From: Dehalococcoidia bacterium
GTDB lineage: Bacteria; Chloroflexota; Dehalococcoidia; DSTF01; JACRBR01
Direction of reading: 5' to 3'
DNA length: 64,000 nucleotides
Assembly (NCBI GenBank): GCA_015478665.1
Contig: JADMII010000001.1
Coordinates: 1-64,000 of the forward strand
The first letter of the stretch is position 1, and every line of letters starts with the position of its first letter. Of this stretch, positions 1-64,000 are shown piece after piece. The notes under the pieces were generated by a model. The model was not told the origin of the DNA. It was given only the letters and a program-made list of their open reading frames with translations, and did not search any database. Position numbers and translations under genes: made by a program.

Positions 1-71
1 GAGATAGGGGGACTCGAACCCCCAACCTCTGCATTGCGAACGCAGCGCTCTCCCAGTTGAGCTATATCCCC
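1..71 (-). tRNA. tRNA-Ala (anticodon CGC), 3' end cut by window edge
   Basis: Read on the minus strand this folds as a tRNA. The acceptor strand GGGGATA lies at 71-65, the anticodon stem CTGCG/TGCAG encloses loop TTCGCAA (anticodon CGC, reading GCG, alanine), and the T arm contains GGTTCGAGTCC. The last acceptor base, the discriminator and CCA lie outside the window. Confidence 0.93.
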
Positions 72-80
72 GGACGGCGC

Positions 81-110
81 AGTATAACGAGCGCCGGGAG
101 TCGGCCTCAA
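81..110 (-). promoter_or_regulatory. Putative sigma-70-type promoter of tRNA-Ala
   Basis: On the minus strand TTGAGG (110-105) is followed after 18 bases by TATACT (86-81), ten bases before the tRNA 5' end. The spacing fits a housekeeping promoter. The rest of 111-410 holds no gene I can support. Confidence 0.5.
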
Positions 111-410
111 CTGCGGTGGCTCGCGCGGCCGCGTGCCGCCGTCGCGGCCTTCGACCGACTAAAGGTTCACAACGTCGTCCGGAGGTGCGGACGAGCGGGC
201 GCCGCGCTTCGGTCCGTCCCGCCGGAGGGCCGCCCGTGACGTCGACGGCACGCGCCGGCGCCGCCGCATCGCTCGCCGGCCGCTGGCGCCTGTCCCGCGT
301 CCCTCGTCCGCTGCGCCGTGAGGCGGGCAACGGCTTCGAAACACCCTGCGCCGGCCGCCGCCCGTACGATAGATGCAGCAAGCGGTGGATTGGGAACAAG
401 GGAGGCGCAG

Positions 411-1178
411 ATGAGGCGGAACTGGTGGATTGTCGGCATCGGCGGCGCGGTCGCGCTGACGCTGGTCGGCGCCGGCGTGGTGATGGCGCAGACGCCGACG
501 CCCGGTGCATCGGGCACGGGGACGAGCTTCCTCGACCGCGTGGCGCAGAAGCTGGGGATCGAGTCCACGAAGCTGCAGAGCGCCGTGAACAGCGCGGCGA
601 CCGACCAGATCAACGCGGAGCTGGCAGCCGGCACGATCACGCAGGCGCAGGCGGACAAGATGAAGCAGGCGGTCGCGAACGGCGACCTGCCGGGCTTCGA
701 GGGGCCGAAGGCCGGCAAGGGGCACGGCGGCGGCTTCGGCCGTGGCTTCGGCGCGAAGGTGAACCTCGCGAACCTCGCGAGCTTCCTGGGCGTCTCCCAG
801 GCGACGCTGACGACCGAGCTCCAGGCGGCGAACGCCACGTTGGCGACGGTCGCCCAGGCGCACGGCAAGTCGCGCGCGCAGCTCAAGACCTTCCTCACCT
901 CCGAGGCGAAGAAGCAGCTTGACCAGGCGGTGACGAACAAGGATCTCACGCAGGCTCAGGCGGACGCCAAGCTGAACACCTTGAACACCAACCTCGATGC
1001 TCTGGTCGACGCGCCGAACGGTGGTCATATGCGCGGAGTGATGCGTGGTCGGGAGTCGCAGGAGGCGCCGGAGACGCCGGACGCTCCGGGTGCGGGCAGC
1101 GCGACGCCGGGAACCGGCGCCGGCTTCGGCGCGCCTCATGGCGGCGGACCGGCGTCGAGCGCGATCTTCCGGAGCTAG
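411..1178 (+). CDS. Secreted protein with Ala/Gln-rich helical repeats
   Basis: Protein of 255 residues. The start is ATG at 411, preceded by GGAGG at 401; the frame is open further upstream but without signal. Residues 1-30 form a classic signal peptide (MRRNWW, a hydrophobic stretch, then VVMAQTP), so the protein is exported. The mature part has short helical modules with Gln/Ala/Lys (TITQAQADKMKQA; LTQAQADAKL), a glycine-rich central stretch and a low-complexity Gly/Ala/Pro tail. These modules resemble those in uncharacterised secreted proteins of high-GC bacteria. No catalytic motif is visible. It lies directly upstream of a two-component system, separated by a terminator-like hairpin, and may be a cell-surface protein linked to that system (inference). 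Confidence 0.75.
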   Translation: MRRNWWIVGIGGAVALTLVGAGVVMAQTPTPGASGTGTSFLDRVAQKLGIESTKLQSAVNSAATDQINAELAAGTITQAQADKMKQAVANGDLPGFEGPKAGKGHGGGFGRGFGAKVNLANLASFLGVSQATLTTELQAANATLATVAQAHGKSRAQLKTFLTSEAKKQLDQAVTNKDLTQAQADAKLNTLNTNLDALVDAPNGGHMRGVMRGRESQEAPETPDAPGAGSATPGTGAGFGAPHGGGPASSAIFRS

Positions 1179-1193
1179 CGCACGCGGACGGGC

Positions 1194-1227
1194 ACGGCAG
1201 GCCGCGCCGTGCGACCTGCCGTTTCTT
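1194..1227 (+). terminator. Probable intrinsic terminator after the secreted-protein gene
   Basis: ACGGCAGG (1194-1201) and CCTGCCGT (1215-1222) form an 8-bp inverted repeat, followed directly by TTCTTC. It starts 15 bases after the stop codon at 1178 and before the response-regulator promoter region. A -10-like TACACT lies at 1229-1234. Confidence 0.55.
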
Positions 1228-1249
1228 CTACACTGGAGTCGCAACACTT

Positions 1250-1948
1250 ATGAACGAACACGCTGACCCCGCCCGGATCCTCGTCGCGGACGATGACCGC
1301 AACATCGTGGACCTCGTGCGCATGTACCTCGCGAAGGCCGGGTACGACGTCGTCACCGCGCGCGACGGCGACGCAGCGTCGCGCCGCCTGCGCGAAGAGC
1401 CGTTCGACCTCGCCATCCTCGACATTATGATGCCGGGGCCCGACGGCCTGCAGATCATCCGCAGCCTGCGCCGGCGCAGCGAGCTGCCCGTGATCTTCCT
1501 CTCGGCGCGGACATCGGACATCGACAAGGTGGCCGGCCTGCAGTTCGGGGCCGACGACTACGTCACGAAGCCCTTCAACCCGGCCGAGCTCATCGCCCGC
1601 GTGCAATCCGTGCTGCGGCGCAGCCGGTCGCTCGCGGAGCCGGCGGGCGAGCGGATCAGCATCGGCGAGCTCCGCATGGACGTGCCGAACCGGACGGCAT
1701 CGATCAAGGACGAGCCGGTGGCGCTGACGCCGAAGGAGTTCGACCTGCTCGCCGCCTTCGCGCGCTTCGCCAATGTGACGATGGACCGCGAGAAACTGCT
1801 CGACCTGGTCTGGGGCACGTCGTTCTACAGCATGCGCACGGTCGACGTGCACGTCGTGCGCCTGCGCGCGAAGCTCGAGGGCTCCGGCGTGAAGATCGAG
1901 ACCGTATGGGGGAGCGGCTACAGGCTGGTGGAGGCCGTGCCGGCGTGA
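1250..1948 (+). CDS. OmpR/PhoB-family response regulator
   Basis: Protein of 232 residues. The N-terminal receiver domain (about 8-120) has the acidic cluster DDD at 14-16, phospho-acceptor Asp58 in LAILDIMMP and the conserved lysine in YVTKPF. The C-terminal winged-helix DNA-binding domain (about 135-228) shows LTPKEFDLL, RTVDVHVVRLRAKL and WGSGYRL. It is a cytoplasmic transcription factor activated by phosphotransfer from the kinase encoded next. The kinase start overlaps this stop as GTGA, so the two are translationally coupled. The stimulus is unknown. Confidence 0.95.
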   Translation: MNEHADPARILVADDDRNIVDLVRMYLAKAGYDVVTARDGDAASRRLREEPFDLAILDIMMPGPDGLQIIRSLRRRSELPVIFLSARTSDIDKVAGLQFGADDYVTKPFNPAELIARVQSVLRRSRSLAEPAGERISIGELRMDVPNRTASIKDEPVALTPKEFDLLAAFARFANVTMDREKLLDLVWGTSFYSMRTVDVHVVRLRAKLEGSGVKIETVWGSGYRLVEAVPA

Positions 1949-3387
1949 ATGCGCGCCTGCGCTCGTTCCTGTTCAGCATCCAGACGAAGCTGGTCGTCGC
2001 CATGACGCTCGTCATCGTGCTGGCGATCCTGCTCGCCGGCGTGGTCTTCGTGGCGAAGGCGCGCAACGACCAGCAAGAGCAGGCGCTCAACCGCGTCGCC
2101 GCCGCGTCGCCGGCGATCTACCAGGAGGCGCTGGCGACGCTGTACCGGCAGCCGGAGCAGAACGCGTCCGGCTTCGACCAGTCGCTCGACCGGCTGGCGA
2201 AGGCGCAGAACGTGCGCATCCTGCTGCTGGCGAACGACGGGACGGTGCAGCACGACACGGCGAACGCGCTCACCGGACGGCGGATGGTGCCGCCGCCGAT
2301 CAGCGTCGACGACGTGCACCGCGGCTACATCGCCTGGCGCTCGCCCGGCGGCCCCGACCAGCGCGACCTGACGCTGATCACCGCGGCGTCGACGTTCGTC
2401 ACCGGCGGCCGTCAGTTGCCGTTCACGATCGTCCTGGCCGTGCAGACGGACACCATCGCCGGCGCCTGGCTCAACGTGCTGCCCGGGCTCGGGCTGGCCG
2501 CCCTCGTCGCGATCCCGCTGGCGATCCTGGCGGCGCTCGTCTTCGCGCGCCAGATTGCACAGCCGCTGCGCAAGCTCGATGCGGCGTCGCAGGCGCTGGC
2601 GGGCGGCGACTTCGGCCAGCGCGTCGAGGTGGACCGCGACGACGAGGTCGGCCGGCTGGCCCGCTCGTTCACGCGCATGGCGTCGCGCGTCGGTGAGCGC
2701 GATGCGCAGATGCGCACGCTCCTCACCAACGTCTCGCACGACCTCAAGACGCCCATGACATCGATCACCGGCTACGCGCAGTCGCTCACCGATGGCACGG
2801 CAGAACCGCACGACGTGGAGCGCATCGCGACGGTGATCCGCGAGGAGGCGGAGCACGTCAACGGGCTCATCGCGGACCTGCTGTATCTGGGCGAGATCGA
2901 CGCCGGCCAGGTGCTGACGCATGAGGAAGACGTGCCGCTCGACGCGCTCGTCACGCGCTGCGTGCGGCGCATCGAGCCGACGGCGCACGCCCGCAACATC
3001 GCGCTGCAGGTCGACGTGTCGCCGGACGCGACGCTGGCGCGCATCGACCCGGACAAGCTGGAGCGGGCGCTGACGAACGTGCTCGACAACGCGACGAAGT
3101 TCACGCCGGACGGCGGCGACGTCGAGGTGCGGGGCTGGCGCGAGAACGGCACGCTGCCGGCGCGCACCTACTGCTCCGTGCGCAACTCCGGCGCGCCGAT
3201 CCCGCCGGAAGACCTGCCGCGGCTGTTCGACCGCTTCTTCCGCGGCGACCGGGCGCGTCGCTCGTCGGCGGGCAGCGGACTCGGACTGGCAATCTCGCGT
3301 CAGCTCGTTGAGCTGAACCGAGGGAAGATCGACGCCCGCAACGACGGCGACGACCACGTGCTGTTCACGATGGTGCTGCCGGGATGA
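1945..3387 (+). CDS. Membrane sensor histidine kinase (HAMP-HisKA-HATPase)
   Basis: Protein of 480 residues starting at GTG 1945, which overlaps the response-regulator stop. An upstream ATG at 1906 would lie inside the regulator gene and is rejected. Order: TM1 about 14-36, an extracytoplasmic sensor of about 140 residues, TM2 about 175-205, HAMP, HisKA with phospho-acceptor His265 (NVSHDLKTP), then the ATPase domain with N-box NVLDNATKF and G-box GSGLGLAIS. Family knowledge: it autophosphorylates and transfers phosphate to Asp58 of its partner. The sensor domain has no motif I recognise. Confidence 0.95.
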   Translation: MNARLRSFLFSIQTKLVVAMTLVIVLAILLAGVVFVAKARNDQQEQALNRVAAASPAIYQEALATLYRQPEQNASGFDQSLDRLAKAQNVRILLLANDGTVQHDTANALTGRRMVPPPISVDDVHRGYIAWRSPGGPDQRDLTLITAASTFVTGGRQLPFTIVLAVQTDTIAGAWLNVLPGLGLAALVAIPLAILAALVFARQIAQPLRKLDAASQALAGGDFGQRVEVDRDDEVGRLARSFTRMASRVGERDAQMRTLLTNVSHDLKTPMTSITGYAQSLTDGTAEPHDVERIATVIREEAEHVNGLIADLLYLGEIDAGQVLTHEEDVPLDALVTRCVRRIEPTAHARNIALQVDVSPDATLARIDPDKLERALTNVLDNATKFTPDGGDVEVRGWRENGTLPARTYCSVRNSGAPIPPEDLPRLFDRFFRGDRARRSSAGSGLGLAISRQLVELNRGKIDARNDGDDHVLFTMVLPG

Positions 3388-3557
3388 GGGGTGGCGCGCC
3401 GTAAGGGGGATTGGTGCGGTGCCGGACGGCGCCGCAGCCGTCGCCCACGCCCTACCACGTACGCCCCAACCAACACTCCACTCCAGCCCGCACGGGGGTG
3501 TAACCTACGGTCGTGTAGAATCGGGCCGATGCGCCAGGGAGTGACGGACGTGAGGGC
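3388..3557 (+). promoter_or_regulatory. Intergenic region with possible promoter of the solute-binding protein
   Basis: The region separates the kinase stop and the next gene. A good -10-like TAGAAT is at 3516-3521, but there is no convincing -35 at standard spacing. The next gene has a GAGGG-type ribosome site just before ATG 3558. No small gene is seen. Confidence 0.35.
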
Positions 3558-5258
3558 ATGAGCGACTACTGGCAACGGCTGCGCGATGCGCGCGTCTCCC
3601 GGCGGCGGCTGCTCGCGGCCGGCGCAGCGCTCGGTGCGACGGCGGCGTCGCTGCCGGTCGTCGGCTGCGGCAGCAGCAGGCGCGGCGCGCGGCCGGCGGC
3701 ATCGGCGACGGGCGGGCGTGGCGCAGCCGACCAGCCCGACGTGCTGAACCCGGGCGGGACGCCGGTGCGCGGCGGGCGGTATCGATACTCCGTCGGTGCA
3801 GACTTCGGGAGCTGGGACCCGCATACGGGCGTCGCCGTCGCCTCGGCCTACTTCCCCCGGCTCTACAACGTCCTCCTCAACCAATCGGCGGCGCGGCCGG
3901 GCTTCTTCTACTTCGACCTCGCATCATCGCTTGAGACTCCGAACGCGCAGACCTACATCTTCCAGCTGCGCCCGAACGTGCGCATCACGCCGAACGACCT
4001 CGGCGTGTTCGAGCGGGCGCTCGACGGCGAGGACGTGCGCCTGACGCTCGAACGCATCGCCGCGACGAAGGAGGCGAACAACTACACGTTCGCGCACGAC
4101 TACATCGCGAAGACGGCCGTCGCGTCGGACGCGGTGACCGTGACGGCGACACGCCCGTACGCCTGGTTCATCAGCCGCATCGGCCTCTTCTTCAACACGA
4201 TCGTCCCGCGCGAGCTGCTCGCCGGCGACCCCTCGCGGCTCGCCACGCGCGCCGCCGGCGGCGGCCCCTACCGGCTGGCGCAGCTGCGCACGGGGCAGTC
4301 GGCGACGTTCGACCGCAACCCGAACTACTATCGCAGCGACCCCGCGACCGGGGCGCAGCTGCCGTACGTCGACGGGCTCGACGTCAGCATCATCACCGAC
4401 CGCTCGGCGGCGCACACGGCCTTCCTCAGCGGCCAGATCGACGGCTACCTGCCGGCCGACGGACGCGAGGCGCGCACGCTCGGCACGGGCGTCACGATCG
4501 GACGCGACCCGAACTTCTCGTACATCTCGTTCACGATGAACGCGCAGCGACCGCCCTTCACCGATGCGCGCGTGCGGCGTGCGTTTTCACGCGCGATCAA
4601 CCGCGATGACTACGTGCGGGTGGTGTACGGCGGCGACGCGCGCCCGGATGGCCTCGTGCACTGGTCGCTCGGCGACTACGCGCTCGACCCGCAGGCGCTG
4701 GCGGCGACCTACCAGCCGTTCGACATCGGCGAGGCGAAGAAGCTGGTCTCGCAGGTGGGCGGCATCAGGGTGAAGATAATGTACCCCGGCTCGACCGACC
4801 TCGAGGGCCACAGCGCACACCTGCCGATCTTCCTCGGGCAGATGAAGGCGGCGGGCATCGAGATCGAGAGCGACCCGCAGCCCTTCGGGTCCTGGCTGGA
4901 GAACTACCGGAAGCTCAACTACGACTGCTCGCTGAGCCTCAATCAGCTCTACGAGACGCCGGAATCACCGCTCGGCTTCCACACCAACTCCGGGCCGCTC
5001 GGCGACGGCTCGTACGTTCGCGGTCTCGGCGACCCGCAGATCGAAGCGGCGGTGAAGAAGGCGAACGAGACGATCGAGCTGCCGGCGCGGATCGCGGCGG
5101 TGCACGAGGCGCAGAAGGTGATCTACGCCAAAGACCCGATCACCTTCCCGCTCGTCACGCCCTACGACTACGCGGCGTACGGCACGCGCGTCCATGCCTA
5201 CCCGGCCGGGATCGGCACGACGGCGTTTCTGATCAACACCTTCTGGCTGTCGGCGTAG
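3558..5258 (+). CDS. ABC transporter solute-binding lipoprotein, family 5 (peptide/nickel type)
   Basis: Protein of 566 residues. The N-terminus has a twin-arginine export motif (SRRRLLAAG) followed by a hydrophobic stretch ending in the lipobox-like PVVGC, so Cys37 is probably lipidated and the protein tethered outside the membrane. The body is a family-5 extracellular solute-binding protein: N-terminal lobe with GGRYRYSVGADFGSWDP, YNPNYY-like FDRNPNYYR, and the hinge region with RRAFSRAINRDDY. Family members bind oligopeptides, opines, nickel complexes or sugars; the ligand cannot be read here. No permease or ATPase gene is adjacent, so it is an orphan component. The oxygenase operon downstream could supply a catabolic context, but that is speculation. 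Confidence 0.88.
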   Translation: MSDYWQRLRDARVSRRRLLAAGAALGATAASLPVVGCGSSRRGARPAASATGGRGAADQPDVLNPGGTPVRGGRYRYSVGADFGSWDPHTGVAVASAYFPRLYNVLLNQSAARPGFFYFDLASSLETPNAQTYIFQLRPNVRITPNDLGVFERALDGEDVRLTLERIAATKEANNYTFAHDYIAKTAVASDAVTVTATRPYAWFISRIGLFFNTIVPRELLAGDPSRLATRAAGGGPYRLAQLRTGQSATFDRNPNYYRSDPATGAQLPYVDGLDVSIITDRSAAHTAFLSGQIDGYLPADGREARTLGTGVTIGRDPNFSYISFTMNAQRPPFTDARVRRAFSRAINRDDYVRVVYGGDARPDGLVHWSLGDYALDPQALAATYQPFDIGEAKKLVSQVGGIRVKIMYPGSTDLEGHSAHLPIFLGQMKAAGIEIESDPQPFGSWLENYRKLNYDCSLSLNQLYETPESPLGFHTNSGPLGDGSYVRGLGDPQIEAAVKKANETIELPARIAAVHEAQKVIYAKDPITFPLVTPYDYAAYGTRVHAYPAGIGTTAFLINTFWLSA

Positions 5259-5393
5259 ACCCGCGGCGCATCCGCGGACGGCCCCGCAGCCTGGCGGTGT
5301 ACGGGCGCGGCGTCGGCCGGCCCCCGGCTTCGACGGCGCGGCAACGATGCGTGCGTGAACGCCGCGGCCTGCCGCAGCAGCAGGTCGCCCCAC

Positions 5394-5436
5394 TTGACAT
5401 CTGCTACTGGTTGGGAGATTATTCTGACCATATGGT
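5394..5436 (+). promoter_or_regulatory. Promoter and palindromic operator of the TetR-led operon
   Basis: A perfect -35 TTGACA (5394-5399) is followed after 17 bases by GATTAT (5417-5422). A perfect 10-bp palindrome ACCATATGGT (5427-5436) spans the ATG at 5432. Its position over the start of a TetR-family gene suggests autoregulation (inference). The predicted transcription start lies only a few bases before ATG. Confidence 0.55.
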
Positions 5437-6127
5437 AGCGAAACCGGGGATCAGCAGCCTGTCGCGGCGGCCGCCGCCCGGCGTGCCCGCGCCAGTCCGC
5501 GCGTGCGACGCGGCCGCGCCGCCCCGCCCGCGTGACCGGCGGCGGGTCGTGCTCGATGCGGCGACCACGCTCTTCGCCGAACGCGGCTTCGGCGCCGTCT
5601 CGGTGCAGGACATCGCCGATGCCGCGCGCACGCACAAGACGACCGTGCTCTACCACTTCCCGACGAAGGACGCGCTGCACGAGGCGGTGCTCGACGAGGC
5701 GTTCGGCCGCGTCGCGCAGGTGATGCGCGAGTTCCTCGCCGGCGAGGCACGGCGCGAACGCATCGCCTACATGCTCGACCAGATCCACGCGTTCTTCGCC
5801 GGGCAGATCGCCCTCGCGCGACTGCTCGAACGCGAGCTGTTGGAGCCGTCCGGCGATGAGGCGCATCTGCAGCGCTTCGTCGAGGCGATCTACGCGCCCG
5901 CGGTCGCGTCGCTGGAACGCGCCGTCGCCGCTGGCCGCGTGCGGCCGGTCGACCCGGCGCTCTTCATTCATGACCTCCACGTGCAGATCATCGGCTACTT
6001 CTGCCATGGCGGCCTGATCGCGCGGCTGGGCGTGCGCGAGCCGCTGTCGATCGAGGCGCTGATCGCGCGCCGCAACCACATCGTCGACCAGATCGCGCGC
6101 CAGCTGGGGATCGAGGAGGCACCATGA
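5432..6127 (+). CDS. TetR/AcrR-family transcriptional regulator
   Basis: Protein of 231 residues from ATG 5432; an ATG at 5297 lies upstream of the promoter and is rejected. A disordered Pro/Arg-rich N-terminus precedes the helix-turn-helix at about residues 32-80 (RRRVVLDAATTLFAERGF, VSVQDIADAA, LYHFPTKDALHEAVL). The C-terminal helical ligand-binding domain is divergent, as usual. Its stop overlaps the Rieske oxygenase start (ATGA), so it leads the operon. It probably represses the catabolic genes until a substrate-like ligand binds. Confidence 0.93.
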   Translation: MVAKPGISSLSRRPPPGVPAPVRACDAAAPPRPRDRRRVVLDAATTLFAERGFGAVSVQDIADAARTHKTTVLYHFPTKDALHEAVLDEAFGRVAQVMREFLAGEARRERIAYMLDQIHAFFAGQIALARLLERELLEPSGDEAHLQRFVEAIYAPAVASLERAVAAGRVRPVDPALFIHDLHVQIIGYFCHGGLIARLGVREPLSIEALIARRNHIVDQIARQLGIEEAP

Positions 6128-7140
6128 CACTCGCCACCGCGCCCGGACGAGCTCCGCTGCCCGGCGCGCCGGACGGCCACCGCTTCGAGATCCCGCCCTA
6201 TCCCAACGGCTGGTTCCAGGTCGCCTACAGCGACGAACTGGCGCCGGGCGACGTGCGGCCGCTGAGCTACTTCGGCACGGAGCTGGTGCTCTTCCGCGAC
6301 GAGCGCGGCGAGGCGCACGTGCTCGACGCCTACTGCCCGCATCTCGGCGCGCACCTGGGCTACGGCGGCATCGTCGAGGACGGCTGCATCCGCTGCCCCT
6401 TCCACGCCTGGCGCTTCGATGGCGACGGCGCCTGCATCGAGGTGCCGTACGCGCAGAAGATCCCGCCGCTCGCGCGACTCGATGCCTGGCCCGTGTTCGA
6501 GGCGAACGGCCTGGTGATGGTCTACCATCACATGGACCGCCAGCCCCCGGCGTGGACGCCGCCCCTCCTGCCGGAGTACGCCTCCGAGGCCTGGACGGAC
6601 TACACGCGCCGTCGCTGGAAGATTCGCACGCACAACCAGGAGATGGCGGAGAACGGCGTCGACTCCGCGCACTTCAAGTACGTCCACGGCACGCCGGAGC
6701 AGCCGCAGACGCGCGCCGAGATCGACGGCCATATCTTCCGCGTGCGCTCGCCGGTGCAGTACAGCACGCCGCAGGGCGCGATCGAAGGGCAGATCGCCTC
6801 CGACTCGTACGCGTTCGGGTTCAGCACCGTGCGCTTCACCGGCATCGTCGAGACGCTGCTCGTGTCGTCGGTGACGCCGATCGACGGCGAGTACGTCGAC
6901 GTGCGGTTCTCCTTCAAGACGAAGAAGGTCGGCGACGACGCGATCACGTCGAACGTGGCGGCGGCGTTCATCGCCGAAATCGAACGGCAGCTCGGGCAGG
7001 ACATCCCGATCTGGGAGCACAAGACGATGAAGATGCGGCCGGTGCTCTGCGACGGCGACGGGCCGATCGGCCTCTTCCGGCGCTGGGCGAAGCAGTTCTA
7101 CATCGCCGCCCCGGCGGATCTCGCCAGCGCGCCGGAATGA
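6124..7140 (+). CDS. Rieske non-heme iron oxygenase, KshA-like
   Basis: Protein of 338 residues. The [2Fe-2S] Rieske domain has Cys71-x-His73 and Cys91-x2-His94 (YCPHLG and CPFHAW). The catalytic domain has NGVDSAHFKYVHGT, which carries the mononuclear-iron histidines and the bridging aspartate. Overall it resembles 3-ketosteroid 9-alpha-hydroxylase oxygenase components and related ring hydroxylases. Such enzymes insert oxygen into hydrophobic rings using electrons from a separate reductase, and no reductase gene is present here. Start and stop overlap both neighbours by 4 bases, so it is co-translated with the regulator and the hydrolase. The substrate (steroid, terpenoid or aromatic) cannot be decided. 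Confidence 0.87.
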   Translation: MTLATAPGRAPLPGAPDGHRFEIPPYPNGWFQVAYSDELAPGDVRPLSYFGTELVLFRDERGEAHVLDAYCPHLGAHLGYGGIVEDGCIRCPFHAWRFDGDGACIEVPYAQKIPPLARLDAWPVFEANGLVMVYHHMDRQPPAWTPPLLPEYASEAWTDYTRRRWKIRTHNQEMAENGVDSAHFKYVHGTPEQPQTRAEIDGHIFRVRSPVQYSTPQGAIEGQIASDSYAFGFSTVRFTGIVETLLVSSVTPIDGEYVDVRFSFKTKKVGDDAITSNVAAAFIAEIERQLGQDIPIWEHKTMKMRPVLCDGDGPIGLFRRWAKQFYIAAPADLASAPE

Positions 7141-7985
7141 GCGACATGCCGCGGGCGATCGATACGTTCGTCAACGTGACGATGGGCTCCGTCGCCCGGC
7201 CGCAGTGGCTCGTGCGGGTCGCGGAAGACTACTTCAACCGCGCCGACGCCATCTTCCGCGACATCGACGTGCCGGAGCTCATCGACGCCATGGACGCAGC
7301 GGGCGTCGCGAAGGCGATCATCACGACGACGGCGGAAGAGCCGTCGGAGCACGCGCTGTCGTTTCCGCGCGCTCACCCGGAGCGCTTCGCGCTGTCGCTC
7401 TCGCTCGACCCGCGCAACGGGATGGCGTCGGTGCGCGCGCTCGAGCGCCTCGTCCGCGATGAGCCGGTGGTGCTGGCGCGGATCACGCCGTTCATGATCA
7501 ACCTGCCGCCGGATGACCGCGTCTACTACCCCGTCTACGCCAGGTGCATCGACCTGGATCTGCCGATCGCGATCAACACCGGCATCCCCGGGCCGCCGAT
7601 GCCGGGGAGATGCCAGGATCCGATGTACCTCGACGAGGTGTGCGTCTTCTTTCCGGAACTGAAGCTGGTGATGGCGCACGGCGCCGATCCGTGGTGGGAC
7701 GTCGCCATCCGGCTGATGCTCAAGTACCGCAACCTCTACCTGCAGACGTCGGCCTACGCGCCGCGCTACTTCCCGCCGCAGCTGATCCATTTCATGAACA
7801 CGCGCGGTCAGGACAAGATCATGTTCGCGTCCGACCACCCGGTGCTCTCGTTCGACCGCTGCATCAAGGAAGCAGCGGCCCTCGACCTGCGCGAGGGCGT
7901 GCTCGACAAGTTCCTGTATGCCAACGCCGAGCGGCTGTTCTTCTCGGCACAAGACGCAGCGCCGCGCCCGGACGAGGAGTCGTGA
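7137..7985 (+). CDS. Amidohydrolase-2 family metal-dependent hydrolase/decarboxylase
   Basis: Protein of 282 residues; ATG 7137 overlaps the oxygenase stop. A second ATG in frame at 7146 is an alternative start. The sequence fits the ACMSD/4-hydroxyphenyl amidohydrolase TIM-barrel group: DTFVNVT at the N-terminus where DxH is usual, a mid-barrel KLVMAHGADPWWD segment with metal-ligand His, and the C-terminal KIMFASDHPVLSFDR carrying the catalytic Asp. The first strand reads D-T-F rather than the canonical D-x-H, so the metal site may differ. Family enzymes hydrolyse or decarboxylate ring-cleavage products, which suits a downstream step in this operon. Confidence 0.82.
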   Translation: MSDMPRAIDTFVNVTMGSVARPQWLVRVAEDYFNRADAIFRDIDVPELIDAMDAAGVAKAIITTTAEEPSEHALSFPRAHPERFALSLSLDPRNGMASVRALERLVRDEPVVLARITPFMINLPPDDRVYYPVYARCIDLDLPIAINTGIPGPPMPGRCQDPMYLDEVCVFFPELKLVMAHGADPWWDVAIRLMLKYRNLYLQTSAYAPRYFPPQLIHFMNTRGQDKIMFASDHPVLSFDRCIKEAAALDLREGVLDKFLYANAERLFFSAQDAAPRPDEES

Positions 7986-7990
7986 GACCG

Positions 7991-9202
7991 ATGCCTAAGC
8001 TCGCCGACATCGACATCTACAGCCCCGACACGTTTCAGCGGGAGATGCCGCACGCGATGTTCGCGCGCCTGCGCCGGGAGGCGCCGGTGTACCGGCAGGA
8101 AGAGCCGCACGGCGACGGCTTCTGGGCGCTCACCCGGTACGACGACGTCGTCGCGCTCTCGCAGGACTCCGCGACGTTCTCCTCCGAGCGCATGGGGACG
8201 CAGATCGACGATCCGCCGGCGGATGCCATGGCGATGATACGCATGCTGATGCTGAACATGGACGCGCCGCGGCACACGGCCTACCGGAAGATCGTCGCCA
8301 CCGGCTTCACGCCGGCGATCGTGCGGACGCTCGAGCCGCGCATCCGCGGCGCCGCGCGCCAGATCATCGATGCCGTGGCGCCGCTCGGTCGCTGCGACTT
8401 CGTCAGCGGCGTGGCGGCGGAGCTGCCGCTGCAGGTGATCGCGGAGATGCTGGGCGTCCCGCACGAAGACCGTCACCGCGTCTTCGACTGGAGCAACCGT
8501 CTCATCGGCTTCGACGACCCGGAGTTCAGCACGTCCATCGAGGACGGCCAGCGGGCGGCGGCGGAGATGTTCGCCTACGCACAGGGGCTGGCGAGCGAGC
8601 GCAAGCAGCGGCCGCGCGACGACGTGATCAGCGTGCTGATGCGCGCCGAGGTCGACGGCCAGGCGCTGAGCGAGGCGGAGTTCGACGCATTCTTCATCCT
8701 GCTCTCCGTAGCCGGCAACGAGACGACGCGGAACCTCATCTCCGGCGGCATGCTGGCGCTGATCGAGCACCCGGGCGAGCGGCGGCGGCTGATCGCCGAG
8801 CCGTCGCTGATCCGCACCGGCGTCGAGGAGATGCTGCGCTGGGTGACGCCGGTGATCACCTTCCGACGGACGGCGACGCGCAACACGGAGATCCGCGGCC
8901 AGCGCATCGCGGAGGGCGACAAGATCGTCATGTTCTACCCCTCGGCCAACCGCGACGAGGGCATCTTCGAGCATGCGAGCCGGTTCGACGTCGGGCGCGA
9001 CCCCAACCCGCACGTCGCCTTCGGCGGCGGCGGCCGCCACTTCTGCCTCGGCGCCAGCCTGGCGCGGCTGGAGATCCGCATCATGTTCGAAGAGCTGTTG
9101 CGACGGCTGCCGGACATCGAGCTCGACGGCGAGCCGCGGCGGCTGCGCTCGAACTTCATCAACGGCATCAAGTCGCTCCCGGTGCGCTTCACGCCGGCCT
9201 GA
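7991..9202 (+). CDS. Cytochrome P450 (bacterial class I)
   Basis: Protein of 403 residues. The oxygen-binding I-helix reads AGNETTRN, and the heme loop FGGGGRHFCLGASLA places the thiolate ligand at Cys352. The charge-pair helix has EEMLRW. There is no membrane anchor, so it is a soluble P450 needing ferredoxin and reductase partners encoded elsewhere. The sequence resembles P450s acting on sterol side chains, terpenes and alkyl chains (CYP125/142-like groups), but the substrate is inference. It begins 6 bases after the amidohydrolase stop, completing a four-gene operon. A convergent hydrolase gene follows. Confidence 0.93.
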   Translation: MPKLADIDIYSPDTFQREMPHAMFARLRREAPVYRQEEPHGDGFWALTRYDDVVALSQDSATFSSERMGTQIDDPPADAMAMIRMLMLNMDAPRHTAYRKIVATGFTPAIVRTLEPRIRGAARQIIDAVAPLGRCDFVSGVAAELPLQVIAEMLGVPHEDRHRVFDWSNRLIGFDDPEFSTSIEDGQRAAAEMFAYAQGLASERKQRPRDDVISVLMRAEVDGQALSEAEFDAFFILLSVAGNETTRNLISGGMLALIEHPGERRRLIAEPSLIRTGVEEMLRWVTPVITFRRTATRNTEIRGQRIAEGDKIVMFYPSANRDEGIFEHASRFDVGRDPNPHVAFGGGGRHFCLGASLARLEIRIMFEELLRRLPDIELDGEPRRLRSNFINGIKSLPVRFTPA

Positions 9203-9256
9203 CGCCGCGATCCGCCGGAACGCCGCTCCAGGGCAGACCTGCGACCTGCGACCGGT

Positions 9257-10195
9257 CTACGCCAGGCAGCGGAGCGGCCGGCCGCCGTTACAGGCAACCA
9301 TATCGGCGACCGCCTGCCGCGAGAGCGGCGTGCCGCGGGGCTCGCCGCGCAGCTCGCTGTAGGCGCGATGCAGGTTCGCCGCCAGCCGCTCGCCGTCGAG
9401 CCAGCCGGCGAAGCGCCCGAGGTCGAGCGAGCGCGCCACCTCGAGCGGCGGCGCTTCAGCCGCCAGCCCGCGGCGCGCCGCATCGAGCACGAGCCGGAGG
9501 TACTCGCCGAGGTCGTCGAGCACCGCCGGCCCACACACCGCGCCATGCCCCGGCACGATCGTCTCCGCGCCGAGCGCGCGGAGGACGTCGAGCGCTTCCA
9601 GCCAGCCGCCGATCGAGCCGGCGAGCGCGAACGGCGCGCCGCCGTGGAAGACGACATCGCCGGCGAAGAGCAACCTGCGCTGCGGCAGCCAGGCGACGAT
9701 GTCGTTCGTCGTGTGCGCCGGCCCGACGAAGATCAGCTGCAGCTCGACGTCATCGACCCGGAGGCGGAGGCGGTCCGAGAACGTCACGCCCGGGGGCGCG
9801 ATGTCGATGCGCCCCCAGTCGACGCCGGGAAAGGCCCGCTGCGCGCTCAGCCCTTCGGCGATGATCGCCTCCCGGCAGCGTTCATGGCCGATGATCGTCG
9901 CCTGCGGCAGGAAGAGGTAATTGCCGAAGGTGTGGTCGCCGTGGTGATGCGTGTTGACGAGCGTCGTCACTGGCCGCGCGCCGGCCTGCGCGCGCAGGGC
10001 GTCGAGCAGCGCGCGCGTCCGCCGCTCGGTGAAGCAGGCATCGACCGCCAGCACGGCGTCGCCGCCGACGATGAAGCCGGTGTTGTTCAGGCCCCAGCTG
10101 CCATCGGGTTGCAGGTAGGCGAAGACGCCGTCGCTGACCTCTTCGACGCGCGGCGGCGGCAGGCCGGCGCCGTGCTGTGCGTGTGTCGATGTCAT
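9257..10195 (-). CDS. Metallo-beta-lactamase-fold hydrolase
   Basis: Protein of 312 residues. The start is ATG 10195, preceded on the minus strand by a strong GGAGGAGGG; earlier starts are rejected. The metal motif is NTHHHGDHTFGN (HxHxDH), followed by VGPAHTTNDIV, FAGDVVFHGG and ETIVPGHGAVCG, the remaining metal ligands. It groups with the quinoprotein-relay/SoxH-like and cyclase-like lactamase-fold hydrolases. No signal peptide, so cytoplasmic. It converges on the P450 gene and may hydrolyse a thioester or lactone in the same pathway, though nothing in the sequence shows that. Confidence 0.88.
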   Translation of the reverse strand: MTSTHAQHGAGLPPPRVEEVSDGVFAYLQPDGSWGLNNTGFIVGGDAVLAVDACFTERRTRALLDALRAQAGARPVTTLVNTHHHGDHTFGNYLFLPQATIIGHERCREAIIAEGLSAQRAFPGVDWGRIDIAPPGVTFSDRLRLRVDDVELQLIFVGPAHTTNDIVAWLPQRRLLFAGDVVFHGGAPFALAGSIGGWLEALDVLRALGAETIVPGHGAVCGPAVLDDLGEYLRLVLDAARRGLAAEAPPLEVARSLDLGRFAGWLDGERLAANLHRAYSELRGEPRGTPLSRQAVADMVACNGGRPLRCLA

Positions 10196-10373
10196 GGCGT
10201 CCCTCCTCCGCGGCCCGCGGTGGCGTGAGCATCGTAACAGCCGCGGCCGCAGCGGGAGGGCGAGCGCGCGATGTCTGGCGTATCGCCGCACAGCTCGACA
10301 CGCATCGCAGGAGCTTGACAGCGCCGGTTGCGGTGAGCGAATGTGTGATCCCCGCGAGCGAAGGGAGACTGGG

Positions 10374-11015
10374 ATGACACCGTACGGCGCCACCTTCGAC
10401 ATCGACCCGCAGGAGAGCTACGACAAGACCCAGGTGGCGATTCGCATCGTCATCCTGATCGTCCTCTCGATCATCGCCGGCGCGGTTGGCTGGATCTTCG
10501 GCCTCGCGTATCTGATCGTGCCGGTAGTGGCCGCCGTGATGATCTCGCAGAAGGGCGCGGCCAGCTACTTCGCCGAGTCCGACCGCAACATGAAAACGTG
10601 GCTGCGCATGCTGATCGGCTTCTACGCCTACCTCGGCATGCTCACCGACAAGCTGCCGGGCGCCGACGGCGACTCGCCCGCGCGCGTCCAGGTGACGCCG
10701 TCCGGTGAGCCGACGGCCGGCGCCGTATTGCTGCGCATCATCCTTGCGATCCCGCACGCGATCGTGCTCGGGCTGCTCGGCATCGTCGCCGGCATCTTCG
10801 TGCTCGTCGCGGCGATTATGGTGCTGCTCAACGGCACCAATTCGGAAGGCATCTTCAGCTTCCTGCGAGGCTACGCGCGCTGGAACGCCCGCATGTATGC
10901 CTACCTCGCCGGCTTCGTGCAGGAGTACCCGCCGTTCGCCCTCGACACGGGCAGCGATGCCGCGACGCCGCCCGCCGCCGCCGAGCCGACGAGCGGCCGC
11001 GAGCCCAGCAGCTGA
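10374..11015 (+). CDS. DUF4389 integral membrane protein
   Basis: Protein of 213 residues with AAGGGAGAC before ATG 10374. Two clusters of membrane helices (about 23-65, folded as two segments, and about 115-155) flank a loop containing AESDRNMKTWLRML and GFYAYLGMLTDKLP, features of DUF4389 proteins. The family has no assigned biochemical role. The tail is Pro/Ala-rich. A TTGACA at 10315-10320 may belong to its promoter, but no good -10 follows. Confidence 0.75.
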   Translation: MTPYGATFDIDPQESYDKTQVAIRIVILIVLSIIAGAVGWIFGLAYLIVPVVAAVMISQKGAASYFAESDRNMKTWLRMLIGFYAYLGMLTDKLPGADGDSPARVQVTPSGEPTAGAVLLRIILAIPHAIVLGLLGIVAGIFVLVAAIMVLLNGTNSEGIFSFLRGYARWNARMYAYLAGFVQEYPPFALDTGSDAATPPAAAEPTSGREPSS

Positions 11016-11147
11016 TCGCACCGCAAGCGGATGGCCGTCCGCGGCGTTCGCGCACGACGGCGCCGCTTCCTCGCGCGACGGCGCGATCTGCGGCATGCTG
11101 CCGGCGGTCCGGCGCGGGGCGGCGGCTGCTTGCGATGCGGAGGCGTG

Positions 11148-11720
11148 ATGTCCGAGATCTTCGTCGATTCGCTGCGCAATCGCATCCGCGCGCTGAACGC
11201 GCTCTGGCAGCGCGCAGTCGCCGACCTGACGCTGGGGCAGGTGAACCACCACGAGCGCGCCGGCGTGCTCCCGCTCGCGTTCAGCCTCAGCCACTACATC
11301 CGCAGCCAGGATCAGTCGGTGAGCGGCCCGTTCCTGCGGGCGCCGATGCTCTGGAGCAGCGGCGGCTGGGCGGCGCGAGTCGGCGTCAACGTCGACCAGC
11401 TCGGCCGCGAGGAGACGGTCGCGGAGATGGAGCAGTTGCGGTTCCAGGACGTCGACGCATGGCGCGCGTACCAGTCGGCCGTGCTCGCGCGCACCGACGC
11501 GGTGCTCGACGGCCTGACGGCGGCGGTGCTGGCCGAGGTGCTGCTGCCGCAGCTGCCGCCGAACATGCTGCAGACGTTCTGCGCGATGGTGATCGGGCCG
11601 TCGGCGCCGCTGCGCAAGCTGGAGGTGCTGGAGTGCTTCGTCTACCAGCACGGCCTGCGGCACATGGGCGAGGTCGAGCACGGCCGCGCGCTCGTCGGCC
11701 TCGGCGGCATGACGAGCTGA
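11148..11720 (+). CDS. DinB-like four-helix protein
   Basis: Protein of 190 residues, with GGAGG just before ATG 11148. The N-terminal helix contains ALWQRAVADLTLGQVNHH and a downstream HYIRSQD; a later QHGLRHMGEVE gives the third histidine-bearing helix. This pattern (His residues on separate helices of a four-helix bundle) is that of the DinB/YfiT superfamily, whose members bind a metal and often act as thiol or mycothiol transferases. The function here is not determinable. Confidence 0.68.
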   Translation: MSEIFVDSLRNRIRALNALWQRAVADLTLGQVNHHERAGVLPLAFSLSHYIRSQDQSVSGPFLRAPMLWSSGGWAARVGVNVDQLGREETVAEMEQLRFQDVDAWRAYQSAVLARTDAVLDGLTAAVLAEVLLPQLPPNMLQTFCAMVIGPSAPLRKLEVLECFVYQHGLRHMGEVEHGRALVGLGGMTS

Positions 11721-12095
11721 GCGCGACCGCGCTTGAACTCGCAGATGTCGCAGATGGCCGATCGATGCGACGAGCGCGACATCGCTGTCGTCCTGCGCAA
11801 CGCGAAGGACCCTCTGCCTCCGCCCACCCGGGCGCCGGCGTTCGCGCCCGGCCGCCAGCGCGGCACCCCGGAAGGCGCGTCTCCCGGCATCGAAGACCGT
11901 CCCGCTTGCCGATGATCGTGTCCGGGCTCGCGGTCGCCCACGCGCGCGAGGGCGCCGGCGCTCCAGTTCATCTGGTCGCATCCGCGGCCGATCCACCGCG
12001 TCGGCGATGCCTCGTCGCGGCCGGCAACGCGCACGTCTCACCTCGCGCTCGTCAGCGCCCAGGCCGCCAGGTCGACTCCGTCCGCAGCATGCACC
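11721..12095. other. Gene-poor gap with one hairpin
   Basis: No gene is supported between the DinB-like stop and the M20 peptidase stop. A short hairpin occurs at 11790-11810: GTCCT-GCG, loop CAA, CGC-GA-AGGAC. It lacks a T-run. The flanking GC-rich text looks like the degenerate intergenic sequence seen elsewhere in the window. Confidence 0.5.
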
Positions 12096-13421
12096 TCAGC
12101 TACAGAGCCGGCGCACCGTCTCGAAGAGGATCTGCAGCCCCAGGGCGAGGTTCTCGACACGGATCCGCTCGTTGTGGCCATGCACCGTCATCGCCTCGTC
12201 CTGCTCGAGCAGGATCGGGATGAAGCCGTACGACGTGATGCCGTGGCTGCGGAAGACGCGCGAATCGGTGAAGCCGGCCGAGACGCTGGGCAGCACGAGC
12301 GCCTCCTCGACGTGGTCGTGGACGACCTCCTCGATGATCCCGAACAGCTCCGTCTGGGCGCTCGACGCCGGCGTGCACGAGACGTACACGGTCTCGATCC
12401 GCACCTTCGGGTCGGCGATCACCTCGCGCACCTGCTCGATGAAGGCCTCGGCGTCCTGCCCTGGCAGCAGGCGGCAGTCGAGGGTGGCTTCGGCGATGCC
12501 GGGGATGACGTTGTGCTTCACGCCGGCGCGCGCCGTGGTCGTGCTGATCGTGTTCGTGAGGATCGCCCGGGCGACAAGGTTCGAACCGGCGAGCTCTTCG
12601 AGCGCCGGCTGCGTCGGCTCCGGCAGGATGTTGTGGCGGTAGAGCCGGTCGAAGAAGCCGGCCAGCTCCGGCACGGCCGTCACCGGCCGCGACCACTCCT
12701 GCACGCGGCCGAGCGCGCGCACCAGCCGTTCGAGCGCGTTATCGGGATGCGGCACCGAGCCGTGGCCCGGGCGCCCCTCGGCGACGAGTCGGAGCCAGAG
12801 CGGGCCCTTCTCGCTGATCGAGCAGCTGAACGAGGGCCGCCGCGTGCCGAAGACCTCGGCGTTCCCCCAGCCGCCCTCGTTGATCACGTACTCCGCATCG
12901 AGCAGCTCGGGATGCTCGCGCTCCACCCACTCGATGCCCCACTCGCCGCCCGCCTCCTCGTCGGCGAGCGCCATGTAGACGATGTCGCGCGTCTGCGGCA
13001 GACGATGTCGCTTGATGATCAGCATCGCCATCAGCTCCATGATGCCCATCGACTTCATGTCGATGGCGCCACGGCCGTAGATGACGCCATCGACGACCGT
13101 GCCGCAGAAGGGGTCGAAGTCCCAGTACTGGCGCTCGACGGGCACGACATCGGTGTGATTGAGCAGGATCAGGGGCGGCTTCGAGCCGTCGCCGGAGAGC
13201 GTGGCGACGAGGTTCATGCGGTCGGCGCCGTGCTCGCGGTCGTCGGAGGCATCGTAGAACTGCACGTCGTCGATGCCCTCGCGGCGGAAGATGCCGGCGA
13301 GCCACTCGCAGGCGTCCGCCTCGCGCCCGGGCGGGTTCGACGTATCGATGCGGATGAAGTCGGAGAGGAGTTGCGTCGCCTCGTCGGTGATCGCGTCCCA
13401 GTCGATGCGCAGGTCGGGCAT
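12096..13421 (-). CDS. M20-family metallopeptidase (ArgE/DapE/CPG2-like)
   Basis: Protein of 441 residues from ATG 13421. Metal-site motifs are LLNHTDVVP (first zinc His), YGRGAIDMKSM (bridging Asp) and ADEEAGGEWG (catalytic Glu pair). VINEGGWGN and ITSYGFIPIL follow. The dimerisation lid contains SEKGPLWLRL and GRPGHGS. Family enzymes remove acyl or amino-acid groups from small substrates in the cytoplasm; the M20 subgroup with VHGHNER tail resembles carboxypeptidases and acetylornithine or succinyl-diaminopimelate deacylases. A minus-strand TACAAT (13474-13469) about 48 bases upstream may be its -10 box. Confidence 0.9.
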   Translation of the reverse strand: MPDLRIDWDAITDEATQLLSDFIRIDTSNPPGREADACEWLAGIFRREGIDDVQFYDASDDREHGADRMNLVATLSGDGSKPPLILLNHTDVVPVERQYWDFDPFCGTVVDGVIYGRGAIDMKSMGIMELMAMLIIKRHRLPQTRDIVYMALADEEAGGEWGIEWVEREHPELLDAEYVINEGGWGNAEVFGTRRPSFSCSISEKGPLWLRLVAEGRPGHGSVPHPDNALERLVRALGRVQEWSRPVTAVPELAGFFDRLYRHNILPEPTQPALEELAGSNLVARAILTNTISTTTARAGVKHNVIPGIAEATLDCRLLPGQDAEAFIEQVREVIADPKVRIETVYVSCTPASSAQTELFGIIEEVVHDHVEEALVLPSVSAGFTDSRVFRSHGITSYGFIPILLEQDEAMTVHGHNERIRVENLALGLQILFETVRRLCS

Positions 13422-13595
13422 GGCTGTTCCTGGAGGTCGAGAACCACAGATCGCGACAGGTGGCACAGATTGTATGCGCGCCTGCATCGAGGTGGGAAGC
13501 GGGAGGCGATGGGGGCCAGCGAGCGATGGACCCTGAGAACCGCGGCCGTGTGCGGGCAAGCAGCGCAGGGACGGGATGCTGCCGCGCGCTGGAGC

Positions 13596-14783
13596 TCAGC
13601 TTGCGGGAAGAAGCGCCGCCGCCTCGCGTTCGATGACGCGGTACACCTCCGCCAACGGAATGCCCTTCGCCTCGGCGATGCGCCGGCAGGCCTCGTACTC
13701 CGGCGCGATGCGCGGAGGCTCGCCCGCGAGCCGCTTCACCTTTACCGCCGCCGGCCCAAGGCTCGACTCGAACGCGAATGCCTCGCGCTGCGCCTCGTGC
13801 CGCGCGACGGTGCTGACCCGCACGCCGAGCGTCGAGGTCTCGCGCAGGAGGACCTCGGTGATCGCCTGCTCGCGGTCAGCGCCACAGAGCGCCGAGAGCA
13901 TGACGCCGGGGCGGTTCTTCTTCATCTGGATCGGCTGGAACCAGACGTCCGCGGCGCCGGCCGCGAAGAGCCGCTCCTGCACATAGCCGTAGATCTCCGG
14001 GTTCATGTCGTCGATGTTCGTCTCGACGAGCAGCATCGCCGGCCGCGCCGGCTCGATGGCTTCGCCCAGCCACAGCCGCAGCACGTTCGGCCATCCCTCC
14101 GGGTCGCGGCCGCCGGCGCCGTGCCCGACGGCGCGCAGCCGCATCGCCGGCCGCTCGAAGCGGGCGAGCGTCGCGACGAGCGCGGCGCCCGTCGGCGTCA
14201 CGAGCTCCATCGGCCGGTCGCCGGCGGACGACGCGACCGGCGCCGATGCATCCGCGAGCAGCAGGAGCGTCGCCGGCGCCGGCGCTGGCAGCACGCCGTG
14301 GGCGCCGCGGACGGTGCCGCCGCCGGCGGGCAACGCCGAGCAGGACAGCGCGTCGACGCCGAGTAGCCGCAGGCCGACGACGCCGCCCACGATGTCGATG
14401 ATGGCGTCCAGCGCGCCGACCTCGTGAAACTCGACCTCATCCGGCGTCGTGCCGTGGACGCGCGCTTCGGCATCCGCCAGCCGGCGGAATACCGCCGCCG
14501 CACGATCCCTGTCGGTCGCCGTGAGCGCTGAGCGTTCGATGATGGCGATGATGTCTGGCAGGCGGCGATGCGGCTGTGATGTCTCCGCCAGCTCGACATG
14601 GGCGCGCGTCGCCGCGATGCCGCCGCGCTGCACGCGCTCAGCCCGCAGCGACCAGCCCGGAAGGTCGAGCTTCCGCAACTCGGACCGCAGCGTGTCGGGC
14701 GACAGCCCGGCATCGAGCAGGGCGCCGAGCAGCATGTCGCCGCTGATGCCGGAGAAGCAGTCGAGGTAGGCGAGCGTCGTCAT
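13596..14783 (-). CDS. larC: Nickel-pincer cofactor biosynthesis protein LarC
   Basis: Protein of 395 residues, a full-length single-frame LarC (DUF111). N-terminal LarC1 part: LDCFSGISGDMLLGALLDAG, the hallmark. Middle: VEFHEVGALDAIIDIVG and PTGAALVATL. C-terminal LarC2 part: ETNIDDMNPEIYGYVQERLF and LGVRVS. LarC inserts nickel into the pyridinium-dithiocarboxylate cofactor of lactate racemase-type enzymes. LarA, LarB and LarE are not in this window. There is no Shine-Dalgarno, and TACCAT sits 6 bases before ATG, suggesting a leaderless transcript. Lactobacilli need a frameshift to join LarC1 and LarC2; here none is required. Confidence 0.9.
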   Translation of the reverse strand: MTTLAYLDCFSGISGDMLLGALLDAGLSPDTLRSELRKLDLPGWSLRAERVQRGGIAATRAHVELAETSQPHRRLPDIIAIIERSALTATDRDRAAAVFRRLADAEARVHGTTPDEVEFHEVGALDAIIDIVGGVVGLRLLGVDALSCSALPAGGGTVRGAHGVLPAPAPATLLLLADASAPVASSAGDRPMELVTPTGAALVATLARFERPAMRLRAVGHGAGGRDPEGWPNVLRLWLGEAIEPARPAMLLVETNIDDMNPEIYGYVQERLFAAGAADVWFQPIQMKKNRPGVMLSALCGADREQAITEVLLRETSTLGVRVSTVARHEAQREAFAFESSLGPAAVKVKRLAGEPPRIAPEYEACRRIAEAKGIPLAEVYRVIEREAAALLPAS

Positions 14784-14789
14784 GCCGAT

Positions 14790-14795
14790 ATGGTA
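14790..14795 (-). promoter_or_regulatory. -10-like box of larC
   Basis: TACCAT on the minus strand ends 6 bases before the larC ATG (14783). No Shine-Dalgarno is present, so the transcript would begin at or near the start codon. Confidence 0.35.
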
Positions 14796-14881
14796 GCGGG
14801 CGCGAAGCGTGCGGCGATCGCCATCACGACGCACGCTGGCGCCGGGTTAGCATGCCGGCTCCACGCAGCGGGCATCTTCGT

Positions 14882-16018
14882 CTACCGCATGGGGATCCGA
14901 CCGCTGTCGCTCGCCGTCCGCACGGCGCGGCCCGCAGCGGCTCGCACGAGCGATGCCGCATCCCGCATGGCGGCCGCCAGCGACATGCCGGGGGGAGTCG
15001 CCGCCGCCGCGACGTCGAACATCGACGCCGCTCGCTCGTCTTCGATGCTGCCGGCGACGGCGAGCACAAGCTTGCCCTGCGCCCGCGCCCGCGCCGCCAC
15101 GCCGGCGGCTGTCTTGCCGTACAGGGTCTGGCTGTCGAGGCGCCCTTCGCCGGTGATCACGATGTCCGCGCGCGCGACGCGGGCATCGAGCGCGACAGCA
15201 TCGGCGACGAGCGTGAAGCCCGGCTCGATGCTCGCGCCGAGCAGGTGCAGGCCGGCCGCGAGGCCGCCCGCCGCGCCGCCGCCCTCGAGCGCAAGCAGGT
15301 CGACAGCGCACTGCTCGCGGGTGACGGCGGCGAAGCGCGCGAGAGCAGCGTCGAGCTGCGCGACGTCCGCTGGCGTCGCACCCTTCTGCGGACCGAAGAT
15401 GCGCGCCGCGCCCTCGTCGCCGCACAGCCGGTTCCGCACGTCCGTCGCCACGCGGAGGCGCACGCCGGCCAGCGCCTCGCACGCAACTCCGATATCGATG
15501 CCGACGAGCCGCGCCAGAGACGCGCCGCCCGGCGGCAGTGCCCGGCCCGCCTCGTCGACCAGCCGCGCGCCGAGCGCCTGCAGCGCCCCGGCGCCGCCAT
15601 CGACCGTCGCGCTGCCGCCGACGCCGACGACGATCTCGCGGCAGCCGCGCTCGACGGCGGCGCGCAGCAGCTGGCCGGTGCCGAACGTCGAGGCGACGAG
15701 CGGCGCGCGCTCGTCCGGCGCCAGCAGCACCAGGCCGGAGGCCGCCGCCATCTCGACAGCCGCCAGGCCTTCGGGCAAGACCGCCCACGTCGCGTCGATC
15801 CTGCGCAGCAGCGGGTCGAGCACGGCCGTGGCAACACGCTCGCCGCCGCGGGAGGCAAGCAACGCCTCGACGAGGCCGGCGCCGCCGTCGGACATCGGTG
15901 CGAGCTCGATGGCGGCGGCCGGCGACGCGTCCCGAACGCCGGCGGCGATGGCGGCGGCCGCTTCAGGCGCGGTGAGGCTGCCCTTGAACTCCTGCGGGGC
16001 GATGAGGAAGCGCGGCAT
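14882..16018 (-). CDS. Glycerate kinase (GlxK/GarK family)
   Basis: Protein of 378 residues from ATG 16018. Diagnostic segments: LIAPQEFKGSLTAPEAA at the N-terminus, LAPMSDGGAGLVEAL, VGVGGSATVDGGAGALQALG and the C-terminal DIVITGEGRLDSQTLYGKTAAGVA. This is the glycerate kinase family 1 (GlxK/GarK), phosphorylating D-glycerate, usually at C2, to feed glycolysis. TACGAT lies 6 bases before ATG with no ribosome site, again suggesting leaderless expression. No glyoxylate-pathway gene is adjacent. Confidence 0.93.
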   Translation of the reverse strand: MPRFLIAPQEFKGSLTAPEAAAAIAAGVRDASPAAAIELAPMSDGGAGLVEALLASRGGERVATAVLDPLLRRIDATWAVLPEGLAAVEMAAASGLVLLAPDERAPLVASTFGTGQLLRAAVERGCREIVVGVGGSATVDGGAGALQALGARLVDEAGRALPPGGASLARLVGIDIGVACEALAGVRLRVATDVRNRLCGDEGAARIFGPQKGATPADVAQLDAALARFAAVTREQCAVDLLALEGGGAAGGLAAGLHLLGASIEPGFTLVADAVALDARVARADIVITGEGRLDSQTLYGKTAAGVAARARAQGKLVLAVAGSIEDERAASMFDVAAAATPPGMSLAAAMRDAASLVRAAAGRAVRTASDSGRIPMR

Positions 16019-16067
16019 GAGGGCATCGTAGGCGAAGGGCGGGCAGGCGCGCCCGCCGGAAACTGGC

Positions 16068-16096
16068 TTGACATCGCACATACGTTCTATTAGGCT
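16068..16096 (+). promoter_or_regulatory. Promoter of the 43-residue zinc-ribbon gene
   Basis: TTGACA (16068-16073), 17-base spacer, TAGGCT (16091-16096). The predicted start is near 16103, leaving a leader of about 33 bases that contains GAGGAGGT at 16125-16132. Confidence 0.55.
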
Positions 16097-16135
16097 GGGG
16101 GCAGCCGGCCAGAACACATGTACTGAGGAGGTCAC

Positions 16136-16267
16136 ATGGCTCGCCGTGTCCGCGTTCGTCGCATCGTCCTGCCTCGCGTCGCCTACTGCCCGGAGTGCGG
16201 CGGTCCGCTGATTCATGGCGAGGGCTGCCGCACCTGCCCGCTCTGCGGCTACAGCGCCTGCGGCTAA
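16136..16267 (+). CDS. Tiny zinc-ribbon protein resembling the C-terminal tail of class II ribonucleotide reductase
   Basis: Protein of 43 residues with a strong ribosome site (GAGGAGGT, ending 3 bases before ATG) and its own promoter. The N-terminus is arginine-rich (MARRVRVRRIV). Then follow two cysteine knuckles: C-x2-C in CPECGG, and C-x2-C-x2-C in CRTCPLCGY, ending SACG. The CPECGGPL...GCRTCPLCGYS pattern matches the zinc-binding tail found at the C-terminus of B12-dependent ribonucleotide reductases, here as a free-standing peptide with no reductase gene nearby. It could bind zinc or RNA through its basic arm; function unknown. Confidence 0.75.
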   Translation: MARRVRVRRIVLPRVAYCPECGGPLIHGEGCRTCPLCGYSACG

Positions 16268-16593
16268 ACGGCGGGCGTCTGCTGATCGGTCGCGGTCGCC
16301 TGGCGACCTCTCCGCCACCCCCTCCACGCTGGCAGCGCGGCGTGAAGCTGCAGCGGATGGAGCGCTGGCGCCGGGCGCTCGGCCGCGGCCCGGGGAGACC
16401 CTCCGCAAGGACGAACTGACCGGCGCAGCGCGGCCCGACCTCATCAGCTTCCAGGGCTCCCGCCCCGGAGCTACCTGGAGCGCGCGATCATCAGTTCGGC
16501 AGTGCGGGCGCCTCTCGCCCGCGGCGAGCGCTTGCGGCCGATCGATCGCCGCTGCTGTATCATGCCTGCGCACCCGAGGGAGAGGGCACGCGC
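16268..16593. other. Gap between zinc-ribbon and AmaP-like genes
   Basis: No gene is supported. TTGCGG (16532-16537) and TATCAT (16558-16563) resemble promoter boxes but are 20 bases apart, slightly long. AGGGAGAGGG (16575-16584) is the ribosome site of the next gene. Confidence 0.4.
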
Positions 16594-17310
16594 GTGAACG
16601 ACGCCGGCTTCAGCGACGACCCCACCGACCAGGCGAATCGCTTCGCGATCGTCATCATCGCGCTCGCCGTCATCTTCTGCGCGCTGCTCGTCGTGATGCT
16701 CGCCTGGGGCGCCTCCGCCGGCAGCATCGCCCGGCTCAACGACTTCGCCGGCTACCTGCAGGACCACGACGGCCGCGACGCGAAGCTCATCCTGACGCTC
16801 GGTGCCGCCGTCGTCGTCCTGCTGATGCTCGCCGTGGTCGTCATCGAAGTGACGCCTTCGCCGGTCGTCAAGATGCGGCTGCGCGGCGTGCAGGCCGGCG
16901 ACGCCAGCATCACCACGAAGGAGATCGCGGCGCGGGTCGAGGCCGAGGCGCGCGGCGTGCCCCATGTCCGCGCCTGCACCGCGGTCGTCGCCGCGCGCGG
17001 CCGGCGCGTCGACCTCGTGCTCGACCTGCACGTCGATGCCGGCGCCGACCTGGCGCAGACCGCCGATGCGGCGTGTGGTCGCGCGCTGCTCCTGGTCGAG
17101 CAGCGGCTCGGCATCACCCTCGCGCAGCCGCCGCGCGCGCGCCTGCACTATCGCGAGCTCCGCCTGCGCGACGAATCGCTGCCGCCGGAGCTGCGCCATT
17201 CGACTGTGGCGGCGGCCGCCGGCTGGGCGGCGCCGACGACGAACGGACCAGAGGAGGCGCGTGACCGACGACCAGGAGACGCAGAGTCATCTGAAGAAGC
17301 GCAAGCCTAA
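16594..17310 (+). CDS. AmaP-like alkaline-shock membrane-anchor protein
   Basis: Protein of 238 residues starting at GTG 16594. Two membrane helices (about 17-40 and 62-86) are separated by about 20 residues, then a cytoplasmic Asp23/AmaP-type domain follows (PSPVVKMRLRGVQAGDASITTKEIAARVEAEARG is its start region; V-D-L-V-L-D-L-H-V-D-A later). AmaP anchors Asp23 at the membrane in Firmicutes, where the pair responds to cell-envelope stress. The last 50 bases overlap the scpB start in another frame, so the two are likely co-transcribed. No Asp23 partner gene is present here. Confidence 0.72.
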   Translation: MNDAGFSDDPTDQANRFAIVIIALAVIFCALLVVMLAWGASAGSIARLNDFAGYLQDHDGRDAKLILTLGAAVVVLLMLAVVVIEVTPSPVVKMRLRGVQAGDASITTKEIAARVEAEARGVPHVRACTAVVAARGRRVDLVLDLHVDAGADLAQTADAACGRALLLVEQRLGITLAQPPRARLHYRELRLRDESLPPELRHSTVAAAAGWAAPTTNGPEEARDRRPGDAESSEEAQA

Positions 17311-17863
17311 GCTCATCGAGCGGCCGGCACCCGAACAGGTGTTGCCGGTGATCGAAGCGGTGCTCTTCGTCGCGGATCAGCCGGTCGAGGTGGCCACGCT
17401 CGCCCGCAGCATCAACGCCCCCAGGGACGAAGTGCTGCGCGCCCTCGATGCGCTCGCCCAGCAGTGCCGCGAGCGCGGCGTGCGGCTGCAGCGCGCCGGC
17501 GAGCTCGTGCAGCTCGTGTCGGCGCCCGAGACCGCCGCCTACGTCGAGCGCTTCCTCGGCATGGAGCTGCCGCGCCTCACCGACGCATCGCTCGAAACGC
17601 TGGCGATCATCGCCTATCGGCAGCCGATCGCCCGCGCCGGCATCGAGGCGGTGCGCGGCGTCGAGTGCGACGGCCCCATCCGCACGCTGCTCGCGCGGGA
17701 GCTGATCGCGGAGGTCGGCAGGGCGCCGGTGATCGGCCGGCCGACGCTCTTCGGCACGACGGTGCGCTTCCTTGAATACTTCGGGCTTGAGCGCCCGGAC
17801 GACCTGCCGCCGTTGCCGTCCGCCGGCGAGGCGATCGAAGACGGCGACGAGGCGGCGATCTGA
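17261..17863 (+). CDS. scpB: Segregation and condensation protein ScpB
   Basis: Protein of 200 residues from GTG 17261, preceded by GAGGAGG and overlapping the AmaP-like gene by 50 bases. Two winged-helix domains typical of ScpB: EQVLPVIEAVLFVADQPV at the start, then LTDASLETLAIIAYRQPI, the family signature, and GRPTLFGTTVRFLEYFGL at the end. ScpB binds ScpA and the SMC ATPase to form condensin for chromosome compaction. scpA is not in the window, although the genes are often adjacent. Confidence 0.95.
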   Translation: MTDDQETQSHLKKRKPKLIERPAPEQVLPVIEAVLFVADQPVEVATLARSINAPRDEVLRALDALAQQCRERGVRLQRAGELVQLVSAPETAAYVERFLGMELPRLTDASLETLAIIAYRQPIARAGIEAVRGVECDGPIRTLLARELIAEVGRAPVIGRPTLFGTTVRFLEYFGLERPDDLPPLPSAGEAIEDGDEAAI

Positions 17864-18162
17864 ACATCGGCGCGCTCCGATTCTCGCTCCGCATCTCCGG
17901 CAGCGCCTCACTGAAGGACAAGCGCCAGGTCGTGCGCAGCGTCGGCCAGCGCATCCGCAACAAATTCGCTGTGGCGGTGGCGGAGGTCGGGGACAACGAC
18001 GACCGCCAACGCGCGACGCTGGGCGTCGCCGTCGTCTCGAACGACGCGCGCCACTGCGCCGAAGTGCTGCGCGCGATCGTCGCCTACGTCGAGTCATCGC
18101 GGCTCGACGCGGACGTCGTCGACGTCGAGAGCGAAGTGATCCCGTTCGACGCGCCCGCCTGA
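17860..18162 (+). CDS. DUF503 (YlxP-like) protein with probable CTG start
   Basis: Protein of 100 residues. Homologues begin M-x-I-G followed by a beta strand; here that position is CTG at 17860-17862, which overlaps the scpB stop as CTGA. The next usable start is GTG 17932, which would delete the first strand. Family features are SLKDKRQVVRSVGQRIRN, NKFAVAVAEVGDNDDRQRA and LGVAVVSNDA. YlxP-like proteins occur next to translation genes (rbfA, infB) and have an unclear, possibly ribosome-linked role. Translation coupled to scpB would explain use of a weak start codon. Confidence 0.8.
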   Translation: MNIGALRFSLRISGSASLKDKRQVVRSVGQRIRNKFAVAVAEVGDNDDRQRATLGVAVVSNDARHCAEVLRAIVAYVESSRLDADVVDVESEVIPFDAPA

Positions 18163-18302
18163 CAAGAGGCGGTGGCGGACACCGGCGGCCTCGTCCGGCT
18201 TGGAGTCTCACGTGGTCTGCGTCCGCCAGCGGCTGGAGGCTGAAAGCCGGAGGCCGGAAGCCGCCGCTCGGGGTGCCGCACGGCCGCCGGCGCGACGCCT
18301 GC
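18163..18302. other. Array-distal flank with degenerate GGAGGC words
   Basis: No gene. GGCTGGAGGCTG and AGCCGGAGGCCGG occur between 18230 and 18264, related to intergenic sequence elsewhere in the window. The trailing end of the CRISPR array begins at 18303. Confidence 0.5.
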
Positions 18303-21300
18303 TCCAGGAACTGCGCCCGTCGTTTCCGACGGGTGCAACTTACACGCATCCGCTACTGCGCAAAGTGGGCGCATGTTTCAATCCTCACCCGTCGTTTCCG
18401 ACGGGTGCAACCGGCGCGACGGCGGCCGCCGGCGGCGCGACGACGTCGTTTCAATCCTCACCCGTCGTTTCCGACGGGTGCAACCTGCTCGTGCGGCTGC
18501 TCCAGGCCCGCTACGGCACGTTTCAATCCTCACCCGTCGTTTCCGACGGGTGCAACTGGCCGACAATGCGTGGGTGACCGACGATGCGCTCGTGTTTCAA
18601 TCCTCACCCGTCGTTTCCGACGGGTGCAACCCGCCGGCAGCATGTCCACCGGCGACCTTACCTGTTTCAATCCTCACCCGTCGTTTCCGACGGGTGCAAC
18701 CCTACAGTATCACCACCTGATTGCCGATACTACCAGTGTTTCAATCCTCACCCGTCGTTTCCGACGGGTGCAACCCCTACAGTATCACCACCTGATGCCG
18801 ATACTAAGTGTGTTTCAATCCTCACCCGTCGTTTCCGACGGGTGCAACGGACCCACAGCCCGTTAAGTCGTAAGGGGCGACTGCGGGTTTCAATCCTCAC
18901 CCGTCGTTTCCGACGGGTGCAACGCCGACAATGCGTGGGTGACCGACGACGCGCTGGTGTTTCAATCCTCACCCGTCGTTTCCGACGGGTGCAACTGCCG
19001 GAGGCTACTGGCCCTCGGGCCGTTTGGCTGGTTTCAATCCTCACCCGTCGTTTCCGACGGGTGCAACATCGCCGCCCAGGCGAACTCCATCTCCGCCGCC
19101 CAGGTTTCAATCCTCACCCGTCGTTTCCGACGGGTGCAACGAGCAGCGAGGCACGTTCATCGGCTGCGGGGAGCGTGTTTCAATCCTCACCCGTCGTTTC
19201 CGACGGGTGCAACGTGGTTGGCGTCTCGAGCTCTCCTACACCGTGCCGATGTTTCAATCCTCACCCGTCGTTTCCGACGGGTGCAACCGTCGCTGTACAC
19301 CCGGGCGGTCGGCCAACTCTCCAGTTTCAATCCTCACCCGTCGTTTCCGACGGGTGCAACGAGGCCCGGGTAATCATCGAGGCGTGGGTGAGCGGGTTTC
19401 AATCCTCACCCGTCGTTTCCGACGGGTGCAACCTATGCGCGGATTGGCGGCAAGGCCCGGGTTAGTGGGTTTCAATCCTCACCCGTCGTTTCCGACGGGT
19501 GCAACCCCATGCCCAGCGACGTACGCCGTTGGCGTCGATCGTGTTTCAATCCTCACCCGTCGTTTCCGACGGGTGCAACAAGTGTCCGGCAATGCTCGGG
19601 TGGGCGGCAGGGCGGTTTCAATCCTCACCCGTCGTTTCCGACGGGTGCAACCGCCTCCTGCGACTGCCACTCGTACACCTTGAGCGGTTTCAATCCTCAC
19701 CCGTCGTTTCCGACGGGTGCAACCTGAGCTGGTTGAGCTAGCTAGCTTTGGCTGATATCTGTTTCAATCCTCACCCGTCGTTTCCGACGGGTGCAACTTT
19801 CCCTTTCCTTTCCCCTTGGTGGTGATGGTGTTTCAATCCTCACCCGTCGTTTCCGACGGGTGCAACGCGCATTGTCGTCAATCCACGCCTCGCCGGCCAC
19901 GTTTCAATCCTCACCCGTCGTTTCCGACGGGTGCAACGGCGAGCAGATGGGATACTATTGCTCACTCGGAGGTTTCAATCCTCACCCGTCGTTTCCGACG
20001 GGTGCAACTGTCGATGCGGCCGGCAAATATCTCCGTATCCCCGACGTTTCAATCCTCACCCGTCGTTTCCGACGGGTGCAACGTCGAGCAGGTAGACGCC
20101 CGGCCGGATGCGGATGTTTCAATCCTCACCCGTCGTTTCCGACGGGTGCAACATGCGCGGGTTGGCGGCAGTGCACAGGTTGTCAGGTTTCAACCCTCAC
20201 CCGTCGTTTCCGACGGGTGCAACTTCTCCGGAAACTTCAAGCCAGAAGGACAGATGCAGAGTTTCAATCCTCACCCGTCGTTTCCGACGGGTGCAACTTG
20301 GCCCATGGGTGTACAAGGGCGCTCGCAATAAGTTTCAATCCTCACCCGTCGTTTCCGACGGGTGCAACACGTAGCTGCTATAGCCGACATCCCCCGCTTG
20401 CTGAAGTTTCAATCCTCACCCGTCGTTTCCGACGGGTGCAACGTGCCGGTATCACACCAGGCAACATCGTTGACGTGATGTTTCAATCCTCACCCGTCGT
20501 TTCCGACGGGTGCAACGTTGGGCCGTACAAAGACTACAACGATTTCCTGACAGTTTCAATCCTCACCCGTCGTTTCCGACGGGTGCAACCCGACGTTGAC
20601 CCGAGTGTACGCAGCGCTATCCGGTTTCAATCCTCACCCGTCGTTTCCGACGGGTGCAACGATGGTGGTGGAGGGGGGAGGGGTTGATAGGCATCTGTTT
20701 CAATCCTCACCCGTCGTTTCCGACGGGTGCAACGCGGGTACGGGATCACCGCTTGTATCGGATACAGGTGTTTCAATCCTCACCCGTCGTTTCCGACGGG
20801 TGCAACTTGTTCTGGGCTGTTGGCGCAACGTCACCGCTCAAAGTTTCAATCCTCACCCGTCGTTTCCGACGGGTGCAACTAGCTAGCTAGCTTACTTTTG
20901 TTTAGTAACTAATCAGTTTCAATCCTCACCCGTCGTTTCCGACGGGTGCAACGTCACGAGCGCATTGTCGTCGATGCGCGCACGCCCGCCGACGTTTCAA
21001 TCCTCACCCGTCGTTTCCGACGGGTGCAACCGAGCGGTAAGGCGTGGCAGCTAGCTAGCTATCTGGTTTCAATCCTCACCCGTCGTTTCCGACGGGTGCA
21101 ACATTAGCAGTAACATTGGTAAGATTGAAAGTAGAGAGGTTTCAATCCTCACCCGTCGTTTCCGACGGGTGCAACCTGACGCAGTGGACCAGTTGCTGCG
21201 CGACTCAATCAACGTTTCAATCCTCACCCGTCGTTTCCGACGGGTGCAACCTTATTGTACGTTGTCGCCGGCCGGCCGGGCATGGGGTTTCAATCCTCAC

Positions 21301-22050
21301 CCGTCGTTTCCGACGGGTGCAACTTCGCCGCTCGCCGCCCGCTTCACCTGGTAGTCCGAGTTTCAATCCTCACCCGTCGTTTCCGACGGGTGCAACGCAT
21401 GCGACATGTTGGCCGCCGTGTTGTAGACGCCGGTGTTTCAATCCTCACCCGTCGTTTCCGACGGGTGCAACACGTTGGGCTTGGTCAGCGCTTCGCAGTG
21501 ATTTCTGTTTCAATCCTCACCCGTCGTTTCCGACGGGTGCAACGCGTTCACGACGGCACGGATGTCCATGGCGTCGAGTTTCAATCCTCACCCGTCGTTT
21601 CCGACGGGTGCAACGGCAAGAGTCAAGAGATTTTTGTCAAGGCAAACCCAGTTTCAATCCTCACCCGTCGTTTCCGACGGGTGCAACGCTGCACGGTGTG
21701 CAATTATCCCTGCCTGGGGTCCTGTTTCAATCCTCACCCGTCGTTTCCGACGGGTGCAACGGCAAGAGTCAAGAGATTTTTGTCAAGGCAAACCCAGTTT
21801 CAATCCTCACCCGTCGTTTCCGACGGGTGCAACGCTAGCTCATTTGCGATATGGTATACTTGAGATATGTTTCAATCCTCACCCGTCGTTTCCGACGGGT
21901 GCAACTCGTCCCGATCTCACGCTCGCGGCCACCGCCAAGTTTCAATCCTCACCCGTCGTTTCCGACGGGTGCAACTCCGTCGAGACGCCGCCGTAGCCCA
22001 TCAGCTCGTCGATGTTTCAATCCTCACCCGTCGTTTCCGACGGGTGCAAC
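18303..22050 (-). CRISPR. Type I-C CRISPR array, 52 repeats and 51 spacers
   Basis: There are 51 near-identical 37-base repeats (first intact 18375-18411, last 22014-22050) plus a terminal degenerate one (18303-18339) whose first 12 plus-strand bases have diverged. Spacers are 32-41 bases, mostly 34-37; period about 73. Read on the minus strand each repeat is GTTG, stem CACCCGTCG, loop GAAA, stem CGACGGGTG, then an 11-base handle AGGATTGAAAC. The handle and the decayed repeat at the left end both show transcription right to left, with the leader beside cas2. One repeat (20187-20223) has a single C for T at 20194. Spacers 21615-21650 and 21761-21796 are identical. Many spacers are AT-rich compared with the host, as expected for viral origin. 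Confidence 0.98.
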
Positions 22051-22242
22051 GGCTAATCCGACGGGCTCCAACCCTTCCGCGCCCAGCCAACGCCCGCTTC
22101 ACCGCCCATGTGCCGCCCCGATCAGCCGCGCGGCGGCGCAAGTGTCGACCCCTCCGTCCTCTGGGCTGGTCTTCGCCCCCTTTCCGCACACCTGTCCTAC
22201 GCGGACCTCACACTCCCGCTTCCCCGAGCTCCCGTTCCGCGC
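22051..22242 (-). promoter_or_regulatory. CRISPR leader between array and cas2
   Basis: The 192 bases between the first repeat and the cas2 stop form the leader by position. It is unusually GC-rich, without the AT-rich tract of many leaders. At 22057-22072 the sequence TCCGACGGGCTCCAAC resembles the last part of the plus-strand repeat, TCCGACGGGTGCAAC, a degenerate fragment next to the integration site. No clear promoter boxes are seen. Confidence 0.65.
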
Positions 22243-22533
22243 TCAGCCGATGAGCGTCCCCCCAAAATCGACCTCCGGCCCCAACCCGAACACCTGCGTG
22301 AACGCCGACCGCGGCTCGCGCAACCGGTAGATCCGCAGGCTGTCCTGCGATGGTTCGATCTCGCGCAGCAGCTTGTACGTGAAGCGCTCCACCTGCACAT
22401 CCGTCAGCACGCACTCGAACACGGACTTCTGCACGCGCTGCCCATGCGCCACGCAGACGTTCGCCACTCGGCGCAGTCGGCGTCGGCCCTCCCTGGAATC
22501 TGTCGCGACGTCGTATGCCACCAATAACTCCAT
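22243..22533 (-). CDS. cas2: CRISPR-associated endoribonuclease/integration protein Cas2
   Basis: Protein of 96 residues with a ferredoxin-like fold: MELLVAYDVATDS carries the first strand and conserved Asp8, GQRVQKSVFECVL follows, and the C-terminus ends in VDFGGTLIG. Cas2 dimers bridge two Cas1 dimers in spacer integration. It lies 19 bases downstream of cas1 and is the last cas gene before the leader, the standard I-C order. Confidence 0.97.
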   Translation of the reverse strand: MELLVAYDVATDSREGRRRLRRVANVCVAHGQRVQKSVFECVLTDVQVERFTYKLLREIEPSQDSLRIYRLREPRSAFTQVFGLGPEVDFGGTLIG

Positions 22534-22552
22534 CTCAACACCTCCACCCGCA

Positions 22553-23587
22553 TCAACCGCGAGCTACGAACGGCGGATAGTGCTCGAGATCGCCGCGAAG
22601 ATGCCGCGCCAGCAGCCGCGCCTGCACGTGATGCAGCACGCCGAGAGGCACCTTCTGCCGCATTACGCGGTGCTCCACCTCCTCGTGTTTTCGCTTCTGC
22701 CACGCCGCCAGCACCTCCCTCCTCCCCTCGTCCCCCAGGTACACTGCGCCACCCGGTAGCGTCCGAAACGCCGCCGCGCGCAGTTGCCGCCGGTTCACCA
22801 ACGTCAGCGCCAGCCGATCGCAGAGGATGGGCCGCATCTCCTCCATCAGATCGAGCGCCAGGGCCGGCCGCCCGGGACGAAGCGCATGCAGATAGCCCAC
22901 CTGTGGGTCCAGCCCGACGCCCTCCAGGCCGCTCTCGCACTCGGCGCGCAACAGCGCGTACAAGAACGACAGCAGCGCATTGATCGGGTCGCGAGGCGGC
23001 CGGCGCGTCCGCCCACGCGGCGCGAACGTCGCCCGGTCCTCCCGCACCATGGCCCCGAATGCGCCGAAGTACGTGCGGGCCGCATCGCCTTCGATTCCGC
23101 GCACCACGTTCAACTCGGTCGCGTCACGCAGCCGCGTCAGCCCGTCGGTGAGGAATGCGCCCGCCCGCACCAGCACCGCCCGATCGCCGTCATCCGTCGT
23201 ATCGCGCGCCGCGCGCAGCAGCACATGACGGCTGTTCTGCAGCTTCCCGGCCACCATCTGGCGCGCGATCGCCGTCGGCCGCGCCCCATCCGACAGCGCG
23301 AGATGCTGCGCCCGGCGCAGCAGCACGTTGCCCTTCGTCGTACCTTCGATGCGCGCGTGGAACCGGCCTGTGCGGTCGAGCAGGACGATGCTGCGGCCGT
23401 CGTCCGCGCAGCGTTCTACCAGCCACGGCGAGACGTTGATCGCGCCGAAGCAGACGATGCCCGCGAGCCGCAGCAGCGGCACGCGCAACGTCGTCACGCC
23501 GTCCACCTCGACGCGCACGGTGCCGTGGTCCAGACGCAGCGAGGCACCGGCCGTCGTGACGTACAGCGTGTTGCCGATGTCCGTCAT
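22553..23587 (-). CDS. cas1: CRISPR-associated integrase Cas1 (type I-C)
   Basis: Protein of 344 residues, the usual I-C length. The N-terminal beta domain starts NTLYVTTAGASLRLDHG. The metal-site residues are visible as Glu in RGIEGDAARTYFGAFG, His in VGYLHALRPGRPALALD, and Asp/Glu in LDLMEEMRPI. It integrates prespacers at the leader end of the array with Cas2 and Cas4. The start ATG overlaps the cas4 stop by 4 bases. Confidence 0.98.
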   Translation of the reverse strand: MTDIGNTLYVTTAGASLRLDHGTVRVEVDGVTTLRVPLLRLAGIVCFGAINVSPWLVERCADDGRSIVLLDRTGRFHARIEGTTKGNVLLRRAQHLALSDGARPTAIARQMVAGKLQNSRHVLLRAARDTTDDGDRAVLVRAGAFLTDGLTRLRDATELNVVRGIEGDAARTYFGAFGAMVREDRATFAPRGRTRRPPRDPINALLSFLYALLRAECESGLEGVGLDPQVGYLHALRPGRPALALDLMEEMRPILCDRLALTLVNRRQLRAAAFRTLPGGAVYLGDEGRREVLAAWQKRKHEEVEHRVMRQKVPLGVLHHVQARLLARHLRGDLEHYPPFVARG

Positions 23588-24276
23588 CGCCGGCCTCCGT
23601 CATCAGGGACAGCCGCATCGAACACCTGGAACAGCGCGCCCTGCAGACCGCGCAGCCGGTCGCGCGCCGCCACGACGGAGGGAAGGCAGGACACGTTCAG
23701 CGAGCAATGCGTGCACCGGGCATCGTCCGGTGCCGGCGGCAGCCGCTGCGATGCGAACTGCTCCCGCACCGCCACGACTGCCGCTTCCGTCGCCGCCCGC
23801 AGTTCCGCCGTCAACTCGACCGCGTGCCGCCGTCGCGTCGTCCAGTAGAAGACGGCGCCGCGCGGCACCGGCACGCCGAGCATCTCCTCCAGGCAGAGCG
23901 CCTGGGCGCACAGTTGCAGGTCTTCCGGGCGGAAGCGGCCGCCGTGCCGCCGCCGCCCGACCTTGTACTCCACCGGAAGCACGCCCTCCCCGTGGAACTC
24001 GACGAGGTCGGCCTTGCCGATCAGCCCCAGGCGATCTGACCAAATCGGCAGTGCGCGCTCCGACCGCACGCCGGCGATGAGTTCGGACCCCGGGATATCG
24101 ACGCGCTCGTGCGCCTCCGTCCCGCGCACCGTGAACACGTTCTCATCGAACGTCTCGTCGACGTGGATGAGCGCGCACTGCCGCGCGCAGTAGGCGTAGT
24201 GCTCGAGCGCCGATACCGGGATCCGCTCATCCTCCGGCGTCCAGGCGGCGGCCTCGAAGGGCGCCGCCGCGCTCAT
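23584..24276 (-). CDS. cas4: CRISPR-associated exonuclease Cas4
   Basis: Protein of 230 residues. One iron-sulfur cysteine pair lies near the N-terminus (YCARQC) and two further cysteines near the C-terminus (CTHCSLNVSC), fitting a 4Fe-4S cluster. The RecB-like nuclease core has GKADLVEFHG and PVEYKVGRR plus QLCAQALCLEEM. Cas4 trims prespacers and selects the PAM end during adaptation. It overlaps both cas7 and cas1 by 4 bases. Confidence 0.96.
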   Translation of the reverse strand: MSAAAPFEAAAWTPEDERIPVSALEHYAYCARQCALIHVDETFDENVFTVRGTEAHERVDIPGSELIAGVRSERALPIWSDRLGLIGKADLVEFHGEGVLPVEYKVGRRRHGGRFRPEDLQLCAQALCLEEMLGVPVPRGAVFYWTTRRRHAVELTAELRAATEAAVVAVREQFASQRLPPAPDDARCTHCSLNVSCLPSVVAARDRLRGLQGALFQVFDAAVPDDGGRR

Positions 24277-25211
24277 CCGACCAGCCGCGTCAGCGTGACC
24301 CCTTCGGGCAGCGCGCCCTCGTTCACGCGGACGATGTAGTCGGAGAAGCGGCGGACGGCATCGACCTCGGGCACGCGCTGCACCTCGACAGTCTCGAAGA
24401 GGTCTTGCGCCGGCGCGTCGCCGAGCTTGCTCTCGTGCGAGAAGACGTACAACCCGCGGCAGGACATCAGCCCGCGCGCCGCCGAGCGATCGTTGTCCCA
24501 CATGCCCTGCAGCGCCTGCCAGAACAGCGCCAGGTCGTCGCTGTCGACGCCCGTGCGTTCCGCGAAGTGGGGGTTGAAGAACCCGTAGGCGCGGTAGAGC
24601 CCGTACGGCACCAGCGCCTTCCGGCCCATCTCCGTCGTCTTGCCGCTGACCTTCTCCGTGCCATCGGCCTGCTCCGTCACGACGACCTTCGCGTCTTCCT
24701 CCTTCGTCACCGCGACGCGCGTGATCGAAAGGTCCAGCGGTACGACCTCGTCGTACGAACGCGCGAACGTCAGTTGCAGCGGGCCCCGCACCTGCCCGCA
24801 ATTCGTGCCAGTCGTCATTACTGCGCCGAACATGCGGATGTCATAGAAGGTCCGGCACATCCACTGCCGCGCCCGCTCGACGGTATCGCGGTCCTGCTTG
24901 GCGCCGGTGGACTTCAGCTTCTCCGCGTCATACGCCCGCTTGTGCTGGGTGTTGAGCGCCACGCCCTTGCTCTGGACGTAGATTTCGAAGCCCGCCCCGT
25001 CGCCGCGCCGCACATCGACGTAGTCGCGCACCTTGCGCTTGATCGCCACGTCGGACACGAGGCCCTGCATCGTCTCCGGATCGACGCGCGGCAGGTTGCC
25101 CGCGTCCGGGTCGCCGTTCGGGTTGCCGTCGCTCACGTCGAACAGCAGCACGAAGTCGTGCCGCCGCCCGGCGTCGGTGCAGATGTCGTTCAGGGTTCCA
25201 CTCATGGTCAT
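24273..25211 (-). CDS. cas7: Type I-C Cascade backbone protein Cas7 (Csd2)
   Basis: Protein of 312 residues from ATG 25211, with GAGGAG 8 bases upstream; a second ATG lies at 25205. The start DFVLLFDVSDGNPNGDPDAG is the I-C Cas7 signature. Further family segments include MFGAVMTTGTNCGQVRGP and LMSCRGLYVFSHESKLG. Several copies coat the crRNA spacer to form the Cascade filament. The sequence identifies the system as I-C rather than I-B. Confidence 0.98.
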   Translation of the reverse strand: MTMSGTLNDICTDAGRRHDFVLLFDVSDGNPNGDPDAGNLPRVDPETMQGLVSDVAIKRKVRDYVDVRRGDGAGFEIYVQSKGVALNTQHKRAYDAEKLKSTGAKQDRDTVERARQWMCRTFYDIRMFGAVMTTGTNCGQVRGPLQLTFARSYDEVVPLDLSITRVAVTKEEDAKVVVTEQADGTEKVSGKTTEMGRKALVPYGLYRAYGFFNPHFAERTGVDSDDLALFWQALQGMWDNDRSAARGLMSCRGLYVFSHESKLGDAPAQDLFETVEVQRVPEVDAVRRFSDYIVRVNEGALPEGVTLTRLVG

Positions 25212-25215
25212 CGTC

Positions 25216-26967
25216 CTACTCCTCTTCGGCTGTCAGCGCCGCCTCGGCGGCGGCGTCATCGATGTTCTCGGGCTCAGTCGCGGCCCTCACGCCCTTGCCC
25301 GCGAAGCCACGGGCACGCTCGTGGTAATAGCCCAGGGCGAACCGCCCCTGCTCCTGCAGGCTCAGGGTGCGCGGGAACGTGCCCAACTCGCCCATGACCT
25401 CCTCCATTCGCCGCTGCAGCGCCACCCAGGCGCCGTGCTCGTCGCGTTCGAGCTTGCTCAGGTGCGGCTGCGCTCCCCGCATCAGTCGCCCGAACACCGA
25501 TGCCGGCGCCGATGACGCCGTGCCGTAGAATCGGTCGACGATCGTCGCATTCACGCGGGGCATCGCCTTCCGCTGGGTCTGCTCGATCACGGCGAGCAGC
25601 CGTCCGCAGAGGTACGCCGGATCGCGGTCCGTCTCTTCCAGTTCCATGTACTCCTCCTCGCCGTCGCCGGCGATCATGTGCCGCGAGAGCAGCACCATCT
25701 TGATGAGCGCGGCGCGGGACCGCGACACGCTCTGTTCGGCGCGGCAGCGTCGGACCGCCTGATACAGCACGTCGTGCGGAAGCGGAGCCCCCGTCAACGC
25801 CGTATCGAGCAGCGCCCGGCTGACGTTCGCCTCTGGTGGGTTGTTGCGGTCGCCACTGCGTATCGTCGCGTACGCCAGCTGCCGCAGCGTCAGCGGCATC
25901 CCCGTCTCGCCGTTCCAGTCCACCAGCGCCTGCATCCGGAACCACACGCCAAGATGCCGCTTCGCCTCGCCGATCGTCGTCTCGATCCAGTCGCGGACGA
26001 CGCAGCGCCCGCCGGATCCGGAGAACGCCGTGGCATAGAACGGTGAGTAGTCCAAGTCGTCGCTCGTCGCGCCGTCCCGCGCCCGACGCGCCGCGTCGAG
26101 CAGCTGGCGCACGAGCTTCGGATCAGCGCTGTTCATCGCCCCCGCCCAGACGATGTCCGCGGCCGCCTCCCTCGCCCAGAACATATAGGCGACATTGTTG
26201 AGGCGGATGCAGTTGAGATCCGACGACAGCAACTCGTTCGCGCTCTTGGTGAAGCGCTCGCCGCATGAACTGCAGGTGGGCGCGTTCAGCGACGCCTGCA
26301 GCCCGTACGACTCGAACGCATCGCTGTTGAAGCTGATCACCGATGTGCCGGTCGTCTGTCCGCCTGGCACGCCTTTGATCTTCATCTCGAGCCGTTCGAG
26401 CGCGGGGCGCTGCATGCCGCAGATCACGCATTGCATGATCGGTGCATCGTGCTTGGCCGGATTGTTCTCGTCCGCCCAAAACGCCTGGACGGACGGCAAG
26501 TCGATAACAAATACGCCGTCGACAGTGAACGTGATCACCGCTCCAGCGTCGAACCCATCGCCGAGCTCGAGCTGAGAGAGGGCGTTGCCCTGCAGAAAGT
26601 CCCGTATGGCAATCACGGCCGGTTCGCTGGTCGTCGCCGCGCAGCGCCCGAGCAGCGCCATGTAGGCCTCGTGGCACTGCCGCACGCGGTCCGGCTTCGC
26701 ACCCTCGCCCGCAAACCCGAACGTATAGTCCGCCTTGTCGGCGAGGAGCAGCGGCTTGATGCCGACGGCGCGCTGCACGGACGGGGCGGGCCGCCGCACA
26801 CCCCGCTTCGTACTCTTGCTCGATGGATCGGCAGTATCGACGGGCGCTGGGGGCAAGAGCCGACCCTCGCCATCAAGGCTGACGATGTACCGGACCGGCG
26901 TCTCGCTATACAGGCGCGGCGGGAGCTTCAGCCGGTCGGCGTAGGCCTCAAGACGCTGGAGCAACAT
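25216..26967 (-). CDS. cas8c: Type I-C Cascade large subunit Cas8c (Csd1)
   Basis: Protein of 583 residues. Start MLLQRLEAYADRLKLPP and PVRYIVSLDGEG are typical of Csd1. A C-x2-C pair in CVICGM and another in CSSCGERF form the zinc-finger-like region. Cas8c recognises the PAM and contacts Cas3. In I-C systems an internal start in this gene yields a Cas11c small subunit; the C-terminal helical part here is compatible, but I did not identify that start. It overlaps cas5c by 20 bases. Confidence 0.96.
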   Translation of the reverse strand: MLLQRLEAYADRLKLPPRLYSETPVRYIVSLDGEGRLLPPAPVDTADPSSKSTKRGVRRPAPSVQRAVGIKPLLLADKADYTFGFAGEGAKPDRVRQCHEAYMALLGRCAATTSEPAVIAIRDFLQGNALSQLELGDGFDAGAVITFTVDGVFVIDLPSVQAFWADENNPAKHDAPIMQCVICGMQRPALERLEMKIKGVPGGQTTGTSVISFNSDAFESYGLQASLNAPTCSSCGERFTKSANELLSSDLNCIRLNNVAYMFWAREAAADIVWAGAMNSADPKLVRQLLDAARRARDGATSDDLDYSPFYATAFSGSGGRCVVRDWIETTIGEAKRHLGVWFRMQALVDWNGETGMPLTLRQLAYATIRSGDRNNPPEANVSRALLDTALTGAPLPHDVLYQAVRRCRAEQSVSRSRAALIKMVLLSRHMIAGDGEEEYMELEETDRDPAYLCGRLLAVIEQTQRKAMPRVNATIVDRFYGTASSAPASVFGRLMRGAQPHLSKLERDEHGAWVALQRRMEEVMGELGTFPRTLSLQEQGRFALGYYHERARGFAGKGVRAATEPENIDDAAAEAALTAEEE

Positions 26968-27625
26968 CCGCCACCTCCGTCCCGTCCCATGCCGGCACGC
27001 GCAAAACGCCGGCTTGAACCCTTGCATCGAAGAAGCGCGGGATGCCGCGTCCGCCACCTCCGGGCGCGTAGTCGATGTCCCGCAGCATCGAACCGAGATC
27101 ATCAGTCAGGTCGACCGGACGGAGATCTGAGGCCGGCCCGAACGACGCCGAGAACTCGCGGCATCCGAGATACGGCGTCGCGAAGCAGCGACCAGCAAGC
27201 ACGCGCCGCCGGAACTGGTCGCGGTACTTCGCCACATCGTCGGTCGCGTGCGGCCGCAACTCGATGCTCGCCGTGATGCGGTAGCGCACATCGCGGAGCG
27301 CGAGCGTGTGCCGCTGCGAGCGGTCCTCCTCAATGACGAACCCGCCGCCACTCGCTGCCCATGAGCGGGCGGCGCGTTCGCTCGCCCGGCTGTTGACTTC
27401 GTTCCGCAGGATCGAGAAGAACTTGATCGGCCGCAGCACGACGATCTCCTCGACCCGCCAGCGAATCTCCGGCTTCCAGAACACCGCCTCCAGGACCCCG
27501 CGTGCGGCCGAAGGCGTCATCACGGGATAGCTCACCCGCTCCACCTTCATCTCCGGGCGTGTAAAGCAGGCGAAGTCGCCCCACACCTCCATCTGGAGCG
27601 GCCCGTCGCGGACATTCGAGACCAT
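26948..27625 (-). CDS. cas5c: crRNA-processing endoribonuclease and Cascade subunit Cas5c
   Basis: Protein of 225 residues from ATG 27625, preceded by AGGAGGAAG; an upstream ATG at 27703 has no ribosome site. LQMEVWGDFACFTRPEMKVERVSYPVMTPSAARG (read as 3 adjacent blocks: MEVWGDFACF, RPEMKVERVSYPVMT, PSAARGVLEAVFWKP) is the I-C Cas5 N-terminus. The C-terminus has LGCREFSASF and a glycine-rich loop GGGGRG. Lacking a cas6 gene, I-C systems use Cas5c to cut the repeat below its stem, leaving the 11-base 5' handle. First gene of the cas5c-cas8c-cas7-cas4-cas1-cas2 operon. Confidence 0.97.
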   Translation of the reverse strand: MVSNVRDGPLQMEVWGDFACFTRPEMKVERVSYPVMTPSAARGVLEAVFWKPEIRWRVEEIVVLRPIKFFSILRNEVNSRASERAARSWAASGGGFVIEEDRSQRHTLALRDVRYRITASIELRPHATDDVAKYRDQFRRRVLAGRCFATPYLGCREFSASFGPASDLRPVDLTDDLGSMLRDIDYAPGGGGRGIPRFFDARVQAGVLRVPAWDGTEVADVAPAS

Positions 27626-27697
27626 CCACTTCCTCCTTTCGATTACGCGCCTCCCCGGAACCCCCGGGATTCGCCCACTCACTGATCCACCACGCAA

Positions 27698-27708
27698 TTT
27701 CAATCCTC
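27698..27708 (-). repeat. Solitary CRISPR-handle-like sequence in the cas5c leader
   Basis: On the minus strand GAGGATTGAAA is an exact 11-base match to the repeat 3' region (10 of 11 handle bases plus the preceding G), followed by T instead of C. No full repeat stem precedes it. A separate hairpin (CCACT, 7-base loop, AGTGG) lies upstream at 27735-27719. Confidence 0.6.
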
Positions 27709-27754
27709 GGGCAGCTGACCACTTCTGTGTAGTGGAGCAGTACCAGCGGCATCG

Positions 27755-27784
27755 ATTTTATTGGACGTCCACACGGAGCATCAA
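27755..27784 (-). promoter_or_regulatory. Putative promoter of the cas5c operon
   Basis: On the minus strand TTGATG (27784-27779), 18-base spacer, TAAAAT (27760-27755). It lies in the 169-base gap between cas3 and cas5c, so cas5c to cas2 probably form a transcript separate from or additional to cas3. A TTGACA also occurs at 27798-27793 over the cas3 stop. Confidence 0.45.
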
Positions 27785-27794
27785 CCAGAGCTTG

Positions 27795-29948
27795 TCAAGT
27801 AAGCAGCACCTCCTGGTCCGCCAGTTGCAGGCCGAGCCGACAGTCGTAGGCATGCGGGTCGCCAACCCACTCCCGCACACCGTCGGTCACGGGCACCAAC
27901 CATCCCCGCCCCGCCGCGCGTTCTATATCGCCATGACGCACCGCCACGGTGTACGGCTGCAAGCTCCGCAGCAGCTCCCGCCCTTGGCCGTTCCTCTGGC
28001 GAAGCCCCGCCACGGCGCCCGCGACCGTCGCCCGCGCCGCGTCATCGCCATACGGCACAATGACGTCCTCCGTATCGTCCACGATCATCCGAAACGCACG
28101 CCTCACCTCGGGAAAGTCCATGCGCGCACGCTTCTCCTGGATGCGGTCGGCGTCCGGGTCGATCCTCTCGTACAGCTCCGCGAAGTAGGCGCCGACGGCA
28201 TCCGGTCGCTGCAGCCCCGCCGCGCCCGAGGCGAGGTGCTTCCGCGTGAGCTGCGTCGCCATCTCGTAGGTGCCCGGCGGCAACCCGCCCTCGAGCGGCA
28301 GGAACACCGTCACCTCACCCACGTCGTCCTTGCCCTCGCGGTTGCAGCGGCCCGCCGCCTGCAAGATGCGGTCGAGCGGCCCCATTGCCCGGAAGACGGC
28401 CGGGAAGTCGATGTCGACGCCCGCTTCGATCACCTGCGTCGTCACCAGCCGGCACTCCTCGCCCGCCGCCAGCCGCCGCTTCACTTCCGTCAGTACATCG
28501 GCCCGATGCGCCCCGCAGAGCAGTGTCGAGAGATGCAGCGCGTTCTCGTCGTCGAGCGCGTCGATGACGGCCAACGCATCCTTCTTCGTGTTTAGCACCA
28601 TCAGCGCCTGCCGCCTCTCTCGCAGGGCCGCCGCAGCGTCCGGCCACGACCACGGCTCCGGCGCGAAGGTGTAGCGCACGCGCTCCAGTAGCGCGAACGT
28701 CGCCGCCGGGTCCGGTGCGATCTCGTCGGGCGACGCGAACTCGGGATGCCCGAAGCGCGGCTGCGTCGCCGTCGAAAGCAGCACCGTCGTGCCGCAGTGG
28801 TCGACGAGCCCGCGCAGCACGTCGAGGATCGGCGCAATGTACTTCGCCGGCAGCATCTGCACTTCATCGAGGATCAGCACCGCGCCCGCCAGGTTGTGCA
28901 GCTTGCGCGACGTGCTCGTCCGGTTCCCGAGCAGGCTCTCGAAGAGCTGCACCGTCGTGGTGACGACGATCGGCGCGTCCCAGTTCTCCGCTGCCAGCCG
29001 CTGCCAGGCGTGCGCCCCCGTCGCGTCTCCCTCGCCGTCCTCATCCCACATGGCCGCGCTGCTGTGCTCCAGGACCGCGCACTCGCCGAATATGTCACGA
29101 TAGACTGCCGCCGTCTGCTCCGTGATCGACGTGTACGGGATGGCGACGACGACCCGCCGCTTGCCGTGGACGGCGGCGTGGCGCAGCGCAAAGGCCATGC
29201 CGGCGAGTGTCTTGCCGCCACCCGTCGGCACCGTCATTCGGTAAATCGCCGGCGGCCGCTCGCCCGCCACCTCACATCGCTCGGCGATCGTCTCGCGCAG
29301 CCGCGAGAGCGGACCTGGATTGCGGGCGTTCAGGCTCGCTCGATGCGCGCGCAGCTTCTCGAGCATCACGGCAGCATCGAACGCGGTCTCCCGCTCGGCC
29401 GCCCGTGACGAGTTGAAGTGCGCTTCTGTATCGAGGAAGTCGGCATCGACCAGGCACGAGAACACCATGCGCACGAACATCTCGGCGTCGGGCGCCGTCG
29501 TGATGTTCTTCGGCAGCGGGATGGCTACCGGCGCGTCCTGAAGCTGCGGCAGCGCGACGCGTGCGAGCGCCAGCGCTTCATCGATGCGGCGCTTCATGTC
29601 GGGCTTCGCGAGCCAAGTCCGCAGGTCCGCGTTCGATTTCAGGCCGCCGTGATGCGCCTGGATCAGCAGCGGCAGCAGCGGGCTGAGCGGCGCCGCGTAC
29701 GTTGCGCCGGCGCCCTTATGATCGACGCGTGGGTGCCGCCGGCCGGGTTCGCGATCGCAGGCATCGAGGTACGCCTGGAAATCCGGATGGAACTTGCCGA
29801 GGTCGTGATAGATTCCTGCTGCACGCGCCAGTTCAGCCGCGCCGAGCACTACCGCGAATTCGGCCGCGAGTTCGCCGACATCCCGCAGGTGCGCGACGAG
29901 CGGGTGGCGCTGCTGCGCCTCGTTCCTGGAATGCGCTGATGCGTCCAT
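27795..29948 (-). CDS. cas3: CRISPR-associated helicase-nuclease Cas3
   Basis: Protein of 717 residues with fused N-terminal HD nuclease and C-terminal SF2 helicase. HD motifs: HPLVAHLRDVGELA, AGIYHDLGKFHPDF, QAHHGGLKS and CLVDADFLDTE. Helicase motifs: Walker A VPTGGGKT, motif Ia AIPYTSITEQ, DEVQ box LILDEVQMLP, motif III STATQ, motif VI QAAGRCNREGK. It is recruited to R-loops by Cascade to unwind and degrade target DNA. It is slightly shorter than some I-C Cas3 proteins, but all core motifs are intact. Confidence 0.98.
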   Translation of the reverse strand: MDASAHSRNEAQQRHPLVAHLRDVGELAAEFAVVLGAAELARAAGIYHDLGKFHPDFQAYLDACDREPGRRHPRVDHKGAGATYAAPLSPLLPLLIQAHHGGLKSNADLRTWLAKPDMKRRIDEALALARVALPQLQDAPVAIPLPKNITTAPDAEMFVRMVFSCLVDADFLDTEAHFNSSRAAERETAFDAAVMLEKLRAHRASLNARNPGPLSRLRETIAERCEVAGERPPAIYRMTVPTGGGKTLAGMAFALRHAAVHGKRRVVVAIPYTSITEQTAAVYRDIFGECAVLEHSSAAMWDEDGEGDATGAHAWQRLAAENWDAPIVVTTTVQLFESLLGNRTSTSRKLHNLAGAVLILDEVQMLPAKYIAPILDVLRGLVDHCGTTVLLSTATQPRFGHPEFASPDEIAPDPAATFALLERVRYTFAPEPWSWPDAAAALRERRQALMVLNTKKDALAVIDALDDENALHLSTLLCGAHRADVLTEVKRRLAAGEECRLVTTQVIEAGVDIDFPAVFRAMGPLDRILQAAGRCNREGKDDVGEVTVFLPLEGGLPPGTYEMATQLTRKHLASGAAGLQRPDAVGAYFAELYERIDPDADRIQEKRARMDFPEVRRAFRMIVDDTEDVIVPYGDDAARATVAGAVAGLRQRNGQGRELLRSLQPYTVAVRHGDIERAAGRGWLVPVTDGVREWVGDPHAYDCRLGLQLADQEVLLT

Positions 29949-30351
29949 CGTTAGCCTCCGGCTCTCTCTTGCACGACGAGCGCGCGGTTAAGCGCACGCC
30001 CCTTTGGAGTACAAGCTTGGTTGTCCAGCGACCGGGCGCCGGTGGCAGCATGACGAGCGGCGATGCCTCTCGCTGCGCCGGCCATGTCCCGTCAAGTGAT
30101 GCACATCGTTGACATCATCCTCGCTCTGAGAGCCGCGTGCTGCACCCGGGACAATCTCCCCCTTGAGCGTCATAGGCACCCCCGTCTTCGGCCATGGCCG
30201 GCGTGACTTCATGCCAATTCTGCTGTAGCGGGATGTTCTGGACGAGATCACGCCGGCGTGCGGGCGCTGTGGCGTCGGGTCCTCCTGTCTGTTCCCTGAG
30301 TATGTGTGTTGCGCGGGGTTGCGCGCGCTGATGAGGCGGAGGGACTCGTTC
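29949..30351. other. Cas3 upstream region with degraded mobile-element sequence
   Basis: No intact gene. On the minus strand the sequence below the transposase fragment continues as open but unrecognisable frames. It probably is the decayed 3' part of an insertion sequence. No convincing cas3 promoter is visible; a TTGACG occurs near 30090-30100 on the minus strand without a matching -10. Confidence 0.45.
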
Positions 30352-30480
30352 GGCCAGGTAGCAGCAGCCGACCAGCCACTCGTCGTGCTGTTCGGCGAGC
30401 ACGCGACCGCCCAGGCGGATCACCGCGGCGTGGTTGGGGAAGATGCCGACGACGTTCGGTGCCAATGCGATGTACGCCGA
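30352..30480 (-). pseudogene. IS256-family transposase C-terminal fragment
   Basis: A minus-strand frame encodes [17 protein letters not shown] and [16 protein letters not shown], matching the C-terminal end of mutator/IS256-type transposases (VVGIFP-x3-A-x-IRL-x-G-x3-EQ-x-DEW). No catalytic DDE domain is present; only about 40 residues are recognisable, so it is a remnant. It marks the edge of the cas island beside tRNA-Arg. Confidence 0.7.
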
Positions 30481-30500
30481 AGGTGGTGTAGCAATCGCGG

Positions 30501-30540
30501 TCAGGTCAAGCAGCAGCCGATCAGGTCAAGCAGCAGCCGA
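30501..30540. repeat. Perfect 20-bp tandem duplication
   Basis: TCAGGTCAAGCAGCAGCCGA occurs twice in direct succession (30501-30520 and 30521-30540). It lies between the transposase fragment and tRNA-Arg and may be a scar of insertion or excision. Confidence 0.9.
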
Positions 30541-30592
30541 TGATGATGAGGACTACGCAACGGGCCGCGTTGGTACGAACCAGGGCTGAATG

Positions 30593-30668
30593 TGGCGCGC
30601 TCGGAGGGATTCGAACCCCCGACCCTCGGTTCCGAAGACCGATGCTCTATCCGCTGAGCTACGAGCGC
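30593..30668 (-). tRNA. tRNA-Arg (anticodon TCG)
   Basis: The minus strand gives acceptor GCGCTCG/CGAGCGC, D arm AGCTCAGCGGATAGAGCA, anticodon stem TCGGT/ACCGA with loop CTTCGGA (anticodon TCG), and T arm GGGTTCGAATCCC. CCA is encoded at 30595-30593. Confidence 0.95.
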
Positions 30669-31071
30669 GTGCAGCGCGCACCGACAGTGTACCGGGCGCG
30701 GCACACCGGCCCCCACCGTGCGCGCCCGCGACAACCGCGAGACGCGCCCCTGTCCGACGACACGCTGCTCGACATCATGGCCCCCACGCCGCACGCCCCG
30801 CGACAACCGCGAGACTGCCGTTGAGCCGCGACGACAGGCGACCGAGCACGACTACTGCGGGCGTCCTCCCATCGCGCGCGCACGCCACGTCGAGGTGATG
30901 CGCGGTGACGCCATCAGCCGCGGTCTGCGCGGACCGCGCCGGTAGGCGCGCCGGCGCGCGCATCATCATCGCGCGGCGCGAGGAAGCGCGACCAGCCGTC
31001 GCCGCCGGATGACGCATTGAGGGCTGTCGGCCGGTCGGCCTCGGGGCTGAGGCAGTGGTGCGCGCGGCCGG
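30669..31071. other. Gap upstream of tRNA-Arg
   Basis: No gene supported. The 17-base word CGCGACAACCGCGAGAC occurs twice (30727-30743 and 30799-30815), a short direct repeat. Otherwise GC-rich non-coding sequence. Confidence 0.45.
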
Positions 31072-32142
31072 TCAGCCCCCGCTGGGCGTGCCGGCCGCCG
31101 GCAGGGCGACCTGCACGTCGACGCGCGTATAGCTCTGGTCCTGCGTGAGCTTGCTTGTGCTGACGCTCCCCGAGAGCTGCTTCTTCGCGTCGTTGAACGA
31201 GATCGCCGTTGCGGGGCCGCTCGGCGTCGGCGAAGCCGCGCCCGGCGTGGCGCTGTCGGCTGGCGTCGCATTCGGGTCCGGCGCATCGGACACGGTCCAG
31301 CCGTTGCCCGTGAACTTGTTTCGATAGAAGTCCAGCACCTTCGACGCAGCGTCCTTCGTGACGAGCGAAATGATGTACTGATTCCCCTGCGCCTGCTTCT
31401 GATAGCCGGATTGGATGGTGACGCTGCCCGGATACTGCGGGATGCTCGACGGGAAGCCGGACGGCAACGCCTTGCTCGCGCCCGGCGAGTAGGCCTCCTG
31501 CGTCCCCGTCGCGCCGGCGACGACCTGGATGCTTTCGAGGATCGTCGTCACTTTCTTGTCCTTCGATTCCGCGATGAGCGCGAGTCCGGTGATGTTCGGG
31601 TTCCGGGTGTTGCTGAACTGGTGGACGGTGCCGTTGCTATCGGTCTGGCCGCCCTGCAGCTGCCAGGGTCCGGAATTGAGCTTCTCGTCGAAGAACTTGG
31701 CGACCTTGTCCGGCTGGTCGGCGGTATCGTAGACGATGAGGTACGAGGCATCGGTGTTCTGCACCTGGCGGAGAGACGAGACGAGCGTCGCGCCCGGGTA
31801 GGTCGGGATGCCGGAGGGAAAGCCGGGCGGCAGCTTTCCCTCGAAGCGCGTCGATGTCGCACCCTGCTGGCTGCTGAACGCATTGAGGATCGACGCCACG
31901 TCCTGCTGCGAGCGCCCGCCGGTGCCGCTCGAACCGCCGTTGACGCCGGCAGCGATGAACCAGACCACGACGCCGACGATCACCGCCGGCACGATGACCG
32001 CTGCCACGAAGAGCCACGGCGGTACGCTCCAGCGCCGGTCATCGTCGGCCGGCGCGCTGGACTCGTAGTGCTGTGGCATCGATGAGCGCTCGTCCGGCGC
32101 GTCGTCGCCTTCGCCTGCGGGCGGCATCGGATCATCGGGCAC
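31072..32142 (-). CDS. Membrane-anchored extracytoplasmic protein with duplicated domain
   Basis: Protein of 356 residues. The start is GTG 32142, with AAGGAG 6-7 bases upstream; the longer ATG frame from 32220 runs into tRNA-His and is rejected. An acidic N-terminus of about 40 residues precedes one membrane helix (about 43-66, WLFVAAVIVPAVIVGVVVWF), then an outside region. That region contains two related halves: PPGFPSGIPTYPGATLVSS and LPSGFPSSIPQYPGSVTIQSG each start a unit of about 100 residues with a FFDEKL or FYRNKF helix and a GPW or GNGW turn. The fold is unknown to me. A Pro/Ser/Thr linker lies near the C-terminus. Confidence 0.8.
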   Translation of the reverse strand: MPDDPMPPAGEGDDAPDERSSMPQHYESSAPADDDRRWSVPPWLFVAAVIVPAVIVGVVVWFIAAGVNGGSSGTGGRSQQDVASILNAFSSQQGATSTRFEGKLPPGFPSGIPTYPGATLVSSLRQVQNTDASYLIVYDTADQPDKVAKFFDEKLNSGPWQLQGGQTDSNGTVHQFSNTRNPNITGLALIAESKDKKVTTILESIQVVAGATGTQEAYSPGASKALPSGFPSSIPQYPGSVTIQSGYQKQAQGNQYIISLVTKDAASKVLDFYRNKFTGNGWTVSDAPDPNATPADSATPGAASPTPSGPATAISFNDAKKQLSGSVSTSKLTQDQSYTRVDVQVALPAAGTPSGG

Positions 32143-32175
32143 GGAGCGCTCCTTTGGGTGTGTGCGGGAAGGGGA

Positions 32176-32252
32176 TGGGGTGGACGGAGGGATTTGAACC
32201 CTCGATCTCCAGGGCCACAACCTGGCGCCTTAACCGCTAGGCTACGCCCACC
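32176..32252 (-). tRNA. tRNA-His (anticodon GTG)
   Basis: Acceptor GTGGGCG/CGTCCAC preceded by the extra G at position -1 (32252) that marks bacterial tRNA-His, with C73 opposite. Anticodon stem CCAGG/CCTGG encloses loop TTGTGGC (GTG). CCA is encoded at 32178-32176. Confidence 0.95.
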
Positions 32253-32544
32253 ACGCGGCGACGGCGATAAAAACGCCCTGCGCTCGACACGCAAGGCCTC
32301 GCGCCCGTGAGGGCTGTTCGCCGTCGTGAACCACTGTAAGTCTAGCATCGGCTCTCGAAGCCGGTCAAGGAATCTGGCGCGGCGGCAGATCGCATGTAAC
32401 CGAGATGTCGGAATCATTGCGACGCGCCGCGCGGCAGCAACCACGCAGCGCACCGGCGACGACGCCCGGCGCTGTCGCGGCGACGTGGCGGGCGGCCGGC
32501 CACCGCCCGCGCCCTCAGGCGCAACCGCGAACGCCCGACCACGA

Positions 32545-32979
32545 TCAGCGGCCGGTCGAGCCGTGGCCGCCGGCGCCGCGTTCACTCGCTCTCAGGGCCT
32601 CCGTCGGCACGAGGCTGACGTCGGCGAGCCGGGCGATCACGAGCTGAGCGACGCGGTCGCCGTCGTGCAGCTCGTAGGCGTCGATACCGCCGAACGTCCA
32701 CATCGTGACGAGGAGCTCGCCGCGATAGTCGGCATCGATCGTACCCAGGGCGACGGCGACGCCGGCGAGCGTCAGCCCCGAGCGCGGCCGCACCTGCACG
32801 TCCAGCCCAAACGGCGTCTCGAGCGCGATGCCCGTCGGCACGCGCTGCGGGCGCGGCGTCAGTGTGAGCGCGCCGTCGAGGCGGGCGTAGAGGTCGAAGC
32901 CGCTGGCCTGCGCCGAGGCGCGTGCCGGCAGACGTGCCTGCGGGTGCAGTTTCAACACCCGGATCTCCTGCGGCTCCAT
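32545..32979 (-). CDS. dut: dUTP diphosphatase
   Basis: Protein of 144 residues with all five trimeric dUTPase motifs in order: SGFDLYA (1), RPRSGLTLAG (2), GTIDADYRGEL (3), GDRVAQLVI (4) and the glycine-rich C-terminal RGAGGHGSTGR (5). It hydrolyses dUTP to dUMP and pyrophosphate, keeping uracil out of DNA and supplying thymidylate synthesis. It is transcribed toward tRNA-His, separated by a 292-base gap without genes. Confidence 0.97.
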   Translation of the reverse strand: MEPQEIRVLKLHPQARLPARASAQASGFDLYARLDGALTLTPRPQRVPTGIALETPFGLDVQVRPRSGLTLAGVAVALGTIDADYRGELLVTMWTFGGIDAYELHDGDRVAQLVIARLADVSLVPTEALRASERGAGGHGSTGR

Positions 32980-33092
32980 CGCCGCCAGCGTAGCAGCGGC
33001 GAAGCGTAGGGTCAGCAGCGGCGTCCCGTCATTGACCGGCGGATTGGGCTCGCCGAGAATGCGGACAGCGCATCGCGCGAGGGGGAGGATCG

Positions 33093-34397
33093 ATGAGGAA
33101 GCTCAGCCTTATGGGCGCCCTGGTGCTGCTGCTCGTTGCGGCAGCGGCCGGGATCGTCGCCCAGAACCGCGCTCGCTCGGGCGCGACGACCTCGCTGGCA
33201 GCAGTACCGACGCCGACCCGCACACCGACGCCGCGCCCCGGCAGCCTGCCTTCGCCGACGCCGACGCCGCGCCCGGCGCCGCCCGCGCCACCCGGCCCGG
33301 CCGGTGGCATCGCTATCTACAGCATCCAGTGCAGCTCGGCGACACCCAACGGCGTGCGGCTGACGTTGCTCTGGACGCCGTCGCGCAGCGGACAGCAGTG
33401 GCTCGACCTGAGCATCTTCAACGACAACTTCGCGCCGGGCAACTTCGTCGGCGCCGGGCCGTTCACCGCGCAGGGCTGGTCGTACGTGTGGGATGGCCTG
33501 CTGCAGGGCACCACCCACTTCCTCCGCATCAACACGCTCACCGCCGCCGGCTGGATGGCGAGCGAGACGTTCTCGTTCTACACGCCGGTCTGCGACCAGG
33601 CAGCATACGCGCCCGCGCCCGCACGCGACATGCTGGCGCTCCGCGACCGCATCGCCGCGGCGATCGCCGCTTCCGGGATCGATACGGCGGCGGCGATCAC
33701 CGACCTGCGCACGGGCGAGACCATCGATGTGAACGGCGCCCGGAACCGGCTGCCGGGCTGCACGATCAACCTCTTCGCGCTGCTGCGCACGACGCTCGAC
33801 CTGCAGGCCGGACGGTATCCGGAGCCGGCGGCGGGCGACCTCATCGCGCGCACGATCTACGGCTCGAACCCCGTGACGTCGCGCGAGCTGGTGAAGGACT
33901 ACATCGGTGGCGGCGACGTGGTGCGCGGGATGCAGCAGGTGAACGCATTGCTGCAATCGCTCGGCATGACATCGACGTTGATGGACCACCCGCCGGCCTA
34001 TCCAGAGGAGTCGCAGGCCGGCGGCATCGACAACCGCATCACCGCGCTCGACGTCAACCGCGGGCTGAAGGCGCTCTGGGACGGCCGCGTGCTGCTGCCG
34101 GGCTGGCGCGACTACATGCTGGCGAAGATGGAGGGCGTCAAGCCGGGGCTGAACTACCTCATCCCCGCCGGCGTCGGGCCCGGTGTGAACGTCTCACACA
34201 AGAACGGCTTCCTCTATTCGGAGGGATGGGCGGATAACGACATCGGCATCGTCTGGTTCGAGCGCGGCGGCCAGCGGTACGGCTACGCGATCTCGTTCTT
34301 CACGCAGGGCGTGTCGACAAAATACGCCGACATCGGCCTCGGCCAGCGGATCTCGTCGCTGGCATACCAGTGGTTCGCCGCACGCTACGCGCCATAG
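33093..34397 (+). CDS. Secreted class A beta-lactamase-like protein with altered active site
   Basis: Protein of 434 residues; GGGGGAGG precedes ATG 33093. A signal peptide (1-24) is followed by a Pro/Thr linker (about 40-68), a small beta domain (about 70-165) and a serine beta-lactamase-fold domain (about 175-430). In that fold the nucleophile motif should be S-x-x-K; here the matching site reads Cys223-T-I-Asn226 (LPGCTINLFALLRT). IYGSN may replace the S-D-N motif, and SHKNGF resembles the K-T-G strand. The family binds cell-wall peptides or hydrolyses penicillins; loss of Ser and Lys suggests a non-catalytic, possibly ligand-binding protein. Confidence 0.72.
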   Translation: MRKLSLMGALVLLLVAAAAGIVAQNRARSGATTSLAAVPTPTRTPTPRPGSLPSPTPTPRPAPPAPPGPAGGIAIYSIQCSSATPNGVRLTLLWTPSRSGQQWLDLSIFNDNFAPGNFVGAGPFTAQGWSYVWDGLLQGTTHFLRINTLTAAGWMASETFSFYTPVCDQAAYAPAPARDMLALRDRIAAAIAASGIDTAAAITDLRTGETIDVNGARNRLPGCTINLFALLRTTLDLQAGRYPEPAAGDLIARTIYGSNPVTSRELVKDYIGGGDVVRGMQQVNALLQSLGMTSTLMDHPPAYPEESQAGGIDNRITALDVNRGLKALWDGRVLLPGWRDYMLAKMEGVKPGLNYLIPAGVGPGVNVSHKNGFLYSEGWADNDIGIVWFERGGQRYGYAISFFTQGVSTKYADIGLGQRISSLAYQWFAARYAP

Positions 34398-34538
34398 TCA
34401 CGGTCGGAGGCGACCTTCCCGGAGGCGCCCTCCCGTCCCGGCGACGGGCGATGGAGGACGGCCAGGTCGATGCCGGAGCGGCAGCGCCGGCAGCACGACG
34501 CGTCGGGTATACTCCCGCCGCTACGGGGAGGAGTGCCG

Positions 34539-34751
34539 ATGGCGACGAACTGGGCGGCGGTCGCGCCGTACATCGAAGGCGGGTTCGCGGCGAGCGGCCG
34601 CGTCGAGCGGGCGAGCATCGTCGACGCGGCGTACGACGAGGGCGCCGACGACGACGTCGTGGACGCGCTCGACGGGCTGGGCTCGCGCGTCTTCAGCAGC
34701 GTCGAAGAGGCGCGCGAGTTCCTGCTGGCGCAGGGCTTCGTCGAGGCGTAG
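34539..34751 (+). CDS. DUF2795-like small protein
   Basis: Protein of 70 residues with GGGGAGGAG before ATG 34539 and -10-like TATACT at 34508-34513. Two helical hairpins are predicted: VAPYIEGGFAASGRVERASIVDAAYDEGADDDVVDALDGL, given as blocks of which IVDAAYDEGADDDVV and FSSVEEAREFLLAQGF are the most typical. The pattern of an acidic helix followed by a phenylalanine-rich end resembles DUF2795, small proteins of unknown function. Confidence 0.72.
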   Translation: MATNWAAVAPYIEGGFAASGRVERASIVDAAYDEGADDDVVDALDGLGSRVFSSVEEAREFLLAQGFVEA

Positions 34752-34959
34752 CGGCTGCTCCGTCCGCGCAATGACGCTCGTCGATGACCGAGGCCCCGAC
34801 CATTGCGCGCGGCTGGCCGACGCGCCGACCGCCCCTGCGTCGTCCGCGGCGCCGGAGCGCCGACGCATACGGCAGGATGGTACGCACCGGTGTCCGCGGA
34901 TGTCGCCTGAAGAGCATCGAGAGGCGACGTGGTCAGGCGCCGGGAGGAGGAGCGGCAGC

Positions 34960-35349
34960 ATGCAACGACAGAACATCGCCGGCGGCAGCACTTGGGAGCA
35001 GACAGTCGGCTACTCGCGGGCGGTGCGCGCCGGCAGCATGATCTTCGTCGCCGGGACGGTCGGCATCGACGAGGCAGGCGCGCCGGCCGGCGACGGCGGC
35101 GCCTACGACCAGGCCAGGCAGGCGCTGCGGATCATCGGGCGTGCGCTCGAGGCGGCGGGCGGCGCGCCGCGCGACGTCGTGCGGACCCGGACCTACGTGA
35201 CGGACATCGGCCAGTGGCAGGAGGTCGCGCGCGCGCACGCCGAGGTCTTCGGCGAGGTCCGGCCGGCGACGACGATGGTCGAGGTGGCGCGGCTCATCGC
35301 GCCCGGGTTCGTCGTCGAGATCGAGGCGGACGCGCTCTTGCACGGGTGA
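34960..35349 (+). CDS. RidA-family enamine/imine deaminase
   Basis: Protein of 129 residues; GGGAGGAGG precedes ATG 34960. Family features: GGSTWEQTVGYSRAVRAG near the start, IFVAGTVGID, QALRIIGRALEAAG, VVRTRTYVTDI and the C-terminal PATTMVEVARLIAPGFVVEIEA with the conserved Glu near the end of the active-site cleft. RidA proteins hydrolyse reactive enamines made by PLP enzymes; some relatives degrade other imines. The usual catalytic arginine is present in VVRTRTYV. It is followed by an HIT-family gene. Confidence 0.9.
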   Translation: MQRQNIAGGSTWEQTVGYSRAVRAGSMIFVAGTVGIDEAGAPAGDGGAYDQARQALRIIGRALEAAGGAPRDVVRTRTYVTDIGQWQEVARAHAEVFGEVRPATTMVEVARLIAPGFVVEIEADALLHG

Positions 35350-35382
35350 CTGCCCGGCGCACGCAGAGCCGGGCCGCTGCGC

Positions 35383-35388
35383 TACGAT
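35383..35388 (+). promoter_or_regulatory. -10-like box of the HIT gene
   Basis: TACGAT ends 8 bases before ATG 35397. No Shine-Dalgarno is clear, so the mRNA may be leaderless. Confidence 0.35.
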
Positions 35389-35396
35389 AGAGAGCG

Positions 35397-35741
35397 ATGG
35401 ACGAAGCCTGCCTCTTCTGCAAGATGGCCGTGGGGCAGGTCGACGTGCCGAAGCTCCACGACGACGACCGCGTCTTCGCGATCCGCGACATCAACCCGCG
35501 CGCGCCGCTGCACCTGCTGATCGTCCCGAAGCAGCACATCGCCGACGCCCGCGCCGTCGCCGCTGCCGACGCCGTGACGCTCGCCCGCATGTTCGCGGTC
35601 GCGGCGCGCCTCGCCGAGTCGGAGGGGGTCGCGAAGCGCGGCTTCCGGCTGGCCTTCAACGTCGGCGAGGAAGCGGGGATGACGATCCCCCACCTGCACA
35701 TGCACCTCCTCGGCGGCCGCTTCCTCGGCGCCGAGGGGTAG
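35397..35741 (+). CDS. HIT-family nucleotide hydrolase (HINT-like)
   Basis: Protein of 114 residues. The catalytic triad motif IPHLHMHLLGG (H-phi-H-phi-H) is intact. The N-terminal C-x2-C in CLFCKMA is a common HINT feature, and DDDRVFAIRDINPRAPLH and LIVPKQHIAD are typical strands. HINT enzymes hydrolyse adenosine phosphoramidates and related nucleotide conjugates in the cytoplasm. The length is standard. Confidence 0.95.
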   Translation: MDEACLFCKMAVGQVDVPKLHDDDRVFAIRDINPRAPLHLLIVPKQHIADARAVAAADAVTLARMFAVAARLAESEGVAKRGFRLAFNVGEEAGMTIPHLHMHLLGGRFLGAEG

Positions 35742-35836
35742 GCGCCGGGACCGCAGATCGCGCTGACCGCGCGCGCCCGCCGCCGGCGCCGCGTGTGCCA
35801 CACTGGGACGCACCTCCGCCGTATGAACGGGCGCGC

Positions 35837-37048
35837 ATGCACGATCGTCCCCGGCGCTTCATCCCGCACGCCATCCTCGCCGCCGTCGTCGCGCTGGCGT
35901 TCGCCGGCGGCTTCGCGCTCAACGCTGTGCTGCCGCTGCCGACGGGCGCCAATGACTTCAATTCGCCGGGCTTCATCGTCCGGCACGTCTGGCTGAAGTT
36001 CGCCTACCTGGCCGACCCCTTCCGCGAAGAGCACAGCGAAGCGCAGAAGACGCAGCGCGTCGCCCGCTACTTCGAGCTGAACGCGGTGATCGCCGCGGGC
36101 GAGCGGGAGGCCGGCGACCCGACGACGCCCGCGGCGACCGTCGCCGCCGACGAGCGGCGGCTGGCGACGCTCCGCCGCGAGCGGGACAGCATCGAGAGCA
36201 GCGTGCAGATCATCCTCGAAGGACGGCTGACGAAGGTGGTGCGAGAGGCCGGCCTCACCCGCCGCATCGGCGGCGATGTCGTCTGGCCGCCGGCGAACAT
36301 CGCCTTCCAGCAGCCGCCGGCGGTGCTCGTCACGTCGCCGCGCAGCACGATCGCCATCGCCGGCGAGAGGCTGCTGCAGGGCGACCTGACGCTCGGGAAG
36401 ATCGAGCAGATCGAGAAGATGGCCGAAGCCGACGGCAAGACATCCGCCGCCGTCATCGAGATCAGCGGCATCGCCATGTACCCGGCGATCATCCCGCGCT
36501 CGGCCGACTACGCAGGCACGATGGAGGACATCGCCCACGAGTGGACGCACCAGTACCTCTTCTTCACGCCGCTCGGCCGCCGCTACTTCGCCGGCAGCGA
36601 CCTGACGACGCTGAACGAGACCGTCGCGAACATGGTCGGACGCGAGCTCGGCGCGCGCCTCGCGGCGGCGTATCCCCTGCCGGCGCGGGCGAAGCCGCCG
36701 ACGCCGGCGCCGCCAGCGCCGCGGCCGCAGGTCGACTTCACCACGACGATGCGAAACCTGCGACTGCAGGTGGAAGCGCTGCTGGGCCAGGGGAAGGTCG
36801 CCCAGGCGGAGGGCCAGATGGAGCAGACGCGCCGGTTTCTGGCGGCGAACGGCTACTACATCCGCGAGATCAACCAGGCGTACTTCGCCTTCGAGGGCTC
36901 CTACGCCGATATGCCCGGCTCGATCGACCCGATCGGCCCGAAGCTGCAGACGCTGCGCGAGGAGAGCGCGTCGCTCGCGGCGTTCGTGCGGCGGGCGCAG
37001 GAACTGACATCGCCGGCGCAGCTGAACGCGGCCCTGCCGCAGCAATGA
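35837..37048 (+). CDS. Membrane-anchored putative zinc metallopeptidase
   Basis: Protein of 403 residues; ATG 35837 is chosen because it puts the hydrophobic anchor (about 10-33) at the N-terminus. The outside domain includes a charged helical region rich in Arg/Glu (about 60-120) and the HExxH motif HEWTH at His234-Glu235-His238, followed by LNETVANMVGRELG with a likely third ligand Glu. A Pro-rich segment (about 280-295) separates a C-terminal helical part. This fits a gluzincin-type peptidase anchored outside the membrane, but the family is not one I can name. Confidence 0.75.
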   Translation: MHDRPRRFIPHAILAAVVALAFAGGFALNAVLPLPTGANDFNSPGFIVRHVWLKFAYLADPFREEHSEAQKTQRVARYFELNAVIAAGEREAGDPTTPAATVAADERRLATLRRERDSIESSVQIILEGRLTKVVREAGLTRRIGGDVVWPPANIAFQQPPAVLVTSPRSTIAIAGERLLQGDLTLGKIEQIEKMAEADGKTSAAVIEISGIAMYPAIIPRSADYAGTMEDIAHEWTHQYLFFTPLGRRYFAGSDLTTLNETVANMVGRELGARLAAAYPLPARAKPPTPAPPAPRPQVDFTTTMRNLRLQVEALLGQGKVAQAEGQMEQTRRFLAANGYYIREINQAYFAFEGSYADMPGSIDPIGPKLQTLREESASLAAFVRRAQELTSPAQLNAALPQQ

Positions 37049-37087
37049 CAGCCACGCGGCGCCGCGAGCGCTGGCCGGCTCCGGCCG

Positions 37088-37759
37088 TTATGCGGGCGCG
37101 GGCTGTCCGGCGGCGGCGCGCAGGTCGTGCAGGTTCTCGCGCGGCGCCGCCTCGCGGTTGTACACCGACGAGCCGCAGACGAGCACGTTCGCGCCGGCAC
37201 CGACGCAGGCGGCGATGTTCCCCGCCTTGACGCCGCCATCCACCTCGATGTCGGGCGCGACGCCGCGCGCGTCGAGCATCTGCTTCAGCCGCCGCAGCTT
37301 CGGCAGCATCGCCGGCAGGAACTTCTGTCCGCCCCAGCCCGGGTTGATCGCCATCAGCATGATCTGGTCGGCGACCTCCGCGACCTCTTCGATCGCCGAC
37401 AGCGGCGTGCCGGGGTTCAGACAGACGCCCGCGCGCTTGTGCATGGCGTGGATGCTCCGCAGCAGGCGGTCGATGTGGGACGTCGCTTCGACGTGGAGGT
37501 TGATGATGTCCGCGCCCGCCTCGGCGAACGCCTCGAAGTGCCGTTCCGGCTCGATGATCATCAGGTGCACATCGAGCGGCAGCGACGTCGCCCGCCGTAC
37601 GGCCTCGACGACGAGCGGGCCGAAGGTGATCGGCGGCACGAAGCGCCCGTCCATTACATCGAGGTGGATGTAGTCGGCGCCGCCCGCTTCCGCGGCGCGG
37701 ATCTGCGCCTCGAGGTTCCCGAAGTCCGCCGTAAGGATCGACGGCGCGAGCTTGATCAT
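37088..37759 (-). CDS. rpe: Ribulose-phosphate 3-epimerase
   Basis: Protein of 223 residues, TIM barrel. Motifs are in order: KLAPSILTADFGNL, YIHLDVMDGRFVPPITFG, LPLDVHLMI, INPGWGGQKF and IEVDGGV, including the metal-binding His and catalytic Asp residues. It interconverts D-ribulose 5-phosphate and D-xylulose 5-phosphate in the pentose-phosphate or Calvin cycle. The start overlaps the stop of argH by 4 bases, so both are in one operon on the minus strand. Confidence 0.97.
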   Translation of the reverse strand: MIKLAPSILTADFGNLEAQIRAAEAGGADYIHLDVMDGRFVPPITFGPLVVEAVRRATSLPLDVHLMIIEPERHFEAFAEAGADIINLHVEATSHIDRLLRSIHAMHKRAGVCLNPGTPLSAIEEVAEVADQIMLMAINPGWGGQKFLPAMLPKLRRLKQMLDARGVAPDIEVDGGVKAGNIAACVGAGANVLVCGSSVYNREAAPRENLHDLRAAAGQPAPA

Positions 37760-39246
37760 TCCTCGTACCGCCGGTTCACTGCTCCGAGCTGCGCCTCCAC
37801 GCGTCGCCGTTCCTGGCGGAGGGCCGCCGCCACGCGACGCGGCGCCGTGCCGCCGGGGGCGTCGCGCGAGCGCAGCGACGACATCAGATCGATCGCGCGT
37901 GCGTCCTCGTCGAACTCCGGCGCGAAGCGGCGCAGATCGTCGAGCGACAGCCGGCGCAGGTCGGCGACGCCGCGCTCCTCGGCCTCGCGCACGAGCTTGC
38001 CGACGGCCTCATGCGCAGAACGGAACGGCACGCCCTTGCGCACCAGGTAATCGGCGTAGTCCGTCGCCAGCGCGTAGTTGGCGGTCGCGGCCTTGCGCGC
38101 GCGCGCCGCGTCGACCTCGATCCGGGGCAGCATCGCGGCGAGGACCTCGAGCGTCTCATCGAGCGTGTCCTGCGCGTCGAAGAGGGCGCGCTTGTCCTCC
38201 TGGAGGTCGCGATTGTACGCCAGCGGCAGCCCCTTCAGCGTGATGAGGATATTCGTGAGGGCGCCGATGACGCGCCCCGTCCGGCCGCGCGCCAGCTCGG
38301 CGACGTCCGGGTTCTTCTTCTGCGGCATGATGCTCGAGCCGGTCGCGAAGGCATCGGGCAGCCGGATGAACGCGAACTCACCGCTCGACCAGAGCACGAT
38401 CTCCTCCGCCAGCCGCGAGACGTGCACCATCGCCAGCGCGCAGCCCATGATGAAGTCGACGACAAAGTCCCGGTCGGAGACCGCGTCGATGCTGTTCTCG
38501 CTGATGCCCAGGAACCCCAGCTCGTCGGCGACGGACGCGCGGTCGACCGGGTAGGGGACGCCGGCCAGCGCGCCGCTGCCCAGCGGCATCTCGTTCGCCG
38601 CTTCCACGGCGGCCAACCCGATGCGCCCCTGGTCGCGCCGGAACATCTGCACGTACGCGAGCAGGTGGTGCGCCAGGAGCACGGGCTGCGCCCGCTGCAG
38701 GTGCGTGTAGCCGGGGATAATCACCGCCCGGTGCGTCTCGGCCAGCGTCAGCAGCGCCGACTGCAGCTCGAGCAGGCGGCTGACCGTCTCTTCCGCCGCG
38801 TCCATCACGTAGAGGCGGAAGTCCGTCGCCACCTGGTCGTTGCGCGAGCGCGCCGTGTGCAGCTTGCCCGCCACCGCGCCGATCTTCTCGGCCAGCCGCA
38901 CCTCGACGTTCATGTGCACGTCTTCGAGGTCCGGGCGCAGGCTGCGCTTGCCCGATTCGAACTCCTCCCAGACGCTGTGCAGGCCGGCGACGATCCTCTG
39001 CGCTTCCGGCTCCATGATGATCCCCTGCCGCCCGAGCATCCGCGCGTGGGCGACGGACGCCATGATATCGAACGGCAGCAGGCGGCCGTCCTCGGCGACC
39101 GACGACGTGTAGTCCTCGACAAGCTCGTGCGTCTGCGCGTCGAAGCGGCCGCCCCACGGCTTCGCGGCGCCGTTCGATGCGGGCGTCGGCGGCCGCGCCG
39201 TCGCCGTCTGCCGCACGCGCTTGCGCTTCGCTTTCCGGGTGGGCAA
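37756..39246 (-). CDS. argH: Argininosuccinate lyase
   Basis: Protein of 496 residues. The start is taken as TTG 39246, with GAAGGAG about 10 bases upstream; the longer ATG frame from 39447 would cross the XRE promoter region on the opposite strand. That gives a basic N-terminal arm of about 30 residues before KPWGGRFD, where most homologues start. Catalytic signature: GSSIMPQKKNPD; also TARSRNDQVATDFRLY and GYTHLQRAQPV. It cleaves argininosuccinate to arginine and fumarate, the last step of arginine synthesis. The arm is either a real extension or shows that the true start lies closer to KPWGG. Confidence 0.95.
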   Translation of the reverse strand: MPTRKAKRKRVRQTATARPPTPASNGAAKPWGGRFDAQTHELVEDYTSSVAEDGRLLPFDIMASVAHARMLGRQGIIMEPEAQRIVAGLHSVWEEFESGKRSLRPDLEDVHMNVEVRLAEKIGAVAGKLHTARSRNDQVATDFRLYVMDAAEETVSRLLELQSALLTLAETHRAVIIPGYTHLQRAQPVLLAHHLLAYVQMFRRDQGRIGLAAVEAANEMPLGSGALAGVPYPVDRASVADELGFLGISENSIDAVSDRDFVVDFIMGCALAMVHVSRLAEEIVLWSSGEFAFIRLPDAFATGSSIMPQKKNPDVAELARGRTGRVIGALTNILITLKGLPLAYNRDLQEDKRALFDAQDTLDETLEVLAAMLPRIEVDAARARKAATANYALATDYADYLVRKGVPFRSAHEAVGKLVREAEERGVADLRRLSLDDLRRFAPEFDEDARAIDLMSSLRSRDAPGGTAPRRVAAALRQERRRVEAQLGAVNRRYEE

Positions 39247-39362
39247 GGGCCGACGCTCCTTCGCTGCGATCCTCGGCGTGATGATAGCGCGCGTCCGGTG
39301 GGCGCGGACAGGCGTGAGGGCGGGCGCGGCGCCGGCCCCCGGTGCGATCGAGTGCCTTCCGC

Positions 39363-39382
39363 TACACGGATCCGTGTACAAT
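39363..39382 (+). promoter_or_regulatory. Palindromic operator overlapping the -10 box of the XRE gene
   Basis: TACACGGATCCGTGTA (39363-39378) is a perfect 16-bp palindrome. Its right edge overlaps TACAAT (39377-39382), a near-consensus -10 box ending 5 bases before ATG 39388. The arrangement fits self-repression by the encoded helix-turn-helix protein. argH starts at 39246 in the opposite direction and could share control. Confidence 0.6.
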
Positions 39383-39387
39383 GCAGT

Positions 39388-39711
39388 ATGGCCAAGCGCG
39401 GGCAATGGCACTGGGACGCGCACTCGGTGAAGGGCCTCCGCCGCCACCTCGCCCTCACGCAGGACGAGTTGGCGGAGGAGTTGGGCGTCCGCCAGCAGAC
39501 GATCAGCGAGTGGGAGACGGGGTCGTACCGCCCCCGCGGCGCCAGCGAGCGCGTGCTGTTCATGGTCGCCGAGCAGGCGGGGTTCGAGTGGGCGGCGGCG
39601 GCGGTTTCGCCGCCCGGGACAGAGAGCAGACCACAGACGGCGGGCGGGGCGGCATCGCCGGCAGCACCGGCGGGCGGGGACGAGCGCGCGGCCGATGAGG
39701 CGCCGTCATGA
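39388..39711 (+). CDS. XRE-family helix-turn-helix regulator
   Basis: Protein of 107 residues. A single Cro/C1-type domain at about 10-70: VKGLRRHLALTQDELAEELG, VRQQTISEWETGSYRPRG, SERVLFMVAEQAGF. The tail is a disordered Gly/Ala/Pro stretch. No Shine-Dalgarno precedes ATG 39388; the start is placed by the -10 box 5 bases upstream. Its stop overlaps the DUF2851 start (ATGA type), so the two are co-expressed. Confidence 0.9.
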   Translation: MAKRGQWHWDAHSVKGLRRHLALTQDELAEELGVRQQTISEWETGSYRPRGASERVLFMVAEQAGFEWAAAAVSPPGTESRPQTAGGAASPAAPAGGDERAADEAPS

Positions 39712-41273
39712 TGTCGCTCCGCGAGGAGGCGCCGCCGTACGAGGCGCCGGCGGCGGGGGCGTCCGCACCTCGCCCGGACGGGCGTCCCCGCCGGGCGCCG
39801 CCCGCACCTCGCCCGGCGGCGCGCGCGGCCGCCGACGAGCGCCTGACGGAGGCGCAGCTGAGCGCGCTCTGGCGGGGGCGGCGATTCCCGGCGGCGGCGC
39901 TGGTGACGCGCGCCGGCGTGCCGGTGACGGTGCTGCACCAGGGGCGGCCGGGACGCGGCCCCGGCCCGGACTTCCGCGGCGCCGTCGTGCGCGGGCCATC
40001 GGGGCTGACGGCGCGCGGCGACGTCGAGCTGCACGTGCGGGCGTCGTCGTTCCGCGCGCATGGCCACGAGGGCGACCCGGCCTACGCGAACGTCATCCTC
40101 CACGTCGTCTTCGACGATGACTGCGCGACGGAGACGCCGCTGTTCGGCGGCCGCACCGCGCCCGTGGTCGCGCTGGCGCCGTGGGTGGCGCAGCGCGCGG
40201 GGGAACTGCGGCGCTGGCTCGAGCGGCCGCCGCTCTGGCGCGAGCCCTGCCACGACGCCGTGGCGCTCCTCGGCCCGGCGGCCACCGCCGCCGCGCTCGA
40301 CGGCGAGGGCGACCGCCGCTTCGCCGCGCGCAGCGAGCGCCATCGCCGGCGGGCCGACGAGGCGGGCAGCGAGCAGGCGGTCTACGAGGGGCTGCTGGAG
40401 GCGCTCGGCTACGGCGGCAACGCCGGGGCGATGCTGGAGCTCGCGCGGCGCCTGCCGTGGCGCCGGCTGGAGGAGAGCGCCGAAGCGCCCCCGCACGGCG
40501 GCCCGGGCGCGGACGAGTGCGATCGTCTCGCCGCGACGCCGCCGCCCGCGGCCGCTCCAAGTGGCGTGGGAGCCGCACGGACCGGCCGCGCGTCGTCGAC
40601 GGCCAAGCCGCCGCCGGCCGCGACCACGACCAGCGGCGAGCGCCGCCGCCTCCTGTTCGAGGCGCTGCTGCTCGGCTCCGCGGGCCTGCTGCCATCGGCG
40701 CGTCAGCGGGCGTCAGGCGACCGGCACGTCGTCGCGCTCGAGCGCGCCTCTACCCTGGCGGGCCTGACGCCGATGCCGGTCGCCAGCTGGAAGCTCTGGG
40801 GCGTGCGGCCGGCGAACGCGCCGGCGCGCCGCATCGCCGCCGCGGCGGCGCTGCTCGCCTGCGCCGGGCGGCCCTCGGCGCTGCTCGCCTGCGCCGGGGC
40901 GGCGACGACGCGCGAGGCGCTCGCCCCGCTGCTGACGGAGGCGACCGGCTACTGGCGGACGCACCACGACCCGTGCGCCGACGCCTGCCTGCTCCCGCCG
41001 GCGCTGATCGGCCGCGGTCGCGCCCTCGAACTGCTGGTCAACGTCATCCTGCCGGCAGCGGCCATCGACCCGTCGCTCGGAGCACCGGCGCGCGCGCTCT
41101 ACGCCATCTTGCCGCGGCCCGCTTCCTACGGCGCGACGCGCTTCCTCGAGGACGCGCTCGCGTCTTCGGCCGAGCGCCTGCCGCTCGGCGCCCGCCGCGC
41201 GCAGGGGCTGCTGGCGCTGCATCGCGACTGGTGCACGCAGGGCGGCTGCGGCCGCTGCCCTCTCTCGCCGTGA
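39708..41273 (+). CDS. DUF2851-family protein
   Basis: Protein of 521 residues. After a Pro/Ala/Arg-rich disordered start of about 45 residues, LTEAQLSALWRGRRFP, GRPGRGPGPDFRGAVVRG and GDVELHVRASSFRAHGH follow: the N-terminal DUF2851 pattern, in which an acidic residue cluster is suggestive of a nuclease-like fold. The C-terminus has a cysteine cluster C-x4-C-x2-C in CTQGGCGRCPL. The family has no established function. It is tied by 4-base overlap to an XRE regulator. Middle sequence (about 280-320) is low-complexity. Confidence 0.78.
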   Translation: MMSLREEAPPYEAPAAGASAPRPDGRPRRAPPAPRPAARAAADERLTEAQLSALWRGRRFPAAALVTRAGVPVTVLHQGRPGRGPGPDFRGAVVRGPSGLTARGDVELHVRASSFRAHGHEGDPAYANVILHVVFDDDCATETPLFGGRTAPVVALAPWVAQRAGELRRWLERPPLWREPCHDAVALLGPAATAAALDGEGDRRFAARSERHRRRADEAGSEQAVYEGLLEALGYGGNAGAMLELARRLPWRRLEESAEAPPHGGPGADECDRLAATPPPAAAPSGVGAARTGRASSTAKPPPAATTTSGERRRLLFEALLLGSAGLLPSARQRASGDRHVVALERASTLAGLTPMPVASWKLWGVRPANAPARRIAAAAALLACAGRPSALLACAGAATTREALAPLLTEATGYWRTHHDPCADACLLPPALIGRGRALELLVNVILPAAAIDPSLGAPARALYAILPRPASYGATRFLEDALASSAERLPLGARRAQGLLALHRDWCTQGGCGRCPLSP

Positions 41274-41347
41274 GCCTGCCCCGGGACCGGGGACGCGTGC
41301 GTGGTTGATCCACGCCGCCCGCGAGCAGTCCCAGCCCCGGTCGCACC

Positions 41348-41361
41348 GGTGACCGGTCACC
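41348..41361. repeat. Perfect 14-bp palindrome between convergent genes
   Basis: GGTGACCGGTCACC is a perfect palindrome, located between the stops of the DUF2851 gene and tsaD. It could be a bidirectional terminator element, but no T-run is present on either side. Confidence 0.5.
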
Positions 41362-41370
41362 AGCAACCCA

Positions 41371-42471
41371 TCACGTCATCTTCATGCCTGGCTGGGGGTC
41401 GAGGTCCCAGCCGGCGCGCAGGTCGTCGAAGCGGTAGCAGGCGCAGGCGGCGATCATCGCGCCGTTGTCCGTGCAGAGCAGCGGCGGCGGCGCGAAGAGC
41501 GGCACCGGCGAGCGCGCCGCCAGCGCCTCGCGCAGGGGGCCGTTGGCGGCAACGCCGCCCGACAGCAGGAGGCTGCGCACGCCCTCGCGGCGCGCCGCGT
41601 CCGCCGCCTTCTTCGACAGGACGTCGACGACCGACGCCTGGAACGCAGCGGCGACGGCGGGCACGGGCGGCGCGCCGGCGTCGTCGCGCACGCTCTGCAG
41701 CACGGCGGTCTTGAGGCCGCTGAAGCTGAAGTCGTCGCTGCCCCTGAGCCAGGCGCGCGGGAAGCGCAGCCCGCCGCGCCCCTGCCCGCGCGCCGCACGC
41801 TCGACCGCGGGCCCGCCGGGAAAGCCAAGGCCGAGCAGGCGGCCGACCTTGTCGAACGCCTCGCCGGCGGCGTCGTCGCGCGTGCGGCCGAGGCGCTCGT
41901 AGACGCCGTGGTCGCGCATCAGCACGAGGTCGGTGTGGCCGCCCGAGACGATCAGGCCGAGGGCCGGCAGCTCGGGAACGCGGTACTCCCGCGCCGCGAC
42001 CTCGATCCAGTTGGCGTACAGGTGCGCCTCGAGGTGGTTGACGCCGAGCAGGGGCAGGTCGTGCGCGTAGGCCAGCGCCTTCGCCGTGTTGACGCCGACG
42101 AGGAGGGCGCCGGCGAGCCCGGGCCCGGCCGTGACGGCGACGGCATCGAGTTGCCGCCAGCCGACGCCGGCCTCGGCGAGCGCCGTGTCGATGACCTGCA
42201 GGATCACCTCAAGGTGGTGGCGTGCCGCGACCTCGGGGACGACGCCGCCGTAGGGCGCGTGCAGATGGAACTGCGAGGCGACGATGTTCGAGCGCAGCCG
42301 GCGTCCGCCCTCGACGACGGCCGCCGCGGTCTCGTCGCAGGAGGTCTCCAGGCCGAGGATCAGGGTGCTGGCGGGCGGAGGGCGGCGGTCGCGGTGCGGC
42401 GTGGATGCTGGTTCCGTCGCGGGTTGGTCGCGAAGCGGGAGGCCGGAGGCTGAAGACTGGGTCGGAGGCAT
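41371..42471 (-). CDS. tsaD: tRNA N6-adenosine threonylcarbamoyltransferase TsaD
   Basis: Up to 366 residues. Core motifs: LGLETSCDETAAAVV, PYGGVVPEVAARHHLE (metal His pair), VTAGPGLAGALLVG, VNHLEAHLYA, LIVSGGHTDLV, DDAAGEAFDKVGRLLGLGFPGG as two adjacent blocks, and LLSGGVAANGPLRE. It transfers threonylcarbamoyl to A37 of ANN-decoding tRNAs with TsaB, TsaC and TsaE. From ATG 42471 there is a 36-residue arm unlike TsaD; the DNA under it resembles degenerate intergenic sequence, so translation may start closer to the core, for example at CTG 42363. The start is therefore uncertain. Confidence 0.95.
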   Translation of the reverse strand: MPPTQSSASGLPLRDQPATEPASTPHRDRRPPPASTLILGLETSCDETAAAVVEGGRRLRSNIVASQFHLHAPYGGVVPEVAARHHLEVILQVIDTALAEAGVGWRQLDAVAVTAGPGLAGALLVGVNTAKALAYAHDLPLLGVNHLEAHLYANWIEVAAREYRVPELPALGLIVSGGHTDLVLMRDHGVYERLGRTRDDAAGEAFDKVGRLLGLGFPGGPAVERAARGQGRGGLRFPRAWLRGSDDFSFSGLKTAVLQSVRDDAGAPPVPAVAAAFQASVVDVLSKKAADAARREGVRSLLLSGGVAANGPLREALAARSPVPLFAPPPLLCTDNGAMIAACACYRFDDLRAGWDLDPQPGMKMT

Positions 42472-42757
42472 GCCTGTATTGAAGCACCCCGCGATGCCCC
42501 GCGCGAACAGCGTCGGTGTCAGTTCGCTGGCGTGTTACTGGCGAGGCTGCAGGCTGGTCGTCGGAGGTCGCGTTGCGGCCGGCGCGGACGCTGGTGCGGG
42601 GCCGTGTTCGCGGCGAAGCCAACACCAGCCCGTCGTCTGCGCCCTCCGCGCTCCGCCCTCCAACACTCGCCAGCAGACGCCGCTCCCCAGTGCGCGCGCG
42701 GCGCGACCGATGTAGAGTGTCGGCCATCGGCGCCCGGCGACGACGAGGAGGGATGCG

Positions 42758-44347
42758 ATGCGGGTGATGAGCCTCGGCCACGCCGGCCTGCTGATCGAGG
42801 CGGGCGGCGTGCGCATCGCCTGTGACCCATGGCTCTCGCCGCGCGGCGCGTTCCTCGGCGGCTGGTTCCAGCTGCCGCAGAACCACCACCTGAAGGCGCG
42901 CCTTCTCGCCGAGCGGCTCGACGTCCTCTACGTCTCCCACGGTCACCTCGACCACTTCGACGCCGACACGCTCGCGGACCTGCCGCGCGACCTGACGCTC
43001 GTCGTCGCCAGCTTCCCTTCGCGGCCGTGGGTCGAGCAGGTGCGCGCGCTCGGCTTCCGCACGGTGCACTTCCTCGACGGCGAGAAGAGCGTCGAGGCGG
43101 CGCCGGGCGTCCGGCTGCGGGTGGTGACGGAGGACAGCGCCTACTTCGCCGACTCGGCGCTGATCGTCGAGGGGGACGGGGAGGTGCTGGTGAACCTCAA
43201 CGACTGCCACATCTCCGAGCCGCAGGCGCGGGCGATCGTCGAACGCCACCCGCGCATCGCGGCCGTCTTCGCGCAGTTCTCCGGCGCCAACTGGTATCCC
43301 TTCGTCTACGACTTCCCGGAGGAGACGCGCGTACGCGCGGCGCGCGAGAAGGTCCAGAACAGCTTCCTCCGCTGGAAGCGCTACATGGACAACCTGAAGC
43401 CGGCGTGGGCGGTGCCGTTCGCCGGCCCGCCGGCGCTGCTCGACCCGCAGACCGCGCGCTACCTCGACCGCCCCGACAGCATCTTCCCGCTGCCGCCGCA
43501 GCTGATCTCGTGGCTGGCGGCGAACGACCCGACGCTCTGCGACCGCACGCTGCCGCTGCTGCCCGGTGACTGGCTGAGCCTGCCCGACGGCCGCATCGAG
43601 CGCGACGAGCCGATGCACGCCGACTTCGCCTGGGAGCGGGCGGGCGAGTACATCGCCCGCTACGCCGAGCGGATGGCGCCCGCCGTCGAGGGCGCGGTGG
43701 CATCGTTCCCCTGGCCGACCGGATCGCTGTTCGAGCGCTTCCGCGCCTACGTCCATGGCATGCTCGCCGCCGGGCCGCGGCTGGCGACGCGCGTCGATGC
43801 GCGCGTGCTGTTCGACGTCGTCGGCGCCGGCGGCGGACGCTGGCTCGTCGACTTCCGGGAGCTGGCGGTGCGTGACCTGTCGGCGGACGGTCGCCCGTAC
43901 GGCGCGGTCTGCGACTACGCCTTCCGGCTCGAGTCGCGCTACCTGGCGCCGGTGCTCGACGGGCGCTACGGCTGGAGCGACGTCTTCCTCTCGTTCCGCT
44001 TCCACGCCTGGCGGCCGGACGTCGCCAGCTACAACGAGCCGCTGATGACCTTCCTCCGCTTCTACAAGGAGGATGACCTCCGCGTCCGCGAGGCGATGCT
44101 GGCGAAGCTGATGACGGAGAAGGAGCAGGGTTCGTTCACGCTGACGACGGACGACGGCGTCTACGAGGTGCAGCGCTTCTGCCCGCATACCGGCGAGCGC
44201 CTCGACGCCGGCTGCTACGACCCGCGCCAACGGGCGATCGTCTGCCCCCGCCACGGCTGGACGTTCGACGTGCCGGGCGGCCGCTGCCGCAACGGCACCT
44301 CGGACCTGCGGGTGACGCCGGCGCCCGTCGCCGAGAGCACGACGTAG
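42758..44347 (+). CDS. Metallo-beta-lactamase/Rieske fusion, probable nucleotide-sugar hydroxylase (NamH/CMAH-like)
   Basis: Protein of 529 residues. The N-terminal lactamase-fold domain (about 1-250) has HGHLDH at 61-66, which in CMAH-type enzymes binds the mononuclear iron. The C-terminal Rieske [2Fe-2S] domain (about 460-515) has CPHTG and CPRHGW. That pairing is known from CMP-N-acetylneuraminate hydroxylase and from mycobacterial UDP-N-acetylmuramate hydroxylase (NamH), which makes N-glycolylmuramic acid. A Rieske ring dioxygenase is excluded by the lactamase fold. The likely substrate is a UDP- or CMP-linked N-acetyl sugar (inference). Confidence 0.8.
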   Translation: MRVMSLGHAGLLIEAGGVRIACDPWLSPRGAFLGGWFQLPQNHHLKARLLAERLDVLYVSHGHLDHFDADTLADLPRDLTLVVASFPSRPWVEQVRALGFRTVHFLDGEKSVEAAPGVRLRVVTEDSAYFADSALIVEGDGEVLVNLNDCHISEPQARAIVERHPRIAAVFAQFSGANWYPFVYDFPEETRVRAAREKVQNSFLRWKRYMDNLKPAWAVPFAGPPALLDPQTARYLDRPDSIFPLPPQLISWLAANDPTLCDRTLPLLPGDWLSLPDGRIERDEPMHADFAWERAGEYIARYAERMAPAVEGAVASFPWPTGSLFERFRAYVHGMLAAGPRLATRVDARVLFDVVGAGGGRWLVDFRELAVRDLSADGRPYGAVCDYAFRLESRYLAPVLDGRYGWSDVFLSFRFHAWRPDVASYNEPLMTFLRFYKEDDLRVREAMLAKLMTEKEQGSFTLTTDDGVYEVQRFCPHTGERLDAGCYDPRQRAIVCPRHGWTFDVPGGRCRNGTSDLRVTPAPVAESTT

Positions 44348-44368
44348 CCGGCGCGGGCCTCGCCGGGC

Positions 44369-46774
44369 CTACACGGCCAGGTGCGCGATCGTCACGCCTT
44401 CGCCGCCCTGCTCGCGCGGCGCTTCCTCGTACGACTTCACGAGCGGATATCCGGCGAGGAAGCCGCGCACGTGGCGTCGCAGCGCGCCGGTGCCCTTGCC
44501 GTGGATGATCCGCGCCGAGAGCATCCCCGCGCGGAACGCATCATCGATGTACCGCTCGACCCGGGGCATCGCCTCGTCGATCGTCTGCCCGCGCAGGTCG
44601 ATCTCGTCGCCGACGACGGGCGGCGGCGCCAGGTCCGCCGTCACGCTGCCCGTCGCGCGCGACGGCGCCGGCCGCTGGACGCGCTCGACCTGTGCCAGCT
44701 TGATGCGGGTGCGGAGCGCGCCCAGGCGCAGTTCCACCTCGCCGCGGGCGTCGGGCCCGGAGAGCGCCTCGCCGAACCGGTCCATGCCGCGCAGCCAGAC
44801 CATGTCGCCCTCGCGGATGGCGTCCGGCGGCGGCCCGGCGGGGACGCGCGGCGCGTGCGGCTCGCGGCGGCGCCGCGGCGTGCGATGCGCCGCCCGCTCC
44901 GCTTGCTCCTTCACCCGCGCGACCTGCTCGTCGGCCTCGCGCAGGCGCGCCGCCGCCGCCTCCAGCTTCTGGCGCTCGACCTGGTGCCCGGCCTCGGCGA
45001 CGAGCCGGCGCGCGCGCTCGACCTCGCGGGCGATGTCGTCGCGGGCGGCCGCCAGAAGGCGCGCGCGCTCCTCGTCGGCGGCGTCGAGCTTGTCCTCGAG
45101 CTGCGCGCGGATCTCCTCCGCCTCGCGCCGCGCCAGCTCCTCGGCCCGCCGCGACGATGCCGCTCCCTCGCGCTCGCGGTGGATGTCCGAGAGCAGCGCC
45201 TCGACCTGCCGCTGCTCGGGGGCGATCGACGCCCGCGCCGCCTCGATGATCTCGTGCGGCATGCCGAGCCGCTGGGCGATCTCGAGCGCGTTGCTACGGC
45301 CGGGCAGGCCGATCGAGAGGTGGTAGGTCGGCGTCAGCGTCGCCAGGTTGAACTGCACGGAGGCGTTGGTGACGCCGGGCGTCGCATGGGCAAACGCCTT
45401 CAGTTCGCCGTGGTGCGTCGTGGCGACGACGAGCGCGCCGGCGTCGAGCAGCTCGAGCAGGATCGCGCGGGCGAGCGCGGCGCCCTCCGTCGGGTCGGTG
45501 CCGGCGGCCAGCTCGTCGAGCAGCACGAGGCTGCGGTCGTCGGCGGCGGCCACGATCCGGATGATGTTCGTCATGTGGCTGCTGAAGGTCGAGAGCGACT
45601 GCTCGATGCTCTGCTCGTCGCCGATGTCGGCGAAGACGTCATCGAACACCGGCACGCGCGAGCCGCGGTCGGCCGGCACGGGCAGGCCGGCCTGCGCCAT
45701 CAGCGCCAGCAGGCCGGCGGTCTTCAGGGCCACGGTCTTGCCGCCGGTGTTCGGCCCGGTGATCAGCAGCACGCGCGCGTCGCCTCCGACCGTGATCGTC
45801 GTCGGCACGACCGGCGCGCGCAGCAGCGGGTGGCGGGCCAGCAGCAGGTGCAACTGCGCGGGCGCCCGCACGATCCACGGCTGCTCGTCGCCCTCGTACG
45901 GCAACTCCGGCGCGCCGATCTCGTCGCCGAAGCGCGCCTTCGCGAGCATCAGGTCGAGCCACGCCAGCACCTCGACGTCGACGGTGATGGCGTCGGCCCC
46001 GTGGCCGATGTCGCCGCTCAGCACACGCAGCACGCGCTCGGTTTCGCGCTCCTCGTCGAGCTGCGCCTCGCGCCAGCGGTTCGCCAGGTCGACGACGGCG
46101 AGCGGCTCGAGCCAGACCGTCGCGCCGCTCGATGAGACGTCGTGGACGATGCCGCGGAGCTGCCCGCGCATGTCCGCCTTGACGGGGATGACGTAGCGGC
46201 CATCGCGCAGCGTGATGATCGGCTCCTGCGCGACGCCTTTGCCGATCGACGCGCCGAGGATGTCCTGCAGCCGCTGGTAGAGCCGGTCGTGCAGCGCCCG
46301 CACCTCGCGGCGGATGCTGGCGAGCGCCGGGCTCGCCTGGTCCGTCACCTCGGCCCGCTGGTTGATGCAGCGGCTGATGTCGCCAGCGAGGCGCGGCATC
46401 GGATCGATGACGCTGACGGCGTCCGCGAGCAGCGGCAGCGACTCTTCGAGGCGGGCGATCGCGCCCTTCAGCTCGCGCGCGCAGGCCAGCGTGTCGGCGA
46501 CCTGCAGCATGGCGGGCGGGTCGAGCAGGCCGCCGCGCTGCGCCTTCGCGGCGATCGCGCGCACGTCGTGGGCGCCGGCCAGCCCGGCGCGTGGCTTCAT
46601 CGCGATAAGGCGGCGCGCCTCGGCGGTCTGGCGCTGCCGCTTCACCACCTCGGCGTAGTCGCTCGAAGGCGTGAGCGCGAGCGCGAGGTCGCGGCCGGCG
46701 GCGAACGACGTATGCCGCGCCAGGCGGGCGCGAATGGCATCGAACTCGAGCGTGCGGAGTGCGTGCGGATCCAT
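44369..46774 (-). CDS. mutS2: MutS2 family ATPase with Smr domain
   Basis: Protein of 801 residues from ATG 46774. An earlier ATG at 46786 overlaps a TACAAT -10 box and is likely upstream of the transcript. Core/clamp region first, then Walker A ITGPNTGGKTVALKTAGLL at about 340, Walker B LVLLDELAAGTDPTEGAAL, a long Arg/Glu/Ala coiled coil (about 500-630) and the C-terminal Smr domain with IDLRGQTIDEAM and IIHGKGTGALRRHV. MutS2 suppresses recombination and, in Firmicutes, splits collided ribosomes; it lacks the mismatch-recognition domain of MutS1. Confidence 0.97.
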   Translation of the reverse strand: MDPHALRTLEFDAIRARLARHTSFAAGRDLALALTPSSDYAEVVKRQRQTAEARRLIAMKPRAGLAGAHDVRAIAAKAQRGGLLDPPAMLQVADTLACARELKGAIARLEESLPLLADAVSVIDPMPRLAGDISRCINQRAEVTDQASPALASIRREVRALHDRLYQRLQDILGASIGKGVAQEPIITLRDGRYVIPVKADMRGQLRGIVHDVSSSGATVWLEPLAVVDLANRWREAQLDEERETERVLRVLSGDIGHGADAITVDVEVLAWLDLMLAKARFGDEIGAPELPYEGDEQPWIVRAPAQLHLLLARHPLLRAPVVPTTITVGGDARVLLITGPNTGGKTVALKTAGLLALMAQAGLPVPADRGSRVPVFDDVFADIGDEQSIEQSLSTFSSHMTNIIRIVAAADDRSLVLLDELAAGTDPTEGAALARAILLELLDAGALVVATTHHGELKAFAHATPGVTNASVQFNLATLTPTYHLSIGLPGRSNALEIAQRLGMPHEIIEAARASIAPEQRQVEALLSDIHREREGAASSRRAEELARREAEEIRAQLEDKLDAADEERARLLAAARDDIAREVERARRLVAEAGHQVERQKLEAAAARLREADEQVARVKEQAERAAHRTPRRRREPHAPRVPAGPPPDAIREGDMVWLRGMDRFGEALSGPDARGEVELRLGALRTRIKLAQVERVQRPAPSRATGSVTADLAPPPVVGDEIDLRGQTIDEAMPRVERYIDDAFRAGMLSARIIHGKGTGALRRHVRGFLAGYPLVKSYEEAPREQGGEGVTIAHLAV

Positions 46775-46784
46775 GGTGATCGGC

Positions 46785-46790
46785 ATTGTA
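46785..46790 (-). promoter_or_regulatory. -10-like box of mutS2
   Basis: TACAAT on the minus strand, 10 bases upstream of ATG 46774. It supports a nearly leaderless transcript and the shorter start. Confidence 0.4.
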
Positions 46791-46898
46791 TCGGGGGTTG
46801 GATGCCGGTGTTGGGTGCCGGAGGCCGGGGGACCGGGAGGCTGGCGCTATCAGCGCAGCGACGGAACCCGCGAGTTTGAGCTCGCGCCGCCCCGGCGC

Positions 46899-47771
46899 CT
46901 ACCCTGCCGGGGCGCCGACGCGCTCCCGGATCGCCTTCAGGCGGTCGATGTTCGGGCGGTCCGGGCCCTTGCCGGCGCCATCGAGCTTGTAGCCCGGCAC
47001 TTCGAGCAGCAGCGGCACCTCGGCGAGCGCCGGCTGGCCGAGCAGCGCCTCGAAGCCCGCTTCGCCGATCTTCCCCTCGCCGATGTTCTGGTGCAGGTCA
47101 CGGCCGGCGCCCAGCTCCGTCTTCGAGTCGTTGCAGTGGATGGCGGCGATGTTCTTGCAGCCGATCTCCCGCTCGAGCTCATCGATCGTCGCCGCGACGC
47201 CTGCGGCCGTGCTCAGGTCGTAGCCGGCGGCGAAGGCGTGACAGGTGTCGATGCAGACGCGGGCGCGCCGGTCATCGATCCGCCGCAGGATCTCGCCGAG
47301 GTCGTGGAACTTCGAGCCGATGGTATCGCCGCCGCCGGCGGAGTTCTCGAAGATCAGCAGCGTCTCTGGCGGCGTATCGGCGAGCACCTCGCTGCAGGCC
47401 TGGCAGATCTGCTCGAAGACGGCGTCGAGTCCGAGGCCCTTGTGGCTGCCCGTATGGAAGATGACGCCGCGGGCGCCGATCCCCGCGGCGATGTTCAGGC
47501 TGCTGCGCAGCGTGCTGCGCGACGTGCGGAAGATCTTGTCGTCGGCACTCGCCAGGTTCATCAGATACTTGCCATGGATGAACACCGGCGCAACCGTGCT
47601 CGCCGCCATCCGCGCCCGGAACGCCTCCGCCTGCTCATCACTGAGCTTCGCCGTGCCCCACTGCTGCGGCGCCGACTCGAACACCTGCATGCATTCCGCG
47701 CCGATCGCCTCCGCGCGGTCGAAGCCGGTGGCGAGCCCGCCCGACGTCGAGACGTGCGCGCCGATCTTCAC
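46899..47771 (-). CDS. nfo: Endonuclease IV
   Basis: Protein of 290 residues; TIM barrel with three-zinc active site. Motifs: MKIGAHVSTSGGLATG, VIFHTGSHKG, LIFENSAGGG, VCIDTCHAFAAGYD, AIHCNDSKTELGAGRDLHQNIGEGKIG in adjacent blocks, and LLLEVPGYKLDG. It incises abasic sites and 3'-blocked ends in base-excision repair. The start overlaps the stop of the HMA-like gene (ATGA), so expression is coupled. Confidence 0.97.
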   Translation of the reverse strand: MKIGAHVSTSGGLATGFDRAEAIGAECMQVFESAPQQWGTAKLSDEQAEAFRARMAASTVAPVFIHGKYLMNLASADDKIFRTSRSTLRSSLNIAAGIGARGVIFHTGSHKGLGLDAVFEQICQACSEVLADTPPETLLIFENSAGGGDTIGSKFHDLGEILRRIDDRRARVCIDTCHAFAAGYDLSTAAGVAATIDELEREIGCKNIAAIHCNDSKTELGAGRDLHQNIGEGKIGEAGFEALLGQPALAEVPLLLEVPGYKLDGAGKGPDRPNIDRLKAIRERVGAPAG

Positions 47772-48100
47772 GACGCCGCCCCGTGCCCGCGCCGGCGAGC
47801 ATGCCAGGATCGGCGCAAGCGGTCGAGGGCGCGGCGCAGCGGCTTGCCGGCGACGACGCTGTCGATCGCCCGCTGATAGGCCGCGTCGTCCACCGGCGGC
47901 CCTTCGACGCTCGCGATCCCGCGCTCGAAGTCCACCTCGACGCGCCGGACGCCGCCGAGCCGCGCCAGCGCCTGCCGGCTGCGAACCGCGCAGACGCTGC
48001 TGCAGACGAGGCCGTCGATGGCGACGCGCGTGACGTCGCCGTCGCGCGCGACGACGCGGGTGCGGGGATACGAGAGCAGGCGGGCGAGACGAAGTTGCAT
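47768..48100 (-). CDS. HMA-like protein with C-x3-C motif
   Basis: Protein of 110 residues. A ferredoxin-like heavy-metal-associated fold is suggested by VTRVAIDGLVCSSVCAVRSRQALARLGGVRRVEVDFERGIASVEG, given here as contiguous blocks: VAIDGLVCSSVCAVRSRQAL, LGGVRRVEVDFERGIASV, VDDAAYQRAIDSVV. The metal loop reads C-x3-C instead of C-x2-C. No metal ATPase gene is near. It precedes nfo with a 4-base overlap. Metal chaperone role is family-based inference; the altered spacing weakens it. Confidence 0.7.
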   Translation of the reverse strand: MQLRLARLLSYPRTRVVARDGDVTRVAIDGLVCSSVCAVRSRQALARLGGVRRVEVDFERGIASVEGPPVDDAAYQRAIDSVVAGKPLRRALDRLRRSWHARRRGHGAAS

Positions 48101-48238
48101 GGGGCAGTCCACGAGGCTTCCGCCGTCAGGATCGCGACGGGAGACGCGCACGCAGTATATCGAGGCACTCCATCTAGCGACGCGCGACGTGTCTTGCCAT
48201 AATGCGGCGTCCCCGCGTCTACGCCGCCCGAGGTCACG

Positions 48239-49933
48239 ATGCCGAAGATCCTCCGCGTCGATATGTCCCGCCTGCGCGTCAGCAGCCAGCCCGCGCCCGA
48301 CGCCTGGCGCCTGCTCGGCGGCCGCGCGCTCACATCGCACATCGTCGCGGACGAGGTCGAGCCGACGCTGCATCCGCTCGCCCGCGACGCGAAGCTGGTC
48401 TTCGCGCCGGGGCTGCTCGGCGGCACGGCGATCACGACGTCGGGCCGGGCGTCGTTTGGCGGCAGGAGCCCGTTGATGGGCGGCCTCAAGGAGTCGAACG
48501 TCGGCGGCGTGCTCGGGCACAAGCTGGCGAAGCTCGGGATCAAGGCCGTCATCATCGAAGGCGCGCCCGACGACGGCGAGCTGCGCGTGCTGCACATCGC
48601 GCCGGACGGCGGCTGGCGCTTCGAGCGCGCGGGCGAGCTCGCCGGCCTCGGCAACTACGCGACGTGCGAGCGGCTGCTGGGGGGCGCGAGCAGCAAGACG
48701 CGCGCCGTCATCAGCATCGGCCCCGCCGGCGAGATGCGGATGGGCGCCGCGTCGATCGCCGTCAACGACCCGGAGGGACGGCCGACGCGCCACGCGGCCC
48801 GCGGCGGCCTCGGCGCGCTGATGGGCGCGAAGGGGCTGAAGGCGATCGTCATCGACGACGGCGGCGCGAAGAACGTCGATGCGGCGAACCCGGCGGCGTT
48901 CCGCGCGGCGATGCTGGAGTTCTCGCGCATCGTGCTCGATGATCCGCGCACGCAGAACCTCTCGCGCTACGGCACCGCCGGCGTGATCAAATTCGTCAAC
49001 CGTGACAACGTGCACTCGCTGCCGGTGAAGAACCACACGCTCGGCACGATGACCACCGCCGACCTGCTGGGCGGCCAGCACATCGCCGCGCTCGGTGAAG
49101 AGCGCGGCGGCAGGATGCTGCCGTGCATGGCCGGCTGCATCATCAAGTGCGCGATCCTCTTCAACGACGCGCGCGGCGAGCAGACGACGACGGCGCTCGA
49201 GTTCGAGACGATCGGCCTCCTCGGCGCCAACCTGCAGATCGATGACATCGATGCGGTCGCGCGGATGGACCGCGCATGCGACGACATCGGCCTCGACACG
49301 ATCGAGCTGGGGAACGCGTTCGGCGTGGCGATGGAGGCCGACGTGCTGCCATGGGGCGACTGGGCCGGCGTCCTGCGCCTGCTCGACGAGGTTCGCGCCG
49401 GCACGCCGATCGGGCGCACGCTCGGCGGCGGCACGGCGCACGCCGCGCGGGCCTACGGCGTCGGGCGCGTGCCGGTGGTGAAGGGGCAGGGGCTGCCGGC
49501 GTGGGAGCCGCGTACGCTGAAGGCGATGGGCATCACCTACGCGACGAGCCCGCAGGGCGCAGACCATACGGCCGGCCTCGTGACGGCGCGCGGCGTCACG
49601 CCGGAGACGCTGCTGCGGTTGTCGCGGCGCGAGCAGCAGATCATGGCGGCAGTAGACTCCGCCGGCCTCTGTCAGTTCTCCAACCCCGTCGAAGGCGACA
49701 TGGCGCGCTTCGTCAGCGCGCTGTACGGCGTCGACTGGACGCCGGACGACGTGATCGCGCTCGGCCGGCGCGTGCTCGTCGAGGAGCGCGACTTCAACCG
49801 CGCCGCCGGATTCGGCCGCGACGCCGACCAGCTGCCGTCGTTCCTGCGCAGCGAGCCGCTGCACACATCGGAGGGCGATCAGGTCTTCGACCTCGACGAC
49901 GCGCTGATCGACGCGTTCTGGGACTTCGAGTAG
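48239..49933 (+). CDS. Aldehyde:ferredoxin oxidoreductase-family enzyme
   Basis: Protein of 564 residues, somewhat shorter than the roughly 600-residue typical enzyme. Start MPKILRVDMSRLRV and RLLGGRALTSHIV are typical N-terminal AOR text; SGRASFGGRSPLMGG and ARGGLGALMGAKGLKAIV bind the tungstopterin. Iron-sulfur ligands: Cys296, Cys300 and Cys304 (C-x3-C-x3-C; the Pyrococcus enzyme has C-x2-C-x3-C) and Cys478 in SAGLCQF. It oxidises aldehydes to acids with ferredoxin, using tungsten. No ferredoxin or pterin-synthesis gene is adjacent. -10-like CATAAT lies at 48196-48201. Confidence 0.93.
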   Translation: MPKILRVDMSRLRVSSQPAPDAWRLLGGRALTSHIVADEVEPTLHPLARDAKLVFAPGLLGGTAITTSGRASFGGRSPLMGGLKESNVGGVLGHKLAKLGIKAVIIEGAPDDGELRVLHIAPDGGWRFERAGELAGLGNYATCERLLGGASSKTRAVISIGPAGEMRMGAASIAVNDPEGRPTRHAARGGLGALMGAKGLKAIVIDDGGAKNVDAANPAAFRAAMLEFSRIVLDDPRTQNLSRYGTAGVIKFVNRDNVHSLPVKNHTLGTMTTADLLGGQHIAALGEERGGRMLPCMAGCIIKCAILFNDARGEQTTTALEFETIGLLGANLQIDDIDAVARMDRACDDIGLDTIELGNAFGVAMEADVLPWGDWAGVLRLLDEVRAGTPIGRTLGGGTAHAARAYGVGRVPVVKGQGLPAWEPRTLKAMGITYATSPQGADHTAGLVTARGVTPETLLRLSRREQQIMAAVDSAGLCQFSNPVEGDMARFVSALYGVDWTPDDVIALGRRVLVEERDFNRAAGFGRDADQLPSFLRSEPLHTSEGDQVFDLDDALIDAFWDFE

Positions 49934-50066
49934 CCCCCTCACAGGTCGCCGTCGGCGCTCTCCGGTCCCACGTCGCAGCTCCCGGCTCTCGGCGCCCCAG
50001 CCCGACGGCACCAGGCGCCGGTTCGGGGTGCTGCGAAGTTGCGCGCCGTCGCGTACTGTTGGAGTC

Positions 50067-50918
50067 ATGGCGACGGCGATCATCACCGACAGCACGGCCT
50101 GCATGCCGCCGGAGCTCGCCGAGCGCTACGGCGTCGGCATCGTCCCCCTGCACCTGATCTTCGGCGGCCGCACGTTCGTCGACTCGATGACCGCGGACAC
50201 CGGCGAGTTCTACGAGCTGCTGCGCTCGTCGTCGGACCGGCCGACGACGGCCGCGCCCTCGCCGGGCATGTTCCTGCAGGCGATCGAGCGCGCGGCGCGC
50301 ACGTCGGACAGCATCCTCTGCATCACCGTCTCCCGGCAGTTCAGCGCGATGTACGAGTCCGCGCGTCAGGCGATCGAACTCGTGAAGGCGGAGTCGCCCG
50401 GCCTCGACTTGCGGCTGGTCGATTCACGGAACGCGGCCATGGCGCAGGGCTTCGTCGTGCTGGAAGCGGCACGCGCGGCGCGCGACGGCGCCGGAATCGA
50501 TGCGATCATCGCGCGCGCCGACGAGATGGCCGGCCGCGTCACGCTGTTGGCGATGCTCGACACGCTGTCGTACCTCGCGCGCGGCGGGCGCGTGCCGCGC
50601 GTGGCGGCCTGGGCCGCCGGCATGCTGCAGGTGAAGCCGATCGTGCGGTTCACCGCGTCGGACATCCGGCTGATCGCCCGTACCCGCACGCGCGCCCGCG
50701 CGCTCGAGCGGATGGTCGATGTGCTGGCGCAGGGCGCCGCGGACCGGCGCGTGCACCTCGCCGTGCACCACGCGCACGCGCCGGACGATGCGCAGGAGCT
50801 GCTGGCTCGCGCGCAGGAGCGGGTGGAGATCGCGGAGGCCTGGGTCAGCGAGTTCACGCAGGTGATGGGAGTGCACACCGGCCCCGGCCTGACGGGCTTC
50901 GCGTTCTGGACCGAATGA
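50067..50918 (+). CDS. DegV-family fatty-acid-binding protein
   Basis: Protein of 283 residues. N-terminal AIITDSTACMPPELAERYGV and IVPLHLIFGG, FYELLRSSSDRPTTAAPSPG, SARQAIEL and LLAMLDTLSYLARGGR are the standard DegV motifs. Family members bind fatty acids; in Firmicutes they form the FakB half of fatty-acid kinase. No FakA (DhaK/DhaL) partner is nearby. It converges on the GGDEF/EAL gene with a 9-base gap. Confidence 0.95.
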   Translation: MATAIITDSTACMPPELAERYGVGIVPLHLIFGGRTFVDSMTADTGEFYELLRSSSDRPTTAAPSPGMFLQAIERAARTSDSILCITVSRQFSAMYESARQAIELVKAESPGLDLRLVDSRNAAMAQGFVVLEAARAARDGAGIDAIIARADEMAGRVTLLAMLDTLSYLARGGRVPRVAAWAAGMLQVKPIVRFTASDIRLIARTRTRARALERMVDVLAQGAADRRVHLAVHHAHAPDDAQELLARAQERVEIAEAWVSEFTQVMGVHTGPGLTGFAFWTE

Positions 50919-50927
50919 GGCGGCGGC

Positions 50928-53900
50928 CTACGCGGCCTCTTCCGCCCCGCCGCCGGCCGTCAGCGACGACAGCAGATCCTCGATCGCGCCGGCGTCCATC
51001 GGCGGCGCGAAGAAGAACCCCTGGCCCAACTCGCACTCGAGCGCCAGCAAGCGCGACAGCTGCTCGTCGCGTTCGATGCCTTCCGCCACCAGCTCGAGGT
51101 CGAGCGTCTTGCCGAGCTCGATGATCGCGCTGGTGAGCTCGCGGCCCGCCGTGCGGCCGACGTCATCGATGAACGACTTGTCGATCTTCAGCAGGTCAAA
51201 CGGGAACTGGCGCAGGTAGCTGAGCGACGAATAGCCGGTGCCGAAGTCGTCGATCGCCAGCCGCACGCCGAGCGCCTTGAGCTGGCCCAGACGCGTCATC
51301 GTCGCATCGATGTCCTGCATCATCACGCTCTCGGTGATCTCGAGGATCAGCCGCTGCGGCGCCAGCCCGGTCAACTCGATCGCCTGCGCAACGTCCGCGA
51401 CGAAGCTCGCGTTCTGGAGCTGGCGCACGGAAACGTTGACGCTCATCGTCCATGGCTGAGTGAGCGGGAAGGCGTCCTGCCATGCCTTCGCCTGGCGGCA
51501 GGACTCGCCGAGGATCCACGACCCCAGCGGCAGGATGGCGCCGGATTCTTCGGCGAGCGGGATGAAGTCCGAAGGCTGGATCACGCCGCGCGTCGGGTGG
51601 TGCCAGCGCACCAGCGCCTCGACACCGAAGAGCTCGCCGGTCTTCAGCAGGATCACCGGCTGGTACTGCAGCACGAACTCGTGGCGGTCGATGGCGCGCT
51701 GGAGGTCGGCGAGCAGCTGCAGGCGCTCCATCATCGACACCTGCATGCTCGGTTCGAAGACCTCGTAGCGCGCCTTGCCGCGCGACTTCGCGACGTACAT
51801 GGCGACGTCGGCGTCGCGCAGCAGCGAGTCTGCGTCGGCCGGTTGGCCGGCGCCGCCGCCGATGGCGATGCCGATGCTCGCGCGCACGAGCAGTTCCTTG
51901 CCCTCGAGCTCGAACGGCGGCTGCAGGGCGTCGAAGATGCGGCGCGTCACCGCCTCGGCGGCGTCGGCGGACTCGACGTCCTCGACGAGCACGGCGAACT
52001 CGTCGCCGCCGAGGCGGGCGACGGTATCGCCGGGTCGCAGACACTGGGAGACGCGCTCGGCGACGCTCGTCAGCAGCAGGTCGCCGGCAGCGTGGCCCAG
52101 GCTGTCGTTGACGCCCTTGAAGTTGTCGAGGTCCATGAAGAGCACGGCGACCATGTGCTCCGTGCGCGCCGCGCGGATCAGTGCGTGGTCGAGCCTGTCG
52201 GCGAAGCGCGTGCGGTTCGCGAGCTTGGTCAGCGGGTCATGCAGCGCCTGGTGCCGCAGCTGCCGTTCGAGGCTCTTGCGCTCGGTGACGTCGCGGATGT
52301 TGAGCACGAAGCCAGCGATGGCGGGGTTGTGGCGCTGGTCCGTCGCGATGAACTCCATGTCGCGCCAGCCGGCGTCCAGGTGGCGCATGCGCGCCTCGAC
52401 CGTCACCAGCTCGCCGCTCTTGCCCACGATGTCGTTGAGCACGGCGAGCGTCGGCCCGACGTCGTCCGGGTGCAGGAGCGCCGTCAGCCTGGTGCTGATG
52501 AGGTCATCGGCGGCGTAACCCAGCACGCGCTGCACCGACGGGCTCTGGTAGCGGATCGTCGTGTCCGCGTCGATCACCGTGATCAAGTCGGATCCGTGCT
52601 GCACGAGCGAGCGAAAGCGCTCCTCGCTCTGGCGCATCGCCGCTTCCGCCAGATAGCGCTCGGTGACGTCGTGCGAGTTGTGGACAATGCCGCGCACCGC
52701 CGGCACACCGAGCAGGTTGTTCGCCGTGGTCTCGACGTAGCGCCACGAGCCGTCCGCGTGGCGCACGCGCAGCGTCGCCGGCGGGTGCACGCCGGGTTCG
52801 GCGGCGACGGCCTCGAGCGAAGCGGCGGCCGGGCCGACGTCGTCCGGGTGCACCATCTCGAGCAGGCTGCGGCCGATCCACTCGTCCGGACGGTAGCCCA
52901 TGAGGCGCTCAACGGCGGGCGTGGCATAGCGCAGCGTGCCGTCGCCGTCGCAGATGGTGATCAGGTCCGAGCCGTTCTGGACGAGCGAGCGGAAGCGCTC
53001 CTCGCTCTGGCGCAGCTCCTCGCGCGACTCGCGCAGGTCGTGGTACAGCCGCACGCCCTTGATCGTCGTCGCCGCCTGCGAGACGAGCGCGGAGAGAAAC
53101 GCGACCTCCGCCGCCTCGAACGCCCGCGCCGTGGAATTGGAGAACGAGATGTAGCCGAGCGCCTGGCGCTGGAACACGACGGGAAAGATGCCCACCGACA
53201 TCACGTGCCCCTGCTTCCAGCGCGGCCGCAGGGCGATGATGTCGCGGCGCATCAGCTCGGCGTTCTCGCGCTCGAAGACGTGATCGTCGAACACGTCCGG
53301 CAGCAGGATGGGGCTGCCGCGCCGCGCCAGTTCGACGCCCATCGCCACTTCCGGCCCGTTCGAGCGCGTGGCCGGCGCGCGGAAGCTGTCCGCCGTCCCG
53401 GTGTCGGAGTGCCGGCGGTAGTTCAGCGTACGCTCCGCGACGTCGTCGCAGGCATCGTTGAAGACGACGATGGTCACCCAGTCGAAGCCGGACGCCTTCG
53501 CGAGGGCCGTCGCGATCGAGGTGAGGATGTGGTCCGTGTCGGTCGCCTCGTTGAATGCCGTCGAGACGCGCGAGAGCGCCTCGAGTTGCTCGCGCTGGCG
53601 GGCGCGCCGATCGCTGTCGACGACGTTGCTGACGATCTGCGCCAGCGTTGGTCGCAGCGTCGCGGCGAAGGTCAGCTGCTCGGCACTGAGCCCGCCGGCC
53701 CATTCGCCGCGGGCGAGCAGCAACTCGGAGCTGCTCTCGTCGTTCGGGAGAATCGTGACGAGGTGCGTTGCCGCGACGCCGGGTTGTGCGGCCGACGCAT
53801 CGACGACGAGGCGGTCGCGGATCGAGAAGAGGCCGACCTCCTCATCCGGGTTGCGGGCAAGCGCCTGCCAGGCCAGCCAGTAGCCCTTCTGCTTGACTTC

Positions 53901-54080
53901 GTAGGTGGTCGGGTCGCAGTCGCAGCCGAGGCGGATGAAGTGCGGGTCGCCACCACGGACGACATAGGCGTCTTCGGCGCCGAGCGCCCGGCGCACCACC
54001 TCGCACGCCTCCCGGACATCCGCGACGGTCGTCGAGGCGCGCGTCGCGATCGTGGCGAGGCGATGGAGTGAGTCGAGCAC
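50928..54080 (-). CDS. GAF-GAF-PAS-PAS-GGDEF-EAL cyclic-di-GMP enzyme
   Basis: Protein of 1050 residues. GTG 54080 is chosen because CAGGAGG lies 8 bases upstream; ATG 54101 lies before that site. Order: two GAF-like domains (about 5-160 and 170-345), two PAS domains (about 365-480 and 490-605), diguanylate cyclase (about 610-780) with intact GGDEF and an RPGD inhibitory site five residues before it, and phosphodiesterase (about 790-1035) with EALVRW and DDFGTGYSS. Both halves look catalytically complete, so it may make or break c-di-GMP depending on the signal. No membrane segment is visible. CDC in LGCDCDP may bind metal. Confidence 0.95.
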   Translation of the reverse strand: MLDSLHRLATIATRASTTVADVREACEVVRRALGAEDAYVVRGGDPHFIRLGCDCDPTTYEVKQKGYWLAWQALARNPDEEVGLFSIRDRLVVDASAAQPGVAATHLVTILPNDESSSELLLARGEWAGGLSAEQLTFAATLRPTLAQIVSNVVDSDRRARQREQLEALSRVSTAFNEATDTDHILTSIATALAKASGFDWVTIVVFNDACDDVAERTLNYRRHSDTGTADSFRAPATRSNGPEVAMGVELARRGSPILLPDVFDDHVFERENAELMRRDIIALRPRWKQGHVMSVGIFPVVFQRQALGYISFSNSTARAFEAAEVAFLSALVSQAATTIKGVRLYHDLRESREELRQSEERFRSLVQNGSDLITICDGDGTLRYATPAVERLMGYRPDEWIGRSLLEMVHPDDVGPAAASLEAVAAEPGVHPPATLRVRHADGSWRYVETTANNLLGVPAVRGIVHNSHDVTERYLAEAAMRQSEERFRSLVQHGSDLITVIDADTTIRYQSPSVQRVLGYAADDLISTRLTALLHPDDVGPTLAVLNDIVGKSGELVTVEARMRHLDAGWRDMEFIATDQRHNPAIAGFVLNIRDVTERKSLERQLRHQALHDPLTKLANRTRFADRLDHALIRAARTEHMVAVLFMDLDNFKGVNDSLGHAAGDLLLTSVAERVSQCLRPGDTVARLGGDEFAVLVEDVESADAAEAVTRRIFDALQPPFELEGKELLVRASIGIAIGGGAGQPADADSLLRDADVAMYVAKSRGKARYEVFEPSMQVSMMERLQLLADLQRAIDRHEFVLQYQPVILLKTGELFGVEALVRWHHPTRGVIQPSDFIPLAEESGAILPLGSWILGESCRQAKAWQDAFPLTQPWTMSVNVSVRQLQNASFVADVAQAIELTGLAPQRLILEITESVMMQDIDATMTRLGQLKALGVRLAIDDFGTGYSSLSYLRQFPFDLLKIDKSFIDDVGRTAGRELTSAIIELGKTLDLELVAEGIERDEQLSRLLALECELGQGFFFAPPMDAGAIEDLLSSLTAGGGAEEAA

Positions 54081-54378
54081 GGGCCGGCCTCCTGAAAGCA
54101 TCGCTATCGAATGAGCGGGCTTCCCGAAGAAGCATCGGCAGCCGACGGCGCGGATTTACGGCGCGCGAGAGGCGATCAGCCTCGTTTCGGATCAAATTCA
54201 CAGCGCGAGCGGCGCGCCCTACGGGAGGTCGCCCGAAGCGCCGCCTGCGGAACCGGTTGAGCGTACGCTGCCGGCAGCCGGCGGCGCGCCGTCCGGTTCC
54301 GGCGGCAAGCCGGGGCGATCACCGAGCGCGCCCGGCGCTCCGCTCGGCCCCGTCGCGCGCGCTATCCGATGCCGCCGT

Positions 54379-54789
54379 TCAGGCGACGACGGCGATCTCG
54401 CTCGTGCAGAACGCGCAACGGCTGGCCGCCATCGGCACGTCGCTCAGGCAGAATGGGCAGGGGCGCGTCGTCGGCTCCGTGGGCGGCTTGCTCAGGTACT
54501 TCTCCATGAGCTTGTTCACCGGCAGTACGACCAGGAAGAACACCACAGCGGCGATCACCAGGAACGAGATCAGCGCGTTGATGAAGCTGCCGTAGCGGAA
54601 GGTGCTGCTGTTGAGGGTGAAGCGCAGCGCCGAGAAGTCCGACTGCCCGCCGATCGCGGCGATCAGCGGCGTGATGATGTCCGACACCAGCGCCGTCACG
54701 ACGGCCCCGAACGCGGCGCCGATCACCACCGCGACGGCGAGGTCGACGACGTTGCCTCTCAGGATGAAGTCCCGGAAGTCCTTGATCAT
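54379..54789 (-). CDS. mscL: Large-conductance mechanosensitive channel MscL with zinc-ribbon tail
   Basis: Protein of 136 residues; AGGAGG precedes ATG 54789. N-terminal IKDFRDFILRGNVVDLAVAVVIGAAFGAVV (read as two blocks: KDFRDFILRGNVVDLAVAVV and IGAAFGAVVTALVSD) is TM1; TM2 is ALISFLVIAAVVFFLVV. The C-terminus has C-x2-C in CPFC and CAFC, a zinc-ribbon extension seen in some high-GC groups. MscL opens under membrane tension to save cells from osmotic downshock. Confidence 0.97.
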   Translation of the reverse strand: MIKDFRDFILRGNVVDLAVAVVIGAAFGAVVTALVSDIITPLIAAIGGQSDFSALRFTLNSSTFRYGSFINALISFLVIAAVVFFLVVLPVNKLMEKYLSKPPTEPTTRPCPFCLSDVPMAASRCAFCTSEIAVVA

Positions 54790-54828
54790 GGTGATCCTCC
54801 TTCTGACTCCGAACATGAGAGAGCGCCT

Positions 54829-54881
54829 AGTATAGAACACTCGCCGATGCTCCGATCGCCCGGAGTTGACAACACGTCAAC
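54829..54881 (-). promoter_or_regulatory. Possible mscL promoter and inverted repeat
   Basis: On the minus strand TATACT (54834-54829) is a good -10 box 39 bases before the mscL ATG. Further upstream GTTGAC-N5-GTCAAC (54881-54865) is an inverted repeat that could be an operator. No -35 at standard spacing was found. Confidence 0.4.
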
Positions 54882-54934
54882 CTCTCCTCGGCGCCCTTCT
54901 GTCATGCCGGCGGCGCGCGCCCGCTGTCCGCGGC

Positions 54935-57900
54935 CTACCGCGCGTCGTCGGACAGCGCCAGGGCGTCCCACCATGAGCGCAGCGCCCGCTGCCAGCGCTC
55001 CCAGCGCTCACGGCCGAGCAGGATCGCCATGCCGACGCCCAGCAGCGCCATGCCGGCGATCAGCACGACGATCCAGTTGGGCAGCGCGTTGATCGCGTCG
55101 AAGAGGAGGCGGAGCGCGACGAGCATCATCGCCGTGATCGCCGTCGCCAGCAGGCCGCGGCGTCGCAGCGTGACGCCGACGACGAAGGACGCCACCGCTT
55201 CGGCGAGCAGGATCAGCGCGTAGCGGCCGTCCCCGAACGACTGCGCGAACGACGGCAACATGATGACGACGGCGCCGAGCGCCTCGACGTACGGCGCCAG
55301 CCGCGGGCCGTCCGGCAGCAGCCGGAAGCGCCAGAGGCCTACCGTGCCGAGCAGTACCAGGTAGACGCCGGCTGCGAGGGTGTACGCCTGCCCGCTGGCC
55401 GGCTGAAAGCGGGCGATCTCGAGGAGCAGCGCGACGAACAGCACGCCGCTCGCCAGTACCACCACCCAGCCGCGGCGGGCGATGCTCGATTCGACCAGCG
55501 CCAGCAGTCCGACGATGGCGACGGCGAGCGTCGAGCACTGGTAGAGGGTCGACTGCACGCCGCCCGTGGTCGAGGAGAACGCGAGGACGCCGAAGCCGAA
55601 GGGCGTGGCGAGCAGCGCGTACAGCCCGCCGCCCGCCCGGAGCGACGCCGACCAGCGCGGCGCCCAGGCTCGGCAGGAGAAGCCGACGGTGTACATCGCC
55701 AGGCCGAATCCGGCGTAGGCCAGCGGCGGCGTGTACGCCGGCGCCGCGATGGCACGCTGCCACGCCGCGACCGCCCCCAAGCCGGCGACCAGCGCCGGCA
55801 AGCCCAGCAGCGGCTCGTCCTCCATCACGGCCAGCGCCGTCGAGACCGCGGCGCTCAGCGTCAGGACGAGCGCCAGCATGCGGGCGTCGTGCGCGGCCGC
55901 CACGGCGGCGACGTCGACGAGCAGCGCGACGACGTAGAGGTGCGCGCGGAAGTCCGGGCGCCAGCGACGAACGGCCGCGCCGGCGACGACGAACGCGACC
56001 GCGAGCGCGAACAGCGGCAGCGCGATCGAGCCCGGCGCCGCATCGCGGGCGCCCGGCAGCGTGCGCAGCGCATCGACGTACCCAATCGCGATCGCGAGGC
56101 CCGCGGCGTAGAGCCACGCCGGCGCGACGGCGACTGCCGCGGCCGCGGCGCCCTCGGCGCGCGCCTGTAGCGTTAGCCGGCGGCCGTCCGTCAGCGCCCG
56201 GGCGATGTAGTACGCGGAGGCAGCGAAGTGCACGCCGGCAGCGATCTGCGCCGTTGTTGCGTAGGCGCCTTCGAACACAAACCACGACGCGGTGACGGTG
56301 AACACCGCCGCGTGCTCGCGCGCGTCGACAGCGAGCCAGGCCGGCGCCCAGGCGGGCAGCCCGAAGCCGTACAGCACGCCGACAGACGCGACCGCGACGC
56401 CGTACCAGGCTGCGCTCGCGTGCGCCGCGTAGGCGACGCCGAGGCCGGCGCCGAGGGCAGTGGCGAGCAGCGCGAGCGACGTCGCGTACGAGCGCCGGCG
56501 GATCCCGTCCAGCGCGAGGAACGCCGCGGCGACGACAAACGCCACCGGCAGGAACGCCCGCGAGTCCAGCGTGTACGCCAGATCGTCGGACGCGGCGGCG
56601 GCGACGACCGCGAGCGACACGGCGAGCCCGGAGACGACCGCCAGCCGCCCGGCGAGGATCATCGCCTCGCCCGCGGCGACCGGAAGCACGCGCTCGGACG
56701 GCGGCCTCGGCAGATGCGCCGCCGCGGCGAGCGCCAGTGCCGGCACGAGGAGCGCGAAGGCGTAGTACTCGACCGCCACGTCGAGCGCGTAGACGACCCC
56801 GAGCGTGACGCCGAAGATCGATGCGAGCAGCGCCGCGAACGCGTCCTCGCGCCGCACGGGTGTCACCCTCGGCCGCAGCGACGAGGCGACCGCGTAGAAC
56901 GCGAGCAGCGCGCCGAACAGCGCCGCCGCCGACCAGCGTGTCTGCAGCGCGAAGCCATGATCGGCGCCGGCAACGTATACCGCCCCGATCATGACGATGG
57001 CGCCCGCGGCGGCGGCAGCGTGCGCGACGAGGAGCGCCTGCGCGCGCAGCGCCGGCGGCAGGAGCGGCACCCGCGTCGCTGCCGGCTGCGAGAGCGCCAG
57101 CAGCAGCGCCGCGCCGACGACGAAGGCGAAGGCGTAGTACTCGGCGCCCCAACCGGCGCCGTAGACGACGGCGGGCGCCACGCCGACGATCGCGCCGGCG
57201 AAGCCGATGACGGGCAGCGGGTCGTCCCGGTCACTGAGGATCGCGTGCGCGGCGAACGCGTAGGCGAAGGCCGCGGCGAGGAACGCGGCAAGCAACGACC
57301 AGCGTGTCTGCTGGGTGTAGGCGGCATTCGCGTTCGCTGCTCCGAGCGCGGAGGCGGCGGCGACCGCCACGCCGACGCTCACCATCACCAGACCGGCGGC
57401 CTTCGCATCCTTCATCATGCCGTCGCAGCGAAAGCGGTACGGCAGGCACAGCGACGCGCGCGCGAGGAGCATCGTCGCCCCGCCGGCGCCGATCATCGCC
57501 AGCGCGTAGTGCTCGGGCGCCAGGCGAAGGCCGAAGACGATGCCAGCGCCCGTCGCGGCGATCGCGCTCGCGCACGCCGTGACGCCATCGCGGTGCCGCC
57601 GGACCGTCGCTTCGAGGCCGTAGAACGCGAAGGCATGCGCCGCCGCCGGCAGCAGGAACCAGCGCGACGGGTCGTCGAAGGCGTCGCCACGGGCGACGCC
57701 GATCGCCAGAGCGCTGACGATGGCGAGCGCCGACGCGACGAGGGCGACGGCGCGCGCTTCCCACAGCCACGCCGACGTCAGGCGCTCGCGCAGCGATGCC
57801 GGCGCAGCGGCATCGGCGAGCGAGACCGCGAGCGCGGCGGCGAGGAACACGACGGCGACCCAGGGGGTCGGCAGCTCGGCGACGGCGACGGCGGCGGCGA

Positions 57901-58696
57901 CGGCGCTGAGGAGCGCGATGCCAGCAGAGTAGGCGTAGTGGCGGCCGAGGCCGGAGAGCGCGACGGCGCTGTAGAAGAGCGCGGTCGTCAGCGAGCCCGC
58001 GAGCCAGATCGACTCGGGGCTGAGGTGCGAGCCGGAGAAGATGTTGTAGGCGGCGACAAAGTTCAGCGGCACAAGCAGCGCGCCGACGCCGAAGAACACC
58101 TGCCCGGCGGTCCGCACGCGCGCGACGCGCAGGCAGGCGACGCCCGTGGCGAGGAACGCGACGGTGTAGCCGGCCAGCAGCGACATCTTCAGCGCGCCGC
58201 TGATCGCCCGCCCGGAGTAGGCGACGTAAATCAGCGCGGCGATGACGACGAGGAAGGCGCCGGCGAAGAGGAAGAGGTTCGCCTGCTGGTCGGCCAGCCA
58301 GTTCCAGTCCATCGATGCGCGCGGCGTCGCCGGCGGCGGCGCGCCGGCGCCTGACGCCATCCCTGCCGCCACCGGCACCGGCGTCCGTGCCCGGGACGCC
58401 GCGTCGGGCGCGCCCCCGCGCGCCCGCTGCGAGCCGGCGGCCGCGCCCGACGCTTGCTGGCTGAGCGTCGTGAGCTCCGAGCGATACTGCGCCTGGAGTT
58501 GGCCGAGCTGCTCTGCAGGCACCAGCCGCTGCAGTCGTGGCGTGCGCGCTTCGTTGAGCAGGAAGGCGATGCCCGGGATGCGGGAGGCGCCCGAGTGACC
58601 GGCCTCGAGCGGCCGGCCGCAGCTGGCGCAAAAGCTGCGCCAGCTTTCATCCTCGTGGCCGCAGGCGATGCAGAACGTCGTCGCTGGTCTCGTCAT
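54935..58696 (-). CDS. Very large polytopic membrane protein with N-terminal zinc ribbon
   Basis: Protein of 1253 residues. AAGGAGGG precedes ATG 58696. Residues 1-35 form a double-cysteine zinc ribbon (CIACGHEDESWRSFCASCGRP as blocks CIACG and CASCG). A cytoplasmic linker of about 100 residues follows, then more than 30 hydrophobic helices (about 150-1230) of similar length and composition, largely alanine. The N-terminal ribbon plus long helix array resembles the SCO7613-type/DUF2157-like membrane proteins of actinobacteria and Chloroflexota; function unknown. The helices look like an expanded repeat. No pore or enzyme motif is seen. Confidence 0.8.
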   Translation of the reverse strand: MTRPATTFCIACGHEDESWRSFCASCGRPLEAGHSGASRIPGIAFLLNEARTPRLQRLVPAEQLGQLQAQYRSELTTLSQQASGAAAGSQRARGGAPDAASRARTPVPVAAGMASGAGAPPPATPRASMDWNWLADQQANLFLFAGAFLVVIAALIYVAYSGRAISGALKMSLLAGYTVAFLATGVACLRVARVRTAGQVFFGVGALLVPLNFVAAYNIFSGSHLSPESIWLAGSLTTALFYSAVALSGLGRHYAYSAGIALLSAVAAAVAVAELPTPWVAVVFLAAALAVSLADAAAPASLRERLTSAWLWEARAVALVASALAIVSALAIGVARGDAFDDPSRWFLLPAAAHAFAFYGLEATVRRHRDGVTACASAIAATGAGIVFGLRLAPEHYALAMIGAGGATMLLARASLCLPYRFRCDGMMKDAKAAGLVMVSVGVAVAAASALGAANANAAYTQQTRWSLLAAFLAAAFAYAFAAHAILSDRDDPLPVIGFAGAIVGVAPAVVYGAGWGAEYYAFAFVVGAALLLALSQPAATRVPLLPPALRAQALLVAHAAAAAGAIVMIGAVYVAGADHGFALQTRWSAAALFGALLAFYAVASSLRPRVTPVRREDAFAALLASIFGVTLGVVYALDVAVEYYAFALLVPALALAAAAHLPRPPSERVLPVAAGEAMILAGRLAVVSGLAVSLAVVAAAASDDLAYTLDSRAFLPVAFVVAAAFLALDGIRRRSYATSLALLATALGAGLGVAYAAHASAAWYGVAVASVGVLYGFGLPAWAPAWLAVDAREHAAVFTVTASWFVFEGAYATTAQIAAGVHFAASAYYIARALTDGRRLTLQARAEGAAAAAVAVAPAWLYAAGLAIAIGYVDALRTLPGARDAAPGSIALPLFALAVAFVVAGAAVRRWRPDFRAHLYVVALLVDVAAVAAAHDARMLALVLTLSAAVSTALAVMEDEPLLGLPALVAGLGAVAAWQRAIAAPAYTPPLAYAGFGLAMYTVGFSCRAWAPRWSASLRAGGGLYALLATPFGFGVLAFSSTTGGVQSTLYQCSTLAVAIVGLLALVESSIARRGWVVVLASGVLFVALLLEIARFQPASGQAYTLAAGVYLVLLGTVGLWRFRLLPDGPRLAPYVEALGAVVIMLPSFAQSFGDGRYALILLAEAVASFVVGVTLRRRGLLATAITAMMLVALRLLFDAINALPNWIVVLIAGMALLGVGMAILLGRERWERWQRALRSWWDALALSDDAR

Positions 58697-58958
58697 GGTG
58701 CATCCCTCCTTCGGGTGAAGTATCGATGCGTCGCGCTCGCGCGGTGAGGTGCGCATGTACCACGCGCCGTGGTGACCCGGACCATCTTCGGGAGCGGAGG
58801 CCCGAGACAGTGAGTGTGAGGCGTGGGGAAGTGACGCGTTGTGGATACGATGCCGGGTTGCGGGCGACGAGCGGCAAGGTTACCGCGAATTTCCGGGAAG
58901 GCGGGAGAAGGGATATACTGGCCGTATATCGTGCAGCGACATATACACTTCCATCTGC
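58697..58958. promoter_or_regulatory. Divergent control region with inverted repeat
   Basis: This region lies between the minus-strand membrane protein and the plus-strand ClC unit. GATATAC-N5-GTATATC (58912-58930) is a 7-bp inverted repeat that includes TATACT, a -10-like box. It may serve both promoters. No gene is supported. Confidence 0.45.
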
Positions 58959-59075
58959 ATGTCTCCCGCTGACCCGGATCAGCAGCACCCCGACGACGTC
59001 GACGACGTGCGTCCTGGCGCCCCCTGGCTGTCGCGCCTCGCGGTACGCTGCGGGATAGGCGGTCTACGTCCATGA
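58959..59075 (+). CDS. Small upstream ORF overlapping the ClC start
   Basis: A 38-residue frame (ATG 58959, stop 59075) overlaps the ClC ATG as ATGA, the overlap type used throughout this genome for coupled genes. It encodes an acidic start (MSPADPDQQHPDDVDDV) and no recognisable motif. There is no clear ribosome site. It may be a leader peptide or chance. Confidence 0.35.
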   Translation: MSPADPDQQHPDDVDDVRPGAPWLSRLAVRCGIGGLRP

Positions 59076-61015
59076 GCGCGACGGGCCTCGGTCAGGGATT
59101 GTCCGCGCCGCCGCCCCCACGATGGCGGCAACTCCGCCGCGCGGTCGAGTTCATCATCAGTGACGCCCCGCCCGACAAGCCGGGCGACTTCACGACGCCG
59201 CGCCGCGTGGTGCCGATCTCGTTCATGGCGATGATCATCGGCGCGCTCAGCGCGGTGGTCGCGCTGGCGCTGCTGCGGCTGATCGGCTTCTTCACCAACC
59301 TCTTCTTCTTCTTCCGGCTGGGCACGAAGCTGCTGCCGCCCGACAACCACGTCCTCGGCGCCGGCATCATCCTCGTGCCGGTGATCGGCGGCATCATCGT
59401 CGGCTTGATGGCGCGCTACGGTTCGGAGCGCATCCGCGGCCACGGCATCCCGGAAGCGCTCGAGGTGATCCTGATCAACGGCAGCCGGATGGAGCCGAAG
59501 GTGACGCTGCTGAAGCCGGTGTCGTCGGCGATCTCGATCGGCTCGGGCGGGCCGTTCGGCGCCGAAGGCCCGATCATCGTCACCGGCGGCGCGCTCGGTT
59601 CGATGATCGCCCAGTTCTTCCACCTGACCAGCATCGAGCGCCGGACGCTGCTCGTGGCGGGCGCGGCCGGCGGCATGTCGGCGACGTTCGCCTCGCCGGT
59701 GGCGGCGGTGCTGCTCGCGGTAGAGCTGCTGCTGTTCGAGTTCAAGCCGCGCAGCCTGATCCCGGTCGCCCTTTCGAGCGCGACGGCGGAGCTCGTGCGG
59801 ATCTACATCATCGGCAAGGGGCCGATCTTCCCGACGCCGCCGCGTCCGGCGACGGTCGGCACGGACGCGATCGCCGCCTGCATCCTCGTCGGCGTGCTGG
59901 CAGGGGTGCTGGCGATCGTGCTCACCGTGGCCGTGTACGCGGTCGAGGACGGCTTCCACAAGCTGCCGGTGCACTGGATGTGGTGGCCGGCGATCGGCGG
60001 CCTGGTGGTCGGCGTCGGCGGGGTCATCTACCCGAAGGCGCTGGGCGTCGGCTACAGCGTCATCGGCGACATGCTCCAGGGCGACAACGCGACGAAGCTG
60101 ATCCTCGGCGTGCTGCTGGTGAAGTCGGTGATCTGGGCCGTCTCGCTCGGCTCCGGCACGTCCGGCGGTGTCGTCGCGCCGCTGCTGATGATGGGCGCCG
60201 CCCTCGGCGCCTTCGAGTCGCGCTTCCTGCCGAACGAGGGCCCGGGGTTCTGGCCGATGATCAGCATGGCGGCGGTGCTCGGCGGTACCATGCGCGTGCC
60301 GTTCACCGGCGTCATCTTCGCCCTGGAGCTCACGCACGATGTCAACGCGCTGCTGCCGCTGCTCGTCGCCGTCGTCGTCGCCTACGGCAGCACGGTGCTG
60401 ATCCTGCGTCGGTCGATCCTGACGGAGAAGGTCGCGCGGCGCGGCTACAACCTCGGCCAGGAGTACGCGCTCGACCCGCTCGAGATGCTGCTGGTGCGCG
60501 ACGTCATGCGCACCACGACGCTCGCGCTCTCGCCCGAGCTCTCGGTGCGTGAGGTGGCGGCGCGCATCCAGCAGAAGGCGACGGGCCAGAAGCAGCGGCT
60601 CTATCCCGTCGTCGACGCGGGCGGCTCGCTGCTCGGCATCACCTCGCGCGATGCGTTGCAGGAGATGATCCAGAAGTCCGGCAGCGACGGCGTCGGCACG
60701 ACGATCGAGAGCAGCATCGAGCGCGACGTGTCCGTCGCCTATCCCGACGAGCCGCTTGCGCAGGTCGCGTTCCGCATGGCCGGCACCGGCCACAACCGCA
60801 TGCCGGTGCTGGAGCGGGGCGCGGAGCGGCGGGTGATCGGCATGGTGTCGCTCAGCGACCTGCTGAAGGCCCGTGGCCGCACGCTGGAAGAAGAACGCGT
60901 CCGCGAGCGGGTGATCCGCCTGCGCTGGCTGCTGCCGGGCCGGCGCGTCGAGACGATTGCGCCGCCCGAGGAGCCGATCGTCGTAAGCGAACCACCCGAC
61001 CGCACGAAGGCCTGA
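59072..61015 (+). CDS. ClC-type chloride channel/transporter with CBS domains
   Basis: Protein of 647 residues. About 10-12 membrane helices (about 48-450) carry the selectivity motifs: GSGGPFGAEGPII with the gating glutamate, GHGIPEALE, and GSGTSGGVVAPLLMMGAALG. A pair of CBS domains follows (about 470-610: VRDVMRTTTLALSP, RLYPVVDAGGSLLGI, RMPVLERGAERRVIGMVSLSD in blocks). Family members carry chloride or exchange chloride for protons; CBS pairs sense adenine nucleotides. A hairpin at 61071-61092 follows the stop. Confidence 0.95.
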   Translation: MSATGLGQGLSAPPPPRWRQLRRAVEFIISDAPPDKPGDFTTPRRVVPISFMAMIIGALSAVVALALLRLIGFFTNLFFFFRLGTKLLPPDNHVLGAGIILVPVIGGIIVGLMARYGSERIRGHGIPEALEVILINGSRMEPKVTLLKPVSSAISIGSGGPFGAEGPIIVTGGALGSMIAQFFHLTSIERRTLLVAGAAGGMSATFASPVAAVLLAVELLLFEFKPRSLIPVALSSATAELVRIYIIGKGPIFPTPPRPATVGTDAIAACILVGVLAGVLAIVLTVAVYAVEDGFHKLPVHWMWWPAIGGLVVGVGGVIYPKALGVGYSVIGDMLQGDNATKLILGVLLVKSVIWAVSLGSGTSGGVVAPLLMMGAALGAFESRFLPNEGPGFWPMISMAAVLGGTMRVPFTGVIFALELTHDVNALLPLLVAVVVAYGSTVLILRRSILTEKVARRGYNLGQEYALDPLEMLLVRDVMRTTTLALSPELSVREVAARIQQKATGQKQRLYPVVDAGGSLLGITSRDALQEMIQKSGSDGVGTTIESSIERDVSVAYPDEPLAQVAFRMAGTGHNRMPVLERGAERRVIGMVSLSDLLKARGRTLEEERVRERVIRLRWLLPGRRVETIAPPEEPIVVSEPPDRTKA

Positions 61016-61421
61016 CCGCGGCGGCGTTCTGGCCCAGCAGCAACTCGCGCGTACCCGGCGGCCGTCGCAACGCCGACGATCCGGCGTCGGCGGCGATGCG
61101 TGCGGCGACCGGCGGCCGCGCGGCAGTCAGCTACGGCCTCGGCGCCGCGGATGTCGCCGATGGCTCTGCAGTATGTCCAGCACGGCGGATGCGTCACGCC
61201 CGCGGATCGCAACTGCGGCCGTGCCACGCCGGACTTCGATCGACGTGGCTCCTCGGGCGAGGACGACAAGCTGCGACTGCGTCGGTTGCGCGCCAGCGTT
61301 CTCGGCCTTCGGGCGAGGCGCCGTGGCGTCGCCCGGCGCGGACGCCGTCTCAGCCGACGGTACCGTTCGACAGGTTCACGCTGTGTGTCGGGACCGGGGG
61401 CCACGTCGGGTACCTTCTAGT
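61016..61421. other. Gap between ClC and tRNA-Sec with hairpin
   Basis: CGCCGAC (61071-61077) and GTCGGCG (61086-61092) form a 7-bp hairpin just after the ClC stop, without a T-run. The rest shows no gene. Confidence 0.5.
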
Positions 61422-61519
61422 GGGAGTGGATGGGTCCCGGTGGGTCTCGCGGTCTTCAACACCGTTGCGATGGCGCCTTCGCGTCGTCGGGAGGGTTCGA
61501 CTCCCTCGCACTCCCGCCA
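61422..61519 (+). tRNA. selC: tRNA-Sec (selenocysteine, anticodon TCA)
   Basis: A 98-base tRNA with encoded GCCA end. Acceptor GGGAGTG pairs with CACTCCC; anticodon stem GCGGT/ACCGT encloses CTTCAAC (anticodon TCA); the long variable arm (CGATGGCG with CGCGTCG) and T arm GAGGG-TTCGACT-CCCTC match the class of selenocysteine tRNAs. The eighth acceptor pair would be G-G, a mismatch. It implies that SelA/SelB and selenoproteins exist elsewhere in the genome; no sel gene is in this window. Confidence 0.88.
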
Positions 61520-62009
61520 TGCAATTCGATTCTGAACCGGCACATCGTCGGGACTCTCACGCGCGATCGACATACGCCGGGCGGGTGCGCTGACAGCAAC
61601 CGTGACAGCAACCGCGATGGACGGACGTGGACAGCGATGGACTACGCGTGGAGGATGGCTTCCGCCGCGATCGTCGCTTCGCGCTGCATCATCGGCTCGA
61701 TGCCCGCCGGACCGCCGTGCCGATCACCGCGGTTGCGCGTTCCGGGTTGGCCCCGGACGTGAACCCGTTCGTCGACGAGCAAACGCGATCTCGATGATGC
61801 AGCAGCCGCGGCGGTATCCGCAGCCAAGCTGCGGCTGGCGGCCGTCGGGCGCGTGTGGCGTCATGGGTGAGATGAGATCGGACGACGCGACGCGTTCGCC
61901 GCTACGGAAATCCCATGCGGGGGATCGGGACCGCCTATGCCATGCCGGACACCTCGGAGCACCCTCCGACGTCCGATCCCCGCCCTCGGGCCTCCGGCCT
62001 CCAACCACC
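61520..62009. other. Gap between tRNA-Sec and hisB
   Basis: No gene supported. Short direct repeats of GACAGCAACCG occur near 61590-61612. The right end (about 61960-62009) is made of CCTCCGGCCTCC-type words like those at other intergenic sites. Confidence 0.5.
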
Positions 62010-62615
62010 CTACCCGATCGTGCCTTTCGTGCTCGGCGCCTCGCCCGCACGCCGTGGGTCGAGGCGCGACGCCGCGCAGAGCGCCCGCCCGAGCGCCTTG
62101 CACACCGCCTCCGCGCGATGGTGGTCGTTCGCGCCGGCGAGGACGCGCGCGTGCAGCGTCAGCCGCGCCTCCGCCGCGAAGGAGCAGAGCAGGTGCTCGA
62201 CGAGTGACGCCGGCAGCTCGCCGATGCGCTCGAGCGTCCACGCGACGTCGAGCACGCAGTACGGCCTGCCGCTGATATCGACGGCGACCGACGCCAGCGC
62301 CTCGTCGAGCGGCACGAGCGCATCCGCCATGCGGACGATGCCGGCGCGTTCACCGAGCGCGCGGTCGAAGGCCTGGCCGAGCGCGAGGCCCACGTCCTCG
62401 ACGGTGTGATGCTCGTCGACGTGGAGGTCGCCGCTGGCGCTGACCTGCAGGTCGAAGAGGCCGTGCTTGCCGATCTGCTCGACGAGGTGGTCGAGCATGC
62501 CGATGCCCGTCTGCGCCGACGCCTGGCCGCGGCCGTCGAGGTCGAGCGTCACCTCGACGCGCGTCTCCTTCGTCTCGCGGACGACGTGCGCCGCGCGATC
62601 AGCCACAGACGTCAC
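62010..62615 (-). CDS. hisB: Imidazoleglycerol-phosphate dehydratase
   Basis: Protein of 201 residues if started at GTG 62615; GTG 62606 is also possible and no ribosome site decides it. A longer frame to 62756 is rejected because its N-terminus is unlike the family. Duplicated metal-binding motifs: GIGMLDHLVEQIGKHG, DEHHTVEDVGLALG, LVEHLLCSF and GANDHHRAEAVCKALG. It dehydrates imidazole glycerol phosphate to imidazole acetol phosphate in histidine synthesis, the substrate of HisC encoded upstream. Confidence 0.95.
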   Translation of the reverse strand: MTSVADRAAHVVRETKETRVEVTLDLDGRGQASAQTGIGMLDHLVEQIGKHGLFDLQVSASGDLHVDEHHTVEDVGLALGQAFDRALGERAGIVRMADALVPLDEALASVAVDISGRPYCVLDVAWTLERIGELPASLVEHLLCSFAAEARLTLHARVLAGANDHHRAEAVCKALGRALCAASRLDPRRAGEAPSTKGTIG

Positions 62616-62824
62616 GCGTGACAGCAGCTGCGGTGAGAGGAACGGCAGGCTCCGCAGATGATGCAGCTGGCGAAGGGAACCGCGGACGGCGCAGATGGAG
62701 GCCGATGTGCCGGGTTCGGGTTTGCAAGCCCGGCGTCCCGAAGGCTGCGTCGTCATTGCCGGCGATCGTCAGCCGGGCGACCTGTCGTCTCCTGTCTGCT
62801 GTCTGCTGTTGCCTCGTGGGCACG
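62616..62824 (-). other. hisC-hisB spacer
   Basis: A 209-base gap inside the apparent his operon. It holds a short tandem repeat on the minus strand (CAGCAGACAGCAGACAGG near 62810-62790) and GC-rich words; no gene. A hisB ribosome site is not evident. Confidence 0.4.
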
Positions 62825-63937
62825 TCACTCCCCCCGGAGCTCTCGCCCGATCTCGCGCAGCGCGCGGACGAGCGGCTCATTGTGCTCGGGCAAGCCGACG
62901 CTGATGCGCAGGTGGTTGCGCAGGGCCGGCGCGTCGAAGTAGCGGACGAAGATGCCGCGCTTCGCGAGCCGCTCCTTCACCTCGAGCGCGTCGACGTCTT
63001 CGAGCCGGCAGAGGATGAAGTTGGCATCCGACGGGTACGCCGTGATCCAGTCGATCGCCTCGAGCAGGCCGGCGAGCGCGTTGCGCGTGCCGGCGATCCT
63101 GCAGGCACGCTCCGCCAGCAGCGGCGCATCGTCGAGCGCAGCCCGGGCGGCTACGCCGGCGGCGACGTTGAGGTTGTACGGCTGCTTAATCGTCATGAGG
63201 ACGGCGGCGAGCGCCGGCGACATGATGCCGTAGCCGGCGCGCAGCCCGGCGAGCCCTGCCCACTTGCTGAAGGTGCGCAGCACGACGAGGTTCTCGTGTT
63301 CGGACAGCAGCGGCAGCGCGGAGTGCTGCGTGCCCGCGAATTCGATGTATGCCTCGTCGACGACGACAAGGAGGCCGGTGTCGAGCAGGCGCTCGAGTTG
63401 CCCGGGCGGCAGGAGATTGCCCGTCGGGTTGTTCGGCGACGCGATGAAGATCGCCTTCGCGTCAGACGCCAGCTTCTCGATGCGCGGGACGTCGAGCGCG
63501 AAGCTCGCCTGGCGAGGCGCTTCGAGCACACGGGCGCCGGCGACCTGCGCCGAGAACAGGTACATGCCGAACGTCGGCGGGCAGTCGATGACGGCGTCCC
63601 CGGGCGCGATCACGGCGCGCAGGACGAGATCGATCAAGTCGTCGCTGCCGAGGCCGCAGACGATGCGCTCGTCGTCGACATGCAGGTAGGCGGCGAGCGC
63701 ATCGCGCAGGGCGCGCTGGTCGGGGTCGGGATAGATGTGGTAAGCGCGATAGGCAGCGAGCGCGGTGAGCGCCTTCGGCGAAGGGCCGAACGGGTTCTCG
63801 TTGCCGTCGAGCTTGAGCACATCAGCCGGCGCGATGCCGGCGCGCGCGGCGAGCACGTCCGTCGGCTCGATCGGCACGTAACCCGGGAGCTCGAGCAGGT
63901 CCGGGCGGATGAGCGCGCGGAGGTCGTGCTTGCGCAT
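62825..63937 (-). CDS. hisC: Histidinol-phosphate aminotransferase
   Basis: Protein of 370 residues; fold-type I PLP enzyme. LKLDGNENPFGPSPKAL, LGSDDLIDLVLRAVI, IASPNNPTGN, VVVDEAYIEF and RTFSKWAGLAGLRAGYG carry the substrate and cofactor sites, the lysine in TFSKW being the PLP ligand; the C-terminal LRISVG places the substrate arginine. It converts imidazole acetol phosphate and glutamate to histidinol phosphate. TATCAT lies 5 bases before ATG 63937 with no Shine-Dalgarno, suggesting a leaderless transcript. Confidence 0.97.
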   Translation of the reverse strand: MRKHDLRALIRPDLLELPGYVPIEPTDVLAARAGIAPADVLKLDGNENPFGPSPKALTALAAYRAYHIYPDPDQRALRDALAAYLHVDDERIVCGLGSDDLIDLVLRAVIAPGDAVIDCPPTFGMYLFSAQVAGARVLEAPRQASFALDVPRIEKLASDAKAIFIASPNNPTGNLLPPGQLERLLDTGLLVVVDEAYIEFAGTQHSALPLLSEHENLVVLRTFSKWAGLAGLRAGYGIMSPALAAVLMTIKQPYNLNVAAGVAARAALDDAPLLAERACRIAGTRNALAGLLEAIDWITAYPSDANFILCRLEDVDALEVKERLAKRGIFVRYFDAPALRNHLRISVGLPEHNEPLVRALREIGRELRGE

Positions 63938-63942
63938 GCGGC

Positions 63943-63948
63943 ATGATA
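63943..63948 (-). promoter_or_regulatory. -10-like box of hisC
   Basis: TATCAT on the minus strand, 5 bases upstream of the hisC ATG, one of several TANNAT boxes next to starts without a ribosome site. The remaining bases to 64000 hold no gene. Confidence 0.4.
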
Positions 63949-64000
63949 GCGCGCGACGCCCCTCGCGCGCGGTCGACTCGTGCCCGCTGATTGGTGACCG

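Follow-up and report, generated by a model that had tools for sequence, protein, structure and literature searches.

Why do eight of the 51 spacers of one type I-C CRISPR array (16%; six in one orientation, two in the other) translate into fragments of a single family of hexapeptide-repeat proteins? Spacer choice is usually put down to the PAM, to DNA ends, to replication, or to priming near an old target. The array lies in a 64,000-nucleotide stretch of a Dehalococcoidia genome (the window), and a literature search found no paper on spacers converging on hexapeptide-repeat genes. When the ScpB of the host was compared with twelve named genomes, Ornatilinea matched best, which would perhaps place the host in the Chloroflexota.

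The locus is a complete type I-C CRISPR-Cas system (Table 1), assigned to this subtype because Cas8c/Csd1, Cas5c, Cas7, Cas3, Cas4, Cas1 and Cas2 are all present. Comparison with known I-C systems (cas3-cas5c-cas8c-cas7-cas4-cas1-cas2) shows the same gene content, gene order, repeat end and placement of the array by cas2, and nothing unusual in the genes; the machinery is ordinary, and it is the spacer content that is unusual. The adaptation module (cas1, cas2 and cas4) is present and adjoins the array. The Cas4 domain begins far inside its ORF, which makes it probable that cas4 really starts at some point after the listed TTG. The 37-nt repeat reads GTTGCACCCGTCGGAAACGACGGGTGAGGATTGAAAC in its minus-strand form, and of the intact copies 50 are identical and one (20187–20223) has a single substitution. 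The minus-strand repeat end (ATTGAAAC), the side on which the cas genes lie, and the degenerate repeat at the far end place the leader at about 22051–22242, so that s50 is the newest spacer and s0 the oldest. A preliminary description of the array had counted 51 spacers, which is correct if the one at 18341–18374, behind the degenerate terminal repeat, is included. The only full Cas1 match in the host genome (2.67 Mb, 66 contigs) belongs to this locus (18303–29948); a second CRISPR locus was considered and rejected, the other Cas1 match being a 35-residue stretch with no array around it. A search allowing 3 mismatches did not find the repeat in any of 293 other genomes of the class. A related repeat occurs in one genome of the same family (G007), where five spacers were read and none is of the hexapeptide type. 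Next to cas3 (30115–30465) there is a weak remnant of a Mutator-family transposase (PF00872, under the cut-off).

Table 1. Features of the CRISPR-Cas locus and scores of the spacers discussed (bits, fit to the hexapeptide profile; near-matches, similar sites in viral contigs that lie in the hexapeptide frame).
Feature	Position	Strand	Details
Type I-C CRISPR array	18303..22050	-	Degenerate terminal repeat, 51 intact 37-nt repeats and 51 spacers (s0-s50)
Degenerate leader-distal (oldest) repeat	18303..18340	-	Repeat match confined to its 3'-side half (+ strand)
Hexapeptide spacer s3	18557..18593	+	ADNAWVTDDALV; 22.3 bits, p<=4.9e-5; 151/154 near-matches
Hexapeptide spacer s8, near-duplicate of s3	18924..18958	+	22.3 bits; 306/309 near-matches
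Hexapeptide spacer s14	19361..19395	+	EARVIIEAWVS; 10.7 bits, p=3.4e-4; weakest of the eight
Hexapeptide spacer s15	19433..19468	+	YARIGGKARVS; 18.5 bits; PAM-anchored relative of s25
Hexapeptide spacer s17	19580..19614	+	VSGNARVGGRA; 27.3 bits; 340/343 near-matches
Hexapeptide spacer s21	19867..19900	-	VAGEAWIDDNA; 17.7 bits; 192/195 near-matches
Hexapeptide spacer s25	20153..20186	+	ARVGGSAQVV; 17.8 bits; 46/46 near-matches
Spacer s27, earlier claimed as a ninth, unsupported	20298..20331	+	GPWVYKGARN; -2.1 bits, p=0.032 (uncorrected for the 51 spacers)
Hexapeptide spacer s36	20953..20993	-	VGGRARIDDNALV; 20.6 bits; PAM-anchored relative of s21
Presumed leader, cas2 to newest spacer	22051..22242	-	Basis: position
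cas2	22243..22533	-	PF09827, 1.2e-20
cas1	22553..23587	-	PF01867, 4.4e-93
ORF with cas4	23584..24801	-	PF01930, 2e-20; domain at residues 197-373
cas7	24273..25211	-	PF05107, 8.9e-95
cas8c (csd1), subtype I-C signature	25216..27102	-	PF09709, 8.2e-124
cas5c	26948..27703	-	PF09704, 9.8e-31
cas3, helicase with HD domain	27795..29948	-	PF22590, PF00270, PF18019; single 717-aa ORF

The preliminary description had reported at least nine hexapeptide spacers, and its nine coordinate ranges and translations are all correct. Homology searches yielded 81 viral hexapeptide genes, whose 1,836 repeats were condensed into a six-position profile, and every spacer was scored against it in all six frames and registers. 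The initial query had been written from the spacers themselves, but the profile is dominated by the viral repeats, which show preferences of their own (A 0.91, V 0.87, G 0.74). Eight spacers carry the six-residue A-x-[VI] period in one frame (p<=3.4e-4 each), with scores from 10.7 to 27.3 bits, and seven of them beat all 20,400 dinucleotide-preserving shuffles (p<=4.9e-5 each). The next best spacer is s27, the supposed ninth, which falls among the background, and the count therefore stands at eight. As controls, 1,856 unique spacers were taken from 72 arrays that lie beside other relatives of Cas1. None of them passes a threshold of 8 bits, at which 58% of 36-mers cut from hexapeptide genes kept out of the profile are detected (8/51 versus 0/1,856, Fisher p=1.5e-13). 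These controls rule out hexapeptide spacers as a general trait of I-C arrays. The skew towards hexapeptide genes is thus real and strongly non-random, and it is the skew itself that is the unusual part of this CRISPR system.

The similarity extends to the DNA. The viral contigs that were fetched contain 80 sites at <=7 mismatches, every one of them within a hexapeptide ORF, and at <=9 mismatches 1,042 of 1,054 sites are in the hexapeptide frame predicted by the spacer, often several per gene. This support is strong for s3, s8, s17, s21 and s25. For s14 and s15 it is thin, and for s36, which has no site in these contigs at <=9 mismatches and is placed by its translation, it is absent. Near-sites recur up to 7 times per gene within 7 mismatches (viral loci L137 and L174), even in unrelated phages.

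The motif had been ascribed to YdcK-like hexapeptide proteins, and this ascription holds. PF18836 (YdcK beta-solenoid repeat) is matched by 32 of 32 viral homologues tested, the solved YdcK structure 2F9C matches them with an E-value of 6e-30, and the same homologues match PHROG 7964, 5070 and 20532, none with a known function. The spacer translations share with this family the period A-[RW]-[VI]-x-[GD]-[ND], although only 10–13 residues can be compared per spacer, and in several of them D-D or D-N replaces the G-N found in most viral members. Members have a common N-terminal consensus (..GxxLxRIxA..VxxGxxGGWxExExNL..GDAWV..), a helical C-terminal part and a median length of 225 aa. They are predicted to fold as a left-handed beta-helix: an AlphaFold model (mean pLDDT 80) has two-residue strands every six residues, and a Foldseek search with it returned YdcK first. 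As that match is weak (E 0.009, TM 0.26), the predicted fold leans on the sequence match and the strand pattern. The family occurs in more than 500 viral contigs, and relatives are found in 70 phage records with hosts that include Streptococcus, Bacillus, Vibrio, Xanthomonas, Bacteroides and Mycobacterium. The record of Vibrio phage 1.139.B (MG592511; L318, 3155–3496) labels a repeat gene of this type as six 'CRISPR spacers', an annotation error for which the repeats are evidently responsible.

Viral genes had been named at the outset as the target, and the searches do not demonstrate this. No protospacer, exact or with few mismatches, was found in 50,697 phage records, nor was one found among 72,556 plasmids, in IMG/VR with seven patterns or queries specific to individual spacers or to the peptides they encode, or in the viral contigs fetched with the family alignment. 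The closest database sites, from pattern and BLAST searches that were non-exhaustive, have 5 mismatches. In the phage collection the hexapeptide spacers gave two weak matches, one of which falls in a hexapeptide gene of Bacteroides phage BF766P1 and agrees with its frame (NAWVSGDAR); a phage match of s36 (H1) was rejected, as it falls in an unrelated gene. That the eight spacers target a hexapeptide gene is accordingly a claim of homology, and a viral origin of that gene is inferred. Self-targeting was rejected: the host genome contains no hexapeptide gene, and its two weak DNA matches lie in a rarA-like gene and an unrelated membrane-protein ORF. A search for proviruses in the class, run without a positive control, found none. 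Seven of 400 genomes of the phylum gave matches, also rejected, the best being to an antisense frame of another repeat protein.

The arrangement of the eight spacers gives some indication of how they were acquired. They are interspersed at ages 14 to 47 counted from the leader, in the older part of the array, and are adjacent to one another as often as chance predicts. Such interspersion, with no excess of neighbours, indicates that they were acquired on separate occasions and not in one burst. The newest 14 spacers include none of them (P=0.06 by chance). All 1,275 spacer pairs were aligned at the PAM side. The five with the greatest likeness, each at zero offset, were s45/s47, which are identical, and the four hexapeptide pairs s3/s8 (2 differences), s15/s25 (9), s21/s36 (9) and s14/s15 (14). 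Likeness without offset indicates that the spacers were taken at homologous positions of the repeats. The closest hexapeptide pair, s3/s8, had already been described as two mismatches apart, which was confirmed; the two share the PAM-side end and differ at PAM-side positions 3 and 9. The pairs s3/s8, s15/s25 and s21/s36 differ at 20 positions in all, 17 of which fall among the 17 nearest the PAM (p=0.0013; three pairs), the PAM-side end being assigned from repeat orientation and not from observed PAMs.

The explanation favoured here, with about even confidence, is repeated and probably primed re-acquisition of YdcK-type gene fragments from a multi-copy, diverging target. Type I systems acquire new spacers from DNA that is imperfectly recognised by an existing spacer. 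Fragments of the gene would have been stored on at least seven or eight separate occasions from invading elements, most likely tailed phages. The hexapeptide gene would offer many near-identical sites per genome and would diverge quickly by mutation and repeat exchange, and an existing spacer would keep meeting imperfect copies of its target, whether these lie in the same phage, in an escape mutant or in another phage that carries the gene. Cascade bound to such a copy would recruit Cas3 and lead to primed uptake of neighbouring DNA, often from the same gene; old spacers would lose their cutting power and yet go on priming, and the array would then gain further spacers from that gene. Three steps we infer: the elements would be phages, priming would account for the uptake, and escape mutation would have led from s3 to s8.

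Re-acquisition is supported by the eight profile-matching spacers against none among the controls, the in-frame viral near-matches, their multiple sites per gene, the interspersed ages of the eight, and the PAM-side ends common to related spacers. It is also supported by the PAM-proximal bias of the differences, by the non-hexapeptide pair s5/s6 with its similarly placed differences, and by the redundancy seen throughout the array. A similar case is the Legionella type I-C array in which an older mismatched and a newer perfect spacer at overlapping sites were read as primed acquisition after escape (PMC5071653). The Legionella I-C, I-F and II-B arrays directed at LME-1 likewise devote many spacers to one target, with older mismatched and newer spacers at overlapping sites; LME-1, however, is a single 30-kb non-repetitive element that was itself found, while the target here is an internally repetitive gene family deduced from homology (PMC5071653). 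It counts against priming that no protospacer was found and that even the nearest sites carry 5 mismatches, which may exceed what Cascade tolerates for that purpose; in one study of the E. coli type I-E system, priming needed extensive PAM-proximal pairing (PMC5904413). It counts against re-acquisition that the newest 14 spacers lack the motif and that the PAM-proximal bias comes from three pairs only. The usual type I-C PAM is TTC, and TTC/GAA occurs at 13.7 per kb in hexapeptide repeats versus 37.7 elsewhere in the same contigs, i.e. 2.7 times more rarely. If the PAM is TTC, uptake from the repeats should therefore be lower, and a PAM-rich target is ruled out as the cause of the skew. The preliminary description had offered two explanations, namely that internal repeats favour re-acquisition or that the viruses depend on the protein. 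The former has more support, in that sites recur within a gene and near-duplicates share the PAM-side end, but neither is demonstrated.

Two alternatives remain, and both are considered unlikely. In the first, plain sampling, the host's main virus would consist of about 8% or more hexapeptide sequence, in one very long gene or several, and random uptake would yield 8 of 51. Many viral loci do hold more than one hexapeptide ORF (a count inflated by antisense ORFs), four loci of 15–18 kb reach 8–11% hexapeptide sequence, and at a target fraction of 8–10% the observed number has P=0.05–0.13. With a median gene of 225 aa, however, the median fraction in hexapeptide-centred loci is 2.1%, for which P is about 8e-6; moreover, the I-C PAM would make these genes poorer donors, and other repetitive elements are over-represented in the array too. 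In the second, to which we assign a similarly low probability, uptake was unbiased and selection followed, either because cutting at several sites makes escape hard or because a gene common to many phages gives wide breadth. One spacer indeed has up to 7 near-sites per gene, and the distribution of the family, across more than 500 viral contigs and phages from Streptococcus to Vibrio and Mycobacterium, would suit such a process. Breadth across phages is nevertheless doubtful, as sites in different phages are at least 5 bases apart, and recombination can shorten a repeat array, which would ease escape.

It is considerably less probable that the target is non-viral, i.e. a plasmid, an integrative element or a foreign chromosome with a YdcK-like gene. 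YdcK (2F9C) is a bacterial chromosomal protein and no viral protospacer was found, but the plasmids gave no matches and the closest known sequences lie in viral contigs. That GC-rich spacers translate this way by chance, and that the observer had read the motif into them, was a fair concern given that frame and strand had been picked by eye and that one of the nine fails; it holds for s27 and is refuted, very nearly to certainty, for the eight by the shuffle test, the control arrays and the in-frame DNA similarity to viral genes.

The share of one repetitive family, at interspersed older positions, raises the possibility that target copy number and repeat divergence also shape CRISPR memory, and suggests that a viral gene with internal repeats can enter this memory many times. 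For PHROG 7964/5070, a widespread phage gene of unknown function, at least one host would appear to meet it repeatedly. A more speculative extension of re-acquisition, which we doubt, is that phage genes with internal repeats are a shared bait for type I memory: as a repeat family is present in many copies per genome and in many unrelated phages, an old spacer would go on priming uptake from new ones. If so, the array would drift towards the family in question, and the phage repeats would meanwhile diverge on the PAM-proximal side. The period-aware spacer profile is a simple statistic that is applicable to all CRISPR arrays.

Redundancy is seen across the array, where seven pairs of spacers have a common 12-mer versus 0.2 expected. 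Among them, spacers s19 (19724–19760), s35 (20880–20915) and s37 (21031–21065) contain the same palindromic 12-mer, AGCTAGCTAGCT, and s48 begins GCTAGCTC; the source is probably an intergenic element that occurs repeatedly in some virus of this host. The adjacent s5 and s6 (18701–18811) are near-duplicates of non-hexapeptide sequence that differ at PAM-side positions 3–5 and by one internal indel, and both carry the inverted repeat AGTATC...GATACT. Spacers s45 and s47 (21615–21796) have the same sequence and flank s46, an arrangement that cannot be explained by simple tandem duplication of a single unit. The newest spacer, s50 (21976–22013), has a weak match (E 0.2) to a primase/helicase gene of Weiservirinae mycobacteriophages, with DEL[MI]GY in frame; in Boilgate, a member of this group, a YdcK-type gene lies two genes away from the primase.
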